Positions 1 through 64,000 of a stretch of 64,000 nucleotides of DNA are shown here, piece by piece (the stretch's first letter is position 1; each line of letters opens with the position of its first letter). The stretch covers positions 3,444,001 through 3,508,000 of the forward strand of contig NZ_CP159996.1 in NCBI RefSeq assembly GCF_040703035.1, read 5' to 3'. The notes under the pieces were generated by a model that was not told the origin of the DNA, made no database searches, and saw only the letters and a list, made by a program, of their open reading frames with translations. A program made the translations under genes and the position numbers. The stretch is from Terribacillus aidingensis. Its GTDB lineage: Bacteria; Bacillota; Bacilli; Bacillales; Amphibacillaceae.

Positions 1-67
1 TACGTTCGTTTGTAATGGACGAAGGCATGAGAAAAAAGCTGTTCATCCGAAAAAATGCTACCCCACG

Positions 68-96
68 ATTATACCCGAAAGAAAGTCTTCAAACAA
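68..96 (-). promoter_or_regulatory. Possible sigma-A promoter reading out of the window
   Basis: On the minus strand TTGTTT, a 17-base spacer and a perfect TATAAT are present. It would drive a gene running off the left edge. A possible start codon lies near 44 on the minus strand, but its ribosome binding site is poor. No recognisable protein is visible in the first 70 bases on either strand. Confidence 0.4.
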
Positions 97-180
97 ATGA
101 TTCGCCGTGAAAATAGTCCCACCAGCTGCTAAGTTTGTGAATATCTTAATTTACCTGTTTATTTTTCTGAAATGAGCCTT

Positions 181-297
181 TATAATAGTGAGACAACCTT
201 ACAACGGGTTAGCACTACATACTACATACCTCATTAGCCACTAATGAGACGAACCTCAAAATCGGCTGCATCGCGATAAGCATGCAGTCGATTTTTC
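181..297 (+). ncRNA. Candidate small RNA with two hairpins
   Basis: A perfect TATAAT at 181-186 is followed about 45 bases later by a perfect 8-bp hairpin (230-248), then by a strong terminator hairpin with a 14-bp stem and a T-run (257-296). No ORF with a ribosome binding site lies between. The -35 region is weak. The layout fits a roughly 105-nt small RNA; it could instead be the terminated leader of something downstream. I do not recognise the family. Confidence 0.4.
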
Positions 298-357
298 TTT
301 TCCACACTTTTTACACAATTTTTCTACCGAATCAAGAAGAAGTACAAGATTCCTGCG

Positions 358-366
358 TGCTATGAT
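358..366 (+). promoter_or_regulatory. Extended -10 promoter of the small peptide unit
   Basis: TGCTATGAT is an extended -10 element (TGn plus TATGAT). No good -35 is seen. It would start an mRNA near 373 with an untranslated leader of about 75 bases before the 27-residue peptide, ending at the terminator at 549-583. Confidence 0.35.
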
Positions 367-449
367 TATTCCAAGATCAAATCAGGTTATAAACACAACG
401 AAACGGGTAAACAAAAAACAATTCAATCTACGGAAAGGACAGGAACACC

Positions 450-533
450 ATGAAAAATAGTCACTTCAATGCGATTCTCGCAGCAACACTTTTAATCAGC
501 AGCATCGGCGGTTACTTGCACTCTATCTTCTAA
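450..533 (+). CDS. Small hydrophobic peptide, 27 residues
   Basis: ATG follows a good ribosome binding site (GGAAAGGACAGG, 432-443). The peptide begins MKNSHFN, then has one hydrophobic stretch (about residues 8-26, AILAATLLISSIGGYL) and ends right after it. It has its own promoter-like element upstream and a rho-independent terminator just downstream, so it looks like an isolated mini-gene. Small single-span peptides of this sort include type I toxins and membrane-associated stress peptides. Nothing in the residues assigns it to one of these, and I do not recognise it. Confidence 0.45.
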   Translation: MKNSHFNAILAATLLISSIGGYLHSIF

Positions 534-548
534 TCCTATATCCCTGGC

Positions 549-583
549 AAGCTCTTCCTTATAAAGGCGGAGCTTTTTTTATT
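549..583 (+). terminator. Terminator of the peptide unit
   Basis: Stem AAGCTC/GAGCTT with a 15-base loop, followed by a run of seven T. It closes the unit before the hisJ-like gene, whose own transcript must start in 584-670; no clear promoter is visible there. Confidence 0.65.
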
Positions 584-686
584 ATTTCAGAAGTTCAGCT
601 TTAGGGCAGGTTGTGAAATCTCCTCTTGGAACATCCTGCAGAATATGTCACACTATTTTTAACTTAACCGTTAGGAGTTGGACGTT

Positions 687-1502
687 TTGTTGACAGATTA
701 TCATGTACATATGGCTGAAACTGGCTCGTTCACTTTGGACTATATCCGCCAATATCTCAGTGCGGCGAAAGAAAAAGGGATTGAGGAATTCGGGATTTCG
801 GAGCATGCTTACTTCTTTCAAGAAACAAACAAAATCCTATCCAACCCGTGGGTAGAAAACCGCCGGACACTTCACTTTCAGGATTATCTCGCTTTTTTCA
901 AAGAAATCAAACAAGCTGAACTTCCTGTCAAAATGGGAATCGAGATGGATTACACACCTGGTAAAGAAGCCGAAATGGCAGAATTCCTCGATCAGCATCC
1001 TTTCGACTACGTCATCGGGTCCGTCCACTGGATTCGTGAGTGGGGAATCGATCTGGATATTTATAAAGAAGAATATGAAAAACGGGATCTGAAGCAGGCG
1101 TACCGTGATTATTATGACCAAATCATCACACTTGCTCAGTCCAAGTTATTCAGCTTTGTCGGCCATATTGATCTGATTAAGATTTTCGGCTATAAACCAG
1201 GCGATCAAGCCTTTGTCGAAGGAGAATATGATCGAGTTGTCAAAGCGCTCTCAGAAAATGACACATGTATTGAAATCAGCACAGCTGGTCTGAGGAAGCC
1301 AGTCGGGGAAATATATCCCGATCCCGTACTATTGCAGAAATGCTATGATGCTGGTGTCGGCATCGTGATAAACTCCGATGCACACGCACCAAAGCATGTA
1401 GGCTATGCATACCAACAGGCAATTGAGCTTGCCAAACAGGTCGGCTATACTGAGATTCAAACATTCGAAAAGCGCCAGCGCAAAGCAATGCCGCTAGGCT
1501 GA
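687..1502 (+). CDS. hisJ: Histidinol-phosphatase, PHP family (HisJ-like)
   Basis: Probable histidinol-phosphatase of the PHP superfamily, which removes phosphate from L-histidinol phosphate in histidine synthesis. The N-terminal metal-binding motif DYHVHM and the GISEHAY motif are typical, as are GSVHW near residue 110, GHIDL near 160 and the C-terminal NSDAHAP. Length (271 residues) matches B. subtilis HisJ (268). The ribosome binding site AGGAG (673-677) lies directly against an upstream TTG at 678, so I prefer TTG at 687 (9-base spacing); TTG at 690 is also possible. It stands alone, away from other his genes, as hisJ does in Bacillus. Another PHP phosphoesterase activity cannot be ruled out. 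Confidence 0.85.
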   Translation: MLTDYHVHMAETGSFTLDYIRQYLSAAKEKGIEEFGISEHAYFFQETNKILSNPWVENRRTLHFQDYLAFFKEIKQAELPVKMGIEMDYTPGKEAEMAEFLDQHPFDYVIGSVHWIREWGIDLDIYKEEYEKRDLKQAYRDYYDQIITLAQSKLFSFVGHIDLIKIFGYKPGDQAFVEGEYDRVVKALSENDTCIEISTAGLRKPVGEIYPDPVLLQKCYDAGVGIVINSDAHAPKHVGYAYQQAIELAKQVGYTEIQTFEKRQRKAMPLG

Positions 1503-1541
1503 ACAATCACATAACTACTCTTTATTTGGAGACACTATCCA

Positions 1542-1577
1542 GAGGAGCTGCAGATTGCTGCAAGCTCCTTTCTTTTA
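1542..1577 (+). terminator. Terminator after the hisJ-like gene
   Basis: AGGAGC-TGCA pairs with TGCA-GCTCCT around a six-base loop, followed by TTTCTTTT. Confidence 0.65.
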
Positions 1578-1707
1578 TGATAAAACCCTTACATGTCAGA
1601 ATACTTTTTCTAGTTTCTATTTGCAGGCACATTTCCTATAATGAACTACATATCTTCATTACTACACTAAAGGAATGCAGTATGCTGCGTCGATAAGGAG
1701 TGACATC

Positions 1708-3024
1708 ATGAATCAACCAGAGAACACAGCATTAAAGAAGGAAATCGGACTATTTCTAGGTTTATCCATCGTAGTAGGGACCATCATCGGCTCTGGAGTA
1801 TTTATGAAGCCAGGCCCTGTGCTGAGTCATGCTGGCAGTTCTGAAATTGCCATGCTCGCTTGGTTAATCGGCGGACTGCTGACACTCGCTGGCGGTCTGA
1901 CCATTGCTGAAGTAGGTGTACAAATTCCTAAGACTGGCGGTTTGTACGCATACTTAGAAGAAACGTATGGAGAGCTATGGGGCTTCTTATGCGGCTGGGT
2001 GCAAACGATTCTTTATGGACCAGCCATCATCGGGGCTCTCGGACTATACTTCGGAACTCTCATGGTCAATTTGTTCGGCTGGAATACGAAATGGACTGCG
2101 GCTGTTGGTATCGCAAGTGTCGTGTTCCTTTGTATCATTAATATATTAGGCACAAAACTCGGCGGTGCCGTACAGCTTGTTACGACAATCGGCAAGCTGC
2201 TCCCAATCCTGCTTATTGTTATCTTCGGTTTTTGGAAAGGCGATGCGGACTTTTTCAGTGCAGTACCGGAAGCCATTTCCGATATAAACTTCGGCGCGGC
2301 CGTATTAGCCACACTGTTCGCTTATGATGGCTGGATCATGCTCGCTTCCATGGGCGGCGAAATGAAGAATCCGGAAAAGACATTACCAAGAGCGATGATC
2401 GGCGGTATTCTGATCGTGACAGCTTGTTACCTGTTTATCAACGCTGCCATGCTTTATATCCTGCCTGCAGCAGAAATTGTAAGTCTGAATACAAATGCAG
2501 CTAGTACAGCAGCTAAGCTTGTGCTAGGTGATGCTGGTGAAATTATCGTGAGTTTGGGTATCATCGTCAGCATTTTCGGCTGTCTTAATGGTAAGATCCT
2601 GACATTCCCGCGTATTCCGTTCGCAATGGCTGAACGCGGTCAGCTGCCGTTTTCTAACCTGCTCAAAAAGGTGCATCCTACCTTGCATACACCTTGGGTC
2701 GCAGTCATTTTGCAGCTTGTGCTTTCTATCATCTTCATGCTTGTCAGCAATCCTGATAAGCTGTCTGAAATTAGCATTTTCACGATCTATATGTTTTATG
2801 TTCTCGCTTTTTATGCTGTTTTCATCTTGCGGAAGCGTAATAAAGGAAAAGAACGTGCTTATAGTGTGCCGCTATATCCGTTCATCCCGATTGCAGCAAT
2901 TGCAGGCTCTTTGTTTGTCTTGATCAGTACACTATTCACAGACTTCCTCAGCTGCCTTCTCTCAATCGGAATAGCAGTAATCGGCCTTCCGATATTTTAT
3001 ATGTTAAAAGCTAAACGGCGCTAA
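1708..3024 (+). CDS. steT: Serine/threonine exchanger SteT, APC superfamily
   Basis: L-type amino acid exchanger of the APC superfamily, closely resembling B. subtilis SteT (438 residues, the same length). Characteristic segments are the TM1 motif GTIIGSGVFMKPG, LAGGLTIAEVG, QIPKTGGLYAYLEE and FAYDGWIMLASMGGEMKNPEK; about 12 membrane spans. SteT exchanges serine, threonine and aromatic amino acids. The start is the ATG at 1708, behind AAGGAGTGA; an upstream in-frame ATG at 1681 has no ribosome binding site. A TATAAT box lies at 1637-1642. It is convergent with the serA operon, so a serine exchanger sits beside serine synthesis genes. Substrate is inferred from homology. Confidence 0.88.
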   Translation: MNQPENTALKKEIGLFLGLSIVVGTIIGSGVFMKPGPVLSHAGSSEIAMLAWLIGGLLTLAGGLTIAEVGVQIPKTGGLYAYLEETYGELWGFLCGWVQTILYGPAIIGALGLYFGTLMVNLFGWNTKWTAAVGIASVVFLCIINILGTKLGGAVQLVTTIGKLLPILLIVIFGFWKGDADFFSAVPEAISDINFGAAVLATLFAYDGWIMLASMGGEMKNPEKTLPRAMIGGILIVTACYLFINAAMLYILPAAEIVSLNTNAASTAAKLVLGDAGEIIVSLGIIVSIFGCLNGKILTFPRIPFAMAERGQLPFSNLLKKVHPTLHTPWVAVILQLVLSIIFMLVSNPDKLSEISIFTIYMFYVLAFYAVFILRKRNKGKERAYSVPLYPFIPIAAIAGSLFVLISTLFTDFLSCLLSIGIAVIGLPIFYMLKAKRR

Positions 3025-3061
3025 AAAAAGCGAGCAGATATAGTCTGCTCGCTTTTTTTTA
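3022..3061. terminator. Bidirectional terminator between steT and serA
   Basis: AAAAGCGAGCAGA and TCTGCTCGCTTTT form a perfect stem with a 5-base loop and T-runs on both strands. It overlaps the last codon of serA. Confidence 0.9.
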
Positions 3062-4642
3062 TATCGTGATAGCTGTCACATCAAAAATGTCATCCAGCTG
3101 TTTTAATCCTTCCACTTCTTCTTTCTGCGGCTCTTTATCGACCGTAAGCATCATGATTGCGTCGCCGCCCTCATTTGAGCGCCCTACCTGCATCGTTGCG
3201 ATATTGACTGCGTATTTAGCAAGTAATGTACCTACACGGCCAATTGCTCCTGGCTGGTCTTTATGTCGGACCAGCAACATATGGCCGGCAGGCGTGACAT
3301 CGACATAATAGTTATCTACCTTCACAATACGTGCTCCTAAACCATTAACCAGTGTTCCTGCTACTTGGTGCGTCACGGTTGCCGATTTTGCCTCGACTGT
3401 TACCAGACTAGTGAAGCCTCTTGTTGTAGATGTTTTTTGCTCATTGATTGTGATACCGCGTTTCTTAGCTAGGTGAGTCGCGTTTACGTCATTTACATTT
3501 CCTAGATAACGCTGAAGTAATCCTTTGACTGTATTTCGTGTCAATGGAGCAACCTCTTGGTCTGCCAGGTCTCCCGCATAATAGACGGTCACTTCCTCTA
3601 TTGCATCAGGCATTGTGCGCGCCAGGAAGGCTCCGAGCTTTTCAGCAAGATCAAAGTAAGGCTGGATTTTCCGCATCACTTCAGGAGAAATGGAAGAGAA
3701 GTTGACCGGATGGATCGCCTGACCTCCTTGTAGAATCTGCATCACATCTTTGCTGACGTCGATCGCAACGTTTTCCTGCGCTTCCACTGTGCTTGCACCT
3801 AAATGCGGTGTGGCAATAACCTGCGGCAGCTCCAACAATTTATGATGAACTGCCGGCTCCTCTTCGAACACATCCAATGCCGCGCCAGCTACCTTCCCGC
3901 TGATGATTGCTTCATACAAAGCATCCTCATCAATAATCCCGCCTCTTGCACAGTTCATGATCTGTACACCATCTTTCATCTGTGCGAAAGCTTCAGTAGA
4001 AATCATATGATGTGTTTCTTTCAGCAGTGGTGTATGAACTGTCAGGAAGTCACTCGCAGCAAAAACCTCTTCCAGTGTTCCATAGCCAATCCCTATCTTA
4101 TCCGCACGGTCTTTTGTCAGGAATGGATCATAGGCGATTACATCCATACGCTGCCCCTTTGCCCGGTAAGCAACTTCTGCCCCGATTCTTCCCATGCCGA
4201 CAATACCAAGTGTCTTACCTTTCAATTCCACGCCGATATGCTGCTTACGTTCCCAGCGTTCTTCCTTCAAGGCGAGGAAGGCCTGCGGGATGTTGCGCGC
4301 AAGTGACATCATCATCGCAATTGTATGCTCAGCAGCGGAGTTAGTATTCCCATCCGGTGCGTTGACAACGACTATGCCAAGCTCTGTTGCAGCTTCCAGA
4401 TCGATATTATCCACCCCAACACCGGCACGCCCGATCACTTTAAGATTAGGAGCTGCTTCCATGATTGCACGTGTAACAGTCGTCTGGCTGCGGACAAGCA
4501 GCGCATGATATTTACTGATCTTTTGGATGATTTCTGCTTCCGTCAGTCCAGTATCCACTGTAACAGCAAAGTCATCTGCTTGTGTTAATGGGGCCATGCC
4601 TTCTTCACTTAACGGATCACTGATTAGTACTTGGTAAGTCAT
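3059..4642 (-). CDS. serA: D-3-phosphoglycerate dehydrogenase
   Basis: Oxidises 3-phosphoglycerate to 3-phosphohydroxypyruvate, the first step of serine synthesis. The 527-residue protein has the substrate/NAD-binding core (nucleotide motif GMGRIGAEVAYRAKG, catalytic HLGASTVEAQ with its His), the intervening domain of long-form SerA, and a C-terminal ACT domain (about residues 450-527). The start ATG at 4642 has AAGGAG at correct distance; an in-frame extension further upstream lies inside the preceding gene and is not real. It begins 2 bases after the aminotransferase stop, so the two are cotranscribed and probably translationally coupled under a serine T-box. Confidence 0.95.
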   Translation of the reverse strand: MTYQVLISDPLSEEGMAPLTQADDFAVTVDTGLTEAEIIQKISKYHALLVRSQTTVTRAIMEAAPNLKVIGRAGVGVDNIDLEAATELGIVVVNAPDGNTNSAAEHTIAMMMSLARNIPQAFLALKEERWERKQHIGVELKGKTLGIVGMGRIGAEVAYRAKGQRMDVIAYDPFLTKDRADKIGIGYGTLEEVFAASDFLTVHTPLLKETHHMISTEAFAQMKDGVQIMNCARGGIIDEDALYEAIISGKVAGAALDVFEEEPAVHHKLLELPQVIATPHLGASTVEAQENVAIDVSKDVMQILQGGQAIHPVNFSSISPEVMRKIQPYFDLAEKLGAFLARTMPDAIEEVTVYYAGDLADQEVAPLTRNTVKGLLQRYLGNVNDVNATHLAKKRGITINEQKTSTTRGFTSLVTVEAKSATVTHQVAGTLVNGLGARIVKVDNYYVDVTPAGHMLLVRHKDQPGAIGRVGTLLAKYAVNIATMQVGRSNEGGDAIMMLTVDKEPQKEEVEGLKQLDDIFDVTAITI

Positions 4643-4644
4643 GT

Positions 4645-5802
4645 TCAATTCGCTCCTTGTTCCAAGTAGATTTGCTGTGCTGCTGCAGTGCCTGTACCTA
4701 ATGTTATTTGTTTTCCAATCTTCACAAGGCCTATTTCCACTGCTCCGATCACCTGCAGTACATCTGCCGGAGAGCAATATCCCATATGACCAATCCGGAA
4801 AATTTCTCCCTTCATATGCTGCTGTCCGCCTGCAAACGCCAGGTTGAACTCCTGCTTCACTTGCTTACGCAGCTGCTCGGCGTCGAAGTCTGCCGGTTTA
4901 ATGGCCGTAACTGTCGGAGAAGCATATGCATCCTCTACTAGCAACGGTATATCTAACGCACGGAAAGCAGCTCTTATCATATCCCGCATCAGCCGATGTC
5001 TTGCATACACCTGCTCCAGCCCTTCTCCCTCAAGCAATGAGAGCACTTGCTCTAGTCCGAACAATATGGATAGAGCCGGTGTGAATGGTGTGCTGTCCTT
5101 TTCGAGTCCATCCCGATATTTTGTCAGGTCCAGATAGAAACGGGGTTGAGTATTTGCTTCAATCACACGCCATGCTCGGTCACTTACTACAGCAAAGAAC
5201 ATGCCTCCAGGCAGCATAAATGCCTTTTGCGTTCCTGTCACCAAAATGTCGATGCCCCATTTATCAAATTCCGTTTCTACACCTGCCACACAGGATACGC
5301 CATCAACGATGACCAAAGCCTCCGATACATCATGGACTGCTTCTGCGATTTCCTTGATTGGGTTCAACACTCCTGTGGACGTTTCACAATACGTGACAAA
5401 AACAGAGCTGATTTCCGGATGTTTATGCAAGAATGTCTTGATATCCTCCGGATTTGCCGCTTCTCCCCATGTAACGTCCAAACGATGTACTTGAAGCTGA
5501 TATGCTTGGGCTATTTTTACAAATCGGTCACCAAAAGCACCTACGACTACAATCAACACGTCATCTCCTGGCTTGGAAGTATTGGCTACTGCCGCTTCCA
5601 ATCCGGCTGTACCGCTGCCTGTCACAAGCAGTACATCTTGTTCTGTTCCGAATACGGGCTTCAATTTCGGCTTGATCCGCTGCAGCAAAGCCGTTGTCTC
5701 TGCACCGCGATGGCCGATCATCGGCTGGCTCATTGCGCGCTGTACACTAGGCGGAATTGGTGATGGTCCTGGAATCCGTAGTAAAAGTTGATCTGGTAAC
5801 AT
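4645..5802 (-). CDS. Class V aminotransferase (serine/alanine-glyoxylate type)
   Basis: PLP-dependent fold-type I aminotransferase, 385 residues. It resembles the alanine-glyoxylate/serine-pyruvate family: RIPGPSPIPPSV at the N terminus, GSGTAGLEAAVAN for cofactor phosphate binding, VDGVSCVAG with the PLP-ring Asp, and VTGTQKAFMLPGG with the Schiff-base Lys. First gene of a T-box operon with serA. Classic SerC is also class V, but its motifs differ, and no serC or serB is present here. I infer that this enzyme supplies the transamination step of serine synthesis, or makes serine from hydroxypyruvate or glyoxylate. Biochemical specificity is not visible in the sequence. Confidence 0.85.
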   Translation of the reverse strand: MLPDQLLLRIPGPSPIPPSVQRAMSQPMIGHRGAETTALLQRIKPKLKPVFGTEQDVLLVTGSGTAGLEAAVANTSKPGDDVLIVVVGAFGDRFVKIAQAYQLQVHRLDVTWGEAANPEDIKTFLHKHPEISSVFVTYCETSTGVLNPIKEIAEAVHDVSEALVIVDGVSCVAGVETEFDKWGIDILVTGTQKAFMLPGGMFFAVVSDRAWRVIEANTQPRFYLDLTKYRDGLEKDSTPFTPALSILFGLEQVLSLLEGEGLEQVYARHRLMRDMIRAAFRALDIPLLVEDAYASPTVTAIKPADFDAEQLRKQVKQEFNLAFAGGQQHMKGEIFRIGHMGYCSPADVLQVIGAVEIGLVKIGKQITLGTGTAAAQQIYLEQGAN

Positions 5803-5839
5803 AATTTCTTTTCCTCCTTGGATTGTAAGATATCTTCAC

Positions 5840-6137
5840 AGGTAAAAGAGCCCATAAGAAAAGCCTTCCGCTCCCTTACCTGATAAGTAAGGGGCGAAAA
5901 GCTTGGATCTACTCACGCGGTGCCACCCTTTTTCACTGTCTGCTTTCACACGACAGCCTTCATTGAAGCTATGCATAACGGGCATATACCGGACAAACCT
6001 ACTAAATTCAGCCTGCCTATTCAGAAGTGCTGCCCTTTGACGGATTATGCTAGTTCACACCAGCCACTAGCTCTCTTGGATAATCACGAACAAAGGTATG
6101 ATCTTCATCAACATAGTTATGTTTTGGTTCAATTTTT
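5840..6137 (-). promoter_or_regulatory. Serine T-box riboswitch (specifier AGC) of the aminotransferase-serA operon
   Basis: The minus strand contains the T-box sequence GGGTGGCACCGCG (5928-5916), which pairs with the uncharged tRNA 3' end. Stem I carries the AGAGA and GGTGTGAA features at its top. The base helix GAAG/CTTC and upper helix CCTTTG/CAAAGG enclose a specifier loop with AGC followed by A at 6031-6028, a serine codon. The terminator (AAGCTTTTCGC pairing with GCGGAAGGCTT, 5904-5861, then TTTTCTT) alternates with the antiterminator. Low charged tRNA-Ser(GCU) should therefore allow read-through into the serine genes. Confidence 0.92.
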
Positions 6138-6142
6138 TATTT

Positions 6143-6170
6143 ATCATAGCAGACTTACAGTCATTGTCAA
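6143..6170 (-). promoter_or_regulatory. Sigma-A promoter of the T-box-serA operon
   Basis: TTGACA, a 16-base spacer and TATGAT on the minus strand, just upstream of the T-box stem I. Confidence 0.75.
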
Positions 6171-6242
6171 TACGTTTTCTAATAATTTTAGCAAATCCGA
6201 TTGTTCGGATTTTGCTGTAATCTGCTTCCTTCTGCCTTTTTT

Positions 6243-6250
6243 GCTATACT
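6243..6250 (+). promoter_or_regulatory. Extended -10 promoter of the Sir2 gene
   Basis: TGCTATACT is an extended -10 element about 35 bases before the start codon. A hairpin (AGCAAATCCGA/TCGGATTTTGCT, 6189-6215) lies just upstream and could be an operator or a terminator remnant. Confidence 0.4.
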
Positions 6251-6284
6251 GGAAAAAATAATAAATGCGCTGGAGGTATGAAAC

Positions 6285-7004
6285 ATGCAATTGGAAACAG
6301 CAGCTAAAATGATCGCAGGTGCTTCATCAGTCGCAGTCTTGACAGGAGCTGGGGTATCCACTGCCAGCGGTATTCCTGATTTCCGCTCCACCACTGGTCT
6401 TTGGACTGCTGATGAATCCCGGGAATACTATATCTCCAATCACTATTTTTATAAGAATCCAGTAGATTTCTGGCAGAAATACAAGGATATTTTCCGCGTG
6501 AAGCTGCTAAAGGATTATGGTCCGAACCATGTACATCGCTATCTCAGAGACTTAGAAGTGAACGGAAAACAAATCGCTGTCATCACCCAGAATGTTGATT
6601 GTCTTCATACCCTTGCAGGTAATGAGCATGTCATTGAATACCATGGTACTTTGAATAGTGCCACATGCCCGAACTGCGGCAGGAGCTATGGCTTGCCTTA
6701 TCTATTGGCAGCTGAAACCCCTGTTTGCGAGAGTTGTGAGCATGTGCTGAAGCCGGATGTTGTTTTGTTTGGTGATCCGATTACCGAGCATGACAGAGCA
6801 GAACGGGCGATACAGCAGAGCGAACTCGTTCTTGTATTGGGAACATCCCTGCTCGTCAGTCCATTCAACATGCTTCCTGAATACGCCAGCTCACTTGGAA
6901 AGCCATCCATCCTGATCAATCGGGAACCAACAGTCATGGATGAGCTATTTGATATTGTCATTCATGATGATCTTTCCGAAATTGTACAGCAGCTGCAAAA
7001 ATAG
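6285..7004 (+). CDS. cobB: NAD-dependent protein deacylase, Sir2 family
   Basis: Sirtuin that removes acyl groups from lysines using NAD. Visible motifs: GAGVSTASGIPDFRS (NAD binding), TQNVDCLH (ribose and base contacts; many homologues have Gly where this has Cys), YHGT with the catalytic His, and a zinc ribbon of CPNC and CESC pairs. KPDVVLFGD and GTSLLVSPF follow. Length 239 is typical. GGAGG precedes the start. It may counteract lysine acetylation of acetyl-CoA synthetase (an acsA lies at 57454), as sirtuins do elsewhere; that link is inference. Confidence 0.92.
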   Translation: MQLETAAKMIAGASSVAVLTGAGVSTASGIPDFRSTTGLWTADESREYYISNHYFYKNPVDFWQKYKDIFRVKLLKDYGPNHVHRYLRDLEVNGKQIAVITQNVDCLHTLAGNEHVIEYHGTLNSATCPNCGRSYGLPYLLAAETPVCESCEHVLKPDVVLFGDPITEHDRAERAIQQSELVLVLGTSLLVSPFNMLPEYASSLGKPSILINREPTVMDELFDIVIHDDLSEIVQQLQK

Positions 7005-7036
7005 CGAGCCCCCTCAGGGAGCTCGCTATTTTTCAT
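7000..7036. terminator. Bidirectional terminator between the Sir2 and MFS genes
   Basis: AAAATAGCGAGC and GCTCGCTATTTTT form a perfect stem around a short loop, with T-runs on both strands. It overlaps both 3' ends. Confidence 0.85.
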
Positions 7037-8463
7037 TCGTATTGATAATGGTGAACCGGTTTGGATTGTTTGACTAACAGAACGAATACTACGGCGGCAA
7101 CAGCAAAGGCCCCTGCAATAGTAAACGCAAACTGTAAGCCAGCTGTCATCGCCTGATCAGCACTCTGGGAAGCTACAGCTTGGCTCCCGCCGCTCATCAA
7201 GGTGATGAACAGTGCCGGACCAATTGCCCCAGAGATTTGATTAAAGGCATTCAGAGAAGCACTGCCATGAGAATAGAGCTCTTCCGTCAATTGGTTCAGA
7301 CCCAATGTCGTCATCGGTGTCAGAATCAGCCCAATTGCGAAAGTAAAGCCAACATACAGCAACGTAAACTGCAGCATTGTCGTTTCAGTTGAAATTGTCG
7401 TCATCAACCCGATCATTGCTACTAGAAGTACTGTTCCTGTGATAGCAAATGGCTTAGGTCCGAATCTATCGGAAAGACGGCCAGTAAGCAATGCCATGAT
7501 TGCAATCATGATACCGCCTGGGAACAGGACAATGCCAGAATCAAAAGCACTGATTCCTAAAGCATCCTGCATGAACACAGGCAAGAGAATCATCGCTGCA
7601 AAGAAGCACATCATGACTGTAATGGTCACTAATATTGCCATTAAGAAATTTTTATTTTTGTATGGGCGCAAATCCAGCATCGGCGTCTCCAAATTGAATT
7701 GACGATAAGCGAAATATGCAATCGCAGCTAGTCCAATCATTAAAGCGCCTAACACTAACGGACTTGTCCATCCTTCTGCTCCAGCACTGCTGAATCCGAT
7801 AACGATTGAACCAAAACCGATCACTGCCAGCACGACAGATAGGATATCGATCTTTGTACGCTTCGTCTCCAGCACATTCCGAACATAATAAGCAGCAAAG
7901 CCAAGCAAAACAAGTGTCACAGGCAATACGCTGATGAACACAAATCGCCAGGAAGCCTGTTCCACAACAAGACCGGAAAATACAGGACCGATAGCAGGTG
8001 CAAACAGTATCACTACCATGAGCAACCCAAGCATTGAACCGCGCTTGGCGAGCGGTGTAATTGTAATAATCACTGTCGTTACAAGCGGGATGATAATCCC
8101 TGAACCAGAAGCTTGAATCACACGTCCGAGCAACAGAATTGAAAAGTTAGGAGCAATACCGGCAATCAGCGTTCCTATAAAGAAAAACGATAGTGCAGTA
8201 AGCAATAATTGCCGCGTTGTAAAACGCTGCATCAGATAAGCACTGATCGGAATAAGAATACCGATTGTCAGCATATAACCGGTTGAAAGCCAATGAGCAG
8301 TCGTCGTTTGGATTCCAAGGGTCTCTTCTATATTGGGCAAAGCGACATTCATCACAGTTTCATTTATCAATGCAATGAAATTCCCCACCATTAAGACAAT
8401 GATCAACGGAATACGATTTTCCACTTGCACATGCTTGTCAATTGTTTGTGTAGTAGCAGCCAT
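7033..8463 (-). CDS. MFS drug exporter, DHA2 (14-TM) family
   Basis: Proton-driven multidrug efflux protein of the EmrB/QacA (DHA2) family, 476 residues with about 14 hydrophobic spans. The N-terminal signature NETVMNVALPNIEETLG, WLSTGYMLTIG, the GRVIQASGSGIIIP motif and APAIGPVFSG (antiporter motif C) are clear. It resembles LmrB-like lincomycin exporters of Bacillus, but the substrate cannot be read from sequence. Start ATG at 8463 has AAGGAG at 7 bases; a GTG-type extension upstream overlaps the ribosome binding site and is rejected. No regulator is next to it. Confidence 0.88.
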   Translation of the reverse strand: MAATTQTIDKHVQVENRIPLIIVLMVGNFIALINETVMNVALPNIEETLGIQTTTAHWLSTGYMLTIGILIPISAYLMQRFTTRQLLLTALSFFFIGTLIAGIAPNFSILLLGRVIQASGSGIIIPLVTTVIITITPLAKRGSMLGLLMVVILFAPAIGPVFSGLVVEQASWRFVFISVLPVTLVLLGFAAYYVRNVLETKRTKIDILSVVLAVIGFGSIVIGFSSAGAEGWTSPLVLGALMIGLAAIAYFAYRQFNLETPMLDLRPYKNKNFLMAILVTITVMMCFFAAMILLPVFMQDALGISAFDSGIVLFPGGIMIAIMALLTGRLSDRFGPKPFAITGTVLLVAMIGLMTTISTETTMLQFTLLYVGFTFAIGLILTPMTTLGLNQLTEELYSHGSASLNAFNQISGAIGPALFITLMSGGSQAVASQSADQAMTAGLQFAFTIAGAFAVAAVVFVLLVKQSKPVHHYQYE

Positions 8464-8593
8464 ATAGATGCTCCTTTCCATCTGTCAGATTAAGAATCAA
8501 CTTTTCCCATTATAAGGGTTCTGCTATGAGATTCAAGCATCTTGTTCGTAATAGGCGCATATTATCAAATTAATTAAATTCTGAAAACTAGAT

Positions 8594-8627
8594 ACAAAAA
8601 GAGACCCTCCATATAGAGCCTCTTGTC
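8594..8627 (-). terminator. Second, weaker terminator hairpin beyond rpsR
   Basis: On the minus strand AAGAGGCTC pairs imperfectly with GAGGGTCTCTT and is followed by TTTTTGT. It lies in the 226-base gap before the MFS gene, where no other gene is seen. Confidence 0.4.
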
Positions 8628-8651
8628 ATATACTCAGCTATTAAAATATAT

Positions 8652-8686
8652 AAAAAAAAGCATCATCCTGATGGATGATGCTTTTC
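8652..8686 (-). terminator. Terminator of the rpsF-ssb-rpsR operon
   Basis: Perfect stem AAAAGCATCATCC/GGATGATGCTTTT with a 4-base loop and a long T-run on the minus strand. Confidence 0.9.
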
Positions 8687-8689
8687 TCA

Positions 8690-8920
8690 TTACTCGCTCA
8701 CGTATGGCAATAGAGCCATTTGACGAGAACGTTTGATAGCGATTGTCAATTTACGCTGGTATTTTGCAGAAGTTCCAGTCACACGGCGAGGAAGAATTTT
8801 TCCACGCTCGGAGATGAAACGTCTAAGCAAATCAACGTCTTTGTAATCGATGTAAGTGATGCCATTTGCTGTGAAATAACATACTTTTCTGCGCTTAGCG
8901 CGACCACGACGTGCTGCCAT
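8690..8920 (-). CDS. rpsR: 30S ribosomal protein S18
   Basis: 76-residue bS18, a platform protein of the small subunit that binds as a heterodimer with S6. Diagnostic segments: [30 protein letters not shown] and the RNA-binding [12 protein letters not shown], ending LLPYVSE. Last gene of the rpsF-ssb-rpsR operon, 20 bases after ssb, with GGAGG upstream. Confidence 0.97.
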
Positions 8921-8940
8921 ATCAGATTGCCTCCCTTAAA

Positions 8941-9441
8941 TTAAAATGGTAGATCATCATCGGAAATATCGATCGGTTCACCTTTATCACGGAAAGGATC
9001 TTGGTCGTTATTTCGATTATTGTTATTGTTATTGTTGCTATTGAAATTGTTATTATTGTTGTTGAAGTTCGAGTTCTGATTTTGGTATCCAGAAGAACCT
9101 TGTCCGCCTCCTTGAGAGCCACCTTTGGTCTCGAGGAATTGCACGCTATCCGCAACAATTTCTGTTACATAAACACGATTACCCTCTTGATTATCGAAGC
9201 TTCTCGTTTGGACACGGCCATCTACGCCAACCAGACTTCCTTTGCTCATGAAGTTCGCCAGATTTTCGGCTGGACGTCTCCATACAACACAGTTAATGAA
9301 ATCTGCCTCACGTTCGCCTGACTGATTAGAGAAAGGACGGTTTACTGCTAAGGTAAAGTTGGCAACTGCCACTCCATTTGGTGTGTAACGCAGGTCCGGA
9401 TCCTTGGTTAATCTGCCGACAAGTACGACACGATTTAACAT
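8941..9441 (-). CDS. ssb: Single-stranded DNA-binding protein
   Basis: Essential SSB of replication and repair. The N-terminal OB fold (about 1-110) starts [20 protein letters not shown] disordered linker rich in Asn, Gly and Gln, with long asparagine runs, leads to the acidic tip DISDDDLPF that recruits partner proteins. Length 166 fits SsbA. The Asn codons are mostly AAC/AAT triplets, making a microsatellite-like stretch at 9010-9070 prone to length variation. It sits between rpsF and rpsR, the standard Firmicute operon. Confidence 0.97.
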
Positions 9442-9453
9442 CAGAACCCCTCC

Positions 9454-9744
9454 TTATTTCTCGTCTAGACGAATAGCCATCTGACGAATAATATCATCAG
9501 AGAACTTCGCTTGACGGTCGAATTCATTAATAGCAGCTTCTTCGCCGTTTAGATTAATGACATAGTAGTAGCCATCACGGTAATCGTTGATTTCGTAAGC
9601 AAGACGTTTCTTGCCTTTCTCGTCAACTTTCACGATTTCCGCACCGTTATCAGTTAGGATTCCGTTGAAACGCTCAACTAGAGCAGTTTTAGCTTCTTCC
9701 TCGATATCTGGGCGGACGATGTACATGATTTCGTATTCTCTCAT
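9454..9744 (-). CDS. rpsF: 30S ribosomal protein S6
   Basis: 96-residue bS6: [17 protein letters not shown] start, [19 protein letters not shown] core. First gene of the operon with ssb and rpsR. The leader carries an S6:S18 binding hairpin, so the S6-S18 complex probably represses its own translation. Confidence 0.97.
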
Positions 9745-9763
9745 CCGTTTGCACCTCCTTTTG

Positions 9764-9797
9764 GACTTAACGGCTCTTATCTTTCATAAGAGCAAGG
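9764..9797 (-). promoter_or_regulatory. S6:S18 ribosomal protein leader motif
   Basis: In the mRNA, CTCTTAT pairs with ATAAGAG around a 5-base loop. It is followed directly by an unpaired CCG, and a lower helix (CUUG/UAAG) closes it. The CCG bulge above a short helix is the hallmark of the S6:S18 autoregulatory motif, which mimics their 16S rRNA site. It lies about 20 bases before the rpsF start. Confidence 0.75.
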
Positions 9798-9824
9798 AGT
9801 AATCTTAATTACTCACAATGATGA

Positions 9825-9853
9825 ATTATAGCAAATTATCTGCCGTTAAGCAA
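9825..9853 (-). promoter_or_regulatory. Sigma-A promoter of the rpsF operon
   Basis: TTGCTT, a 17-base spacer and a perfect TATAAT on the minus strand, about 80 bases upstream of rpsF. Confidence 0.8.
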
Positions 9854-9889
9854 GCTGTTTCCACATATTTGCAAGATGAGGATCCGACC

Positions 9890-10990
9890 TTACACGTTGA
9901 AACGGAAATGCATGACATCCCCGTCTTTCACCAAATACTCTTTTCCTTCCAAACGAACTTTCCCACGTTCTTTCGCAACACTCATAGAACCCGCATCAAC
10001 CAGGTCTTCGTAGGAAACTGTTTCCGCACGAATGAATCCTTTTTCAAAGTCACTATGGATGATACCAGCTGCCTGAGGAGCTTTGATACCCATAGGGAAC
10101 GTCCAAGCACGAACTTCTTGTTCACCAGCCGTGAAGTAAGTTGCAAGCCCAAGAAGGCTGTAAGACGCCTTGATCAGCTGATCCAAACCGGACTCCGGAA
10201 TACCTAGCTCTTCGAGGAACATTTCTTTTTCCTCTCCTTCGAGCTCTGCAATTTCCGATTCAATCTTCGCACAGACAACAATCACCTGCGCACCTTCGTT
10301 TGCAGCGAACTCCTGCACTTTTACAAGATTCTGATTGGCAGAAGGATCTGCTACTTCTTCTTCACTCACGTTAGCAGCATACAAGACTGGTTTGCTTGTC
10401 AATAGATGCAAGCCTTTCACAATCTTACTTTGCTCCTCAGTAAATTCCAGCGCTCGTGCTGGCTGTTCGTTCTCTAATCCATCCTTAATTTTGGACAGGA
10501 TCTCTTGTTCTACAACAGCTTCTTTGTCTTTTTGACGTGCAAGTTTTTCCACACGCTGCAGACGTTTGTTGACAGAATCAAGATCCGCAAAGATCAATTC
10601 CAAGTTAATCGTCTCGATATCATCGATAGGATCTACTTTACCGGATACATGCGTAATATTTTCATCATCAAAGCAGCGCACTACGTGAACGATTGCATCC
10701 ACTTGTCTGATGTGTGATAGGAACTGGTTTCCTAGTCCCTCCCCTTTACTTGCACCTTTTACGATACCAGCGATATCGGTGAACTCAAATGCAGTCGGGA
10801 TAGTTTTTTTCGGTTTGACCAGTTCAGTCAATTTATTTAAACGTGAATCAGGGACTTCTACGATGCCGACATTCGGATCGATCGTACAGAACGGATAGTT
10901 TGCAGATTCCGCTCCCGCCTGTGTGATCGCATTGAACAATGTGGATTTACCGACGTTTGGTAATCCGACAATACCTGCTGTTAAAGCCAT
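9890..10990 (-). CDS. ychF: Redox-regulated ATPase YchF (OLA1 type)
   Basis: 366-residue P-loop protein of the Obg family, the same length as B. subtilis YyaF. G1 is GLPNVGKSTLFN and DIAGIVKGASKGEGLG is G3. The usual NKxD is replaced by NVSE (near residue 203), which in this family shifts preference from GTP to ATP. A C-terminal TGS domain (about 283-366) follows a helical region. It associates with ribosomes and stress responses in other bacteria. Start ATG at 10990 gives the family length; an upstream GTG abuts the ribosome binding site. An unusually long leader of about 180 bases precedes it. Confidence 0.95.
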   Translation of the reverse strand: MALTAGIVGLPNVGKSTLFNAITQAGAESANYPFCTIDPNVGIVEVPDSRLNKLTELVKPKKTIPTAFEFTDIAGIVKGASKGEGLGNQFLSHIRQVDAIVHVVRCFDDENITHVSGKVDPIDDIETINLELIFADLDSVNKRLQRVEKLARQKDKEAVVEQEILSKIKDGLENEQPARALEFTEEQSKIVKGLHLLTSKPVLYAANVSEEEVADPSANQNLVKVQEFAANEGAQVIVVCAKIESEIAELEGEEKEMFLEELGIPESGLDQLIKASYSLLGLATYFTAGEQEVRAWTFPMGIKAPQAAGIIHSDFEKGFIRAETVSYEDLVDAGSMSVAKERGKVRLEGKEYLVKDGDVMHFRFNV

Positions 10991-11200
10991 GTAATCTTCC
11001 ACTCCTTAAGTGTCCTGGCCGCTTTTACGTACAGCCGGCCAAAATAGATCTGCTTACTGAACACTCCGCCCAAAGGCAGGGAAGATGGGGCAGTACCGGT
11101 AACTGACTTACGATATATCATGCCAGCTTGCCCTTACTTTGTCCAAGTAAACATACGTACTTCTAGAGTACACTATTCTCTATAAAACAGCAAAATTATG
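10991..11200 (-). promoter_or_regulatory. Long structured leader upstream of ychF
   Basis: A gene-free stretch of 330 bases (10991-11320) lies upstream of ychF. A possible promoter is TTGCTG-17-TACTCT on the minus strand (about 11167-11195). The leader contains TGGCCG/CGGCCA (closest to the gene), TTACTT/AAAGTAA and a longer-range GGGCA/TGCCC pairing. No known riboswitch signature was recognised. Confidence 0.35.
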
Positions 11201-11259
11201 TGTAGATTTCTGCCATTTGGATACGCATTTCTTTCTATAATTGATTTTTGTATATAAAA

Positions 11260-11297
11260 AAAGAAGTCCTTCCGATGACAAGATCGGACAGACTTCT
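11260..11297 (-). terminator. Terminator of the mscS-DUF951 unit
   Basis: On the minus strand AGAAGTC..TCCGAT pairs with ATCGGA..GACTTCT, followed by TTTTTTT. A parS site lies between it and the gene end. Confidence 0.75.
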
Positions 11298-11298
11298 A

Positions 11299-11314
11299 TG
11301 TTTCACGTGAAACG
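11299..11314. promoter_or_regulatory. parS site (one mismatch)
   Basis: TGTTTCACGTGAAACG differs from the Bacillus parS consensus TGTTTCACGTGAAACA only at the last base. ParB (Spo0J), encoded at 14249, should load here and spread. First of three strong sites in the leftward block. Confidence 0.9.
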
Positions 11315-11320
11315 CGTATT

Positions 11321-11527
11321 TTAATTTGTCGGTTCTTCTGCATGCTCCAAAACTTTTTTCATTTTTGTCTCGAATTTTTTTCGAGGAATTAGCACGCTAT
11401 GACCACAGCCTTCACATTTAATCCGGATATCCATTCCCAACCGGATAATCTTCCACCGATTTTCGCCACACGGATGGGCTTTTTTCATTTGTACCACATC
11501 ATTAAGCTGATAGACTTTGTCACTCAC
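11321..11527 (-). CDS. yyzM: DUF951 family protein (YyzM-like)
   Basis: Small basic protein of about 68 residues, conserved at this locus in Bacillus. It begins SDKVYQLNDVVQMKKAHPCG and has a CEGCGHSV motif that with the earlier Cys may bind a metal; the rest is rich in Lys and Arg. Function is unknown, though the fold resembles small nucleic-acid-binding domains. I choose GTG at 11527 because AAGGGGG lies 7 bases before it; ATG at 11533 is too close to the same site. It overlaps the end of mscS by 8 bases, so it is cotranslated with it. Confidence 0.8.
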   Translation of the reverse strand: MSDKVYQLNDVVQMKKAHPCGENRWKIIRLGMDIRIKCEGCGHSVLIPRKKFETKMKKVLEHAEEPTN

Positions 11528-12440
11528 GAGCATTCCCCCTTACTGCACTTTCCTGCATGAGCTCTTCTGCTTCTTGTTTATTATACATGACCAGCCTTGG
11601 AGCTGGAATACTGATATTGCGTTCCAATAGTTTTGTTTTAATACGGTTTCTAGCTTCCCTTGCCACACCAAAATGCTGCATTGGCAAAGTTTCAATGATT
11701 GCCCGCAAAACGATGTGAGACGTTGACAAGGTCTCCACACCTAATAGCTGCGGGGTTGATTGTATCTCAGGATATTCAGCAGGCATTTCCAGCAGCACCT
11801 GCATGATGACCTCTTCTGCTACTTGCAGATTCGCTTCATACGGTACATTGATGTCCAATACTCCCAGACTGTTGTGGACAGAGAAGTTGGTCACTTGTGT
11901 AATATTGCCATTTGGTATGATATGCAGTTCGCCTGTCCAGTTACGAATCTTACATGTCCGCAATCCGATCTCCTCTACATCTCCCCGTACTCCAGCCGTT
12001 TGAATATTATCTCCTACAGAAAATTGGTTTTCGAAGATAATGAAGAAGCCGCTGATAACATCCTTCACTAAGTTTTGTGCTCCGAAACCTATTGCTAAAC
12101 CGGCAACTCCGGCACTTGCAATCAATGCGCCAATGTTTAATCCAAGTTGTGATAACACCATCACAACAGCGGTGAAATACACGACATACGTAATTACATT
12201 TTGGATTAGTTTTTTCAGCGTATTTTCGCGGCGTTCTGATACGAGAGGAGCTTTTAATTTCGCCTTTTCCCTAAAGGAATTATGAAAAGTCCTCTCCACT
12301 ATATTATTGGCTACGCGAGCGACAACCATAGATAATATAATGATCATTACAATCTTTAACACTGCTAATCCAATGGTTGTCCAAAGCTCGGCACTCGTCA
12401 AATAATCGTAAATACTGGTCCATTGCTCCTCTACATTCAT
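11520..12440 (-). CDS. Small-conductance mechanosensitive channel, MscS family
   Basis: 306-residue membrane channel that releases solutes on hypo-osmotic shock. Three N-terminal spans (about 20-40, 80-100, 108-130) end in the pore-lining helix IGALIASAGVAGLAIGFGAQNLVKDVISG, rich in Gly and Ala. The beta domain FQ-SVGDNIQT, GDVEEIGLRTCKIR and IIPNGNITQVTNFS follows, then the alpha/beta C-terminal domain. Overlaps the DUF951 gene and follows the YkvI-type gene by 50 bases. This position beside parAB is seen in other Bacillaceae but not B. subtilis. Confidence 0.9.
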   Translation of the reverse strand: MNVEEQWTSIYDYLTSAELWTTIGLAVLKIVMIIILSMVVARVANNIVERTFHNSFREKAKLKAPLVSERRENTLKKLIQNVITYVVYFTAVVMVLSQLGLNIGALIASAGVAGLAIGFGAQNLVKDVISGFFIIFENQFSVGDNIQTAGVRGDVEEIGLRTCKIRNWTGELHIIPNGNITQVTNFSVHNSLGVLDINVPYEANLQVAEEVIMQVLLEMPAEYPEIQSTPQLLGVETLSTSHIVLRAIIETLPMQHFGVAREARNRIKTKLLERNISIPAPRLVMYNKQEAEELMQESAVRGNARE

Positions 12441-12490
12441 GAAGTACGTATCTCCTCGTCCAGTTGTTTTCTTTATATATTATCAAATTT

Positions 12491-13510
12491 CTATTTCATT
12501 TTGTATCGATTTAGTATTGGGTATATAAGAATGGCGGAGAGGATGTAAAGATTAGCAAAGCCAAAAATCGGGTACATCAAAGCTATCAAGTCTGTAAAAC
12601 CAAGCTGTGTGAGCGGCAGCATAAGCAAAACCAGCACAGCTGCTTGCAGCCAAAGCGGTCCCTTCCATTTTGTTCGAAATCGTGAAACAATACCCAGTAT
12701 TCCCGAGACAGCCGAGGTATAGATAGCAAGCCATAACACAATGCTGATGCCAATAAGTACAATAGAGGGATAGTTTTTCAAAATATAGAACAATGGGATA
12801 TCATAGTGTGGAATTGCATGACTGATATGCATCAAATCATTATTGTATAAGTACGTAAGCGCACCAATGATTAGCCCGCTGCCGATACTCGCAATCCATA
12901 ACTCCCCCTTCCCTTTCATTTGCTTCCCGATTGCACCAATTACAGCTACAACAGGAAGGATATTCAGCGCTGTGAATGGGAATGCCGCTTGCCAATTTGC
13001 CTGTTCACGCCAATCCTGCAGCAGATTGATTTGTTCATGTCTTGTATAGATGATAAGAACAAGAACAAGGCCTCCGACTAGGATAGGAAGGATATAACTA
13101 TTCATCGAAACGACACCCTCTACATTGGATGTGAAAATAAGGACAATCATTAACGCAATGAAGAGAATGCCCAGCCAATTCGGAATCTGATACATCGTTC
13201 CAGTAGCACCGCCAGCAGCAATCATAACAACAGTAACTGTAAAAAGATAGAAAACAATCAACACATCATAAAATGCAGCCAACCTTCTCCCGACAAGCCG
13301 CTCCAGTACCGGAAAGTAATGCGCGCTTCTTTCGGTGAAGCTTATATGCAGAATCACATGACTGCATATCGTAAACAGAACGGTGAAAATGATGATAGCC
13401 AGTCCACTTTCATAGCCAAAAAATTGCCAGATCTCTCTTCCTGAAGCATATCCAGCTCCTATTAATGTTGCCAATATCAAAAACATCCATTTCAGCCCTG
13501 CAGCCCACAT
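12491..13510 (-). CDS. YkvI-family membrane protein
   Basis: 339-residue integral membrane protein with about 10 hydrophobic spans and the N-terminal signature LATLIGAGYASGREIWQFFG, typical of the YkvI family. This family is distantly related to APC/SSS-type transporters; a Gly-rich break in TM1 (GAGYASG) resembles their substrate site. Substrate unknown. ATG at 13510 has GGAGG at 7 bases. In B. subtilis this slot holds yyaD (SpoIIM-like), so the neighbourhood differs. Divergent from yyaC. Confidence 0.8.
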   Translation of the reverse strand: MWAAGLKWMFLILATLIGAGYASGREIWQFFGYESGLAIIIFTVLFTICSHVILHISFTERSAHYFPVLERLVGRRLAAFYDVLIVFYLFTVTVVMIAAGGATGTMYQIPNWLGILFIALMIVLIFTSNVEGVVSMNSYILPILVGGLVLVLIIYTRHEQINLLQDWREQANWQAAFPFTALNILPVVAVIGAIGKQMKGKGELWIASIGSGLIIGALTYLYNNDLMHISHAIPHYDIPLFYILKNYPSIVLIGISIVLWLAIYTSAVSGILGIVSRFRTKWKGPLWLQAAVLVLLMLPLTQLGFTDLIALMYPIFGFANLYILSAILIYPILNRYKMK

Positions 13511-13538
13511 CACAGTCCCTCCAATTTCATATGAACAC

Positions 13539-13568
13539 GTATAGAAAAAGTAGAAAAGCTATATACTA
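13539..13568 (+). promoter_or_regulatory. Forespore (sigma-G/F type) promoter of yyaC
   Basis: GTATA, an 18-base spacer and TATACTA match the forespore consensus GHATR-18-CATNHTA at 11 of 12 positions. About 25 bases before the yyaC start. B. subtilis yyaC is forespore-expressed. Confidence 0.65.
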
Positions 13569-13596
13569 TTACCAATATGTGTATGGAGGATAAGCT

Positions 13597-14190
13597 ATGA
13601 GCCTGAAGAGAATATTTACGAAAAAAAAGGAGTTCCGCTGCGACTATCAAGACCCCCTTCTTATGAGTAAAGCCTATGAAACAATCAGCTCATGGATTCC
13701 TGATGATCGGGAGATAGTCGTCCTTTGCATCGGTACAGATCGTTCAACCGGTGATGCACTAGGACCCATTATTGGTTCATTTCTGACGGAAAAACCATTG
13801 AACAGACTTCAGGTTTACGGGACTCTGGAATCTCCTGTGCATGCTGTCAATCTGGTTGAACGTCTGCAAATGATAGAGGAAAAACATCCAAATGCTTATA
13901 TAATTGCAATTGATGCCTGCTTAGGCAGGACCAGTTCCATCGGTTCTATTATCGTTTCTCCTACACCTCTTCGTCCGGGTGCCGCATTAAAGAAAAATCT
14001 CCCAGCAGTTGGGGATGCCCAAATAACTGGAATTGTTAACGCCAGCGGTGATATGGAGTATTTTGTGTTACAAAATACTCGTTTGCATCTTGTCATGCAG
14101 TTAGCATACAAAATCAGTGCCCTCTTACTTGCTGTCGATCGCAAACAAGTTCCTTTACTGTCACCCGACATAACAGCTGCCGAAAATTGA
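13597..14190 (+). CDS. yyaC: Spore protease YyaC (GPR-related)
   Basis: 197-residue member of the DUF1256/YyaC family, related to the hydrogenase-maturation and GPR germination protease fold. Conserved segments: VVLCIGTDRSTGDALGPIIG near residue 42, VYGTLESPVHAVNL, and AIDACLGRTSSIGSI, with acidic residues (Asp48, Asp53, Asp108 approximately) in the putative active site. It is expressed in the forespore; its substrate is not established. GGAGG precedes the start. It is the only rightward gene in this block, with a parS site just after its stop. Confidence 0.9.
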   Translation: MSLKRIFTKKKEFRCDYQDPLLMSKAYETISSWIPDDREIVVLCIGTDRSTGDALGPIIGSFLTEKPLNRLQVYGTLESPVHAVNLVERLQMIEEKHPNAYIIAIDACLGRTSSIGSIIVSPTPLRPGAALKKNLPAVGDAQITGIVNASGDMEYFVLQNTRLHLVMQLAYKISALLLAVDRKQVPLLSPDITAAEN

Positions 14191-14192
14191 TA

Positions 14193-14208
14193 TGTTTCAC
14201 GTGAAACA
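14193..14208. promoter_or_regulatory. parS site (perfect)
   Basis: TGTTTCACGTGAAACA, a perfect palindrome and exact consensus, 3 bases after yyaC and about 40 bases past the end of parB. Confidence 0.97.
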
Positions 14209-14212
14209 AACA

Positions 14213-14252
14213 AAAAAAGCCAAGAGAAGCGTAAGCTCCAATTGGCTTTTAT
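14213..14252. terminator. Bidirectional terminator between yyaC and parB
   Basis: AAAAGCCAA/TTGGCTTTT outer stem with an inner AGC/GCT pair; A- and T-runs allow use on both strands. Confidence 0.75.
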
Positions 14253-15088
14253 CTATTCAATACATTTAAAATTCTTTCCAAATCTTCATCGGAGAAGAAC
14301 TGAATCTCTATCTTCCCTTTTCGCTTACCACGATGAATTGTTACATCTGTTCCGAATTGATTCCGCAGCTGGGATTCAGTCTGAACAAGAAATATATCCT
14401 TTACAGCTTTCTTTTTCTCTGGTTCTGGAAGATTATTGTTCATCTTGATGATGAGCTGCTCTACTTGCCGGACATTCAGCGATTCGTTGCGTATTTTTTC
14501 AACTAGCGGCTGCAATCTCTTTTTATCCTTTAACCCCAATAGAGCGCGCCCGTGACCCATTGATAATTCACCATGATTGATTAAGTCACTAATCTCGGGG
14601 GGCAGCGTCAATAAACGAACAAGGTTCGCTATATGAGATCGGCTCTTACCTAAGCGTTTAGCTAAAATCTCCTGCGTGATATCCAATTCCTTCATCAAAT
14701 TGGAATACGCTTGTGCTTCTTCAATCGGCGTGAGATCTTCCCTCTGAAGGTTTTCCAGCAAGGCAAGCTCCATCATCTTCTCATCATCCAATGACTTGAT
14801 GATGACAGGTACTTTTTTCAAACCGGCTGCTTTTGCTGCGCGGAATCTTCTTTCTCCCGCTACAATTTCATAGCCTTTTATACTCTTACGGACAATGAGT
14901 GGCTGCAGGATGCCATATTCCTGAATTGATTGCGACAATTCCTCAATTGCATCTGCAGAAAAGACTTTGCGCGGTTGATATGGATTCGCCCGGCATTCCT
15001 TGATTGCAATTTCTTGAATCTGATCTTCTTCTTTCATTTCCAATTCTGGAAAGAAAGCATTAAGACCTTTCCCCAACCCTTTGGCCAT
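14249..15088 (-). CDS. parB: Chromosome partitioning protein ParB/Spo0J
   Basis: 279-residue CTP-dependent DNA clamp that loads at parS, spreads and recruits SMC and the replication-initiation regulator ParA. It starts [13 protein letters not shown] (the N-terminal ParA-stimulating peptide), then NPYQPRKVF and the CTP-binding [28 protein letters not shown], the helix-turn-helix [15 protein letters not shown] and a C-terminal dimerisation domain. Overlaps parA by 29 bases, so the two are coupled. Confidence 0.97.
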
Positions 15089-15842
15089 GCGCCATCACTT
15101 CCTTTGCTAAGTCTAAATAAACTTCTGCACCACGCGACTTCGGATCGTAAATAATGATTGGCTGACCATAACTAGGTGCTTCCCCCAACCGGACATTTCT
15201 TGGAATGATCGACTGGTACACTTTATCTTGAAAATATTTCTTTACTTCTTCAATAACTTGAATACCAAGATTCGTACGGGCATCCAGCATTGTCAGCAAT
15301 ACTCCTTCAATCATTAGATGCTTATTCAAATGTTTTTGTACAAGGCGAATCGTATTCAATAGCTGACTTAGCCCTTCTAATGCATAATACTCACATTGAA
15401 CTGGGATAAGGACAGTATCTGCCGCTGTCAGCGAATTCAAAGTCAACAATCCTAAAGAAGGCGGACAATCGATGATGACATAATCATAATTGTCTTTCAC
15501 ACTATCAATAGCCTTTTTCAGACGGACTTCCCTTGAGATCGTAGGCACTAGCTCGATCTCGGCTCCTGCAAGCTGAATAGTAGCCGGAATGACATCCAAA
15601 TTATCAACAGCTGTTGATACAAGGACGTTTTCGGCTTCCATATCTTCGACTAGGACGTTATATACACAATTTTCGACATCTGCTTTGTTTACACCAACAC
15701 CGCTTGTAGCATTTCCTTGCGGATCAATGTCTACTAGCAAAACTTTATTTCCTAAAAAAGCCAGGCAAGCACTCAAATTGACGCTAGAGGTTGTTTTCCC
15801 TACTCCGCCCTTTTGATTTGCTATTGCGATTACTTTGCCCAT
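15060..15842 (-). CDS. parA: Chromosome partitioning ATPase ParA/Soj
   Basis: 260-residue deviant Walker ATPase. [23 protein letters not shown] holds the signature [19 protein letters not shown] and [15 protein letters not shown] are Walker A' and B. With ParB it controls segregation and DnaA activity at oriC. Ribosome binding site GAGGTAGGTG upstream. No clear promoter was found, but an AT-rich 145-base gap separates it from noc, whose terminator lies there. Confidence 0.97.
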
Positions 15843-15942
15843 GGTGTCACCTACCTCAAACTCAATACATTTATTCTATCATTTTTTCATAGAAACCGAC
15901 GGATAAATTCAAGATTTTGAAAAGTTAGCTCCCTTTTCCTAT

Positions 15943-15972
15943 ATAAAAACCCATCTTTCAGCAAGATGGGGA
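15943..15972 (-). terminator. Terminator of noc
   Basis: CCCATCTT/AAGATGGG stem with a 5-base loop, followed by TTTTTAT on the minus strand. Confidence 0.8.
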
Positions 15973-15989
15973 TATTATTAGAGCTTTAT

Positions 15990-16841
15990 TCAGGATTTTT
16001 TCGGGATTTTAATCGTAATTTGATAATAATCGTCCTTATCTTCTTCCTCTGTTTCCAAGTTGATACCGGTATCGGAAACCATGGAAAGTGATTGACGGAT
16101 TGTATTCATGGCAATGCGCATATCCTTATTGATACCCTTCAGCTTCGGACGCTTCTTTTTCGGCTGGGCATTTAAAATACGAGCAATGCGTGCTTCTGTC
16201 TCTTTTACATTCAATTCTTTATCTATAATTTCCTGCAAAATCAACTCTTGTTTTTCTGCATCTTTAAGAGCTATGAGCGCACGAGCATGCCGTTCTGTAA
16301 TTTTCTTTGCCAATAACGCTTGTTGTACAGATTCTGGAAGCTTTAACAAGCGCATCTTATTAGCAATGGTAGATTGGCTTTTTCCGAGACGCTGCGCCAG
16401 TGCTTCCTGAGTCAAAGAATGCAGCTCCAATAAACGCTCATATGCAAGAGCTTCTTCGATAACAGTCAACTCTTCACGCTGCAGGTTTTCTATCAGTGCT
16501 ACAGAGGCCGTCTCTGTATCCGACATTTCACGGATGATGGCAGGCACTGTTTCCCATTCTAAGGACTGCACTGCACGCCAGCGACGCTCTCCTGCAATCA
16601 ATTCATAGCTGCCCTCAGAATTTTTCCGTACAACTATTGGCTGGATGATGCCATGTGTGCGGATCGTCTGTGCAAGCTCTTTGATTTTATCCTCTTGGAA
16701 AACAGTTCTTGGTTGGTATTGGTTCGGGACAATATCCTGTACCCGAAGGTTTACTACTTCATCCTGATGCGCATCATTTTCCGTTTCTGCTGAATCCGAT
16801 TTATCACCTAGCCCAAAAATACGGCTGAAAGGGTGTAACAT
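15990..16841 (-). CDS. noc: Nucleoid occlusion protein Noc
   Basis: ParB paralogue of 283 residues that binds its own sites (NBS), attaches DNA to the membrane and blocks FtsZ assembly over the nucleoid. The N terminus [14 protein letters not shown] is the short amphipathic membrane-targeting helix, which distinguishes it from Par[25 protein letters not shown] (CTP binding), [16 protein letters not shown] and the [19 protein letters not shown] follow. Located between parA and rsmG, as in B. subtilis. A perfect parS lies 63 bases upstream of its start. Confidence 0.95.
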
Positions 16842-16903
16842 CCTCAGACACCACCTTTTTTTACAATCCTAATCTAGCAAGCAGGTACATAAGGAATAGT
16901 AAA

Positions 16904-16919
16904 TGTTTCACGTGAAACA
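16904..16919. promoter_or_regulatory. parS site (perfect)
   Basis: TGTTTCACGTGAAACA, exact consensus, between the noc start and the rsmG terminator. ParB bound here could influence noc transcription. Confidence 0.97.
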
Positions 16920-16923
16920 TGTA

Positions 16924-16965
16924 TAAAAAGGCGCAGCAGTTCTACAGTAGAAGCTGCTGCGCTTA
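16924..16965 (-). terminator. Terminator of the rsmG operon
   Basis: GCGCAGCAG and CTGCTGCGC with an inner TTCTAC/GTAGAA form a long hairpin, followed by TTTTTAT on the minus strand. Confidence 0.85.
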
Positions 16966-17060
16966 CATAAGCCGAGCCAGTTCCTTATCTACTATTTTAT
17001 CATAGATTGGTTGAGAATGGTAAGCTTGTATGGTACTTCATTCACTATTTTTCTTTTGTA

Positions 17061-17777
17061 TTAAACGATCGGCTCGCGGTTTGGAACTCCAGCTTTACGA
17101 GGGTATTTCTTCGGTGTCTTTCGACGTTTGGCGATGATGGCGATATTCCTTTCTCCACCCTCTTCTGGCAAGTCGAAAGTGAAGCTTTCCACCAATTCAC
17201 CGCCCAGCAATTGAATTGCTGGTTCTGCCTCCCGAAGTTCCGTTTCCAAATTAGGTCCTTTCATGGCAATAAAATGACCTTTAGTCCGGCAAAGCGGCAG
17301 ACACAACTCTGACAGTACGGACATCCGAGCTACTGCTCTCGCCGTGACCAAATCATAGGATTCACGGAAGGATTCATTTTTCCCGAAATTCTCTGCTCGG
17401 TCATGATAAAAAGCGACATTGGATAAGCCAAGCTTCGTTGCAAGCTCGTTAAGGAAAGTAATTCTCTTCTTCAAGGAGTCAACAATTGTCACTTTCAGCT
17501 CTGGAAAAACAATTTTCAGCGGGATAGATGGAAACCCAGCTCCTGCTCCAACATCACAAATACTTTCATCTCCTTTAAAATCAAAGAAGAAAGCAGCAGA
17601 AATCGAATCGTAGAAGTGCTTTAAATACACTTCCCCTTTTTCTGTAATTGCTGTTAAGTTCATCTTTTCATTCCACTCCACCAATAGATGGAAATAATCC
17701 TCCAGCTGCTTTAGCTGCTTCTCGGATAATGTGATTCCTTGCTCATCCAATTGTTGTAGAAAATCTGCTTGGTTCAT
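17061..17777 (-). CDS. rsmG: 16S rRNA (guanine527-N7)-methyltransferase
   Basis: 238-residue SAM-dependent enzyme that methylates G527 of 16S rRNA; its loss gives low-level streptomycin resistance. Rossmann motif [15 protein letters not shown], then [16 protein letters not shown], and [16 protein letters not shown]. Downstream of mnmG by 21 bases in the mnmE-mnmG-rsmG order. AAGAGGT precedes the ATG. Confidence 0.96.
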
Positions 17778-17798
17778 CCTGTACCTCTTTTCGACAGA

Positions 17799-19685
17799 TT
17801 ATTGATTTGCTGCTTTCACGTGTCCACCTTGTTCGATAAATACGAGCAGGATGGAAACATCGGCTGGGTTTACACCGGAAATACGGGATGCCTGGCCAAC
17901 AGATAGCGGACGGACTTTTTTCAGTTTTTCGCGTGCTTCTGTTGCAAGTCCGCTGACATCATCGTAATTTATTGTATCTGGTATTTTTTTATCTTCCATA
18001 CGCTTCATCCGTTCCACTTGCTGCATGGATTTCGCGATATAGCCTTCATACTTCGTTTGAATCTCAACTTGCTCTTTTACGTCAGCAGGCAGCTCTTTGT
18101 CTGCAGGAACGATTTTCTCCAGCAAGCTGTATTTGATTTCAGGACGCTTCAAAAGATCAGATGCACGCTGTGCTTCTTTCATGACAGATCCGACTTCGTC
18201 CATCAGCTCAAGCACATGCGGTTCTGTTTTAATGATGATCCCTGATAAACGATTTCGTTCTTCTTCAATCAGGCGTTTTTTCTCCAGGAAGCGCGCATAG
18301 CGTTCTTCGCTGATCATACCGATTTGATGTCCAATTTCAGTCAAACGCATATCTGCATTATCATGACGAAGCAGCAAACGGTATTCTGCACGTGATGTTA
18401 GCAGACGGTAAGGTTCATTTGTACCTTTTGTAACCAAGTCATCGATCATAACACCGATGTAAGCTTGGGAACGATCAAGAATCACAGGATCTTTGCCGAG
18501 TGCTTTTGCAGCAGCATTGATACCAGCCATGATTCCTTGACCGGATGCTTCTTCATAACCGGATGTTCCATTGATTTGACCCGCTGTGTAAAGACCAGGA
18601 ATTTTTTTCGTTTCCAAAGTTGGCCATAGCTGTGTCGGAACCATTGCATCATACTCGATTGCATAGCCGGCACGCATGATTTCAGCGTTTTCCAAACCAG
18701 GGATCGTTTGAAGCATTTCTTTTTGGACGTATTCCGGCAAGGAAGTAGACAGTCCTTGTACATATACTTCCTCTGTGTTGCGTCCTTCTGGCTCCAAGAA
18801 GATCTGGTGGCGCGGTTTATCGTTGAAACGGACAACTTTATCTTCAATAGAAGGACAGTAACGCGGTCCTGTTCCTTTGATCATACCGGAATACATAGCA
18901 GATAGACCTAGGTTTTCATTGATGATATTATGTGTGAATTCATTAGTGTACGTCAGCCAGCAAGGGATCTGATCGGTAATGAATTCAGTTGTTTCATAAG
19001 AGAACGCAAGCGGTTCTTCGTCTCCTGGCTGAATTTCTGTTTTGGAATAATCGATGGAACGGCTGTTTACACGTGGCGGTGTGCCAGTTTTGAACCGTAC
19101 CATTTCCAAGCCAAGTTCTTCAAGATGCTCTGACAACGTAACGGATGCACGCTGGTTGTTCGGGCCGCTTTCATAAGAAACATCTCCGATGATGACGCGT
19201 CCGCGCATGAATGTTCCAGTCGTGATAACGACTGTCTTTGCGTAATACGCCGCTTTCGTTTCTGTGATGACACCTTTGCAGACACCATCTTCAATGATCA
19301 AACGGTCAACCATCGCTTGACGCATCGTCAGGTTTTCTTGGCTTTCCAATGTTTTCTTCATTTCAGTGATATATAGCGGTTTATCCGCTTGAGCTCGCAA
19401 AGCACGTACGGCAGGACCTTTTCCTGTGTTGAGCATACGCATTTGAATATACGTTTTATCAATAACTTTACCCATCACGCCGCCAAGTGCATCGATTTCG
19501 CGCACTACCACACCTTTTGCAGGTCCGCCGACGGATGGATTACATGGCATGAATCCTGTCATGTCAAGGTTCATGGACAGCATTAGAGTATTAGCACCCA
19601 TTTTTGCTGCTGCCACACCAGCTTCACAGCCAGCATGTCCTGCACCTATGACGATGACATCATAATGCCCAGCATCGTATGTCAT
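17799..19685 (-). CDS. mnmG: tRNA U34 carboxymethylaminomethyl-modifying enzyme MnmG (GidA)
   Basis: 628-residue FAD protein that, with MnmE, installs cmnm5U at the wobble position of certain tRNAs. Begins [23 protein letters not shown] (dinucleotide fold); [15 protein letters not shown] contains a conserved active-site Cys; the C-terminal helical MnmE-binding domain includes [13 protein letters not shown]. An ATG 6 bases upstream lies too near the AGGAG; the second ATG gives 9-base spacing and the B. subtilis length of 628. Confidence 0.96.
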
Positions 19686-19703
19686 GTTCATTCTCTCCTT
19701 TTT

Positions 19704-21080
19704 TTATTTTCCTAAGCAAAACTGTGAAAACAGTTGGTCGATTAAGCTTTCATGCACGGTATCTCCGATGATTTCACCGAGCAATTCCCATGTTCTTGTC
19801 ACATCTATTTGGACAATATCCATCGGCATTTGCATTTCGATGCCATTCATCGCTTCCCGAAGTGATGACAATGCCTGCTTCAAAAGCTGGATATGTCTTA
19901 CATTCGATATATAACTCAAGTCGCCGCCATCGATTTCCCCTGCAAAGAAGGTATCTTTGATAGCAAGCTCCAATTCGTCGATTCCTTTTTCTTCAATCAA
20001 TGCAGTCGTAATGACCGGACGGTCTCCTGCCAGCTGACGAACTTCTTCCAGATCGATTTGCTGGGAGAGATCCGTTTTGTTGACGATGACAATCACATCT
20101 AGACCGGCAACAGCTTCGAATAAGTTACGATCCTCGTCAGACACAGCTTCTCCATAGTTCAGCACAAGCAAAATAAGGTCACTTTGCTTTAGAACCTGAC
20201 GTGAGCGCTCTACACCGATTCGTTCCACGATATCCTCTGTTTCACGGATTCCTGCTGTATCAACCAGCTTCAATGGAACGCCGCGTACATTGACGTATTC
20301 TTCAATGATATCTCGCGTCGTACCGGCGATTTCTGTAACAATGGCTTTATTTTCATGCACTAGTGCATTCATCAAAGAAGATTTTCCAACGTTCGGACGG
20401 CCGATAATTGCTGTAGCCAACCCCTCCCGCAGGATTTTTCCTTGCTTCGCCATTTCGAGCAGCTTCTCTATCTCTTCATACACATATTGTGTTTTTTCAA
20501 TCATCATATTGTGGGACATCTCTTCCACATCATCATACTCGGGATAATCAATGTTCACTTCAACATGCGCTACTGTTTCCAATAATTCCTGGCGCAGCTT
20601 CTGGATCAAACGGGATAGTCTGCCCTCCATCTGATTGAGAGCAACGTTCATTGCCCGATCAGTTTTCGCTCGGATCAAATCCATGACAGCTTCTGCTTGA
20701 GAAAGGTCGATGCGTCCATTAAGAAAGGCTCTCTTAGTGAACTCCCCTGGCTCTGCCAGACGGGCACCTTCCTGCAATGCTAGTTCCAGGACACGATTCA
20801 CGGATACTAGACCACCGTGGCAATTTATTTCAACGACATCTTCCCGTGTGAATGTTTTCGGTGCCTTCATAACAGACACCATCACTTCCTCTGCAACCTC
20901 GCCGGTTTCCGGGTCGATGAGTTTACCATAATGAATTGTATGACTTGGTACATCAGTCAGTTTTTTTCCATCAAAAAGTTTAGCAGCAATCTCCACTGCT
21001 TCAGCACCACTAAGACGAACAATGGCTATCGCTCCTTCTCCAACAGGAGTCGATATCGCAGCTATTGTATCATTCTGCAT
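19704..21080 (-). CDS. mnmE: tRNA modification GTPase MnmE (TrmE)
   Basis: 458-residue partner of MnmG. N-terminal formyl-THF-binding domain (1-120), helical domain, and an inserted G domain with [12 protein letters not shown] (G1), [10 protein letters not shown] (G3) and NKTD (G4). The C terminus is FCLGK, the expected C-x-G-K with the catalytic Cys. 18 bases before mnmG. DnaA boxes lie just upstream (21113-21240). Confidence 0.96.
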
Positions 21081-21112
21081 TTCTTCACCTCTTTCTATCT
21101 TTTTTTATCTAT

Positions 21113-21245
21113 TTATCCACAGCATATAGCTATGATTAAGTTTATACTCACTAACTTATAAGAATAGCACAGGTGTCTATCAAAAAGAAAGATATCCACA
21201 TGAAAATTTAGTGGCAGATGCTAGCTTCGGTTTATCCACATGTGA
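21113..21245. promoter_or_regulatory. DnaA-box cluster between mnmE and khpB
   Basis: Two perfect TTATCCACA boxes (21113-21121 and 21232-21240) with a one-mismatch ATATCCACA (21192-21200) and a TGTGAATAG next to the last. Both perfect boxes face the same way. It fills the 190-base gap between khpB and mnmE, about 2.8 kb from dnaA. Confidence 0.7.
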
Positions 21246-21256
21246 ATAGAGAGCAT

Positions 21257-21291
21257 AAAAAAAGTCTTGGCATCATTGCCAAGACTTTTCC
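21257..21291 (-). terminator. Terminator of the rpmH-khpB operon
   Basis: Perfect stem AAAAGTCTTGGCA/TGCCAAGACTTTT around 4 bases. The khpB stop codon lies inside the stem. Confidence 0.9.
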
Positions 21292-21911
21292 TTAACTGGT
21301 TGGATGACGATATACCTGTTCGGTTCCTTACCTTTCGAAACGGTTTCGACACCCTTTTGTTTTTGAGCTGTCGCATGGATGATTTTCCGTTCGCTAGCCG
21401 GCATTGGATCAAGAGGAATTGCTTTTTGCAGCGCCAATGCCTTACTGACAGCCTGGACAGCTAGCATTTCAAGCGTTTCCCGTCTTCTTGACCGATATCC
21501 TTCCGCATCGACGGTAACGGTAAAATGATATGCTTTTTGCTGATGCAGAAATTGTTCGACAAGCTGTTCCAGCGCATTGAGCGTTTGTCCCCTTTTTCCA
21601 ATCAACATGCCGAGATTTTCTCCGCTCAGTGTAAACATCACATGCTTTTTCTTCCGGGCCGTGATCTCCACCTCTGTACCTGGGCGCAGATGCTGGATGA
21701 CACTTTCCAAATATTCTTTTGCTGCTTGTACGTTATCAGTCTTCACGACCACTTTAATTACTGCCGGTTTGGCACCGAACAGATTGAGGAAGCCTTTGCT
21801 TCCTTCATCTATTATAGTGACTTCGACTGCTTCCTTAGAAACACGTAACTGCTGTAAAGCTGATTGAATCGCATCATCTACTGTTTTGCCGCGAGCAGTC
21901 AGCTGTTTCAT
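21273..21911 (-). CDS. khpB: RNA-binding protein KhpB (Jag/EloR)
   Basis: 212-residue cytoplasmic RNA-binding protein, Jag-KH-R3H architecture. The N-terminal Jag domain [15 protein letters not shown]...GSKGFLNLFG is followed by a KH domain with the loop IGKRGQTLNALEQL (near 114) and an R3H motif RETLEMLAVQAVSKAL. With KhpA it affects cell elongation and sporulation in Firmicutes. Overlaps yidC by one base (TAATG), indicating coupling. Confidence 0.93.
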   Translation of the reverse strand: MKQLTARGKTVDDAIQSALQQLRVSKEAVEVTIIDEGSKGFLNLFGAKPAVIKVVVKTDNVQAAKEYLESVIQHLRPGTEVEITARKKKHVMFTLSGENLGMLIGKRGQTLNALEQLVEQFLHQQKAYHFTVTVDAEGYRSRRRETLEMLAVQAVSKALALQKAIPLDPMPASERKIIHATAQKQKGVETVSKGKEPNRYIVIQPVKEKSWQ

Positions 21912-22690
21912 TATTTCTTGCTGTCTGCTTGTGCTTTGTTTTTCGACATCATTGGTTTATTGATAAGCAATGTCTGTGCCACCATGAAGATGTTTCCGAC
22001 TACCCAATACAATGCCAAAGCTGATGGAAGGAATAGCGCAAATACAGTAATCATGACTGGCATGATATAAAGCATCATCGTCATTTGCGGATTAGCTGCC
22101 ATTGCTGTATTTCCTGCCATCATCAATTTCTGCTGCAGGAATGTTGCAAGACCTGCTACGATTGGCAGAATGAAGTATGGATCCGGGGATCCAAGCTGTA
22201 CCCAAAGGAAGTTATGTTCCTTGATTGCTTCTGTACGGCTGATTGCTTGATAGAAAGCAAGCAAAATTGGCATCTGTACGATGATCGGCAGACATCCTGC
22301 CAAAGGATTTACACCGTGACGCTGGAAGAGCTGCATCGTTTCCTGCTGTAGTTTCTGTTGCGTGTTTGCATCTTTGGAGCTGTATTTCTTCTGAAGTTCC
22401 TTTAATTCAGGCTGAACTTCCTGCATTGCCCGAGAGCTCCGCAGCTGCTTGATGTTCAATGGCAGCAATACCAATCGGATGATCACTGTTACGATGATGA
22501 TCCCAAGACCAAAGTTCTCACCTGTAAGATCTGCGAAATATGCAATCAACCAAGATAGCGGGTAGATGAAATACTGATTCCAGAACCCGGTACTTTCCGA
22601 AGTGATTGGATCGGTGTTCGGCGCACAGCCTGCTAGGGCAGCGACGAGCAGCACGAGTGCCAATACTATTAAAACTTTTTTACGCACCAT
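21911..22690 (-). CDS. yidC: Membrane protein insertase YidC (SpoIIIJ type)
   Basis: 259-residue Oxa1-family insertase. It is a lipoprotein: signal [14 protein letters not shown] with lipobox AGC. Five membrane segments follow; the second contains the conserved Arg ([11 protein letters not shown]) of the hydrophilic groove, with a coiled cytoplasmic hairpin after it. The gene order rnpA-yidC-khpB marks it as SpoIIIJ, needed for membrane insertion and for forespore sigma-G activity in B. subtilis. The C terminus is rich in Lys. Confidence 0.95.
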
Positions 22691-22724
22691 GTTTCCTCCT
22701 TAACTTCCTTGCATAAGACTTTCC

Positions 22725-23099
22725 CTATTGCTTCTCTTTATTGTTTTTTCTGTTTGGCTGTTTCAGCAGATGTGATTTCCATAGCACGTGGATCAAGCTC
22801 TTTTTCAAATCCTGGTAAGCCATATCCTTCGCTGGCTGCCTGGCAATGACAATGAAATCATAGCCCGGAGCAACCTGCTCGTCCAGTTCATGAAAGGCTT
22901 GTCTCAAGTAGCGCTTAATCTTGTTCCGCATAACAGCGTTTCCAAGTTTCTTGCTGACAGACAGTCCGATACGGAAATGCGCATCCGATGTTTCCTGCTT
23001 CTTATAATATAGAACGAGCTGACGGTTCGCAAAGGAGCTTCCCTTTTGGAATACTTCCTGGAATGCCTCATTCTTTTTAATTCGATATTCTTTCTTCAT
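22725..23099 (-). CDS. rnpA: Ribonuclease P protein component
   Basis: 124-residue basic protein that helps the RNase P RNA bind the tRNA 5' leader. Begins [20 protein letters not shown]; the RNR signature is [19 protein letters not shown]. Start ATG at 23099 fits the family; the Shine-Dalgarno GAGGGGA faces CCCTC just downstream and could be partly sequestered. Separated from rpmH by an unusually hairpin-rich 183 bases. Confidence 0.95.
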
Positions 23100-23100
23100 A

Positions 23101-23236
23101 GAGGGTCCCCTCAAGCATGCCTATTTGCAGAAATAGTCTTTAATTTGAAAGAAGGAGAATAAACGCGGCATTTAAGCTTGTAGTTTATTCTCCTTCTCTA
23201 CTCATGTAAAAGCACAGCTTTTTGCTGTGTCAGTAC
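23101..23236 (-). repeat. Hairpin-rich spacer between rpmH and rnpA
   Basis: On the transcribed minus strand: a CACAGC/GCTGTG hairpin (23212-23230), a perfect 14-bp inverted repeat GAAGGAGAATAAAC/GTTTATTCTCCTTC with 18-base spacing (23151-23196), CTATTT/AAATAG (23121-23136) and GAGG/CCTC over the rnpA ribosome binding site. No ORF lies here. Processing or attenuation of rnpA is plausible. Confidence 0.6.
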
Positions 23237-23257
23237 ACCGTTCAAGTATATAAAGTC

Positions 23258-23462
<205 letters not shown>

Positions 23463-23539
23463 TCATAGACAGTCTTGAACATTATACGTAAAGAATGGCA
23501 GACATGTCAACCTATCATTTTTTGCGGGATCCTCTCTTT

Positions 23540-23885
23540 CTTTTATCCACAGCCCATGTTAACCTAGTAACCCTGTGCATAACTTTTTCCACACAAGTTT
23601 TCGACAACTTACACACATAACCGCATGCTGTGGATATATTTTGTCTACAATCGCCGGCATTTGTGGATAAGTGTCGATTAAGCATTGCAAGACAAGGATT
23701 ATTCTGGTATCATATCTGTGTTTTACTGATTGGATAACCACATCACCAAAATTCATTATCCACAGATTGTGGATAAGCTGTGGACATCTATTCACAGGGC
23801 TGTAGATGCAGTTATCAACAGCAGCGTGGACAACTGAAGAAGTAGCTTCATTGCCCTTTATTATGCGGATTTTCTATCCACATCC
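23540..23885. promoter_or_regulatory. oriC: oriC, DnaA-box cluster upstream of dnaA
   Basis: Perfect boxes TTATCCACA at 23543-23551 and 23756-23764 and their complement TGTGGATAA at 23662-23670 and 23768-23776. One-mismatch forms: TTATGCACA (23574-23582, reverse), TTTTCCACA (23585), TGTGGATAT (23629), TGTGGACAT (23779), TTATCAACA (23812) and CTATCCACA (23873). The region is gene-free (23418-24025) and matches the upstream incA/incB part of the bipartite Bacillus origin. Confidence 0.92.
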
Positions 23886-23901
23886 ATATATGTATGTGCA
23901 C

Positions 23902-23953
23902 GGCCTTTTTGCATGCGTGAACCTTTTTTCGCATGTCTCGAAAAGGCCTTTTA
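23902..23953 (+). terminator. Terminator-like hairpin in front of dnaA
   Basis: GGCCTTTT pairs with AAAAGGCC, and inside it GCATGCG pairs with CGCATGT; TTTTAA follows. It lies 75 bases before dnaA. If the dnaA promoter is upstream, this would be an attenuator; if downstream, it insulates dnaA from origin transcription. Confidence 0.55.
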
Positions 23954-24025
23954 ATACCTACCATGTTGCAGTTCTTAATGGAAAGTGACTGCTTCTTTCA
24001 TTTTTTTTAGAAAGGGGGATGCCTG

Positions 24026-25375
24026 TTGGAGAATATTCAGGATTTATGGAAAAAGACATTACAAGCAATTGAAAAAAGAATCAGTAAGCCCAGTTTTGAT
24101 ACTTGGCTGAAAAATACACAAGCCTATGCTCTTGAAGAAGATACACTTGTGATTGAAGCCCCCAACGAATTCGCCAGAGATTGGCTGGAAAGCAGCTACT
24201 CCTCTTTGATCGGAGATACACTTTATGAAGTGACAGGCAATCGGCTGCAGACGAAATTCATCATTCCGGAATTTCAGCAGGAAGAAGAAGTCATCCGCCA
24301 GCCGATGCCCAAAAAAGCTGCTGAAAAGGATACGTTGGCAGAATCACCAAAAAGTATGCTGAATAGCAAGTACACATTTGATACGTTCGTTATCGGCTCT
24401 GGGAATCGGTTTGCCCATGCTGCTTCGCTTGCCGTTGCAGAAGCACCAGCAAAAGCTTATAACCCGCTATTCATATATGGTGGTGTTGGGCTCGGTAAGA
24501 CCCATTTAATGCATGGAATCGGCCATTATGTCTTGGATCATAATCCGAATGCAAAGGTTGTTTACTTATCCTCCGAGAAGTTCACGAATGAATTCATCAA
24601 TGCCATCAGGGATAATAAGACAGCGGAATTTCGGGCTAAATACCGCAATATCGACGTCCTTCTCATAGATGATATTCAATTCCTGGCTGGAAAAGAACAG
24701 ACGCAGGAAGAGTTCTTCCATACATTCAATGCGTTACATGAAGAAAATAAACAAATCATCATTTCCAGTGACCGGCCGCCAAAGGAAATTCCAACATTGG
24801 AGGACCGGCTCAGGTCCCGCTTTGAATGGGGATTGATCACGGATATCACACCTCCGGATCTGGAGACACGGATTGCCATCCTTCGCAAGAAAGCAAAAGC
24901 AGAAGGCTTGGACATCCCGAATGAAGTCATGCTGTACATTGCCAATCAAATAGACACCAATATCCGGGAGCTGGAAGGTGCTCTTATACGTGTTGTTGCT
25001 TATTCATCCCTTATCAACTCGGATATTGATGCTTCCTTGGCAGCAGATGCACTGAAAAATATCATTCCCAGCTCTAAGCCGAAGGTCATTACGATCCATG
25101 CGATCCAGGAACAAGTCGGCGAGCGCTACAATGTCCGCTTGGAAGAATTCACTGCGAAGAAACGTACGAAGGCCATCGCTTTCCCTCGCCAAATCGCTAT
25201 GTTCCTATCACGGGAACTGACTGATTTCTCTTTACCGAAAATTGGAGAAGAATTCGGCGGCAGAGACCATACAACCGTTATTCACGCGCATGAGAAAATC
25301 TCTAAACTACTAAGTGTAGATCAGGATTTACAGCGCGACATCGATGAAATAAAAGAAAGACTCAAATCTTTCTGA
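24026..25375 (+). CDS. dnaA: Chromosomal replication initiator DnaA
   Basis: 449-residue AAA+ initiator. Domain I (1-80) [28 protein letters not shown]; a short linker; domain III with Walker [11 protein letters not shown] (near 152), Walker [13 protein letters not shown], and the DUE-contacting SSEKFTNEF; domain IV with the box-binding signature [18 protein letters not shown] start at 24026 is right: AAAGGGGG is 7 bases upstream and the nearby ATG is out of frame. TTG is unusual for dnaA and may limit its level. Confidence 0.98.
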
Positions 25376-25379
25376 CGAT

Positions 25380-25535
25380 TGGACCCTGTTGATAAACGTG
25401 CATAAAGCCATTTTTTATTCACATATTATCCACAGGGTATTTTTATTGGTATTACTGGGCTTTTCTATACTTATCCACATAATCACAGGCCCTATTACTA
25501 CTACTGTATTTTTATAAATAATAATTAATAAGAAG
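25380..25535. promoter_or_regulatory. oriC: oriC right part: DnaA boxes, DnaA-trios and unwinding element
   Basis: TTATCCACA at 25426-25434 and 25471-25479, TGTTGATAA at 25387-25395, then a trinucleotide-periodic stretch TATTACTACTACTG (25493-25506) and the AT-only run ATTTTTATAAATAATAATTAA. This matches the B. subtilis layout, where boxes and DnaA-trios direct opening of the adjacent AT-rich element between dnaA and dnaN. Confidence 0.85.
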
Positions 25536-25563
25536 AACCCCCCATAGGAGGAACGCAATTATC

Positions 25564-26706
25564 ATGAAATTTGTCATACAACGTGATCGGCTCTTAGCAA
25601 GTATTCAGGATGTTGTGAAAGCAATCTCATCCAGAACAGCAATTCCGATCCTTACCGGGATGAAAATCGAAGCAAAAGAAGATGGAATTACGTTAACAGG
25701 AAGTGATTCTGATATTTCCATCGAATCTTTCATTCCAAAAGAAGAAGACGGCATTGTATATGTTGAACAAATTGAACCTGGCAGCATCGTACTGCAAGCA
25801 AAATACTTCCCAGAAATCGTTCGAAAAGTACCAATGAATGCTGTTGAAATTGAATCCGACGCACAGTTGAACGTAACGATCCGATCTGGAAGTGCTGAAT
25901 TTAAATTAAATGGCCAGGACGCAGAGGAATATCCACAGCTGCCAAAACTGCATAGTGAAGATAGCTTTGAACTGCCTGCCGATTTACTGAAAAATGTCAT
26001 CAAAGAAACTGTATTTGCTGTTTCAACCCAGGAAACTCGACCACTGCTTACTGGTGTGAATGTTCGCGTTCAGGAAGATCAGCTGCATTTTGTTGCGACA
26101 GATAGTCACCGTTTGGCATCCCGTCAGATACCTGTTTCAACAAATGAAGCAGCGTTAGGTTTCCAAAATGTTGTCATTCCAGGGAAAAGTTTGACCGAAT
26201 TGAACAAAATCCTTGATGAGAACCAGGATCCTGTCGAAATTCGGATCACAAATAATCAAATTCTGTTCCGGACGAAACATCTGTATTTCCTATCCCGTCT
26301 TTTGGAAGGAAACTATCCAGATACATCCCGTCTCATTCCATCAGAAAGTAAGACAGCATTACTTATCGACACGAAGGAATTGCTCCGCTCCATCGACCGG
26401 GCATCCTTACTGGCGAAAGAAAATAGAAATAATGTCGTGAAGCTGGTAACCCAGGCTTCCGGACAGCTTGAAATCAGCAGTAATTCACCGGAAGTTGGGC
26501 GTGTCGTAGAGGAAGTGACCGTTCAGGAAATTTCAGGTGAAGAATTGCGGATCAGTTTCAGTGCAAAATATATGATGGATGCATTGAAGGTCATCGAAAG
26601 TGAGCAAGTGAAGATCGAATTCACGGGAGCAATGCGCCCATTCCTTATCCGTCCAACTGACGACGAGGACTTGCTGCAGCTGATTACACCAGTCCGTACT
26701 TACTGA
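25564..26706 (+). CDS. dnaN: DNA polymerase III beta sliding clamp
   Basis: 380-residue clamp that tethers polymerases to DNA: three repeated domains beginning MKFVIQRDRLL, with RPLLTGVNV and SHRLASRQ in the middle and the C-terminal MRPFLIRPTDDEDLLQLITPVRTY. AGGAGG upstream. Follows dnaA by 188 bases occupied by the origin element. Confidence 0.98.
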   Translation: MKFVIQRDRLLASIQDVVKAISSRTAIPILTGMKIEAKEDGITLTGSDSDISIESFIPKEEDGIVYVEQIEPGSIVLQAKYFPEIVRKVPMNAVEIESDAQLNVTIRSGSAEFKLNGQDAEEYPQLPKLHSEDSFELPADLLKNVIKETVFAVSTQETRPLLTGVNVRVQEDQLHFVATDSHRLASRQIPVSTNEAALGFQNVVIPGKSLTELNKILDENQDPVEIRITNNQILFRTKHLYFLSRLLEGNYPDTSRLIPSESKTALLIDTKELLRSIDRASLLAKENRNNVVKLVTQASGQLEISSNSPEVGRVVEEVTVQEISGEELRISFSAKYMMDALKVIESEQVKIEFTGAMRPFLIRPTDDEDLLQLITPVRTY

Positions 26707-26707
26707 G

Positions 26708-26821
26708 TTATTCACATGTGGATAAAGGCACTGCCCTGGCGGCGGTGCTTTTTTTCTGTGCATAACATGACGTCCTGAAGGATTGGGCATAATGAAAATA
26801 ACTTTCAAAGTTGTGGATACT
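26708..26821. promoter_or_regulatory. DnaA boxes after dnaN
   Basis: TTATTCACA (26708-26716), a perfect TGTGGATAA (26717-26725), TGTGCATAA (26757-26765) and TGTGGATAC (about 26813). The perfect box overlaps the start of the dnaN terminator. Confidence 0.5.
26724..26757 (+). terminator. Terminator after dnaN
   Basis: GGCACTGCC/GGCGGTGCT stem (one G-U pair), 5-base loop, then TTTTTTT. Confidence 0.85.
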
Positions 26822-26865
26822 TTAGTAAAATAATAAGAAGGCAACATAAAGTAAGGAGAGCGGAA

Positions 26866-27087
26866 ATGAACGAAGAAATTCAGATCAATACCGAATATAT
26901 CCAGCTTGGGAAATTCCTGAAGCTAGTGAATGCTGTCGAAAGCGGCGGAATGGTCAAGCTGTATTTAGCTGATTATCCGGTGCTGGTCAATGGCGAGGAA
27001 GAAAACAGACGCGGCAGGAAGCTGTATCCGGAGGATCGTGTAGAGCTGCCGGCGACATCCGAGGTATTCATTGTCAAAAAGGCATAG
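26866..27087 (+). CDS. yaaA: S4 domain protein YaaA
   Basis: 73-residue protein made of a single S4 RNA-binding domain: EYIQLGKFLKLVNAVESGGMVKLYL, then VLVNGEEENRRGRKLYPEDRV. Located between dnaN and recF in nearly all Firmicutes, with a proposed role with RNA or ribosome assembly, not settled. AAGGAGAG upstream; 30 bases before recF. Confidence 0.93.
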   Translation: MNEEIQINTEYIQLGKFLKLVNAVESGGMVKLYLADYPVLVNGEEENRRGRKLYPEDRVELPATSEVFIVKKA

Positions 27088-27117
27088 CAGTCTGCCGGAT
27101 ACAGAAAGGACCTAAGC

Positions 27118-28242
27118 ATGCATATCCAAGAGCTAACGCTTACGCATTATCGGAATTACGATAAGCTGCAGCTTCAATTTGACGATAAGGTGAATGTGAT
27201 CATCGGCGAGAATGCACAGGGCAAGACGAATCTGATGGAGGCCATCTACGTGCTTGCCTTCTCCAAATCGCATCGAACCCCTAAAGATAAAGAACTTATC
27301 CAATGGGAGCAAGATTATGCTAAAATAGAAGGGAACATCCTCAAGCGGAAACAGCGGTTTCCGCTTGAGATCGTCCTATCGTCCAAGGGAAAGAAAGCAA
27401 AACTGAATCATCTGGAACAAAAACGCCTAAGTGATTATATCGGGGCGCTCAATGTCGTCATGTTCGCTCCTGAGGATCTGAACTTGGTGAAAGGCAGTCC
27501 GCAAATTCGCAGGCGTTTTATTGATATGGAGATCGGGCAGATTCAGCCGGTCTATATCTACCACCTTGGACAATACCAAAAAGTATTGAAGCAGCGGAAT
27601 CATCTGCTGAAGCTTCTGCAGCGGCGCCAAGCTGACACGACAATGCTTGATGTGCTGACGGAGCAGCTGATCGAGCATGCTGCCATCATATTAGAGAAAC
27701 GTTTCCTCTTCCTCGGAATGCTCCGAAAATGGGCACAGCCCATCCACCAGAGCATCACAACGAAGCTGGAGACGCTTGATATAGAATATCTTTCCAACTT
27801 GCACGTATCAGAAGAATCCGATAAGGAAACGCTGAGAGTAGCATATGAGGAGAAATTCTCTGAATTACGGACACGTGAAGTGGAAAGAGGGACAACTTTA
27901 GCAGGCCCCCATCGTGATGACCTGTCTTTTTATGTGAATGGGAAAGATGTACAGGCTTTCGGTTCACAAGGTCAGCAGCGTACGACTGCTCTGTCGCTGA
28001 AGCTGGCTGAGATAGAACTGATTTATAACGAAGTCGGAGATTATCCGATTCTTTTGCTGGATGATGTCTTAAGCGAGCTCGATGACAGCAGGCAATCGCA
28101 TTTGCTAGAAACAATACAGGGGAAAGTCCAAACCTTTGTCTCGACGACGAATGTATCGGGAATCCAGCATGAAACTCTGAAACAGGCAGAACTGTTCACG
28201 ATAAAATCTGGGAAGCTTGTCAGTGAGTCAGGAGGGTCCTGA
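27118..28242 (+). CDS. recF: DNA recombination and repair protein RecF
   Basis: 374-residue SMC-like ATPase that helps load RecA at gaps. N-terminal [22 protein letters not shown] is Walker A; the ABC signature is near [18 protein letters not shown]; Walker B is [11 protein letters not shown]. Stop overlaps the remB start by one base (TGATG). Confidence 0.97.
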
Positions 28243-28487
28243 TGTTTATCTCGATCGGTTGGAATAATGTCGTCAGAGCTGAAGAAGTGGTGGCCATCCT
28301 GGAATACAGCCAAGCAGCTAAAACAGTTGATCCCACTTTGGCAGAAAACGATGAAGCGGATCATATATCAGCCAAATCTATCATTGTCACCACTGATCGG
28401 ATTTATTCCAGTCCATTATCCGTGCAGACATTGAAGAAACGGGCTGATACAACGGTTCCGAGAATGATAGAAGAAGATAACCTTTAA
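28242..28487 (+). CDS. remB: Extracellular matrix regulator RemB (YaaB)
   Basis: 81-residue DUF370 family protein. It begins [20 protein letters not shown]; the KSIIVTTDRIYSSPLSVQTLKKR segment is conserved. In B. subtilis RemB affects expression of biofilm matrix genes and may bind DNA like RemA. Coupled to recF; 19 bases before gyrB. Confidence 0.92.
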   Translation: MFISIGWNNVVRAEEVVAILEYSQAAKTVDPTLAENDEADHISAKSIIVTTDRIYSSPLSVQTLKKRADTTVPRMIEEDNL

Positions 28488-28506
28488 AGAAATGCAGGTG
28501 ATTTAA

Positions 28507-30435
<1,929 letters not shown>

Positions 30436-30478
30436 CCAATAGAGTATTGTTTCCGGCAATTTGACAGGAGGTTTTCGC

Positions 30479-32995
30479 ATGGCGGATGAATTACGTCCAA
30501 GTGTGCAAGAAAGAGATATAAGTCAGGAAATGCGTACATCATTTCTTGATTATGCAATGAGCGTTATCGTAGCGCGTGCATTGCCTGATGCAAGAGACGG
30601 CTTGAAGCCGGTGCATCGCAGAATCCTTTATGCATTGCATGATCTGGGTATGCATGCTGATAAGGCATATAAGAAATCAGCCCGTATCGTCGGGGAAGTA
30701 ATCGGTAAATATCATCCGCATGGCGACACAGCTGTATACGAAGCGATGGTCCGGATGGCACAGGATTTCAGCTATCGCTATATGCTTGTAGACGGACATG
30801 GAAACTTCGGTTCTGTGGACGGTGACTCTGCAGCGGCAATGCGTTATACAGAAGCACGGATGTCCAAGATATCCATGGAGCTATTGCGTGATATCAACAA
30901 GGATACAATCGATTATGGCGATAACTACGACGGCTCTGAGAAACAGCCGCTCGTAATGCCAGCACGATTCCCTAACTTGCTCGTGAATGGAGCTTCTGGT
31001 ATTGCGGTTGGTATGGCAACAAATATTCCGCCGCATAACCTGAATGAAACAATCAACGCGGTTTTGGCACTCAGTAAAAACCCGGATATCACTATTGAGG
31101 AATTGATGGATGATTATATATTCGGTCCGGATTTCCCTACTGCAGCTCAGATTTTGGGCCGCAGCGGTATTCGGAAAGCATATGAAACGGGCCGTGGTTC
31201 GATAACAATTCGTGCCAAGACAGAAATTATCGAGCATGATAACGGCAAATCGACCATTCTTGTACATGAATTGCCATATCAGGTGAATAAAGCACGTCTT
31301 GTTGAGAAAATAGCTGAACTTGTTCGTGATAAGCGCATTGAAGGAATTACAGACCTTCGGGATGAATCCGACCGAAACGGTATGCGCGTTGTGGTCGAGG
31401 TTCGCCGTGATGCGAACCCGAATGTCATTCTGAACAACTTGTACAAGCATACAGCCCTGCAGACATCCTTTGGGATCAATATGCTTGCCCTTGTAGATGA
31501 CAAACCGCAGATTCTGAACTTGAAGCAGGCTTTGACACATTATCTTGATCACCAGCAAGTTGTCATTCGCCGCAGAACAGAATTCGAATTGCGCAAAGCA
31601 GAAGCAAGAGCACATATCCTGGAAGGTTTACGGATTGCCCTGGATAATCTTGATGAGATCATCAGCTTGATCCGTGGATCCCAGACAACAGATATCGCCC
31701 GTGATGCATTGATAGAGCGTTTCGAGCTTTCTGACAAGCAAGCACAAGCAATCCTTGATATGCGTCTGCAGCGCCTGACAGGCTTGGAGCGCGACAAGAT
31801 CGAAGATGAGTACCAGGAGCTGGTTAGCTTAATCGCGGAGCTTAAAGCAATTCTTGCAGATGAAGAGAAGGTGCTTGAGATCATTCGGGAAGAATTGACT
31901 GAGATCAAGGAACGTTTCGGTGATGATCGCCGTACAGAAATCGTCATTGGCGGTACTGACTTTATTGAGGATGAAGCACTTATCCCTGTCGAGAACGTCG
32001 TTATCACATTGACGCATCAAGGTTACATCAAACGTCTGCCTTCAAACACGTACCGCAGCCAAGGACGCGGCGGCCGTGGAATCCAAGGTATGGGAACGAA
32101 TGAAGATGATTTCGTTGAACACCTAATTTCCACAAGCACACATGATACGATTCTTTTCTTCACGAACAAAGGAAAAGTATATCGCGCGAAAGGTTATGAA
32201 GTGCCGGAATTCAGCCGTACAGCAAAAGGAATTCCGATCATCAATATGCTGGAAATCGAAAAAGGCGAATGGATCAATGCTTTGATTCCAGTCAAAGAGT
32301 TCGCTGATGACTGGTATTTGATATTCACAACCAAACAAGGTATCTCCAAACGGACGACTTTATCTCAATTCGCCAATATCCGTAAGGGCGGTCTAATTGC
32401 ATTGAACTTGCGTGAGGATGATGAATTGATTTCTGTTCGAATGACAGATGGCCATAAACATATCATGATCGCGACGAAGAATGGTTATCTGATCCGATTC
32501 CCTGAGGAGCAAATCCGACCAATGGGCCGTACTGCTGCTGGGGTTAAAGGAATAACCTTACGCGGAGAAGATGATTCGGTTGTGTCCATGGATATAATCG
32601 ATGAAGGTGTCGATATCTTGAATGTTACTGAAAAAGGTTTCGGCAAACGAACACCTGAGTCAGAGTATCGCATCACAAACCGTGGCGGTAAAGGGATCCT
32701 TACATCCAAAATCACGGATAAAACGGGACAGATGGTATCAGCTAAGCCGGTTACCGGTGAGGAAGATATCATGATCATTACAGTCTCCGGTGTATTGATT
32801 CGGATGCCAGTTTCCAGTATTTCGACTACTGGCCGTAATACACAGGGTGTGATTCTGATTCGCATTCAGGAGAATGAAGCAGTAGCAACTGTTGCTCGGA
32901 TTGATAAAGAGCAAGAGGAAGAAATAGAAGCAGTTTCAGATGATATGCTGGAGGAACCAGTAGTATCAGAGACTGATGATACAGAAGAAGTATGA
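30479..32995 (+). CDS. gyrA: DNA gyrase subunit A
   Basis: 838-residue DNA-cleaving subunit. Winged-helix and tower region with the catalytic Tyr in [10 protein letters not shown]; coiled-coil gate; C-terminal beta-pinwheel with the GyrA box QGRGGRG near residue 525. The start is ATG 30479 with AGGAGG; a longer in-frame reading starts before the ribosome binding site. In the QRDR the residue equal to E. coli Ser83 is Thr (Thr84, HGDTAVYE), whereas B. subtilis has Ser. The acidic residue four positions on (Glu88) is intact. Confidence 0.98.
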
Positions 32996-32998
32996 TAT

Positions 32999-33037
32999 TG
33001 AGCATTCCCGCTCCCATAGTGGGAATGCTTTTTTTTA
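32999..33037 (+). terminator. Terminator after gyrA
   Basis: AGCATTCCC/GGGAATGCT stem followed by eight T. Confidence 0.9.
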
Positions 33038-33066
33038 CATAACCTTTGGATGAAAGGATGCAGAAT

Positions 33067-34140
33067 ATGATCGTCTCAGCCAATCAGCTCGTTTCCGGCT
33101 GTATCGTAACAGCCGATGTTTTAGGAAAAAGCGGTATGCCGCTAGTAAAAAGTAAGACAGTCCTGACAGATACAGAAATCTTTTATTTGCAAAAAATGCT
33201 CGTAAAAGAAGTAACAGTTGCAGCTCGCTTAGAGGATGGCAGCAGTTTCGTTCCCGAAAAGGAGACTGTAAGCGTTCAGCCAGCCGATATACAAGTGCAT
33301 TTCCTGGATGCCTATGCAGCCGCAGTTGAAAGCTATCAAAAGCAGTTCAATGCATGGCAGCATGGCTCCGCTGTCGATATAGCTGCACTTCGCAAACACA
33401 TTCTTCCTGTTTTGGAGAAGGTCAGTGAATGGGAAGGAAATGTGTTCAATCTGCCTGCATACAGAACGCATAGTGATTATTTGCCGGAACACGCGACTGG
33501 TACCGCTGCACTTGTGGCTGCTGTTTTACAAAAAGCAGGTTTTCCTGAGGCGGACATCAAGCAAATCGGCTTAGCTGCTTATCTGGCAGATTGCGGTATG
33601 GCTAAACTTAAGCAGCCGTATCACATCCAGAAACGACGTTTGCAGGATACTGATTGGGAAGACATCCAAAAGCATCCAACCTTCTCCTATCGGATGGTCG
33701 AGCAAGCTTCTCTCCTTTCGTCGAAAGCGAAGCTTGCCATTCTCCAGCATCACGAACGGGCGGATGGAGCTGGTTACCCATTGCGATTACCGAAGGAAAA
33801 GATTCATTCCTTTGCAAGTCTCCTTTCCATCTGTGACACATATCATGCTTTGATAACCGAACGTGCTTATCAGGCTGCTGTATCACCGTATAAAGCGCTG
33901 GATATTATCCTGGAGGAGCAGTTCAGACGATTTGATCCAGCAATGATCCAGAACTTTACCCAGGCATTTGTCGATGCCCAGCAAAACACGACTGTCAAAT
34001 TATCATCCGGGGAGTTTGCGGAGGTTGTCTATACCGATCATAACCATCCGACGAGGCCGATGGTACGTGAGCAAGAGACTGGTCAAGTAAAGGCATTGAC
34101 TGATATGCAGCATATAAGAATCGAACAAATCATCTCATGA
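33067..34140 (+). CDS. HD-GYP-like protein with degenerate HD motif
   Basis: 357-residue cytoplasmic protein resembling cyclic-di-GMP phosphodiesterases of the HD-GYP type. An N-terminal all-alpha/beta region (1-130) precedes the domain. The second half keeps LAILQHHERADGAGYPLRLP (HHE and GYP motifs) and SICDTYHALITERAYQ. The first HD motif, normally LLHDIGK, reads YLADCGM, so the metal-binding His is replaced by Ala and the Lys by Met. It may be catalytically weakened or a c-di-GMP sensor. Start ATG 33067 follows AAAGGATG. It occupies the slot of the rrnO operon in B. subtilis, between gyrA and yaaC. Confidence 0.8.
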   Translation: MIVSANQLVSGCIVTADVLGKSGMPLVKSKTVLTDTEIFYLQKMLVKEVTVAARLEDGSSFVPEKETVSVQPADIQVHFLDAYAAAVESYQKQFNAWQHGSAVDIAALRKHILPVLEKVSEWEGNVFNLPAYRTHSDYLPEHATGTAALVAAVLQKAGFPEADIKQIGLAAYLADCGMAKLKQPYHIQKRRLQDTDWEDIQKHPTFSYRMVEQASLLSSKAKLAILQHHERADGAGYPLRLPKEKIHSFASLLSICDTYHALITERAYQAAVSPYKALDIILEEQFRRFDPAMIQNFTQAFVDAQQNTTVKLSSGEFAEVVYTDHNHPTRPMVREQETGQVKALTDMQHIRIEQIIS

Positions 34141-34168
34141 AGCACGCTGATCAGCGTGCTTTTTTTAT
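34139..34168. terminator. Shared terminator of the HD-GYP gene and yaaC
   Basis: Perfect AGCACGCT/AGCGTGCT stem with a 4-base loop and seven T on the plus strand; the yaaC stop codon lies inside it. On the minus strand there is no good T-run. Confidence 0.8.
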
Positions 34169-35107
34169 ATCCTGAAAATGCTTCAGCATATAGGATCCAA
34201 TCAATAAAGGGAATTTTTCTGCAGTAATCTCCAGAAACCGGACAATGAGCGGATATTCATTGTGCCGGTTGACATGAAGCAGATCTGTCCACCACTCTGC
34301 TTCATAGCGGCAAATCATGCTTAGGTTGTACAGCAGTGCATAATGCGCCATGCACTCATGAAAGTTGCTCCAACAGCTTTGCCGGACAAAGTAGTATTGG
34401 CCCTTTACCGGATTTGAATAAAGCGGCCCAGCAGCTTGCCACAGCGAATCAGGCTGCTGCATTGTTAGCTGTTCCTGTCCTGTGATTTTAAAAGAGAAAG
34501 ATTCCAGGAACTCCAAGAAGCGACGTTTTGTATATTGAAACTCGTCTAATAAGCAATCCGGCAGAATAAGTACATCCTTTTCCAGTCTAGCTTCTGTCAG
34601 GTTGCGCTTTCCCTCCTGCAGCGAAAGAAGATCATACAGTTCCGGAACTAATCCGAACATATCCCCCATGGAAACCTTTTTGATGCTATGAAATTCTCTC
34701 TTACAAACATGACGTGAAAAATACGGGAATAAGCCGCGCTGCTGCAATAAAACTTCATCTAAGCTGAATTGATAGTCGCGCTTCTTTCGCTTTCTAGACG
34801 ATAACCCATGGGAAAGATCTGCTGTGGATTCTGGGTAGGCTGGACGCGTCAGCAGCAAACTCGCCTTCATAAAATGGGTCATTCCGTAAAATAATAAGAC
34901 AGGTTTCATAAGCAGCGGGGCGTTCTTTCCATGGGAATAATAAGATTTACCGTGTTCCAGATAGGCAAGGAAGGCAGAAATGTTCTGATAGCTCCGTGCT
35001 TCGGCGTCTGGAATTCCAAGATACTGGTAGCTTTTTTGCAGGAAGGAAAGAGCTGCATCCTCTGCCTCGAGGAAGGAAAGAAAAGTGGATACGTTTTCAT
35101 CATGCAT
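34151..35107 (-). CDS. yaaC: YaaC family protein
   Basis: 318-residue protein of unknown function found between gyrA and guaB in Bacillus. Rich in Tyr, Phe and Leu but without clear membrane spans. Recognisable stretches are FLQKSYQYLGIPDAEARSYQN, GKSYYSHGKNAPLLMKPVLL, FYGMTHFMKASLLL and FVRQSCWSNFHECMAHYALLYNLSMI, a conserved C-terminal block of the family. ATG 35107 has GGAGG at 7 bases. It runs against replication and faces the HD-GYP gene; divergent from guaB. Confidence 0.85.
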   Translation of the reverse strand: MHDENVSTFLSFLEAEDAALSFLQKSYQYLGIPDAEARSYQNISAFLAYLEHGKSYYSHGKNAPLLMKPVLLFYGMTHFMKASLLLTRPAYPESTADLSHGLSSRKRKKRDYQFSLDEVLLQQRGLFPYFSRHVCKREFHSIKKVSMGDMFGLVPELYDLLSLQEGKRNLTEARLEKDVLILPDCLLDEFQYTKRRFLEFLESFSFKITGQEQLTMQQPDSLWQAAGPLYSNPVKGQYYFVRQSCWSNFHECMAHYALLYNLSMICRYEAEWWTDLLHVNRHNEYPLIVRFLEITAEKFPLLIGSYMLKHFQDIKKAR

Positions 35108-35215
35108 ACAGAATCCTCCAGTGATTTTTACGTGCTCATATAGTTGAAAAACCGCGCATCTTGGCGTATTGTAAGTAACAATAGGTTTTAATAGCAGTAT
35201 TTTAACCATATATAA

Positions 35216-36718
<1,503 letters not shown>

Positions 36719-36726
36719 TCATATTT

Positions 36727-36763
36727 TGAAACGACGCCAAAATCGGCGTCGTTTCTTTTTTAT
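36727..36763 (+). terminator. Terminator after guaB
   Basis: AAACGACGCC/GGCGTCGTTT stem with a 6-base loop, then CTTTTTT. Confidence 0.9.
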
Positions 36764-36793
36764 AGTACATAATCTAACAAATAAACAGATTTT

Positions 36794-36816
36794 TTGCAAT
36801 ATAAATAATATTGTAA
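36794..36816. promoter_or_regulatory. Palindrome upstream of the TAXI-TRAP operon
   Basis: TTGCAATAT-AAATA-ATATTGTAA is an inverted repeat with 9-bp arms and one mismatch. It lies 60 bases before the first gene, in the promoter region, so an operator for an unseen regulator is plausible. Confidence 0.4.
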
Positions 36817-36876
36817 AAGTAGGGAGGGTTTGCTAACGTTATGGAGAATTATTAATCTCAAGGGGGAGATGAACGA

Positions 36877-37881
36877 ATGAAAATGAAGAAATCACTTTCA
36901 GCAGTAGTACTTATGACGTTGTTAGCACTTATACTCAGCGCTTGTGGAGGGGGAACAGCCGGGGGTTCAGGGGATTCCGGTGAGGAAGAAGGCGGACAGC
37001 AATTCATCACGCTGCTCACAGGCGGAACAGAAGGTACATATTATCCGCTTGGCGGAAGTATCGCGGAGATTCTAAATTCCAATGTGGATGATGTAAAAGC
37101 GACAGCTACCTCTACTGGTGCCTCAGTGGAGAATATGAATAAATTGAGTGAAGGAAATGATGATATCGTCGCGTTCAGCCAGACTGATATTGCTGCGTAT
37201 GCATCGGAAGGAACGTTGATGTTTGATGGTCAAGGAATCGATAGCATCCAGGCCATTGGTTCTTTGTATCCGGAAACGATCCAGATTGTCGCTACGGAAG
37301 ATAGCGGCATACAGACAGTGGAAGATTTAAAAGGCAAAACAGTTTCAATTGGTGCCCCAGGATCAGGAACGAATGCAAGTGCAGAAGATATCCTTGGAAT
37401 CTACGACATGACAGTGGAAGATATCGAAGTCCAGAATCTTGATTTCGGTGAATCAACAGCTGGTATGCAGGATGGTACCATTGATGCTGCTTTCATTACA
37501 GCTGGTACGCCGACAGGGGCAGTAGAAAGTCTTTCAGCAACGACTCCAGTCACGATTGTAGGGCTGGATCAAGATAAAGTGGATCAATTGATCGAAGAGA
37601 AGCCTTATTACGCTCCTTACACGATCGAAGCAGGAACATACAGCTTGGAGGAGCCTGTAGAAACAGTTTCTGTAAATGCAATGCTTGTAACTACAGAAGG
37701 TATGGATGAGGAACTCGTTTATAACATGACAAAGGCATTGTATGAAAATACAGGAGATATCGGCCATCAAAAGGCAGAATTAATCAAAGCAGAAACAGCT
37801 GCTGATGGTGTAAGTATTCCATTCCATCCAGGTGCCCAGCGCTATTTGGAGGAAGCGGGAGTGGAACTGCCTTCTTCCTGA
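36877..37881 (+). CDS. TAXI-family TRAP transporter solute-binding lipoprotein
   Basis: 334-residue extracellular binding protein. Signal peptide with lipobox LSAC (Cys near residue 23) and a Gly/Ser/Glu-rich linker, then the TAXI domain: LLTGGTEGTYYPLGGSIAEILN, ATSTGASVENMNKL, LYPETIQIVA, LKGKTVSIGAPGSGT and FITAGTPTGAVESL. TAXI proteins bind acidic substrates such as glutamate or dicarboxylates in studied cases. First gene of a three-gene TRAP operon; a terminator follows it, so downstream genes may be made at lower level. Confidence 0.92.
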   Translation: MKMKKSLSAVVLMTLLALILSACGGGTAGGSGDSGEEEGGQQFITLLTGGTEGTYYPLGGSIAEILNSNVDDVKATATSTGASVENMNKLSEGNDDIVAFSQTDIAAYASEGTLMFDGQGIDSIQAIGSLYPETIQIVATEDSGIQTVEDLKGKTVSIGAPGSGTNASAEDILGIYDMTVEDIEVQNLDFGESTAGMQDGTIDAAFITAGTPTGAVESLSATTPVTIVGLDQDKVDQLIEEKPYYAPYTIEAGTYSLEEPVETVSVNAMLVTTEGMDEELVYNMTKALYENTGDIGHQKAELIKAETAADGVSIPFHPGAQRYLEEAGVELPSS

Positions 37882-37888
37882 TTGAATA

Positions 37889-37927
37889 CAGAAAACGCCG
37901 GTAGCTCGTTTACCGGCGTTTTTTTTA
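37889..37927 (+). terminator. Terminator between the TAXI and DUF1850 genes
   Basis: AAACGCCGGTA/TACCGGCGTTT stem with a 6-base loop and eight T. Intraoperonic, probably partial, giving more binding protein than permease. Confidence 0.8.
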
Positions 37928-37946
37928 CAAAAGCAGGTGTACAGAA

Positions 37947-38456
37947 TTGCGATTTCGCATCATTTTTATGATCAGTCTACTGATCATAACACTAGTTGCA
38001 TTGTACATATTTGTCCCCTTCCGGCATATACTCGCCTGTAAAGATTTGCAAAGTGAGCGTCTCCTGGCTTATTTACCGGTCGAGGATGAAGCGCATGTGA
38101 GTATCCGATACACCCATTCCATCCATCGTTCAGATGTGACGGAAGAGTACACAATCAAGCAAACAAGATTATATCCTTTTCAGCTTGTCTACGAAGATAC
38201 TGCAGTCGGCATGCCAGCAAATGCCAAGCCAGGTGAAACATTCGAGATGAAAGGTGGAAAATATTATATCCGGAATATGAAGGGCTATCAGGATGCTCTT
38301 AACCTGACAATCGGAGAAGTGGTGGCAAATCACCAGCTGGTCTATCAGAAGCACAGCTATTCTCTCCAAGACAATATCGGACCAGGTGTCTCCATTAAAA
38401 TCCAAGCAGAATACACAAATTTATGGGAGCTATGGAAAGGAGAACTGCTTGAATGA
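37947..38456 (+). CDS. DUF1850 protein of the TRAP-TAXI cluster
   Basis: 169 residues: one N-terminal membrane segment (about 4-24) then an extracytoplasmic domain with SIRYTHSIHRSDVTEEY and DTAVGMPANAKPG, as in DUF1850. It is regularly found with TAXI-type TRAP permeases, role unknown. The start is probably TTG at 37947 behind GCAGGTG; the first in-frame ATG lies 21 bases later without a ribosome binding site. Overlaps the permease by 4 bases (ATGA). Confidence 0.8.
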   Translation: MRFRIIFMISLLIITLVALYIFVPFRHILACKDLQSERLLAYLPVEDEAHVSIRYTHSIHRSDVTEEYTIKQTRLYPFQLVYEDTAVGMPANAKPGETFEMKGGKYYIRNMKGYQDALNLTIGEVVANHQLVYQKHSYSLQDNIGPGVSIKIQAEYTNLWELWKGELLE

Positions 38457-40549
38457 ACGATAAAGCTACGAACATTGACGTATTATCGGAACAAGAACAA
38501 CAGCAGCTGATTGAGAAATACGATACCGAATCAAATTTCAGAAAGCTCACAGGAATCATGGCTACTGTCGTCTTTTTCTTATTGCTCGCGTTTTCCTTGT
38601 ACCAGTTATATACCGCTACATATGGAAATGTACCGACTCAGATTCATCGATCCGTCCACTTAGGATTCGGGCTTGTGTTGATTTATCTGTTATTCCCGGC
38701 AAAACGTAAAAGCAAGGATAAACGGATTGCCTGGTATGATTATCTGTTAGCTGCACTTGGATTTTATGTAGGTGCTTATTGGCCGGTCATGTATGACAAC
38801 ATCATTGCCCAAGGCGGGCAGATGACTACACTGGATTTCGTTACAGGAGGAATAGCGGTCCTGCTCGTTCTGGAAGCGACAAGACGTACTGTCGGGCTGC
38901 CTATCATCATCATCGCCATCCTCTTCATGGCATATGCTTACTGGGGCAGGCAGCTTCCTGATTTCATCGTCCACCCAGGAGTAGATATAGATACACTCGT
39001 CAACTCCCTATTCTTCACAACAGAGGGCATGCTCGGTACGCCGATCGGTGTATCGGCAACGTATATTTTCCTCTTTCTTTTATTCGGTGCATTCCTGGTA
39101 AAGACTGGCGTAGGGCAGTATTTCAATGATCTAGCATTACTTGTAGCCGGAAGGAGAATTGGAGGCCCGGCGAAGGTTGCGATATTCTCCAGTGCACTGC
39201 AAGGTACGGTAAGCGGGAGCTCGGTAGCAAACGTTGTAACATCGGGATCTTTTACCATTCCAATGATGAAGAGACTTGGTTATTCCAAGAACTTCGCAGG
39301 TGCCGTCGAAGCTTCTTCTTCTACAGGAGGTCAAATCATGCCGCCTGTAATGGGGGCCGCAGCCTTCTTGATGGTCGAATTTATCGGTGTGAGTTATTGG
39401 ACGATTGCCAAAGCGGCAATCATACCGGCTATCCTTTATTTTGCCGGCATCTGGATCATGACGCATTTTGAGGCGAAGCGAACTGGATTGAGAGGCCTCA
39501 AAAAAGAAGAACTTCCAAACAAAAAGGAAGTTTTAAGCAAACTATATTTGCTGCTTCCCATAATCGCTATGGTGTTTTATCTGAGCTCGGGTCTCAGCAT
39601 CATGCGAGCAGCACTGTATGGGATCGTTACATGTGTGCTTGTCGCGTTAATCAGAAAAGAAGTCTACCGTCATCTGTACCCAATCGTATTCGGGGTTGTA
39701 CTAGTTGCTTATTTGATTTACAGCGGTGTAACCGGTAGCATGTCCATTCAAAATGGTTTGATCATCGCAGCCATTGCAACTATCGTTGTCAGCTATTTCT
39801 TCGACCGTAACTTCATGGAGACAATTGAAGCATTAGTGGACGGTGCAAGAACTGCCCTCGGTGTAATTGCAGCGACTGCAGCAGCCGGGATCATCGTTGC
39901 AGTCGTTACAAAAACAGGACTTGGTCTGAGCCTTGCGAACAGCTTGGTCGGTCTTGCAAATGAACAGCTATTTTGGACGTTGTTCTTTACGATGATCGCA
40001 TCCCTCATTCTTGGTATGGGTGCGCCGACGACAGCCAACTACATTATTACATCGACGATTGCTGCACCAGCAATCATCCTGCTTGGAGTCAGTGATCTGC
40101 AAGCGCATATGTTTGTTTTCTATTTCGGTATCATGGCTGATATTACACCACCGGTTGCTTTGGCAGCTTTTGCAGCAGCAGGTATGTCTGGAGGACGGCC
40201 GATTGCCACCGGGGTCATATCGACAAAACTGGCCATTGCCGCTTTCGTCATTCCGTATATGTTCGTCTTTGCCCCGGAACTGCTGCTGGTTGGCACAAGC
40301 AATTATCTAGAGGTTGCTTGGATATTCCTGACTGCTTTTCTTGGCATGATAGTCATTGGTGCCGGAATGATCGGTTATTGGTTCCGAAGATTGTATTGGC
40401 CAGAGCGTCTAGTAGCGTTGGCTGCCGGCTTAGCCTTGATCTACCCGGGAGTCTGGACCAGTATTGCTGGTTTAGTTGTTTTCGCTGCTCTAATCGCAAT
40501 CCAGTACATGTATAAAAGATCTGAAATGAATCAGCCGGTTGCAAGCTGA
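38453..40549 (+). CDS. TRAP transporter permease, fused 4TM/12TM
   Basis: 698-residue membrane protein joining the small (DctQ-like) and large (DctM-like) TRAP subunits in one chain, as is usual for TAXI systems. About 16-18 spans. The large-subunit signatures GTPIGVSATYIFLFLLFGAFL, SGSSVANVVTSGSFTIPMMKR, SSSTGGQIMPPVMGAAAFLM and GMGAPTTANYII are present. Uses a sodium gradient in characterised members. Cotranslated with the DUF1850 gene. Confidence 0.92.
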   Translation: MNDKATNIDVLSEQEQQQLIEKYDTESNFRKLTGIMATVVFFLLLAFSLYQLYTATYGNVPTQIHRSVHLGFGLVLIYLLFPAKRKSKDKRIAWYDYLLAALGFYVGAYWPVMYDNIIAQGGQMTTLDFVTGGIAVLLVLEATRRTVGLPIIIIAILFMAYAYWGRQLPDFIVHPGVDIDTLVNSLFFTTEGMLGTPIGVSATYIFLFLLFGAFLVKTGVGQYFNDLALLVAGRRIGGPAKVAIFSSALQGTVSGSSVANVVTSGSFTIPMMKRLGYSKNFAGAVEASSSTGGQIMPPVMGAAAFLMVEFIGVSYWTIAKAAIIPAILYFAGIWIMTHFEAKRTGLRGLKKEELPNKKEVLSKLYLLLPIIAMVFYLSSGLSIMRAALYGIVTCVLVALIRKEVYRHLYPIVFGVVLVAYLIYSGVTGSMSIQNGLIIAAIATIVVSYFFDRNFMETIEALVDGARTALGVIAATAAAGIIVAVVTKTGLGLSLANSLVGLANEQLFWTLFFTMIASLILGMGAPTTANYIITSTIAAPAIILLGVSDLQAHMFVFYFGIMADITPPVALAAFAAAGMSGGRPIATGVISTKLAIAAFVIPYMFVFAPELLLVGTSNYLEVAWIFLTAFLGMIVIGAGMIGYWFRRLYWPERLVALAAGLALIYPGVWTSIAGLVVFAALIAIQYMYKRSEMNQPVAS

Positions 40550-40552
40550 ATT

Positions 40553-40587
40553 AGAAGCTGCCCTTTCATGAGGGTGGCTTTTTTTCG
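40553..40587 (+). terminator. Terminator of the TRAP operon
   Basis: AAGCTGCCCT/AGGGTGGCTT stem with a 6-base loop and seven T. Confidence 0.85.
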
Positions 40588-40637
40588 TTACGTTATTCGG
40601 ATATAGGTCTGATACAATGTCCTGGAGGTGGAGTGAC

Positions 40638-41318
40638 ATGGTTAAAGAACTAATTGATAATGACTGGCAAGATATTCTGCAGGGTGAATTTGAGAAAGAC
40701 TATTATAAGGAACTGCGAAGCTTTTTAAAAAAAGCATATGAGGAACGGACGATTTATCCGGATATGCACCATATTTACGAAGCATTGCAAGTAACTTCAT
40801 TTGCCGATACAAAGGTTGTCATCTTAGGACAAGATCCCTATCATGGCCCTAATCAGGCACATGGTCTTAGTTTTTCGGTACAGCCCGAGGTAGCTATCCC
40901 GAGATCACTGGTCAACATCTACAAGGAGCTGGCAGATGATATTGGCTGTCCGATTCCGACACATGGGTATTTGAAGCGCTGGGCTGAACAAGGCGTGCTG
41001 CTTTTGAACACCGCTTTGACAGTAGAAGCTCACCAGGCAGCATCGCACCGCGGTAAAGGGTGGGAGCACTTCACAGACCGAGTCATTGAGTCATTGAATG
41101 AGAAGCAGGATCCTGTTGTCTTCATTCTTTGGGGGAAACATGCCCAAGAAAAGCAGAAGCTGATTGATACGGAGAAGCACTATACACTTACATCGGTTCA
41201 TCCAAGTCCGCTATCAGCAAGACGTGGTTTCTTTGGCAGCAAGCCATTTTCCAAGACAAACGAGATATTAGAAAATAATGGATTGAAGCCAATTGACTGG
41301 TGTATTCCAGACCTGTGA
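40638..41318 (+). CDS. ung: Uracil-DNA glycosylase
   Basis: 226-residue family 1 UDG that removes uracil from DNA. Catalytic [16 protein letters not shown] (water-activating Asp), LLLNTALTV, and the minor-groove loop [21 protein letters not shown] at 40638 follows GGAGGTGGAGTG. Stands alone between the TRAP operon and dacA; in B. subtilis ung is elsewhere. Confidence 0.96.
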
Positions 41319-41426
41319 ACAAAATGTAGAATCGGTATAAAGTACGTTCCCCTCTGCCTATTGTCTATGGTAAAATAGCGGGGATGCACAGTATCGATTC
41401 TATATTTTTGTGGAGGTAGGAAGACT

Positions 41427-42755
41427 TTGAAACATCTTTTGAAAGCATCGATGATCGGTTTGCTCGCGATGCTGATTACGTTTAACACTTTTCTAGCGAA
41501 GCCACTAGACACTCAAGCTGCGGAAGGCTTGGATATTAAAGCGGAATCCGCAATTCTAATAGACGCCAACTCTGGTGAAATATTATATGCGAAGCAGGCA
41601 GATCTCACTTTACCTCCAGCAAGTATGACGAAGATGATGTCGGAATATCTCATCTTGGATGCTATTGCAGCAGGAGATATTTCTTGGGATACGACAACAC
41701 AAGTGAGCGATTATGCGTACAGTATTTCCTCTAATACAGACTTTTCCGGTACAGGACTTACGCAGAACAAGGATTATACAGTTCGCGACCTTTATAACGC
41801 GATGGCTATTAACTCCGATAATGCCGCAACAATAGTACTTGCAGAGCTTGTCGGCGGCAGTGAGACGGAATTCGTCAAGATGATGAATGAAAAAGCGAAA
41901 GACATTGGTATGAAGGACTATAAATTTGTTAATTCATCCGGTCTTTCTAACTCTGACTTAGGTGATAACCGACCAGAGGGAACAAATGTGAACGATGAAA
42001 ACCTAATGACTGCAAAGTCCACTGGTATTCTGGCTTATAACTTGATCAAGGATCACCCAGAAGCACTTGAGGTTTCCAGCGTTACACAAACAGATTTTGA
42101 CGGTAAACAAATCACGAACTGGAACTGGATGCTTCCAAACATGCCTGGCTACTTGGAAGCTTACGGCTATGAAGGCATGGATGGTTTGAAAACAGGTCAT
42201 ACAGACGTAGCAGGCTACTGCTTCACAGGTACGGCTGAACGTGATGGACAGCGATATATAACTGTTGTCATGAAGTCTGCCAGTGAGGAAGCACGCTTCC
42301 AGGAAACTGCAAAGCTGCTTGATTACGGCTTCAATCAATTCGAACAAGCTGAACTTTATAAAGCAGGAACAGAAATCAAAGACCATGCTTCTGTACCAGT
42401 TGCAAAAGGTAAAGAAGATAGTGTAGCCATTTCAACAAAAGATGCTGTTACTACTTCTGTGAAGAATGGCGAAGAAGATAAATATCATTTGGAATATAAA
42501 GTCGATAAGGACAAGCTGAATGCAGATGGCGAATTGGTCGCTCCAGTAAAAAAAGGCGACAAAGTCGGAACTGCGACACTTGTCTATGACGGCGATGACC
42601 AAGGCAATATCAACGGCGGCTCCTATACTGTTGACGTTGTAGCATCTGAAGATGTAGAGAAATCAAACTGGTTCATGCTCTCCCTAGGCGCAATCGGTGA
42701 TTTCTTCGCAGGAATCTTCACTAGCGTTGCTGACACAGTTAAAGGCTGGTTTTAA
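41427..42755 (+). CDS. dacA: D-alanyl-D-alanine carboxypeptidase (PBP5)
   Basis: 442-residue low-molecular-weight PBP that trims the terminal D-Ala of peptidoglycan stem peptides. Signal peptide (1-32, cleavage after TQA), SxxK at PASMTKMM, SDN (SxN) near residue 132, and GLKTGHT (KTG). The C-terminal PBP5 domain and amphipathic anchor IGDFFAGIFTSVADTVKGWF close it. TTG start at 41427 with GGAGG gives a normal positively charged signal peptide; the next ATG would truncate it. Confidence 0.95.
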   Translation: MKHLLKASMIGLLAMLITFNTFLAKPLDTQAAEGLDIKAESAILIDANSGEILYAKQADLTLPPASMTKMMSEYLILDAIAAGDISWDTTTQVSDYAYSISSNTDFSGTGLTQNKDYTVRDLYNAMAINSDNAATIVLAELVGGSETEFVKMMNEKAKDIGMKDYKFVNSSGLSNSDLGDNRPEGTNVNDENLMTAKSTGILAYNLIKDHPEALEVSSVTQTDFDGKQITNWNWMLPNMPGYLEAYGYEGMDGLKTGHTDVAGYCFTGTAERDGQRYITVVMKSASEEARFQETAKLLDYGFNQFEQAELYKAGTEIKDHASVPVAKGKEDSVAISTKDAVTTSVKNGEEDKYHLEYKVDKDKLNADGELVAPVKKGDKVGTATLVYDGDDQGNINGGSYTVDVVASEDVEKSNWFMLSLGAIGDFFAGIFTSVADTVKGWF

Positions 42756-42759
42756 TTAA

Positions 42760-42870
42760 GAAAAGCGGAAAAGAACGCTTAGAAACGGAGGAATAGGTGA
42801 GAAAGCCCGTAATGAGGTGCATTTCCTCATGCAGGGATTAATCGCCTATACCGCAGTTTCTGTTCTTTGC
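42760..42870. repeat. Long imperfect palindrome after dacA
   Basis: Nested arms pair over about 100 bases: AAGAAC/GTTCTT, AGAAACGG/CCG..GTTTCT, ATAGGTGA/TCGCCTAT (one G-U), CCC/GGG and ATGAGG/CCTCAT around a 7-base loop. It sits in the dacA 3' region and is flanked by repeated AAAAGCGGAA sequences. No ORF. Either a palindromic dispersed repeat or a structured RNA. Confidence 0.6.
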
Positions 42871-42898
42871 AGCTAGACATAGCAAAAAAGCGGAAGAA

Positions 42899-42938
42899 GA
42901 AAAAGCGGAAAAGACTGAGTCTTTTCCGCTTTTCTCGT
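42899..42938 (+). terminator. Terminator of dacA
   Basis: AAAAGCGGAAAAGAC/GTCTTTTCCGCTTTT perfect stem with a 3-base loop; T-rich tail. Confidence 0.85.
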
Positions 42939-42988
42939 ATAAAATCCTATTAGGATGTAGAAGCTAGAGCTGGAATTGCATATCATAC

Positions 42989-43017
42989 TTGCATAATTAC
43001 CTGGAATTAGCTATTCT
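42989..43017 (+). promoter_or_regulatory. Promoter of the serS T-box
   Basis: TTGCAT, 17-base spacer, TATTCT, about 10 bases before stem I. Confidence 0.6.
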
Positions 43018-43023
43018 GTAGGA

Positions 43024-43259
43024 AGAATAACAACAACGTGATGATAGGAACTAGTAACTTACAGCATGCTTTAAGAGAGTCGATGGCTGGTGAAAATCGA
43101 TGCAGAGCTGTAAGTGAATCCATCCTGGAATGGTATGGAAACATACCCGGTACAAACCGTTACCTTGTCGAGCCGGAAGACTTATTTGTCTTCAACCAGG
43201 GTGGTATCGCGGGTGAAACATCTCGTCCCTTCTTTATAGGGATGAGATGTTTTTTTGTT
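43024..43259 (+). promoter_or_regulatory. Serine T-box riboswitch (specifier UCC) of serS
   Basis: T-box AGGGTGGTATCGCGG (43198-43212; one base off the usual ACCGCGG). Stem I has AGGA/TCCT at its base and ACTTACAGC/GCTGTAAGT above; between them GAATCCA presents the serine codon TCC (43119-43121) followed by A. The upper stem carries AGAGA and GGTGAAAA. The terminator ACATCTCGTCCC/GGGATGAGATGT plus seven T ends the leader at 43257. Uncharged tRNA-Ser(GGA) should turn serS on. Confidence 0.93.
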
Positions 43260-43282
43260 TAAGAAAAAAGGAGGAAGCACAT

Positions 43283-44557
43283 ATGCTGGATTTGAAATTT
43301 TTACGTTCAAACTTTGAAGAAGTGAAACAGAAGCTGAAAAATATGGGTGAAGATCTGACTGTCTTAGATAAATTCGGAGATTTGGATGATCGCCGCCGGA
43401 AGCTGATCAATGACACAGAGGAACTAAAAGCAAAACGTAATGAGGTATCCAAGCAGATTGCTGTTCTTAAAAAAGAGAAGCAGGATGCCGATGCCCAAAT
43501 CAAAGAGATGCGCGATGTTGGCGATCAAATCAAAGCATTTGATGAGGAGCTCCGGAGCGTGGAGAATGAGCTGGATATGCTATTATTGTCTATCCCAAAT
43601 CTTGCGCATGAGAGCGTGCCTGTAGGCGACTCTGAGGACGATAATGTAGAAGCACGTAAATGGGGAGAAGTGCAGCAGAAGGACTTTGAGGAAAAAGCGC
43701 ACTGGGATCTTGCGGCTGATTTAGGAATTCTGGATTTTGAACGTGCTGCGAAGGTAACAGGAAGCCGTTTTGTATTCTACACAGGTTTAGGTGCCCGTCT
43801 GGAGCGAGCTTTGATCAATTTTATGATGGACCTTCACGCTGATGAACATGGTTATCAGGAAATGCTGCCTCCTTATATGGTGAACAGAGCAAGCATGACA
43901 GGAACAGGTCAGCTGCCAAAGTTTGAAGAGGATGCTTTCAAGGTAGAAGGCTGGGATTACTTCCTCGTTCCTACAGCTGAGGTACCTGTAACGAACTATT
44001 ACCGAGAAGAAATATTGAAAGGGGAACAGCTTCCGCAAAAATTCACTGCATTCAGCGCTTCCTTCCGTTCTGAAGCAGGATCTGCCGGCCGTGATACACG
44101 CGGTTTGATTCGTCAGCATCAATTTAACAAAGTTGAGCTTGTTCAATTTGTTAAGCCAGAAGAATCTTATAATGTGCTGGAAGAAATCACAGGCCATGCA
44201 GAGAAAGTCTTGCAGCTTCTTGGTCTTCCGCACCGAGTGGTTACATTATGTACGGGAGATCTTGGTTTCTCTTCTGCAAAAACGTATGATATCGAGGTGT
44301 GGCTGCCTAGCGGTGGTACGTATCGCGAGATTTCCTCTGTATCAAACTTCGAGGACTTCCAAGCGCGTCGTGCTGGCATCCGTTTCAAACGAGATGACAA
44401 GAGCAAGCCAGAATTCGTTCATACATTGAATGGATCAGGTTTGGCATTAGGCCGAACGGTTGCTGCTATCCTGGAGAATTACCAGCAGGCTGATGGATCC
44501 GTGAAGATTCCAGAAGTGTTGGTACCTTATATGGGTGGTAAAACAGAAATCCGCTAA
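43283..44557 (+). CDS. serS: Seryl-tRNA synthetase
   Basis: 424-residue class II synthetase. N-terminal long antiparallel coiled coil (about 28-100), then class II motif 2 [23 protein letters not shown] and motif 3 [27 protein letters not shown] precedes ATG 43283. Controlled by the T-box upstream, with two tRNA-Ser genes directly downstream. Confidence 0.97.
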
Positions 44558-44619
44558 AAGCGGCAGCCTTGACACCAAACTTAAAAATATGGTGAGATAG
44601 CTTTTGGAGACAAAAGCAT

Positions 44620-44712
44620 GGAGGGGTACCCAAGTCCGGCTGAAGGGATCGGTCTCGAAAACCGACAGGGGCTTAACGGCTCGCGGGGGTTCGAATCCCC
44701 CCTCCTCCGCCA
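44620..44712 (+). tRNA. tRNA-Ser (anticodon CGA)
   Basis: 93 bases with a long variable arm, typical of class II tRNA-Ser. Acceptor GGAGGGG pairs with CTCCTCC (one G-U); anticodon CGA at 44656-44658 inside CTCGAAA; T-loop TTCGAAT; CCA is encoded. Reads UCG. Confidence 0.95.
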
Positions 44713-44771
44713 TTTTTTCATATTTTGTTGACATATTGGTATCCTATATGATATATTAGTCCTTGTCTTAC

Positions 44772-44864
44772 GGAGGAATACCCAAGTTTGGCTGAAGGGA
44801 TCGGTCTTGAAAACCGACAGGGGCTTAACGGCTCGCGGGGGTTCGAATCCCTCTTCCTCCGCCA
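44772..44864 (+). tRNA. tRNA-Ser (anticodon UGA)
   Basis: 93 bases, nearly identical to the upstream copy. Acceptor GGAGGAA/TTCCTCC; anticodon TGA at 44808-44810 in CTTGAAA; CCA encoded. Reads UCA, and UCG by wobble. Confidence 0.96.
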
Positions 44865-44897
44865 TATATTTTACAAACGCATAAAATTGGAGATATA

Positions 44898-44932
44898 TAA
44901 AATCGTTACGTTCATCGTAACGATTTTTTTTA
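44898..44932 (+). terminator. Terminator of the tRNA-Ser unit
   Basis: AAAATCGTTACG/CGTAACGATTTT perfect stem with a 5-base loop and T-run. Confidence 0.88.
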
Positions 44933-44975
44933 TATATTGACTTCTATTATGAAGCATCGGATAATACTACAAACT

Positions 44976-44991
44976 TGTTTCACGTGGAACG
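44976..44991. promoter_or_regulatory. Degenerate parS-like site in front of proC
   Basis: TGTTTCACGTGGAACG differs from parS at two positions (12 and 16). It runs into the GGAGG of proC. About 21 kb right of oriC, on the other side from the three strong sites. Binding strength uncertain. Confidence 0.6.
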
Positions 44992-45000
44992 GAGGCATTT

Positions 45001-45822
45001 ATGAAGAAAATAGCATTTGTAGGCGCAGGCGCAATGGCTGAAGCGCTTGTTAAAGGATTGATCACAGTAGAGCTGCTCCCAGCGGAAGATATATGGCTGA
45101 CGAATCATGCTAATGAGGAGAGATTGCACGAATTGCACACAGCGTACGGTGTAACGGTTACGCGTGATCAGACAGATCTCTTGAAAGATGCTGATGTCAT
45201 TATGCTATCAATGAAACCGAAAGATGCGGAGGCTGCATTATCGTCTTTAAAAGCAGCAAAGCTTGAGCCAGGACAAGTTATTGTATCTATATTGGCAGGA
45301 ATTCACACATCTTTCTTGGAAAGCTATCTCCCGTTCAATCAGCCGGTAGTTCGCGCTATGCCTAATACCTCTGCTACAATTCTCGAGGCTGCTACAGCTA
45401 TCGCTGCAGGAGTTCATGCAGGTAGTGAGGAAATGAAGAATGTAAGCAGGCTGTTCAAGACTGTTGGAGAAGTTGTAGAGGTAGCAGAAGAGGATATGGA
45501 TGCTGTCACAGCCATTTCTGGCAGCGGTCCGGCTTATCTATATTACATGATGGAGGCTTTGGAGGAAGCAAGCTCTCAAGTCGGTCTTGATGAGAATGTT
45601 GGCAAACAACTATTGATCCAGACCTTCAAAGGGGCTGCGAAGATGCTTGAGCAGTCTGATTTAACCCCAGCTCAGCTGCGTGCGAACATTACTAGTGCTG
45701 GTGGTACGACCGCAGCAGGTATTAGCGTATTAGAAGAGCAAGGCGTCAAAATCGCCATTCAAGCATGCATAAAAGCAGCAGCCGACCGATCGAAGGAAAT
45801 GGGACAAGCATTCAATAAATAA
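45001..45822 (+). CDS. proC: Pyrroline-5-carboxylate reductase
   Basis: 273-residue enzyme for the last step of proline synthesis (P5C to proline with NADPH). N-terminal KIAFVGAGAMAEALVKGL nucleotide fold; VVRAMPNTSA; the C-terminal dimer domain has the family signature around SGSGPAYLYYMMEAL and TSAGGTTAAGI. GGAGG upstream. Not at this locus in B. subtilis. One of several Bacillus paralogues, so ProC-like isozyme identity (ProI/ProH) is open. Confidence 0.92.
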   Translation: MKKIAFVGAGAMAEALVKGLITVELLPAEDIWLTNHANEERLHELHTAYGVTVTRDQTDLLKDADVIMLSMKPKDAEAALSSLKAAKLEPGQVIVSILAGIHTSFLESYLPFNQPVVRAMPNTSATILEAATAIAAGVHAGSEEMKNVSRLFKTVGEVVEVAEEDMDAVTAISGSGPAYLYYMMEALEEASSQVGLDENVGKQLLIQTFKGAAKMLEQSDLTPAQLRANITSAGGTTAAGISVLEEQGVKIAIQACIKAAADRSKEMGQAFNK

Positions 45823-45854
45823 AAAATCCGCCTTTGAAGGCGGATTTTTTTATT
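45822..45854. terminator. Bidirectional terminator between proC and dck
   Basis: AAAAATCCGCCT/AGGCGGATTTTTTT with a 4-base loop; it overlaps the dck stop. Confidence 0.9.
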
Positions 45855-46533
45855 TGGAAGGCTGATGGGATGTCCATTTACGGGAGTGCTGGATAAAGTG
45901 TCCGACTTTCTCCAGAATCGGTTCAATGGACGTATTTGGATTCAGTAAATCATAGTCTGCTATATTCACTCGCAATACCGGACAAGCATTGAAATCATTG
46001 ATCCATTTATCGTAGCGATGGAACATCTCTTCCCAATAGCTGATCGGTGTTTGCTGTTCCATTTCCCGACCGCGCTGCTTGATACGGCTGATGATATGAT
46101 CGAAGGATCCCTCCAAGTAAATCAGCAAGTCTGGATGAGGGAAGTAAGGTGTCATCACCATCGCATCAAAGAGGGAACGGTATGTTTCATAGTCGACCTT
46201 GGACATATTTCCTTCTTCATACGCCATCCGAGCAAAAATACCAGTATCTTCATAGATGGAACGATCTTGTATAAAGCCGCCGCCATATTCGAAAATTCTT
46301 TTTTGCTCTTTGAAGCGTTCAGCTAGAAAGTAGACTTGAAGGTGGAAGCTCCAGCGTTCAAAGTCAGCATAATATTTATCCAAGTAGGGATTTCCATCCA
46401 CTTTCTCAAAGCTCGTCCGAAACTGTAACGCATCTGCCAAGGCTTGTGTCATTGTCGATTTTCCGACACCTACAGTACCTGCAATGGTGATTACACTGTC
46501 TGCAGGTATATGGTATTTCTCTCTAAGGTTCAT
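45850..46533 (-). CDS. dck: Deoxyadenosine/deoxycytidine kinase
   Basis: 227-residue deoxynucleoside kinase. P-loop ITIAGTVGVGKSTMTQAL, FERWSFHLQVYFLAERFKEQ, the DRS motif in GGGFIQDRSIYEDTGIFA, and the LID Arg cluster SRIKQRGREME. Close to B. subtilis Dck by these segments. Overlaps dgk by four bases (ATGA), so the two are cotranslated. Confidence 0.92.
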   Translation of the reverse strand: MNLREKYHIPADSVITIAGTVGVGKSTMTQALADALQFRTSFEKVDGNPYLDKYYADFERWSFHLQVYFLAERFKEQKRIFEYGGGFIQDRSIYEDTGIFARMAYEEGNMSKVDYETYRSLFDAMVMTPYFPHPDLLIYLEGSFDHIISRIKQRGREMEQQTPISYWEEMFHRYDKWINDFNACPVLRVNIADYDLLNPNTSIEPILEKVGHFIQHSRKWTSHQPSK

Positions 46534-47171
46534 GATGATGTTACTCCTTTATCCAAGTGAGAGGAGATCCTGTCACAAATATACTTCCAATCCTGCTCGT
46601 TCTTCACAAAATCCAACTCATCCCCGCTTAATCGAAGCACAGGTATGTCTGGGTTTTCTTGTTCAAAACGATCCATGAAGGTTTGGTAATCAGCAGATAG
46701 CTGCTTTAAGTAGTCCGGCTGGATATGCTGTTCTTCTTTTCGGTCACGCATTTCGATCCGTTCAAGCAATGTTTCCAAGCTGGCATCCAAATAGATGACC
46801 ATATTAGGCAGCGCGATATCCTCTGTAAGAATAGAGAAAATCTTGCTGTATTTATCAAACTCCGGTGCAGCAAGTGTACGCTGGGCAAAAATCATATTCT
46901 TTGCGATATGATAATCTGCGACCACCGGTTGATTCTGTGAAAGATAGTCCTTGCGAATATCATTCAGCTGTTTGTAACGGTTCGTTAAAAAGAACATTTC
47001 CAGCTGAAAGCTCCATTCCTCGATATTCTCATAAAATTTGCCTAGGAACGGGTTTTCTTCTACAATCTCCTTCAGCAGTTCATACTGAAAGTGTTCTGCG
47101 ATTCTTTTAGCCAATGATGTCTTTCCGACACCGATTGGACCTTCCACTGCAATAAATGGCAGCTCGTGCAT
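46530..47171 (-). CDS. dgk: Deoxyguanosine kinase
   Basis: 213-residue deoxynucleoside kinase of the same fold. P-loop AVEGPIGVGKTSLAKRI, EEWSFQLEMFFLTNRYKQL, VVADYHIAKNMIFAQRTL (DxH in place of the DRS of Dck, as in B. subtilis Dgk) and the LID MRDRKEEQ. GGAGG upstream. Salvages purine deoxynucleosides. Confidence 0.92.
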   Translation of the reverse strand: MHELPFIAVEGPIGVGKTSLAKRIAEHFQYELLKEIVEENPFLGKFYENIEEWSFQLEMFFLTNRYKQLNDIRKDYLSQNQPVVADYHIAKNMIFAQRTLAAPEFDKYSKIFSILTEDIALPNMVIYLDASLETLLERIEMRDRKEEQHIQPDYLKQLSADYQTFMDRFEQENPDIPVLRLSGDELDFVKNEQDWKYICDRISSHLDKGVTSS

Positions 47172-47281
47172 GATGTATCCTCCAAACTCAAACGTTGTAT
47201 GGCAAATAAATATAGTTTACCATAGAAGGGCTATTGCTTCGATACAGTGAAGGAAGAAACTAGTGGAAAATGCGACAGACT

Positions 47282-47309
47282 TTGCAAGCTTTCCCGATTC
47301 AGTTATAAT
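47282..47309 (+). promoter_or_regulatory. Promoter of tRNA-Arg
   Basis: TTGCAA, 16-base spacer and TATAAT, 12 bases before the tRNA 5' end. Confidence 0.75.
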
Positions 47310-47321
47310 ATAGTATGTCGT

Positions 47322-47394
47322 GGCTCCGTAGCTCAGGGGATAGAGCATCGGTTTCCTAAACCGTGTGTCGCAAGTTCGAATCTTGCCGGGGCCG
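47322..47394 (+). tRNA. tRNA-Arg (anticodon CCU), integration target
   Basis: 73 bases: acceptor GGCTCCG/CGGGGCC, D-loop AGCTCAGGGGAT, anticodon loop TTCCTAA with CCT, T-arm GCAAG-TTCGAAT-CTTGC. CCA not encoded. Reads AGG. Its 3' 46 bases are duplicated at 51663, marking insertion of a mobile element that restores the gene. Confidence 0.94.
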
Positions 47395-47395
47395 T
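47349..47395 (+). repeat. attL, 47-bp direct repeat
   Basis: Begins CGGTTTCCTAAACCG, the anticodon stem-loop and a near-palindrome, which is the likely recombinase core. Runs through the T-arm to one base past the tRNA. Confidence 0.93.
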
Positions 47396-47428
47396 CTGTA
47401 TACCACTATGTAGCGGTTTAAGCTGTTT

Positions 47429-47456
47429 CTCTCTCGCGTTAGCTAAACCGAAGGGA
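47429..47456 (+). repeat. Subterminal repeat, left copy
   Basis: CTCTCTCG-GTTAGCTAA-CCG-AGGGA is shared imperfectly with 51578-51606 near the right end, in the same orientation. A candidate recombinase arm-binding site. The rest of 47396-47551 holds only short hairpins (ACGGT/ACCGT and AACGT/ACGTT) without T-runs. Confidence 0.4.
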
Positions 47457-47551
47457 TACGGTTTCATACCGTCCTCATATTACCGAACATTAACGTCATT
47501 TTACGTTCCTTATCCGTATTGGAATAAGTTACGAAAGGTGGCGTTTTTGTT

Positions 47552-48511
47552 TTGCCCTCAAACAGTCGCAAAGGTAAACCCATTGTTACTACTCGTAAGG
47601 CACGAGAAATTAGTGACTACATTCCTTTGCAATCAACAATAGAAGAAGCATTCAAAAGCTTTCTATCGCTAAAGAAAAGCCTTGGCGTTCGGAATCGAAC
47701 TGTTTCTGACTATCATCATTTGATGGATTACTTCGTCTCATGGCTAAATGTAAGTCATCCGGAAATAGGAATGATAGATGAGATTAGTACAGCAATTATC
47801 CGAGAGTACCTTCTTTACTTACGAGAGGAAAGGTATAACGACCGTACAAAGAGTGTAGGGTTATCGCCATTCACTATAAACGTGCGGATACGCTTCTTGA
47901 AGACGTTCTTCAATGCGTTATACAAGGTAGAAATCATTAATAAGAACCCGGCTAGGAACATTCAGCTTATGAAGGTCGATGAAGACGGGCTAGAACCTCT
48001 CACAGATGAAGAAGTCAACAAGCTTATAAGCGTTCCGGATGAACGGTATTATGCCCAGTTTAGGGACTTAGTAATGATGTATCTCATGTTGGATACTGGT
48101 ATGCGGATAAACGAAGTATGCGAACTTGAAAATCATGATATTGACTTCAAGACGAGGGCTATAATCTTGCCCGCTGCTAAGAACAAGAATCGTAAGCCAA
48201 GAATCCTCCCACTTTCAAATCAAGTAGTAAAGCTACTTTTGGAGTTGGTGGCAGAAAACAAAGCTAACTTTGATACGGAGTATGTCTTCGTTTCGAATAT
48301 AGGTACACGGTACAACCCTAATTCTTTTCGGAAGAGGTTGAACAACTACAAAGACATAGCAGGTATAACGAAGCGGGTTTCACCCCATGTATTTCGTCAT
48401 ATGTTTTGTAGGAACTACATTCTGAATGGTGGCGATATATTCACGTTACAAAGGATTGTAGGACATGCAGACATATCTACAACACGTAAGTACATCCAAC
48501 TACTTAACTAG
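47552..48511 (+). CDS. Tyrosine recombinase (integrase)
   Basis: 319 residues. N-terminal SAM-like DNA-binding domain (about 27-125), catalytic domain with TGMRINEVCEL (Arg185), the H279-x-x-R282 of SPHVFRHMF, His305 in GHADIS and nucleophile Tyr314 in TTRKYI. All catalytic residues are present, so it is likely active. TTG start behind AAAGGTGG; no ATG fits. Reads away from the tRNA and integrates at its anticodon/T-arm region. No excisionase is recognised. Confidence 0.93.
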   Translation: MPSNSRKGKPIVTTRKAREISDYIPLQSTIEEAFKSFLSLKKSLGVRNRTVSDYHHLMDYFVSWLNVSHPEIGMIDEISTAIIREYLLYLREERYNDRTKSVGLSPFTINVRIRFLKTFFNALYKVEIINKNPARNIQLMKVDEDGLEPLTDEEVNKLISVPDERYYAQFRDLVMMYLMLDTGMRINEVCELENHDIDFKTRAIILPAAKNKNRKPRILPLSNQVVKLLLELVAENKANFDTEYVFVSNIGTRYNPNSFRKRLNNYKDIAGITKRVSPHVFRHMFCRNYILNGGDIFTLQRIVGHADISTTRKYIQLLN

Positions 48512-48551
48512 AACCAATAACTAGAACCATATAACAATAACCAATAACAAG

Positions 48552-48581
48552 AGGGAAGGGGATTACACCCCTTCCTTTTAC
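48552..48581 (+). terminator. Terminator of the integrase gene
   Basis: GGAAGGGG/CCCCTTCC with a 6-base loop and TTTTA. Preceded by a short A/C-rich stretch with repeats of AACCAATAAC. Confidence 0.85.
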
Positions 48582-48650
48582 CATATTAGCGAATTAAATG
48601 AGGTTGTTTACAATACAAGAGGATTAACATCGCAATGATAATATTCCATT

Positions 48651-48659
48651 TGATATAAT
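48651..48659 (+). promoter_or_regulatory. Extended -10 promoter of the cargo operon
   Basis: TGATATAAT (TGn plus perfect TATAAT) 27 bases before the first cargo start. It separates cargo transcription from the integrase. Confidence 0.6.
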
Positions 48660-48685
48660 TGGTAAAAAATGAAGGAAGAGTTAAA

Positions 48686-49486
48686 ATGAACAATCAAACC
48701 ATTGAGATTTTATCTGCAGTTAAGACTGGATTGATGGATGCTTATATTAGGTTTATAGATGAAGCCGTTTATTGGGATATTGTTTCAGATGAAGATTATC
48801 GTACAGCAAGAAGAATCATTAGAACTTTATGCGAGAAAGTGGGCATGGAAGTACCTAATTTTGTAGAGGAAAGCCTTACAGTAGAGGAGTTTTGTAGATA
48901 CTTAAGTCAAGAGAGTTATGGAGGGTACGGTGATAATGCGTTAGAAATTACAGCTTTGTTTAACAAGCTAATTTCCTATCTGGACGATAATATGTATGAG
49001 GTTCAGATTATTAAGGTTGAAAGTGATATCCCGAAAGAATTGAAGTTCGATAGTATTATAGATGACTTAATGAATTGTGAAACAAGAATAGACGTTGGTG
49101 ATTATTCTGGGGCAATTACTTCAGCGCGTTCAATGGTTGAGGGAGTATGTAAGGAGATATTAATAAAATGTGGTGTTAAGGAGATTAGCTACAACAGTGT
49201 ACCTAGTTTATTTGATAAAGTGAGAAAGGTTTTGAACTTAGACCCAAGTGATGAAAGCTTAGATAAGCCTTTGAAGCAGATTATCAGTGGGTTAAACAAG
49301 ACCGTAGGGGGACTAAATGAGATTAGAAACAAGGTTGGGGACGGGCATGCGGGTAGAAGAAGACCTACTCTTCATCATGCAGTACTAGCGGTAAACGCTG
49401 CAAAAACAATTACAAATTTTCTGTTCCATACTTTGGAGTATCAAAAAGAAAAAGGTACCATCGCTATAGTAAGTGAGGAGAGATAA
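48686..49486 (+). CDS. Abortive infection family protein (Abi_C domain, HEPN-like motif)
   Basis: 266 residues. The C-terminal half (about 140-255) fits the Abi_C (abortive infection C-terminus) pattern: ITSARSMVEGVCKEILIKCG, SVPSLFDKVRKVLNL, LKQIISGLNKTVGGLNEIRNKVGDGHAGRRRP and a closing helix VNAAKTITNFLFHTLEY. The R214-x6-H221 motif RNKVGDGH resembles the catalytic pair of HEPN ribonucleases. The N terminus (1-130) is helical and unrecognised. ATG 48686 follows GAAGGAAGAG; an upstream TTG would overlap this site. Followed by the next gene with 1 base between stop and ATG. Toxic RNase role is inference. Confidence 0.8.
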   Translation: MNNQTIEILSAVKTGLMDAYIRFIDEAVYWDIVSDEDYRTARRIIRTLCEKVGMEVPNFVEESLTVEEFCRYLSQESYGGYGDNALEITALFNKLISYLDDNMYEVQIIKVESDIPKELKFDSIIDDLMNCETRIDVGDYSGAITSARSMVEGVCKEILIKCGVKEISYNSVPSLFDKVRKVLNLDPSDESLDKPLKQIISGLNKTVGGLNEIRNKVGDGHAGRRRPTLHHAVLAVNAAKTITNFLFHTLEYQKEKGTIAIVSEER

Positions 49487-49487
49487 G

Positions 49488-50627
49488 ATGACAGTAGATA
49501 AAGATTTATTGTATTTAAAAGATGCACTAAGTAATAAAACACTTAAGAAACTCAGTAAAATTCCAAAGAAGTGTTATAAGTACGCACTGGTAGCAGTTTT
49601 TCTTAATATCATTAACAGAAAGCACGTTACTAGAGGTCAAGCAACGAATCTAAAGATAGTAGACGGTATACGAAATTACCCAAAGCTTTATAGCCAATCT
49701 AATTTGGATAACATTAGTGATACAGTAGTTGAGACACTAAAAGCAACAGGATTCTATAACGCCGATAAAGAAGAGACTATTGATACTACTTTCCAATTAT
49801 TTAGAGATATGGTTGATACTATTTCTAAGGAAAGTGCTTTCTTGATAAGAGTTGGGGCGTTAAGCGAACTCATTGATATAGAGTACTTACGACGCTTTAA
49901 TAACAGTCCAAATCTCCAACCCCATCATTTAATTGATATTAGTCTAATGAATGGAATTACGCCAACCTTTCCTGAGTTTTTTCCATATTCGGATTTAGTT
50001 AACATGTGGAATATATACCTTGATAAGAAGGAGGAGTATAAGCAGAAAATAGCAAGTGGTAATATTCCAATAACACAACGGACTAGTAAACCAGAAGTCA
50101 GGAGAATCGTCTATGAGATAGAAGCATTACTTAGGATGCTGCACATTACGTCAGTTACTTTTGTGGAATCCTACCTATACTACATATTCTACAATTTAAA
50201 GGAAAGTAAGTACCAGACAGAAGATAAAAAGGTTGAGAAACTTCTAGGGTTTAGGAAAGTAGAAGATGAAGAAATACTTAAGAATATTATAAGAAGAGAG
50301 TTTATCCGGGATAATCAAGGAGAATTCAATGATTTAGTTAAAAAATATCATGATTTTAATCAAAAAAGAAATCGTTTTATACACGTTTCAGCCTTTCCGG
50401 ACGAAAAGGATGCTTCTGAGTTAATGCACTTGTACACTACTGGTTATCATTACATCATCGAAGGCGTAAAAGATTGTATTGACTTAGTAAATACAATAGA
50501 TACTAGATTGCCTACCAAATTGAAGGTATTACATTGGTGGAAATCAGTAAAACATCCAGACTTTGATAAAGAAGAAAAAGGCAATATGGTCGGTTCTGGT
50601 AATGTTATTTTAGGTAGAAAATTTTAG
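49488..50627 (+). CDS. Unknown protein with HEPN-like R-x4-H motif
   Basis: 379-residue soluble, mostly helical and highly charged protein that I do not recognise. Toward the C terminus, a helix (ALLRMLHITSVTFVESYLYYIFYNL, about 213-237) and KRNRFIHVS (R294-x4-H299) resemble the HEPN RNase signature R-x4-6-H. N-terminal part (1-60) is basic, with TRGQATNLKIV. ATG 49488 follows GAGGAGA and starts 1 base after the Abi_C gene stop, indicating coupling. Likely the partner or second effector of the Abi_C protein. The match rests on a short motif only. Confidence 0.65.
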   Translation: MTVDKDLLYLKDALSNKTLKKLSKIPKKCYKYALVAVFLNIINRKHVTRGQATNLKIVDGIRNYPKLYSQSNLDNISDTVVETLKATGFYNADKEETIDTTFQLFRDMVDTISKESAFLIRVGALSELIDIEYLRRFNNSPNLQPHHLIDISLMNGITPTFPEFFPYSDLVNMWNIYLDKKEEYKQKIASGNIPITQRTSKPEVRRIVYEIEALLRMLHITSVTFVESYLYYIFYNLKESKYQTEDKKVEKLLGFRKVEDEEILKNIIRREFIRDNQGEFNDLVKKYHDFNQKRNRFIHVSAFPDEKDASELMHLYTTGYHYIIEGVKDCIDLVNTIDTRLPTKLKVLHWWKSVKHPDFDKEEKGNMVGSGNVILGRKF

Positions 50628-50647
50628 GATGTAAAGGAGAGAATACA

Positions 50648-51184
50648 GTGTCAAAAAACAAGGACTTTATTTACTGCATGATTATTATGACGCTTCTTTT
50701 AATAGGGGTATTTACCTTTTTCTATGGAGGAAGAGATGACATTGTTTCTCACATGGGATTCGGAGGTACAGTAGTTTCCATACTTTTAGCAGTTGTAGCA
50801 ATCATATATTCATTTTATCAAAGTAGCACTTATGAGAATGCAAATGCAAAGTTAGATGCATCAGCAAGTCAAATTCAAGAAGCAGCTAATAATGTTTCCG
50901 TAGTTAAAGAAATACAACCTATGCTTAATGAATTTAAAGAAGAGGTAAGAGTATTAAAAGAGGGAATTTCCAACGTTAAAGAGATTACTGGTAGGGTAGA
51001 TACTGGAATAATTGCATTGAAAGACGATATTTCAAAAAGTTTGATTTCAAACAGCAAAAGTGAAGATAAAAATCATAGTAGTAAACAAGTCCACGAAAGT
51101 TTCTTTCTGGATTTTCTCACTATATCAAGTCCGATACACACAATAACTACTCTAATTTGTTACAAGAGTTACATAAATAGATAA
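50648..51184 (+). CDS. Two-TM coiled-coil protein, probably disrupted
   Basis: 178 residues from GTG 50648 (AAAGGAGAG upstream). Two membrane spans (about 8-26 and 38-58) and a cytoplasmic coiled coil (about 62-130). After about residue 150 the frame becomes hydrophobic and atypical (ESFFLDFLTISSPIHT). The -1 frame from about 51100 instead gives a polar, helical stretch ending SNLLQELHK at a TAG (51178-51180). The next ORF (51188) is in the original frame directly after the TAA. This suggests a frameshift and/or premature stop in a once longer protein. Probable membrane partner of the system. Confidence 0.6.
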   Translation: MSKNKDFIYCMIIMTLLLIGVFTFFYGGRDDIVSHMGFGGTVVSILLAVVAIIYSFYQSSTYENANAKLDASASQIQEAANNVSVVKEIQPMLNEFKEEVRVLKEGISNVKEITGRVDTGIIALKDDISKSLISNSKSEDKNHSSKQVHESFFLDFLTISSPIHTITTLICYKSYINR

Positions 51185-51187
51185 AAA

Positions 51188-51484
51188 GTGGATATTAAGA
51201 AAAGTATCATGTTTTCATATGAAACGGAACATACGGGCGAAAATAGCAAACTGATATCGGAAGGTCTAGCAGAAGAGTTTAGGTTACCAACTTTTGTTTC
51301 TATCACACTTCTTAATCAATTAGGGTTTCTATCTTTCGAGGAAAGTGATAGTAGAGATGAAATAAAAATAAACGATATTAGTCCTAGATTTGTGGATGCT
51401 ATAGTTAAGTATATAGAGTTTATAAAAAATGATGCGAGTCCGGAAAACTCGAGGTTTAAATATGTTGTTGAAAGTTGGTTTTAG
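51188..51484 (+). CDS. Unknown small protein, perhaps the C-terminal part of the preceding gene
   Basis: 98 residues from GTG 51188; no ribosome binding site is convincing for it or for ATG 51209. It is in the same frame as the two-TM gene, separated only by TAA. Content looks like a real soluble domain: GENSKLISEGLAEEFRLP, TLLNQLGFLSFEE and FVDAIVKYIEFIKND, vaguely winged-helix-like. Either translationally coupled or the broken-off C-terminal domain. Confidence 0.5.
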   Translation: MDIKKSIMFSYETEHTGENSKLISEGLAEEFRLPTFVSITLLNQLGFLSFEESDSRDEIKINDISPRFVDAIVKYIEFIKNDASPENSRFKYVVESWF

Positions 51485-51577
51485 ATAATAGGTTGCTTTA
51501 CATAATTTAATGGGTTACCTTATAATTGCTATAACAAACGGATAGTCAGAACGTAATACCTATCAGAGAACAACATC

Positions 51578-51606
51578 CTCTCTCGTTGTAGCTAACTCGG
51601 TAGGGA
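51578..51606 (+). repeat. Subterminal repeat, right copy
   Basis: CTCTCTCGTTGTAGCTAAC followed by TCGGTAGGGA resembles the left copy at 47429. The stretch 51485-51662 has no gene. Confidence 0.4.
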
Positions 51607-51662
51607 ATCATTGTCCTTAATAGGGTAAGGCGTTAAATGAACGGAATAAAGACAGCCTTATG

Positions 51663-51709
51663 CGGTTTCCTAAACCGTGTGTCGCAAGTTCGAATCTTGC
51701 CGGGGCCGT
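51663..51709 (+). repeat. attR, 47-bp direct repeat
   Basis: Exact copy of 47349-47395; the displaced 3' portion of tRNA-Arg, not a functional tRNA. Confidence 0.93.
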
Positions 51710-51722
51710 TTGAAATATAGTT

Positions 51723-51757
51723 TAAGCCACAGCCTAAAAGGGCTGTGGCTTTTTTAA
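51723..51757 (+). terminator. Original terminator of tRNA-Arg, displaced
   Basis: AAGCCACAGCC/GGCTGTGGCTT with TTTTTT, 14 bases past attR. Before integration it would have followed the tRNA directly. It also overlaps the 3' end of the ger operon on the other strand. Confidence 0.8.
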
Positions 51758-51915
51758 AATTTATAAAGCAGGAAGGGACTTGCGATAACCATAATGATCA
51801 AGCAGATTACAGCTACCATTCCTTTTTTATTATTGGCTTTATAAAGCGAGTAGCCAAACAAACAAGTATAGCCAGTGACAAAGAGTACCATGAGCGTCAT
51901 ATAGAAAGTTTGCAT
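51754..51915 (-). CDS. Small membrane protein, putative germinant receptor D subunit
   Basis: 53 residues with two membrane spans (MQTFYMTLMVLFVTGYTCLFGYSL and a second after the NNKKG turn, VAVICLIIMVIASPFLLY). ATG overlaps the gerC-type stop (TGATG), with AAGGTG 8 bases upstream, so it is the fourth cistron of the ger operon. Small two-TM D-subunit genes accompany many GerA-type operons and modulate germinant response. Too short for most gene finders. Assignment rests on size, topology and position. Confidence 0.7.
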   Translation of the reverse strand: MQTFYMTLMVLFVTGYTCLFGYSLYKANNKKGMVAVICLIIMVIASPFLLYKF

Positions 51916-53159
51916 CAATCCCGCACCTTCCTTAAATCCGATTCCCGCAATAACTTACCAAACTCCAGGCTTCTAACCTTAACATGCAACCTCACATTGG
52001 CATTCGGATAAATCTTGTTCGACCAGTCTGCCTTTTCATAGTCCTTGATCGTAAGGAACTTGTTTCTAATGTGCAGGGACCAGTAGAAGGGTTCCAGCTT
52101 ATATTTCTCCTGTGTTTTCTTGATGAATTTTTCTCCTTCTTCTTGCAATTGTTTCTGCAGCGAATCATGCAGGATGTCCCTGTTTTTCGAATTGATCATA
52201 TAATTTCGAGTGCTTGGTACTGCAAAGATATTCATATGCAGACTTACATACACATCGATATTTGTCTTGCCTGTAGGCTTGTAGTCAATCTTTACTTTTA
52301 CTTTGTCCGCTTGTACACGAGCTGACAAATCGAAACCAGGACTTAATGGATCTGTGTAACTCGCTATAATATCTTGCTGGGGCAGCGTTGTATCCAGCAT
52401 CAAGGAGAAGCGTGTCTCTTCCCCTGTCAATGTATCAATCATCTGGCCTTCCTTAAACACTGCTGATCCAATGAACTGGGTAGCGTTTCCTCCTTTTATG
52501 TTTGCTTCACCAGCTTTGTAATTGTCTTCTGCACCGTACTCTTCTTTAGGATCTTTTTTCGTAGTAGCAAATGGTGCAATAAAGAGATCTGCATCGCCTT
52601 CGGTAATCTGGAAGAACCGGACCAATGGTGCATCTGGAATAACGCCTGTTTCTTTGGCACGATCAAGCATATATTGAAAATACTTGTGCGGGCGGGACTC
52701 CAGTTTTGGTTTAGTAGTTCTTATAAATTTCTCAGCCTTCTCCTTACTGATAACCAACTGTGCATTAAGTTTCAAATCAATAATGCTTGGTGCCGTTTGC
52801 ATCAAATGGATAAACTTTTTGGAACGAGCCAGTTTTTCGGAAACAATTACAACACGCACTTGATCCAGCGAAATTTCTTTTGCAACCGATACATTGGCAG
52901 TATTCGTAGCAGAAAGAAAGTCGGTACCTAAAACACTGACTACCTCTTGGGGTGGCTCTGGGGTAGAAGGACCTGAAACAGTACTGCCTACTTCAGGGTT
53001 GGCAATTTCAAATGTGAAACGGAATACATCTTCACTCTCTGTCTTATCAACCCCAATACTGATGACGTATGCCTGTTCTTCTAATTCTTTACGGTCAAAG
53101 CAGCCACTCAAAAGGACAGCCGTCTGTATAAGCAGCATCAATATGAGTAATTTCTTCAT
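51915..53159 (-). CDS. Germinant receptor C subunit, Ger(x)C family lipoprotein
   Basis: 414-residue lipoprotein anchored in the inner spore membrane. Signal MKKLLILMLLIQTAVLLSGC with lipobox LSGC, then FDRKELEEQAYVISIGVDK (family N-terminal block) and the C-terminal domain. Partner of the B and A subunits encoded upstream. Overlaps gerB by 4 bases. Confidence 0.93.
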   Translation of the reverse strand: MKKLLILMLLIQTAVLLSGCFDRKELEEQAYVISIGVDKTESEDVFRFTFEIANPEVGSTVSGPSTPEPPQEVVSVLGTDFLSATNTANVSVAKEISLDQVRVVIVSEKLARSKKFIHLMQTAPSIIDLKLNAQLVISKEKAEKFIRTTKPKLESRPHKYFQYMLDRAKETGVIPDAPLVRFFQITEGDADLFIAPFATTKKDPKEEYGAEDNYKAGEANIKGGNATQFIGSAVFKEGQMIDTLTGEETRFSLMLDTTLPQQDIIASYTDPLSPGFDLSARVQADKVKVKIDYKPTGKTNIDVYVSLHMNIFAVPSTRNYMINSKNRDILHDSLQKQLQEEGEKFIKKTQEKYKLEPFYWSLHIRNKFLTIKDYEKADWSNKIYPNANVRLHVKVRSLEFGKLLRESDLRKVRD

Positions 53160-54247
53160 GTTTTTCTATCCTTCCAGTAAGATGCTGCCCATAACAGAAA
53201 AGGAAAAAGGAAGAAGAGGGGCGTCATAATTTGCAGACTTTTTTCTCTGAAAAACATCTCATTTACAACAAAACTAGGCGGAATTAGTGAAAGTATCATG
53301 GCAATGAATCCGATAGGCAGCAGCAATCCTTCAAACCGTTTAATTTCAAAGATTGCTCCAAAAATCCAGCATATCAAATAAAGGAAGATTATAAATCGCA
53401 AGAAGTTTGAGAACATCCAGCCGACCATAAAAAGCGTGCTGATATTCGTGAAGAAATGTCCAAGAGCTACGATTTCCGTCGCTTCTTGATAGAGAAAAGC
53501 AATATTATTGATTGAGTTATAATCAAACAGCATCGTATACACGGCATAAAAGGAGACGATGAGCATAAAAGAAAGACTTCCTCCTAAATAAATACCGCTG
53601 TGAAAGTATTTTGTTTGGTGAAAGGACTGATACGCAATCGTTATTAAAAATATCTCTAAAAAGGCAGCTGATTTGGAGATACCCTCGAAAATAACAGTAC
53701 CTACTCCTCCTCCGAATAGAGGGAAAATGCGTACCAGTACAGCTTCTTTCAAGTCCACGAATATCACTGCAATGATTGTGACAATAATTATCGGAAGCAG
53801 TGCCCAAGCCAAGCTGCCTATCGTTTCCAACCCTTTGTTAGCAACTAGTATACATACAGTGAGGAAGATAACGTAAATGACGAGTGTTGGAGAATTCGGG
53901 AAATAAAGATAGTTGATTTCTTCCATGACATTACGCATGTCAGTAAACATGGCGATGAAACCACAGATGAATAGCAATAAGGCAAGCAAGGTTCCTGCCT
54001 TCTTTCCAATCAGATGGAAGATGAGCTCAATCAAATTATATTTTTTATATTTTTTAAGAAGGTGCATGAGAATCAGGAACGGACCTAATAGAAAGAGGAA
54101 GGAGATGATCGGAACGATCCATATGGCATTCTGAGCTTGATCAGCGAAGAGAGCTGGCGTGGTATCACCACCTTTTAGGCCAATTATCATGAAAATCATC
54201 GCTGTAAGCTCACGAATCCGTAATGGTTTTTTATTGAGCTCCATCAT
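53156..54247 (-). CDS. Germinant receptor B subunit, GerAB/ArcD-type transporter family
   Basis: 363-residue membrane protein with about 10 spans, an APC-fold member binding the germinant (usually an amino acid). Starts MMELNKKPLRIRELTAMIFMIIGLKGGD; two adjacent ATGs are possible (54247 or 54244). Begins 12 bases after the A subunit gene. Confidence 0.92.
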   Translation of the reverse strand: MMELNKKPLRIRELTAMIFMIIGLKGGDTTPALFADQAQNAIWIVPIISFLFLLGPFLILMHLLKKYKKYNLIELIFHLIGKKAGTLLALLLFICGFIAMFTDMRNVMEEINYLYFPNSPTLVIYVIFLTVCILVANKGLETIGSLAWALLPIIIVTIIAVIFVDLKEAVLVRIFPLFGGGVGTVIFEGISKSAAFLEIFLITIAYQSFHQTKYFHSGIYLGGSLSFMLIVSFYAVYTMLFDYNSINNIAFLYQEATEIVALGHFFTNISTLFMVGWMFSNFLRFIIFLYLICWIFGAIFEIKRFEGLLLPIGFIAMILSLIPPSFVVNEMFFREKSLQIMTPLFFLFPFLLWAASYWKDRKT

Positions 54248-54259
54248 GGTATCCTCCTT

Positions 54260-55738
54260 TCATTGTTTATCCCAGTCTTTCGGATTCAGGAATCCAGGTC
54301 TCCATTTTTCTTTTTTTAGTATCATGCGGAAGAACGTGTCCCTTGGTGATCGGTTTGATGGGGTAGCAGGTGAGAAATAGCTGACACCAAAGGAATTGAT
54401 GGAAACGACATACGCTACCCAAAGCAATATTGCTCCTAAAAGGCTAAGCAGTCCATACATACTGGCAGCAACAATGAAAAGAAAGCGGGAAATTCGCAAT
54501 GTATGATTGATACTGTAGTTAGCGGCGGCAAACGAGGACAATCCGCTTAAAGCCACGATGATAACGACTATAGGACTGACAATATTTGCTTCTACTGCCG
54601 CTTGACCGAGAATCAATGCTCCAACAATTCCGATAGTTGGTCCGAGCGGGGAAGGGATGCGAATCCCTGCTTCCCTGATTAATTCAAACGCTACTTCCAT
54701 TAACAGGATTTCGAATACAATTGGCAGCGGAACTCGTTCTCTGCTTGCTGCTATAGCTAGCAGCAAATCAATCGGGATAAGCTGGCTGTGATAATTCGTA
54801 ATAGCTACATAACTTGCAGAAACAAATAATGTAATGAAATATGCGATAGCGCGTACTAGTCGGCTAAAGTTTCCAAAAGCCCATCTCAAATACCTATCCT
54901 CTGGTGAATGGAAGAAAGACCAGATAGTGATAGGGGCGATCAGACAAGAGGAAGAATTCTCCATAATAATTGCCACATAGCCTTCCATAATATAGTTACC
55001 TGCATTGTCTGGACGTTCTGTATATAGCATCGTAGGAAACAGGGAGGCGGGTCTTTCCTCGAGAAACTGCTCTAATATCTCAATATTTCGGATATTGCCG
55101 GCTGTAATCTTCTTGATACGCTGTTTGACATTCTCAAGTATTTCCTCGTTAACTAGATCACGTGCATAAACTAAAGATACAGGCATTTCGGGTCTTGTAC
55201 CGACGCTGATATTTTCGATAATCAGATCTTTGGAAGGTATCTGCTTTCGAAAGATAGATATGTTCACTGGCAAAGACTCCGTAAAGGATTCTTTTGGTCC
55301 CTTAATGGTCTTCTCATTCTCAGGCTTTTCCACGGGGCGGTGTTTAAAGTCATCGATTTTTGCTTTGAATGCTTCGCTCATTCCTTCTTTGAAAATGATG
55401 ACGCAGCCCGTGCTAAGGCCTTTCTCCACTTCATCCATATTCTTCACAGAACTTAGACTGGATAATGTAACGATCCGTGGCACCGGAATATCCCTTTTTG
55501 TTTCAAGCAAAGGTGTCACGATATGCTCGTTTAACTGTTTCGTATCAATAATTGTGGAATAGTAGAATAGGTGGTATCTCCCAGTTGATCCTCGAAGTTC
55601 CTTAGAGTTGAAATCAAAGTTAGTTCCATATAAATATTGTTCTTCAAGATAGGTCACATTCTCTTTCAAGCTTCTGGATATCTTAGTGGTTTTCCGCTTC
55701 TCCACTGCTTCTGTCTTCTTTTTCTGCCAAGGAAACAT
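54260..55738 (-). CDS. Germinant receptor A subunit, GerA family
   Basis: 492-residue protein with a basic N terminus, a large cytoplasmic domain (1-240) and 4-6 C-terminal spans. Diagnostic segments are PVSLVYARDLVNEEILENVKQRI, YTERPDNAGNYIMEGYVAIIMENSS, RWAFGNFSRLVRAIAYFITLF and the conserved ELIREAGIRIPSPLGPTIGIVGALILGQAAVEA. A subunits oligomerise as ion channels. Start at ATG 55738 with AGAGGTGAT. The germinant is not predictable. Confidence 0.94.
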   Translation of the reverse strand: MFPWQKKKTEAVEKRKTTKISRSLKENVTYLEEQYLYGTNFDFNSKELRGSTGRYHLFYYSTIIDTKQLNEHIVTPLLETKRDIPVPRIVTLSSLSSVKNMDEVEKGLSTGCVIIFKEGMSEAFKAKIDDFKHRPVEKPENEKTIKGPKESFTESLPVNISIFRKQIPSKDLIIENISVGTRPEMPVSLVYARDLVNEEILENVKQRIKKITAGNIRNIEILEQFLEERPASLFPTMLYTERPDNAGNYIMEGYVAIIMENSSSCLIAPITIWSFFHSPEDRYLRWAFGNFSRLVRAIAYFITLFVSASYVAITNYHSQLIPIDLLLAIAASRERVPLPIVFEILLMEVAFELIREAGIRIPSPLGPTIGIVGALILGQAAVEANIVSPIVVIIVALSGLSSFAAANYSINHTLRISRFLFIVAASMYGLLSLLGAILLWVAYVVSINSFGVSYFSPATPSNRSPRDTFFRMILKKEKWRPGFLNPKDWDKQ

Positions 55739-55764
55739 CACCGATCACCTCTCTCTCGTTCTGT

Positions 55765-55794
55765 TAGTGTGTCTAGTTAGCGATGATTTTATGA
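55765..55794 (-). promoter_or_regulatory. Forespore (sigma-G type) promoter of the ger operon
   Basis: On the minus strand TCATA, 18 bases, CACACTA: 10 of 12 matches to GHATR-18-CATNHTA. It lies 27-57 bases before the A gene. Ger operons are sigma-G dependent in Bacillus. Confidence 0.55.
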
Positions 55795-55933
55795 ACAGAT
55801 AACACTATTTGAACCTACCTTTCGATAATAGATACAGAATGGGTTGTGAAATTGTGACACCAACCGCTTTTATCTAGTACAAGGCTGCATAAAGTAACAT
55901 ATAGCAGTCAAAAAAAGAAAGGGAGATGGTCGA

Positions 55934-56689
55934 ATGGTGAAAATCTATGTAGATCCAGGTCATGGAGGGTCAGATCCGGGAGCAACAGCAAATGGAATCC
56001 AGGAGAAAAATATCGTGTTGGCAATTGGGACATCAATTCGTAATATCCTAGAGCTGGAGTATGAAAATGCAGAGGTTCGTATGTCTCGCACCGGGGATAC
56101 GTTCCCGTCCCTTACCCAGCGTACGAATGATGCAAATGCATGGGGAGCTGATTTCTTCCTCAGTATTCATGTCAATGCTGGCGGAGGGACAGGATATGAG
56201 GATTTCATCTATTCCACTCTTTCGGACAGCTCTGAAACTGGCGTAATGCGGGCACGAATTCATGAGGAAGTAATGAAGCTGAATGGAATGGCGGATCGCG
56301 GCAGGAAAAAGGCGAACTTCCATGTACTTCGGGAAACAAATATGCCTGCTGTCCTGACAGAAAATGGCTTTATTGATAATAGTGCTGATGCGGCGAAGAT
56401 GAAATCGAATTCTTGGATTCAGAATGTAGCGAGAGGACATGTCAATGGCTTGGAAAAAGCACTTGGTCTAACGAAGAAGGCAGATTCTGGTTCCACTTTC
56501 TTAATCCGAGTAAAGGTAGCATCGCTATACTACTATGATGCACCGGATTGGAATGCACGCGCAGGTACAGTGAGCCAAGGGGAAGTGTTCACCGTAGTGG
56601 AGACACTGACAGTCGATGGCTCCACGATGTATAAGCTGAAGAGCGGGAACTATATTACAGCGAATCCTCAATATGTAGAACTTGTCTAA
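55934..56689 (+). CDS. N-acetylmuramoyl-L-alanine amidase with C-terminal SH3-like domain
   Basis: 251-residue zinc amidase (Amidase_3): VDPGHGGSDPGA with the first zinc His, SRTGDTF, FFLSIHVNAG with a second His, and AVLTENGFIDN with the catalytic Glu. A C-terminal bacterial SH3-like domain (about 185-251) would bind the wall. There is no signal peptide, as in phage and prophage lysins (CwlC- or PlyPSA-type) or mother-cell lytic enzymes such as CwlC. GGGAGATGG upstream. Function in mother-cell lysis is possible. Confidence 0.88.
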   Translation: MVKIYVDPGHGGSDPGATANGIQEKNIVLAIGTSIRNILELEYENAEVRMSRTGDTFPSLTQRTNDANAWGADFFLSIHVNAGGGTGYEDFIYSTLSDSSETGVMRARIHEEVMKLNGMADRGRKKANFHVLRETNMPAVLTENGFIDNSADAAKMKSNSWIQNVARGHVNGLEKALGLTKKADSGSTFLIRVKVASLYYYDAPDWNARAGTVSQGEVFTVVETLTVDGSTMYKLKSGNYITANPQYVELV

Positions 56690-56692
56690 AAC

Positions 56693-56727
56693 AAAAATGG
56701 CTGCCGATTTGGCAGCCATTTTGTGTT
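56693..56727 (+). terminator. Terminator after the amidase
   Basis: AAAATGGCTGCC/GGCAGCCATTTT stem with a 5-base loop. The 125 bases beyond, before csbD, contain no gene. Confidence 0.8.
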
Positions 56728-56851
56728 AGAAATTTAGGGGAAATCTTGAATTAAGTGTAGCACGAAATTTGCCGAAATTGGGTGCTGATCTTACTTTCCC
56801 AAGTTCCCCTCCTATCCTGTCAGTTTATCTGACAAAAGGACAGGCTCTTTC

Positions 56852-57043
56852 TTAGTGACGGTCATAATTCTCTTTTAGTTTACCAGCAGTATCTTGAAGA
56901 TTTCCTTTTGCTTTGTCTTTCTTGCCGTCTGCTTGCATGCCTTTATCATTTTTTGCGTTACCGATTTGATTTTTTGCTTCACCTTTTGTTTTTGATACGG
57001 CACCTTTTACTTTGTCGCTTAGACTTTGTTTGTTTTCAGCCAT
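56852..57043 (-). CDS. CsbD family stress protein
   Basis: 63 very hydrophilic residues rich in Lys, Gly, Asn and Asp: SLSDKVKGAVSKTKGEAKNQIGNAKND. Matches CsbD/YjbJ, a sigma-B stress protein of unknown mechanism, probably unstructured. AAAGGAGTG upstream; a sigma-B-like promoter precedes it. Ends DRH. Confidence 0.88.
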   Translation of the reverse strand: MAENKQSLSDKVKGAVSKTKGEAKNQIGNAKNDKGMQADGKKDKAKGNLQDTAGKLKENYDRH

Positions 57044-57082
57044 TTGTAATCCACTCCTTTTTGAAAATTGCTATATTATGCT

Positions 57083-57107
57083 CTTCCCGCTATAAAAACT
57101 TATAAAC
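57083..57107 (-). promoter_or_regulatory. Possible sigma-B promoter of csbD
   Basis: GTTTAT, 13-base spacer, GGGAAG on the minus strand; consensus GTTTAA-N12-14-GGGTAT, so three mismatches. Confidence 0.4.
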
Positions 57108-57192
57108 TTTTTAAAAAGGATGTTTATTTGTTGTACAGATGGGTATAGTGATATCAGGTATCCCCCATACCACTAATCTGCTAAGTGTAAGT

Positions 57193-57228
57193 AAAAGGTC
57201 TGCTCTTTGAAAGAGCGGACCTTTTTAT
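57193..57228. terminator. Orphan terminator hairpin
   Basis: AAAAGGTCTGCTCTT/AAGAGCGGACCTTTTT with a 3-base loop, within a 410-base gap (57044-57453). No gene is recognised on either side; 57130-57185 contains a second palindrome GGTAT..ATACC. It may end an unannotated small RNA. Confidence 0.6.
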
Positions 57229-57415
57229 ATTTGTCATTCTTTATGGTGGAGATAACAGCAGCAAATGTGAAATTGTCTCTATCTATATAAAGAGTCTTAA
57301 CGAAGCGGGTGCTCGTTTTTATGATTTCGCTTTGACTGGTAAGGAAAACAATGTACAATGGAAATAACCTACTTGATTTGCTGATGCAGACAGAGGCTTT
57401 TTTATTCGTGTTAAT

Positions 57416-57429
57416 TGTAAACGCTTACA
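57416..57429. promoter_or_regulatory. cre site (CcpA operator) of acsA
   Basis: TGTAAACGCTTACA matches the cre consensus TGWAANCGNTNWCA exactly. 24 bases before the acsA start, where bound CcpA would block transcription when glucose is present. Confidence 0.88.
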
Positions 57430-57453
57430 AATTATAGGGAAGGATGTCGAATC

Positions 57454-59154
57454 ATGAAAATGTTAGCACCTCTCAGTGGAAAGCACAATGTAACGGATTT
57501 TGAAGCACTACGTCAGTCGTTTGAATGGAGTCAGATGGAGCAGGATTTCTCCTGGTACCATACGGGCAAATTAAATGCTGCTTATGAGGCAGTAGACCGT
57601 CATGCAGAAAATCCGGCTAAAGCGGATCAGCTTGCTTTAATTTATCAGGATGGAGAGACAGAGGAGAAGTGGACGTTCACACAACTGAAGGAACGCAGCA
57701 ATAAGGCCGCCAATATGCTGAAATCTTTCGGTGCAGCAAAAGGAGACCGCGTCTTTTTGTTCATGCCTCGCTGTCCTGATTTTTACGCAAGCTTTTTTGG
57801 TATTCTCAAAATTGGCGCTGTAGCCGGACCATTATTCGAAGCATTCATGGAACAGGCAGTAGAAGATCGACTGAAGGACAGCGGCGCTAGCATCTTGATA
57901 ACAACGGCAGAACTGCTGCCGCGCGTTAACAGGGATAATTTGCCCGAATTGAAGGAAGTCATTGTACTTAACTGTGAAACAGATGGACTACATGACTATA
58001 CAGAACTGATGGATCAGGCATCAACCGAATTCGAGCCTGTGTGGCTGGATAAGGAGGATGGTATGCTGCTGCATTATACCTCTGGTTCCACTGGGAAGCC
58101 GAAAGGTGTTTATCATGCACATCGTGCGATGGTACAGCATTATGCCACTGGCAAATGGATCTTGGATTTGCAGGAGGATGATGTGTACTGGTGCACAGCT
58201 GATCCTGGCTGGGTGACAGGTACAAGTTACGGCATATTCGGACCTTGGCTGAACGGGGCAACAAATGTTATTGCCGGGGGCCGTTTTACACCGGAAGCTT
58301 GGTATAAGGTCATTGAGAAACATAAGGTAACGGTCTGGTATACAGCCCCGACTGCTTTGCGGAAGCTGGCCGCTGCAGGTGATGAGGTTGCTCATTCCTA
58401 TGATTTGTCCTCGCTTCGCCATGTCCTCAGTGTGGGGGAGCCTCTCAACCCGGAAATCATTTATTGGGCAGAAGAAGTTTACGGCAAACGCATTCATGAT
58501 ACATGGTGGATGACAGAAACAGGTGCCATGCTCATCGTCAATCACCCTACACTGCCAATCAAGCCAGGGGCGATGGGCAAACCGATACCAGGTGTAGAAG
58601 CAGCGATAGTTGATGATGCCGGGAATGTACTGCCGCCTCATACGAGCGGAAATCTTGCAGTAAAGGCAGGCTGGCCATCGATGATGAAAACGATTTGGGG
58701 CAATCAAGAGAAGTTTGACAGCTATTTCATCAACGGCTGGTATGTATCAGGGGATAGCGCCAAGATGGATGAAGAAGGCTATTTCTGGTTCGAAGGTCGT
58801 TTGGATGACGTGATCAACACATCTGGAAAATTGGTCGGACCTTTTGAAGTGGAAAGTAAGCTTATCGAGCACTATGCTGTTACTGAAGCAGCGGTAATCG
58901 GAAAACCGGATGAAGAGCGCGGAGAGATCATCAAAGCCTTCATCACACTGGATAAGGGGCATAAAGATTCCATGGAGCTGCGCGAAGAAATCCGGCAGTT
59001 CATTAAAAAAGGACTGAGTGCGCATGCAGCACCAAGGGAAATTGAGATTGTCACCTCAATTCCAAAGACAAGAAGCGGCAAAATCATGCGTCGTCTGCTT
59101 CGTGCCAAAGAGCTCGGACTGCCGCTGGGTGATACATCTACTTTAGAGGAATAA
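57454..59154 (+). CDS. acsA: Acetyl-CoA synthetase
   Basis: 566-residue AMP-forming acetate-CoA ligase. ATP-binding YTSGSTGKPKGVYHAHRA (near 210), WWMTETGA, the hinge Asp in YVSGDSAKMDEEGYFWFEGRLDD, and the acetylatable Lys in SGKIMRR near the end. Similar to B. subtilis AcsA. Activity is likely controlled by lysine acetylation and by CcpA through the cre site; the Sir2 protein at 6285 could reactivate it. Confidence 0.95.
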   Translation: MKMLAPLSGKHNVTDFEALRQSFEWSQMEQDFSWYHTGKLNAAYEAVDRHAENPAKADQLALIYQDGETEEKWTFTQLKERSNKAANMLKSFGAAKGDRVFLFMPRCPDFYASFFGILKIGAVAGPLFEAFMEQAVEDRLKDSGASILITTAELLPRVNRDNLPELKEVIVLNCETDGLHDYTELMDQASTEFEPVWLDKEDGMLLHYTSGSTGKPKGVYHAHRAMVQHYATGKWILDLQEDDVYWCTADPGWVTGTSYGIFGPWLNGATNVIAGGRFTPEAWYKVIEKHKVTVWYTAPTALRKLAAAGDEVAHSYDLSSLRHVLSVGEPLNPEIIYWAEEVYGKRIHDTWWMTETGAMLIVNHPTLPIKPGAMGKPIPGVEAAIVDDAGNVLPPHTSGNLAVKAGWPSMMKTIWGNQEKFDSYFINGWYVSGDSAKMDEEGYFWFEGRLDDVINTSGKLVGPFEVESKLIEHYAVTEAAVIGKPDEERGEIIKAFITLDKGHKDSMELREEIRQFIKKGLSAHAAPREIEIVTSIPKTRSGKIMRRLLRAKELGLPLGDTSTLEE

Positions 59155-59157
59155 CAG

Positions 59158-59183
59158 GTTTAATCGACTGACCACGTGGAAGT
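59158..59183 (+). promoter_or_regulatory. Possible sigma-B promoter of the GSP18-like gene
   Basis: Perfect GTTTAA, 14-base spacer, GGAAGT (three mismatches in the -10). The B. subtilis homologue YfkM is sigma-B dependent. Confidence 0.35.
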
Positions 59184-59221
59184 ATACATTGTGTGATACT
59201 TTATAAAAGGAGTGTTAGACA

Positions 59222-59734
59222 ATGGCTAAAATTGCAACTGTCATTACCGATACGTTTGAAGATGTAGAATATACGGATCCGGCGAAAGCATTTAAAGAAG
59301 CTGGGCATGAAGTAACAACAATTGAATTTGAATCAGGTAAAAGTGTAACAGGTAAACAAGGAGAAGCGACAGTGTCCATCGATAAAGGCATCGATGATGT
59401 AAACCCATCAGATTTTGATGCACTGTTCATTCCAGGTGGGAACTCACCTGATAACTTACGTGCAGATGATCGATTTGTTAATTTCGCGAAGCATTTCATG
59501 GATGAAAAGAAACCTGTTTTCGCAATTTGTCACGGTCCGCAGCTGCTGATTACCGCTAAGACACTTGAGGGACGAAAAGCGACAGGATATAAATCTATTC
59601 AAGTCGATATGGAATATGCTGGTGCAACAGTCGAAGACAAGGAAGTTGTCGTATGTCAGAATCAGCTGGTTACGAGCAGACAGCCGGATGATATTCCAGC
59701 TTTCATCGAGGAATCCTTGAAGCTATTGAAATAA
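59222..59734 (+). CDS. General stress protein 18-like, PfpI/DJ-1 family
   Basis: 170-residue class I glutamine-amidotransferase-like protein of the PfpI family. Nucleophile elbow FAICHGPQLL with Cys near residue 100; GGNSPDNLR; TSRQPDDIPAFIEESLKLL at the C terminus. Close to B. subtilis YfkM (GSP18), proposed deglycase or protease. AAAGGAGTG upstream. Confidence 0.92.
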   Translation: MAKIATVITDTFEDVEYTDPAKAFKEAGHEVTTIEFESGKSVTGKQGEATVSIDKGIDDVNPSDFDALFIPGGNSPDNLRADDRFVNFAKHFMDEKKPVFAICHGPQLLITAKTLEGRKATGYKSIQVDMEYAGATVEDKEVVVCQNQLVTSRQPDDIPAFIEESLKLLK

Positions 59735-59743
59735 GAACAAATA

Positions 59744-59775
59744 TGACTCCCGGCTATATGCCGGGAGTTTTTCAT
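59744..59775 (+). terminator. Terminator between the GSP18-like and DUF3891 genes
   Basis: ACTCCCGGC/GCCGGGAGT stem with a 5-base loop and TTTTTC. It ends 13 bases before the next start, so it may also act as an attenuator. Confidence 0.85.
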
Positions 59776-59787
59776 AGGAGGGATAAT

Positions 59788-60507
59788 ATGATCGTTCGAC
59801 ATAATGACGAAGGTAAAACGGTGTTGATAGCTCAGCATGCCCATGCGGCTATTTCCGGGGAAATAGCCAGGCATTGGCGAAAGGATGATTCAGATTCACC
59901 TGTTCAGCGTCCTGAGACTATCATGGCCATCGACCAGCACGACCGAGCTTGGATTCCGTTGGATGAAGTACCAAAGCGAAAGCCTGATGGGGAAGGTTTT
60001 TATAGCTTTATCGATTATCCTTTAACGGACAAGCTGCGTGCATATCAGCAGGGCATCATGGAAGTACGGGAACAATCCCGCTATGCAGCTATATTGTGCA
60101 GCCGGCATTATTGCTCGTTCTTTTCCAACCACACAGAAGATGAGCAGATAAAAGCATTCTTGGATCGGGAGCATGGATTGCAGCAAGCTGACATACAAAC
60201 ACTTACTTCAGCCGAAAGTGCTACGTTGGATATTGATCAAAAGATGCTTTCTTTCTGTGATGATGTTTCTTTGTACCTGTGTATGAATCAGCCGGGAGTA
60301 TCTAAGCAGAATGAAGTGAAATGGTTCCGGGATGGTTTCGGGGAAAAGTTTTCTTTTGCCGATAAGGTTATCGGAGAATGGGTATCGTCTGTGGAAGTCA
60401 AACTGACACCTTCACCGCTCGAAAGTCCTGTCCGTGTTGCCATTCCACAAGTGGTAGTGGACGGAGATGAGTTCCGTGAAGAGAAGCTCTGGGTGACGGT
60501 GACATGA
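59788..60507 (+). CDS. DUF3891 family protein
   Basis: 239 residues, function unknown. It contains the family's His-rich start VLIAQHAHAAISGEIARHW, then AIDQHDRAWIPLDEVP and AAILCSRHYCSFFSN, suggesting a metal-dependent HD-like fold (His and Asp spaced as in phosphohydrolases), which is inference. ATG 59788 follows AGGAGGG; a longer reading would run through the terminator. No obvious partner. Confidence 0.8.
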   Translation: MIVRHNDEGKTVLIAQHAHAAISGEIARHWRKDDSDSPVQRPETIMAIDQHDRAWIPLDEVPKRKPDGEGFYSFIDYPLTDKLRAYQQGIMEVREQSRYAAILCSRHYCSFFSNHTEDEQIKAFLDREHGLQQADIQTLTSAESATLDIDQKMLSFCDDVSLYLCMNQPGVSKQNEVKWFRDGFGEKFSFADKVIGEWVSSVEVKLTPSPLESPVRVAIPQVVVDGDEFREEKLWVTVT

Positions 60508-60537
60508 AAAAAGAGCAGTAGATTTACTGCTCTCATA
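60507..60537 (-). terminator. Terminator of yaaH
   Basis: GAGCAGTA/TACTGCTC stem with TTTTTT on the minus strand, overlapping the yaaH stop. Confidence 0.8.
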
Positions 60538-61816
60538 GCTTTCTGATTGTGAAATTATCGGTAAGTAACAGCCAGTTCTGCGGAAAGGAAAGACCAAGCT
60601 TCCAATAACTGATTCCGCGCAAGTTCAACTCCTTGATCAAATTGAACTTTGCCTGGATGGAGCGGGCATCTTCAAACCATACCTCATGCTGTGCACCAGC
60701 AGCTGTATATCTGAAGAAAGGTGCTTGCGCAGTAGTGTCGTATTGAATCGAAGCATTATTTTCACGGGCAATCGCTATGGCTCGCTGCGGACTGACGGCT
60801 TTGGCATACTGTCCGCCCGGCTCATAGGGAAGTGTCCAATCATAGCCATATAAGTTTTGTCCGAGCATGATTTTGTTGGCGGGCATCTCTGTTAAGGCAT
60901 ATTCCACGACATCTCTTACGTTCGGTAATGGAGAAACAGCTAAGGGTGGTCCGCCGCTATAGCCCCATTCATAGGTCATCAACACGACAAAATCAACAAT
61001 CTCCCCATGGGCTGCATAATCATGTGCTTCGTACCATTGTCCTTGCTGGGTTGCGCTCGTTTTTGGTGCCACTGCTGTCGATACACGCAGTCCCTCAGGT
61101 CGAAGTCTGGCGACGGCACGCCTTAGGAAATTGTTATAGTCTTCCCGATTTTCCGCTGGCAGAAATTCGATATCGAAGTGCACCTCTCCAAAACCGACTT
61201 CATTGGCGGTATTGATAATGTTTGTAAATAAGCGATCCTGAACAGCAGTATTGGTGACAATACGAGTTCCTAATTCAGCACTGAATGCGCCGCTTTCGAG
61301 CGTGGAAACAGCAAGACTTAATGTTGTGTTGTTTTCGCGTGCAATTGTTGGAAATTCATTTAATGGCGGAGCGGTTAAATTTCCTTGCCGATTTACTCTG
61401 TAACTGAATGGCATCAGATAGGTAAGGTATGGTGCACGCTGTCTTGCTGCCGTCTCCAAAGTTTGGGATACAGTATTTCCGGTTGGCTCGATATAGGCAT
61501 TTGATTCAATCTGCCTTTTCGACTTTGCTGGGAGGTATAGACGCTGTCCCGGCTGCAGGACAGCTGATGCTGAAATGTTATTGATTCGTGCGAGCTCTGC
61601 AACGGATAAGTTATTTCTTCTGGCAATGGTGTAAAGACTGTCACCAGCCTGGACATAATAGAATGAGCCAATGATTGGAATCACCAGCGCCTGTCCGACG
61701 ACAAGGTCATTTGGTGCTGCCAGTTCGTTTGCGGTAATCAATTCCTGACTTGTCGTACCGTAGCGGCTTGCAATGCTATTCAGTGAATCCCCAGTCTGTA
61801 CTACATATATTTGCAA
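60533..61816 (-). CDS. yaaH: Spore cortex-fragment-lysing glycosidase YaaH (SleL)
   Basis: 427 residues: two LysM domains (about 1-46 and 50-95: YVVQTGDSLNSIASRYG, YYVQAGDSLYTIARRNN) and a family 18 glycosidase domain with GEVHFDIEFLPAENR, where DxE supplies the catalytic Glu. Acts as N-acetylglucosaminidase on spore cortex during germination. No signal peptide. TTG start with AAGGAGGAG at good distance. Likely sigma-E controlled. Confidence 0.94.
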   Translation of the reverse strand: MQIYVVQTGDSLNSIASRYGTTSQELITANELAAPNDLVVGQALVIPIIGSFYYVQAGDSLYTIARRNNLSVAELARINNISASAVLQPGQRLYLPAKSKRQIESNAYIEPTGNTVSQTLETAARQRAPYLTYLMPFSYRVNRQGNLTAPPLNEFPTIARENNTTLSLAVSTLESGAFSAELGTRIVTNTAVQDRLFTNIINTANEVGFGEVHFDIEFLPAENREDYNNFLRRAVARLRPEGLRVSTAVAPKTSATQQGQWYEAHDYAAHGEIVDFVVLMTYEWGYSGGPPLAVSPLPNVRDVVEYALTEMPANKIMLGQNLYGYDWTLPYEPGGQYAKAVSPQRAIAIARENNASIQYDTTAQAPFFRYTAAGAQHEVWFEDARSIQAKFNLIKELNLRGISYWKLGLSFPQNWLLLTDNFTIRKL

Positions 61817-61848
61817 AACGACTCCTCCTTTATTAAGCCTCTGTAGAA

Positions 61849-61878
61849 AAGCTATGCTCGGAGGAGCCGTTCTATGTC
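61849..61878 (-). promoter_or_regulatory. Possible sigma-E promoter of yaaH
   Basis: GACATAGA, 14-base spacer, CATAGCTT on the minus strand; consensus GTCATATT-N13-15-CATACANT. The -35 overlaps the end of yaaI. Confidence 0.45.
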
Positions 61879-62401
61879 AAATTGGATCTGTATTGGCACT
61901 GAGAGTCGTTTCAATGACACGCAATGCGTCTTCATTTTGTTCTTTTGTATTGGATGCAACACAGTTTCTTGGCACATCCAGTTTAAATTCCCGCATATGG
62001 GCATCATTTGCGGAGAATATAACACAAATATTACCCGCAACACCTGCTAGAATAACTCGATCGCATTCCAAATCCTTTAATAAGGATGGTAGTGATGTCT
62101 GGAAGAAAGCAGAATGCTTCGGTTTCAAAAGAAAATAATCATCTTCGTGCGGCATCATACTATCGATGATTTCCTTGTTATTTTCATTCCGGCAATAGTC
62201 AGCTATTTTTTTGAAGTTATCCTGCCAGATTCCGTAATGGTCATTCACAAAGATGACTGGCCAATCATTTTCTTTTGCTTTTTTGCGCAGCTTCTCCCAG
62301 TTAGGAAGTATTTCCTTTGTATTCTCCAGCAGGTTTTCGCCGCCGGGAAAATCAAATGTGTTGAATACATCTATAAATAAAACGGCTTTTTTGTCACTCA
62401 T
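61877..62401 (-). CDS. yaaI: Isochorismatase family cysteine hydrolase YaaI
   Basis: 174 residues. Catalytic triad candidates: Asp in LFIDVFNTF, Lys in FLLKPKHSAF and Cys in LAGVAGNICVIFSA. Related to nicotinamidase and isochorismatase; substrate unknown. AAGGAGAAT upstream. Located between yaaH and tadA as in B. subtilis. Confidence 0.9.
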   Translation of the reverse strand: MSDKKAVLFIDVFNTFDFPGGENLLENTKEILPNWEKLRKKAKENDWPVIFVNDHYGIWQDNFKKIADYCRNENNKEIIDSMMPHEDDYFLLKPKHSAFFQTSLPSLLKDLECDRVILAGVAGNICVIFSANDAHMREFKLDVPRNCVASNTKEQNEDALRVIETTLSANTDPI

Positions 62402-62470
62402 GATAATTCTCCTTTACTTCGTAGTAGGAAGCTTCTTATACTTATACATTATCAACTTTACGTAATTTGA

Positions 62471-63005
<535 letters not shown>

Positions 63006-63047
63006 ATGAAGTGCGCTATCGAAGCGCCTAACATTATTCACAACTTA

Positions 63048-63316
63048 GCCGTGCTAAGCGGGGAGGTAGCGGTGCCCTGTACTCGCAATCCGCTATAGCG
63101 AGGCCGAATTCCCGCCCGAGGTAATGCGGCTTTAAGGTCTGCCATAAGGAATTGGTGTTGACACCCGGGTCCTGCGCAACAGGAACCCGTGAACCCTGTC
63201 AGGTCCGGAAGGAAGCAGCAGTAAGCGGTCTTTCTTGTGTGCCGCGGGGAAGCCTGGGTCGAGCCATGAACTTATGTAACGCTTAGATCCGTATTATCGA
63301 CGGTGGGTGCACGGCG
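63048..63316 (+). ncRNA. ffs: Signal recognition particle RNA, large Bacillus type (scRNA)
   Basis: About 270 nt with Alu and S domains. Termini pair (GCCGTGC/GCACGGC); GGGGAGGTAGCGGTGCCCTGTA is the Alu-domain block, and the S-domain tetraloop and asymmetric loop appear as GTCAGGTCCGGAAGGAAGCAGC. Between tadA and dnaX, as scr in B. subtilis. Exact ends are inferred from pairing; a processed precursor from about 63012 is likely. Confidence 0.95.
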
Positions 63317-63332
63317 CTTAATTAATAAACAA

Positions 63333-63369
63333 TCAGAGTCCTTGCCATTTGGTAAGGGCTCTTTTTATA
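63333..63369 (+). terminator. Terminator of the SRP RNA gene
   Basis: AGAGTCCTTGCC/GGTAAGGGCTCT (G-U and mismatch tolerated) with a 4-base loop and TTTTT. Confidence 0.85.
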
Positions 63370-63433
63370 CATGTAGTATCAGTAACCTAATTCCGTTATA
63401 ATGAGGGAAGAATGAAAAAAGGAGCGCGGCGCA

Positions 63434-64000
63434 ATGAGTTATCAAGCGTTATACCGTGTCTGGAGGCCAAGGACATTTGCTGATGTAGTAGGCCAGGAGC
63501 CGATTATCCGTACATTGAAAAATGCCATCATGCAGGATAAGTTCTCGCATGCCTACTTGTTTTCCGGTCCGCGTGGTACAGGGAAGACAAGTGCGGCGAA
63601 GATTTTTGCAAAGACAATCAACTGTGAGCATGCACCAGTAGAGGAAGCATGCAACGAGTGTGCGGCTTGCAGAGGAATCCAAGATGGTTCAATTGCAGAT
63701 GTTATAGAAATCGATGCAGCGTCCAATAACGGTGTTGAACAAATCCGGGACATCCGGGACAAAGTGAAATATGCTCCTAGCGCGGTTAAATATAAAGTGT
63801 ATATCATCGATGAAGTTCATATGCTCTCGATTGGAGCATTTAATGCACTTCTCAAGACATTGGAAGAGCCACCCAAACATGTGGTCTTCATCTTAGCGAC
63901 AACAGAACCGCATAAGATTCCGCTGACGATCATTTCCCGCTGTCAGCGATTCGATTTCAAACGTATCAACCAGCAGGCAATGGTAAACAGGATGCAGGAG
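63434..64000 (+). CDS. dnaX: DNA polymerase III gamma/tau subunit, 5' part
   Basis: The first 189 codons of dnaX; the reading frame is open to the window edge. MSYQALYRVWRPRTFADVVGQEP, Walker A GPRGTGKTSAAK, a zinc module with CNECAAC, Walker B VYIIDEVHMLS and sensor 1 LATTEPHKIPLTIISRCQRF. Clamp-loader ATPase. AAAAAAGGAGCG upstream. Confidence 0.96.
   Translation, partial: MSYQALYRVWRPRTFADVVGQEPIIRTLKNAIMQDKFSHAYLFSGPRGTGKTSAAKIFAKTINCEHAPVEEACNECAACRGIQDGSIADVIEIDAASNNGVEQIRDIRDKVKYAPSAVKYKVYIIDEVHMLSIGAFNALLKTLEEPPKHVVFILATTEPHKIPLTIISRCQRFDFKRINQQAMVNRMQE

Follow-up and report, generated by a model that had tools for sequence, protein, structure and literature searches.

A 4.3-kb element in a tRNA-Arg gene

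The window, i.e., the whole stretch of 64,000 nucleotides that was analysed, belongs to a genome of a single contig of 3.58 Mb. It holds a 4.3-kb element in a tRNA-Arg gene, in which an integrase open reading frame (ORF) is followed by AT-rich, co-directional cargo. The features are given below. G003 is the genome of a sister species with an element in the same tRNA gene, and L071 is the locus taken from it.

47321..47396, + strand: tRNA-Arg (CCT), the target gene, whose 3' part is the left attachment repeat (ARAGORN)
47349..47395, + strand: left attachment core, 47 nt, perfect repeat (repeat search)
47552..48511, + strand: tyrosine recombinase of 319 aa, cut short after the catalytic-Tyr stretch (PF00589, E 1.3e-38)
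48501..48502, no strand: deletion join, with a G003-like integrase to the left and, to the right, a segment found 10.6 kb further on in G003
48503..48574, + strand: what is left of the ancestral element to the right of the join, including a G+C-rich hairpin at 48554-48575 (comparison with G003)
48651..48659, + strand: extended -10 element TGATATAAT, candidate cargo promoter (consensus match only)
48686..49486, + strand: gene 2, AbiJ-like protein, 266 aa, C-terminal Abi_C domain (PF14355; PADLOC AbiJ)
49488..50627, + strand: gene 3, 379 aa, HEPN-like family, invariant R294-x4-H299 (alignments A1 and A4; structure model)
50648..51184, + strand: gene 4, protein with two transmembrane helices (2TM) and a coiled coil, first 178 aa, ending at an in-frame TAA at 51182-51184
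51188..51484, + strand: 98-codon ORF in the same frame after the stop, at the position of the C-terminal region in gene-4 relatives
51514..51662, + strand: right-end segment common to the G003 element (window 51514-51715 matches L071 15010-15210 at 84%)
51663..51709, + strand: right attachment core, 47 nt (repeat search; empty-site alignment)

The repeats that bracket the element (47349-47398 and 51663-51712, spacing 4314) are 50 nt long with one mismatch, and their first 47 nt are perfect; the second-longest repeats in the region are 27 nt at 70-78%. Joining the left flank, tRNA included, with the right flank beyond the second repeat gives one continuous match, with small indels, in all eight element-free genomes of the genus that were compared, i.e., the same-species genome G406 (L102) and G001, G002 and G004-G008 (L003-L008, L010). 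Among the genus genomes compared, the site is occupied only in G003 (L009). Since the site is uninterrupted in these eight genomes, the element has been inserted there, and it shows the duplication that an insertion should leave. Thus the preliminary description of this DNA was right to report integration into tRNA-Arg with a perfect 47-nt duplication, and the clean empty site that it proposed to look for in related genomes is there. Among the marks of phage satellites and PICI-like islands are a site-specific integrase and attachment repeats within a tRNA gene, and the 4.3-kb element has both, though its integrase is truncated.

The flanks differ in their affinities. The left flank (46530-47395) is 98.6% identical to same-species G406. 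The right flank (51710-53159, by eye a spore-germination-type gene) is 94% identical to G001 and only 76% to G406, and an allele replacement beside the tRNA at this flank is probable from the identities.

Comparison with the element of a sister species

The element in G003 is about 13.9 kb long (L071 1291-15204, with cores at L071 1291 and 15158). Window 47201-48502 matches L071 1143-2444 at 90% and window 48501-48574 matches L071 13030-13104 at 96%, so that the alignment leaves L071 at 2444 and resumes at 13030, a sharp join at which the two matches overlap by 2 nt. A part of gene 4 (50736-51007) also matches the G003 element, at 75%. The hairpin behind the join was flagged as terminator-like on the - strand only.

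The join changes the end of the integrase. Residues 1-317 are 93% identical to the G003 integrase, and the window's protein reads STTRKYIQL followed by LN and a stop, the last two residues being created by the join. The alignment had 16 entries, five of which (L095, L096, L097, L098 and L087) were dropped by a motif filter, and ten relatives and the window were counted. After the catalytic-Tyr stretch there are 22-30 residues in all ten relatives versus two in the window. Because an insertion in G003 could not supply this conserved tail, we place the deletion in the window's line. The 4.3-kb element is, as judged by this comparison, the remnant of an internal deletion in an element of the 13.9-kb type, with about 10.6 kb lost by G003's measure. 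The truncated integrase is probably impaired, and the cargo probably stays put. The tyrosine recombinase had been described as intact, which the loss of its C-terminal tail contradicts. The element had also been called compact, which is true of its size, but the small size results from a deletion.

Alternatively, this could be a working minimal island, whose integrase recombines despite the lost tail or with the help of a second integrase, and in which the deletion is streamlining. The integrase frame is open to and past the catalytic tyrosine and is close in sequence to that of G003, the perfect 47-nt repeats have been retained, and the genome has four other matches to integrase domains. However, every aligned relative has the tail that is lost here, the frame ends in residues made by the join, and no excisionase-like gene was noticed within the element. 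We regard a working island as unlikely and favor a deletion remnant.

The part of the G003 element that is missing from the window encodes an 84-aa protein, an Eco57I-type methyltransferase, and repressor-like and HNH/endonuclease VII-like proteins, together with terminase-small-subunit-like and DNA-binding/replication-initiation-like proteins. The terminase-small-subunit-like protein is a weak match in G003 (phrog_7344, E 0.0013), and a protein of this type is found in six of the six related elements tested (E 1.3e-3 to 6.5e-8). Neither a capsid gene nor a large-terminase gene was seen by eye among the 18 ORFs of the G003 element, 11 of which were searched against the libraries. In its cargo slot, at the place that genes 2 and 3 occupy in the window, there is an FRG protein (PADLOC PDC-S15, E 5e-46) on the other strand, and its 2TM gene is also interrupted, at a different place than the window's. 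Between the repeats of the window's element, the ORF list holds only the integrase, the cargo and short overlapping ORFs, with no regulator, replication or packaging (terS) gene. The ancestor of the window's element was probably satellite-like and may have had a core gene set like that of G003. The term satellite-like, used in the preliminary description for the present element, therefore suits an ancestor with a G003-type core but not the element in the window, which is without packaging, replication and regulator genes.

Several further features of these elements were recorded (ORF listings of the surroundings of elements and loci used a greedy filter of 60-75 aa). An ORF of 81-84 aa lies behind the integrase at L071 2512-2766 and L072 3767-4012 and is absent from the window; the G003 copy has no PHROG match. 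Elements L072, L073, L075, L079 and L087, in Bacilli-type genomes, have terminase-small-subunit-like proteins and varying defence-type cargo. L073 and L079 have in common a protein of about 420 aa (phrog_2467 for L073) and one of about 490 aa (by eye).

The cargo genes and their relatives

The three cargo genes lie on one strand, with 1 nt between genes 2 and 3 and 20 nt between genes 3 and 4. The G+C content of the cargo (48575-51484) is 0.335, compared with 0.405-0.478 for 2.9-kb stretches outside the element, in agreement with the co-directional, AT-rich cargo described before. The extended -10 element TGATATAAT claimed as the cargo's own promoter is present and is plausible in that role by its sequence, but sigma-70-like sites in the region are not above shuffles in a simple scan (13 versus a mean of 16.1).

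Gene 2 is, by its domain content, a known kind of gene, AbiJ/Abi_C, as had been proposed. Its Abi_C domain (PF14355) has an E value of 1e-19 and 70.8 bits against a Pfam gathering score of 24, and PADLOC AbiJ matches residues 118-248 (E 1.6e-19). R214, N215, D219 and H221 are invariant in nine of nine aligned sequences, which gives the motif R214-x6-H221. No AbiJ-NTD model is among the Pfam matches listed up to E 1. Among the 15 other genomes in which gene 2 has a match, larger stretches were covered for eight. In five of eight gene-2 loci (L072, L073, L074, L083 and L084) a relative of the window's integrase is present, and the gene-2 relative comes within a few ORFs after it. Relatives are also carried by plasmids (37 records), and 11 of the 12 listed are annotated as "abortive infection family protein".

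For gene 3, searches of Pfam, NCBIfam, PADLOC and PHROGs gave nothing informative. R294 and H299 are invariant in all 11 distinct members of its family (A1, six rows; A4, eight rows), with N or D after the arginine, and the motif has the form that marks the HEPN superfamily, R-x4-6-H in which R is followed by a polar residue (N, D or H). In the predicted model (pLDDT 82) the best structural matches of the C-terminal fold are HEPN toxins, still modest, and the N-terminus, of about 145 residues, is predicted to be helical without a clear fold match. The preliminary description had pointed out this second protein with R-x4-H and called for structure prediction, and both the invariant motif and the HEPN-leaning predicted fold support it.

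The gene-3 family is rare. It has members in four of 299 genomes of the order, own genome included, and its profile is found in one of 348 genomes of the class, which is the own genome; a scan of the species-genome collection with narrow patterns gave three loci. For the most part the relatives are found singly, in prophages, in satellites and on a plasmid, and in all four viral contigs found they stand beside a late-activator-like gene. In L089, L090 and L091, the last two being near-identical, the relative lies between late-activator-like and 180-aa integrase-like genes on one side and HNH/terminase genes on the other. PHROGs names the activator, the integrase-like protein, the HNH protein and the large terminase in L089, and the activator and the large terminase in L090; the other neighbours were identified by their resemblance, among the ORFs listed. 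In L092 the relative is on the other side of the activator and on the opposite strand. L079 and L087 are satellite-like elements with terminase-small-subunit-like proteins. In L087 (Rossellomorea aquimaris) a PADLOC PDC-S64 gene (9145-9951, E 5.6e-19), whose DUF3644 match (E 1.4e-4) is below the cut-off, stands directly before the gene-3 relative. The slot between activator and terminase may be a hotspot for defence genes that is common to prophages and feeds satellites. It is quite possible, without being probable, that gene 3 founds an unnamed and mostly stand-alone family of Bacilli HEPN RNases, which phages and satellites carry against rival phages. On a plasmid of Lysinibacillus fusiformis (L037), the 17 kb that contain a gene-3 relative also carry genes for Fic, E2/UBC, Mov34/MPN and nucleotidyltransferase, by annotation a CBASS-like set.

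The first 178 codons of gene 4 match 2TM/coiled-coil proteins of G003, G324, G155, G091 and viral contigs. Uninterrupted copies exist elsewhere, e.g., 294 aa in G324, to which the 98-codon ORF after the stop is a weak match (E 0.033). The two transmembrane helices and the coiled coil are as first described, but the gene is not intact, and as it stands its product is probably not functional. In two of five viral loci (L103 and L107) relatives are just upstream of terminase genes. In L076 (8264-10181) a 2TM relative adjoins a DUF4917/SIR2-like protein (PDC-S21, E 8.7e-95); by eye, a large helicase-like ORF and a groEL-like ORF lie in the same region.

The preliminary description had joined genes 2, 3 and 4 into one defence operon. 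The corresponding reading, in which the three genes form one dedicated anti-phage system and the compact satellite-like element still works, can draw on the common strand, the tight spacing and the common low G+C, on L087, where gene 3 stands behind another defence-type gene, and on G324, where genes 2 and 4 have relatives in one region. The distribution of the families does not bear it out. Relatives of genes 2, 3 and 4 are found in 16, 4 and 15 of the same 299 genomes, own included. Outside the own genome, genes 2 and 3 co-occur in none (0.15 expected), genes 2 and 4 in one (0.70 expected) and genes 3 and 4 in none (0.14 expected), which is not beyond chance, in a test with few relatives, low counts and little power. 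The same three-gene set, which was to be sought in other contexts, is in none of 28 loci. Only one of them, L072 of G324, holds two cargo families (genes 2 and 4, at 5461-6165 and 13227-13745, about 7 kb apart), and genes 2 and 3 or 3 and 4 are together in none. These loci include two pairs from the same places (L078/L086 and L080/L089) and the near-identical L090/L091, and the surroundings of L083, L085 and L091 are only partly covered because these loci measure no more than 6.6-9.5 kb. Moreover, gene 4 is interrupted both in the window and in G003, and in G003 the gene preceding it is on the other strand. A single three-component system is very improbable. With co-occurrence not beyond chance and two families in one locus of 28, we favour modules that move separately and came together in a single cargo slot.

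We also give very little credence to genes 2 and 3 as a toxin-antitoxin-like pair, in which one HEPN-type protein restrains the other: the 1-nt spacing suggests coupled translation and L087 has the DUF3644-like gene in front of gene 3, but the gene-2 relatives are without gene 3 in all eight gene-2 loci, the gene-3 relatives are without gene 2, and also without gene 4, in all 12 gene-3 loci (10 distinct places), and both proteins have a catalytic-type motif.

A probably stranded cargo and its relation to known systems

We consider it likely that the element is a deletion remnant of a satellite-like element, with a stranded cargo of two separate HEPN abortive-infection modules and an interrupted 2TM gene. 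As the comparison with G003 shows, a deletion of about 10.6 kb brought the cargo side directly behind the catalytic tyrosine of the integrase and removed the integrase tail together with the core, which in G003 has the regulator-like, terminase-small-subunit-like, HNH and replication-like genes. The remaining cargo slot has genes 2 and 3 intact and the 2TM gene interrupted by its stop. The truncated integrase would excise poorly or not at all, leaving the cargo stranded in the chromosome. From a promoter near 48651, genes 2 and 3 may be co-transcribed, but they may act as two separate abortive-infection modules. On what is known of HEPN-type Abi proteins (Anantharaman et al. 2013, PMC3710099), both could be HEPN RNases that their N-terminal halves keep inactive until a phage cue releases them; they would then cut RNA, and the infected cells would stop growing.

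The element is ordinary in kind, and decayed. The analysis corrects the tempting view that this is a new, compact system of three genes. It also shows how a satellite whose core is deleted can leave its defence cargo stranded in a chromosome. Within the element, it is gene 3 that deserves following. Its family, which is without a name in the libraries searched, is testable and comes with a clear prediction of the catalytic motif, and the place where it recurs in phage genomes could be mined for other defences that consist of one gene.

Among known systems, phage satellites, PICI-like islands and the defence hotspots of P4-like satellites (PMC9122126) resemble the G003 element in the tRNA site, the tyrosine integrase, the repressor-like protein, the weak terminase-small-subunit-like protein and a cargo slot with defence-type genes, whereas the window's element differs in that only integrase and cargo are left. 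Gene 4 is similar to SLATT-type 2TM effectors in its two transmembrane helices and coiled coil (SLATT_5, E 0.011; SLATT_4, E 0.0043), but the scores are below the curated cut-offs and the gene is interrupted. Gene 2 agrees with AbiJ/Abi_C in its Abi_C domain, its R-x6-H motif and its size (266 aa versus 281 aa for the PADLOC AbiJ model); it differs in that no N-terminal domain model is listed, and this implies no new mechanism. For gene 3, the comparison is with the HEPN families of PMC3710099. It differs from these in its length of 379 aa with a helical N-terminus of about 145 residues, and in that no nucleotidyltransferase partner was seen and no library family matched. It is like the HEPN RNases and toxins, including HepT of MntA-HepT and other Abi HEPN families, in the R-x4-H motif with its polar residue and, by predicted-fold match, in the C-terminal helical domain.
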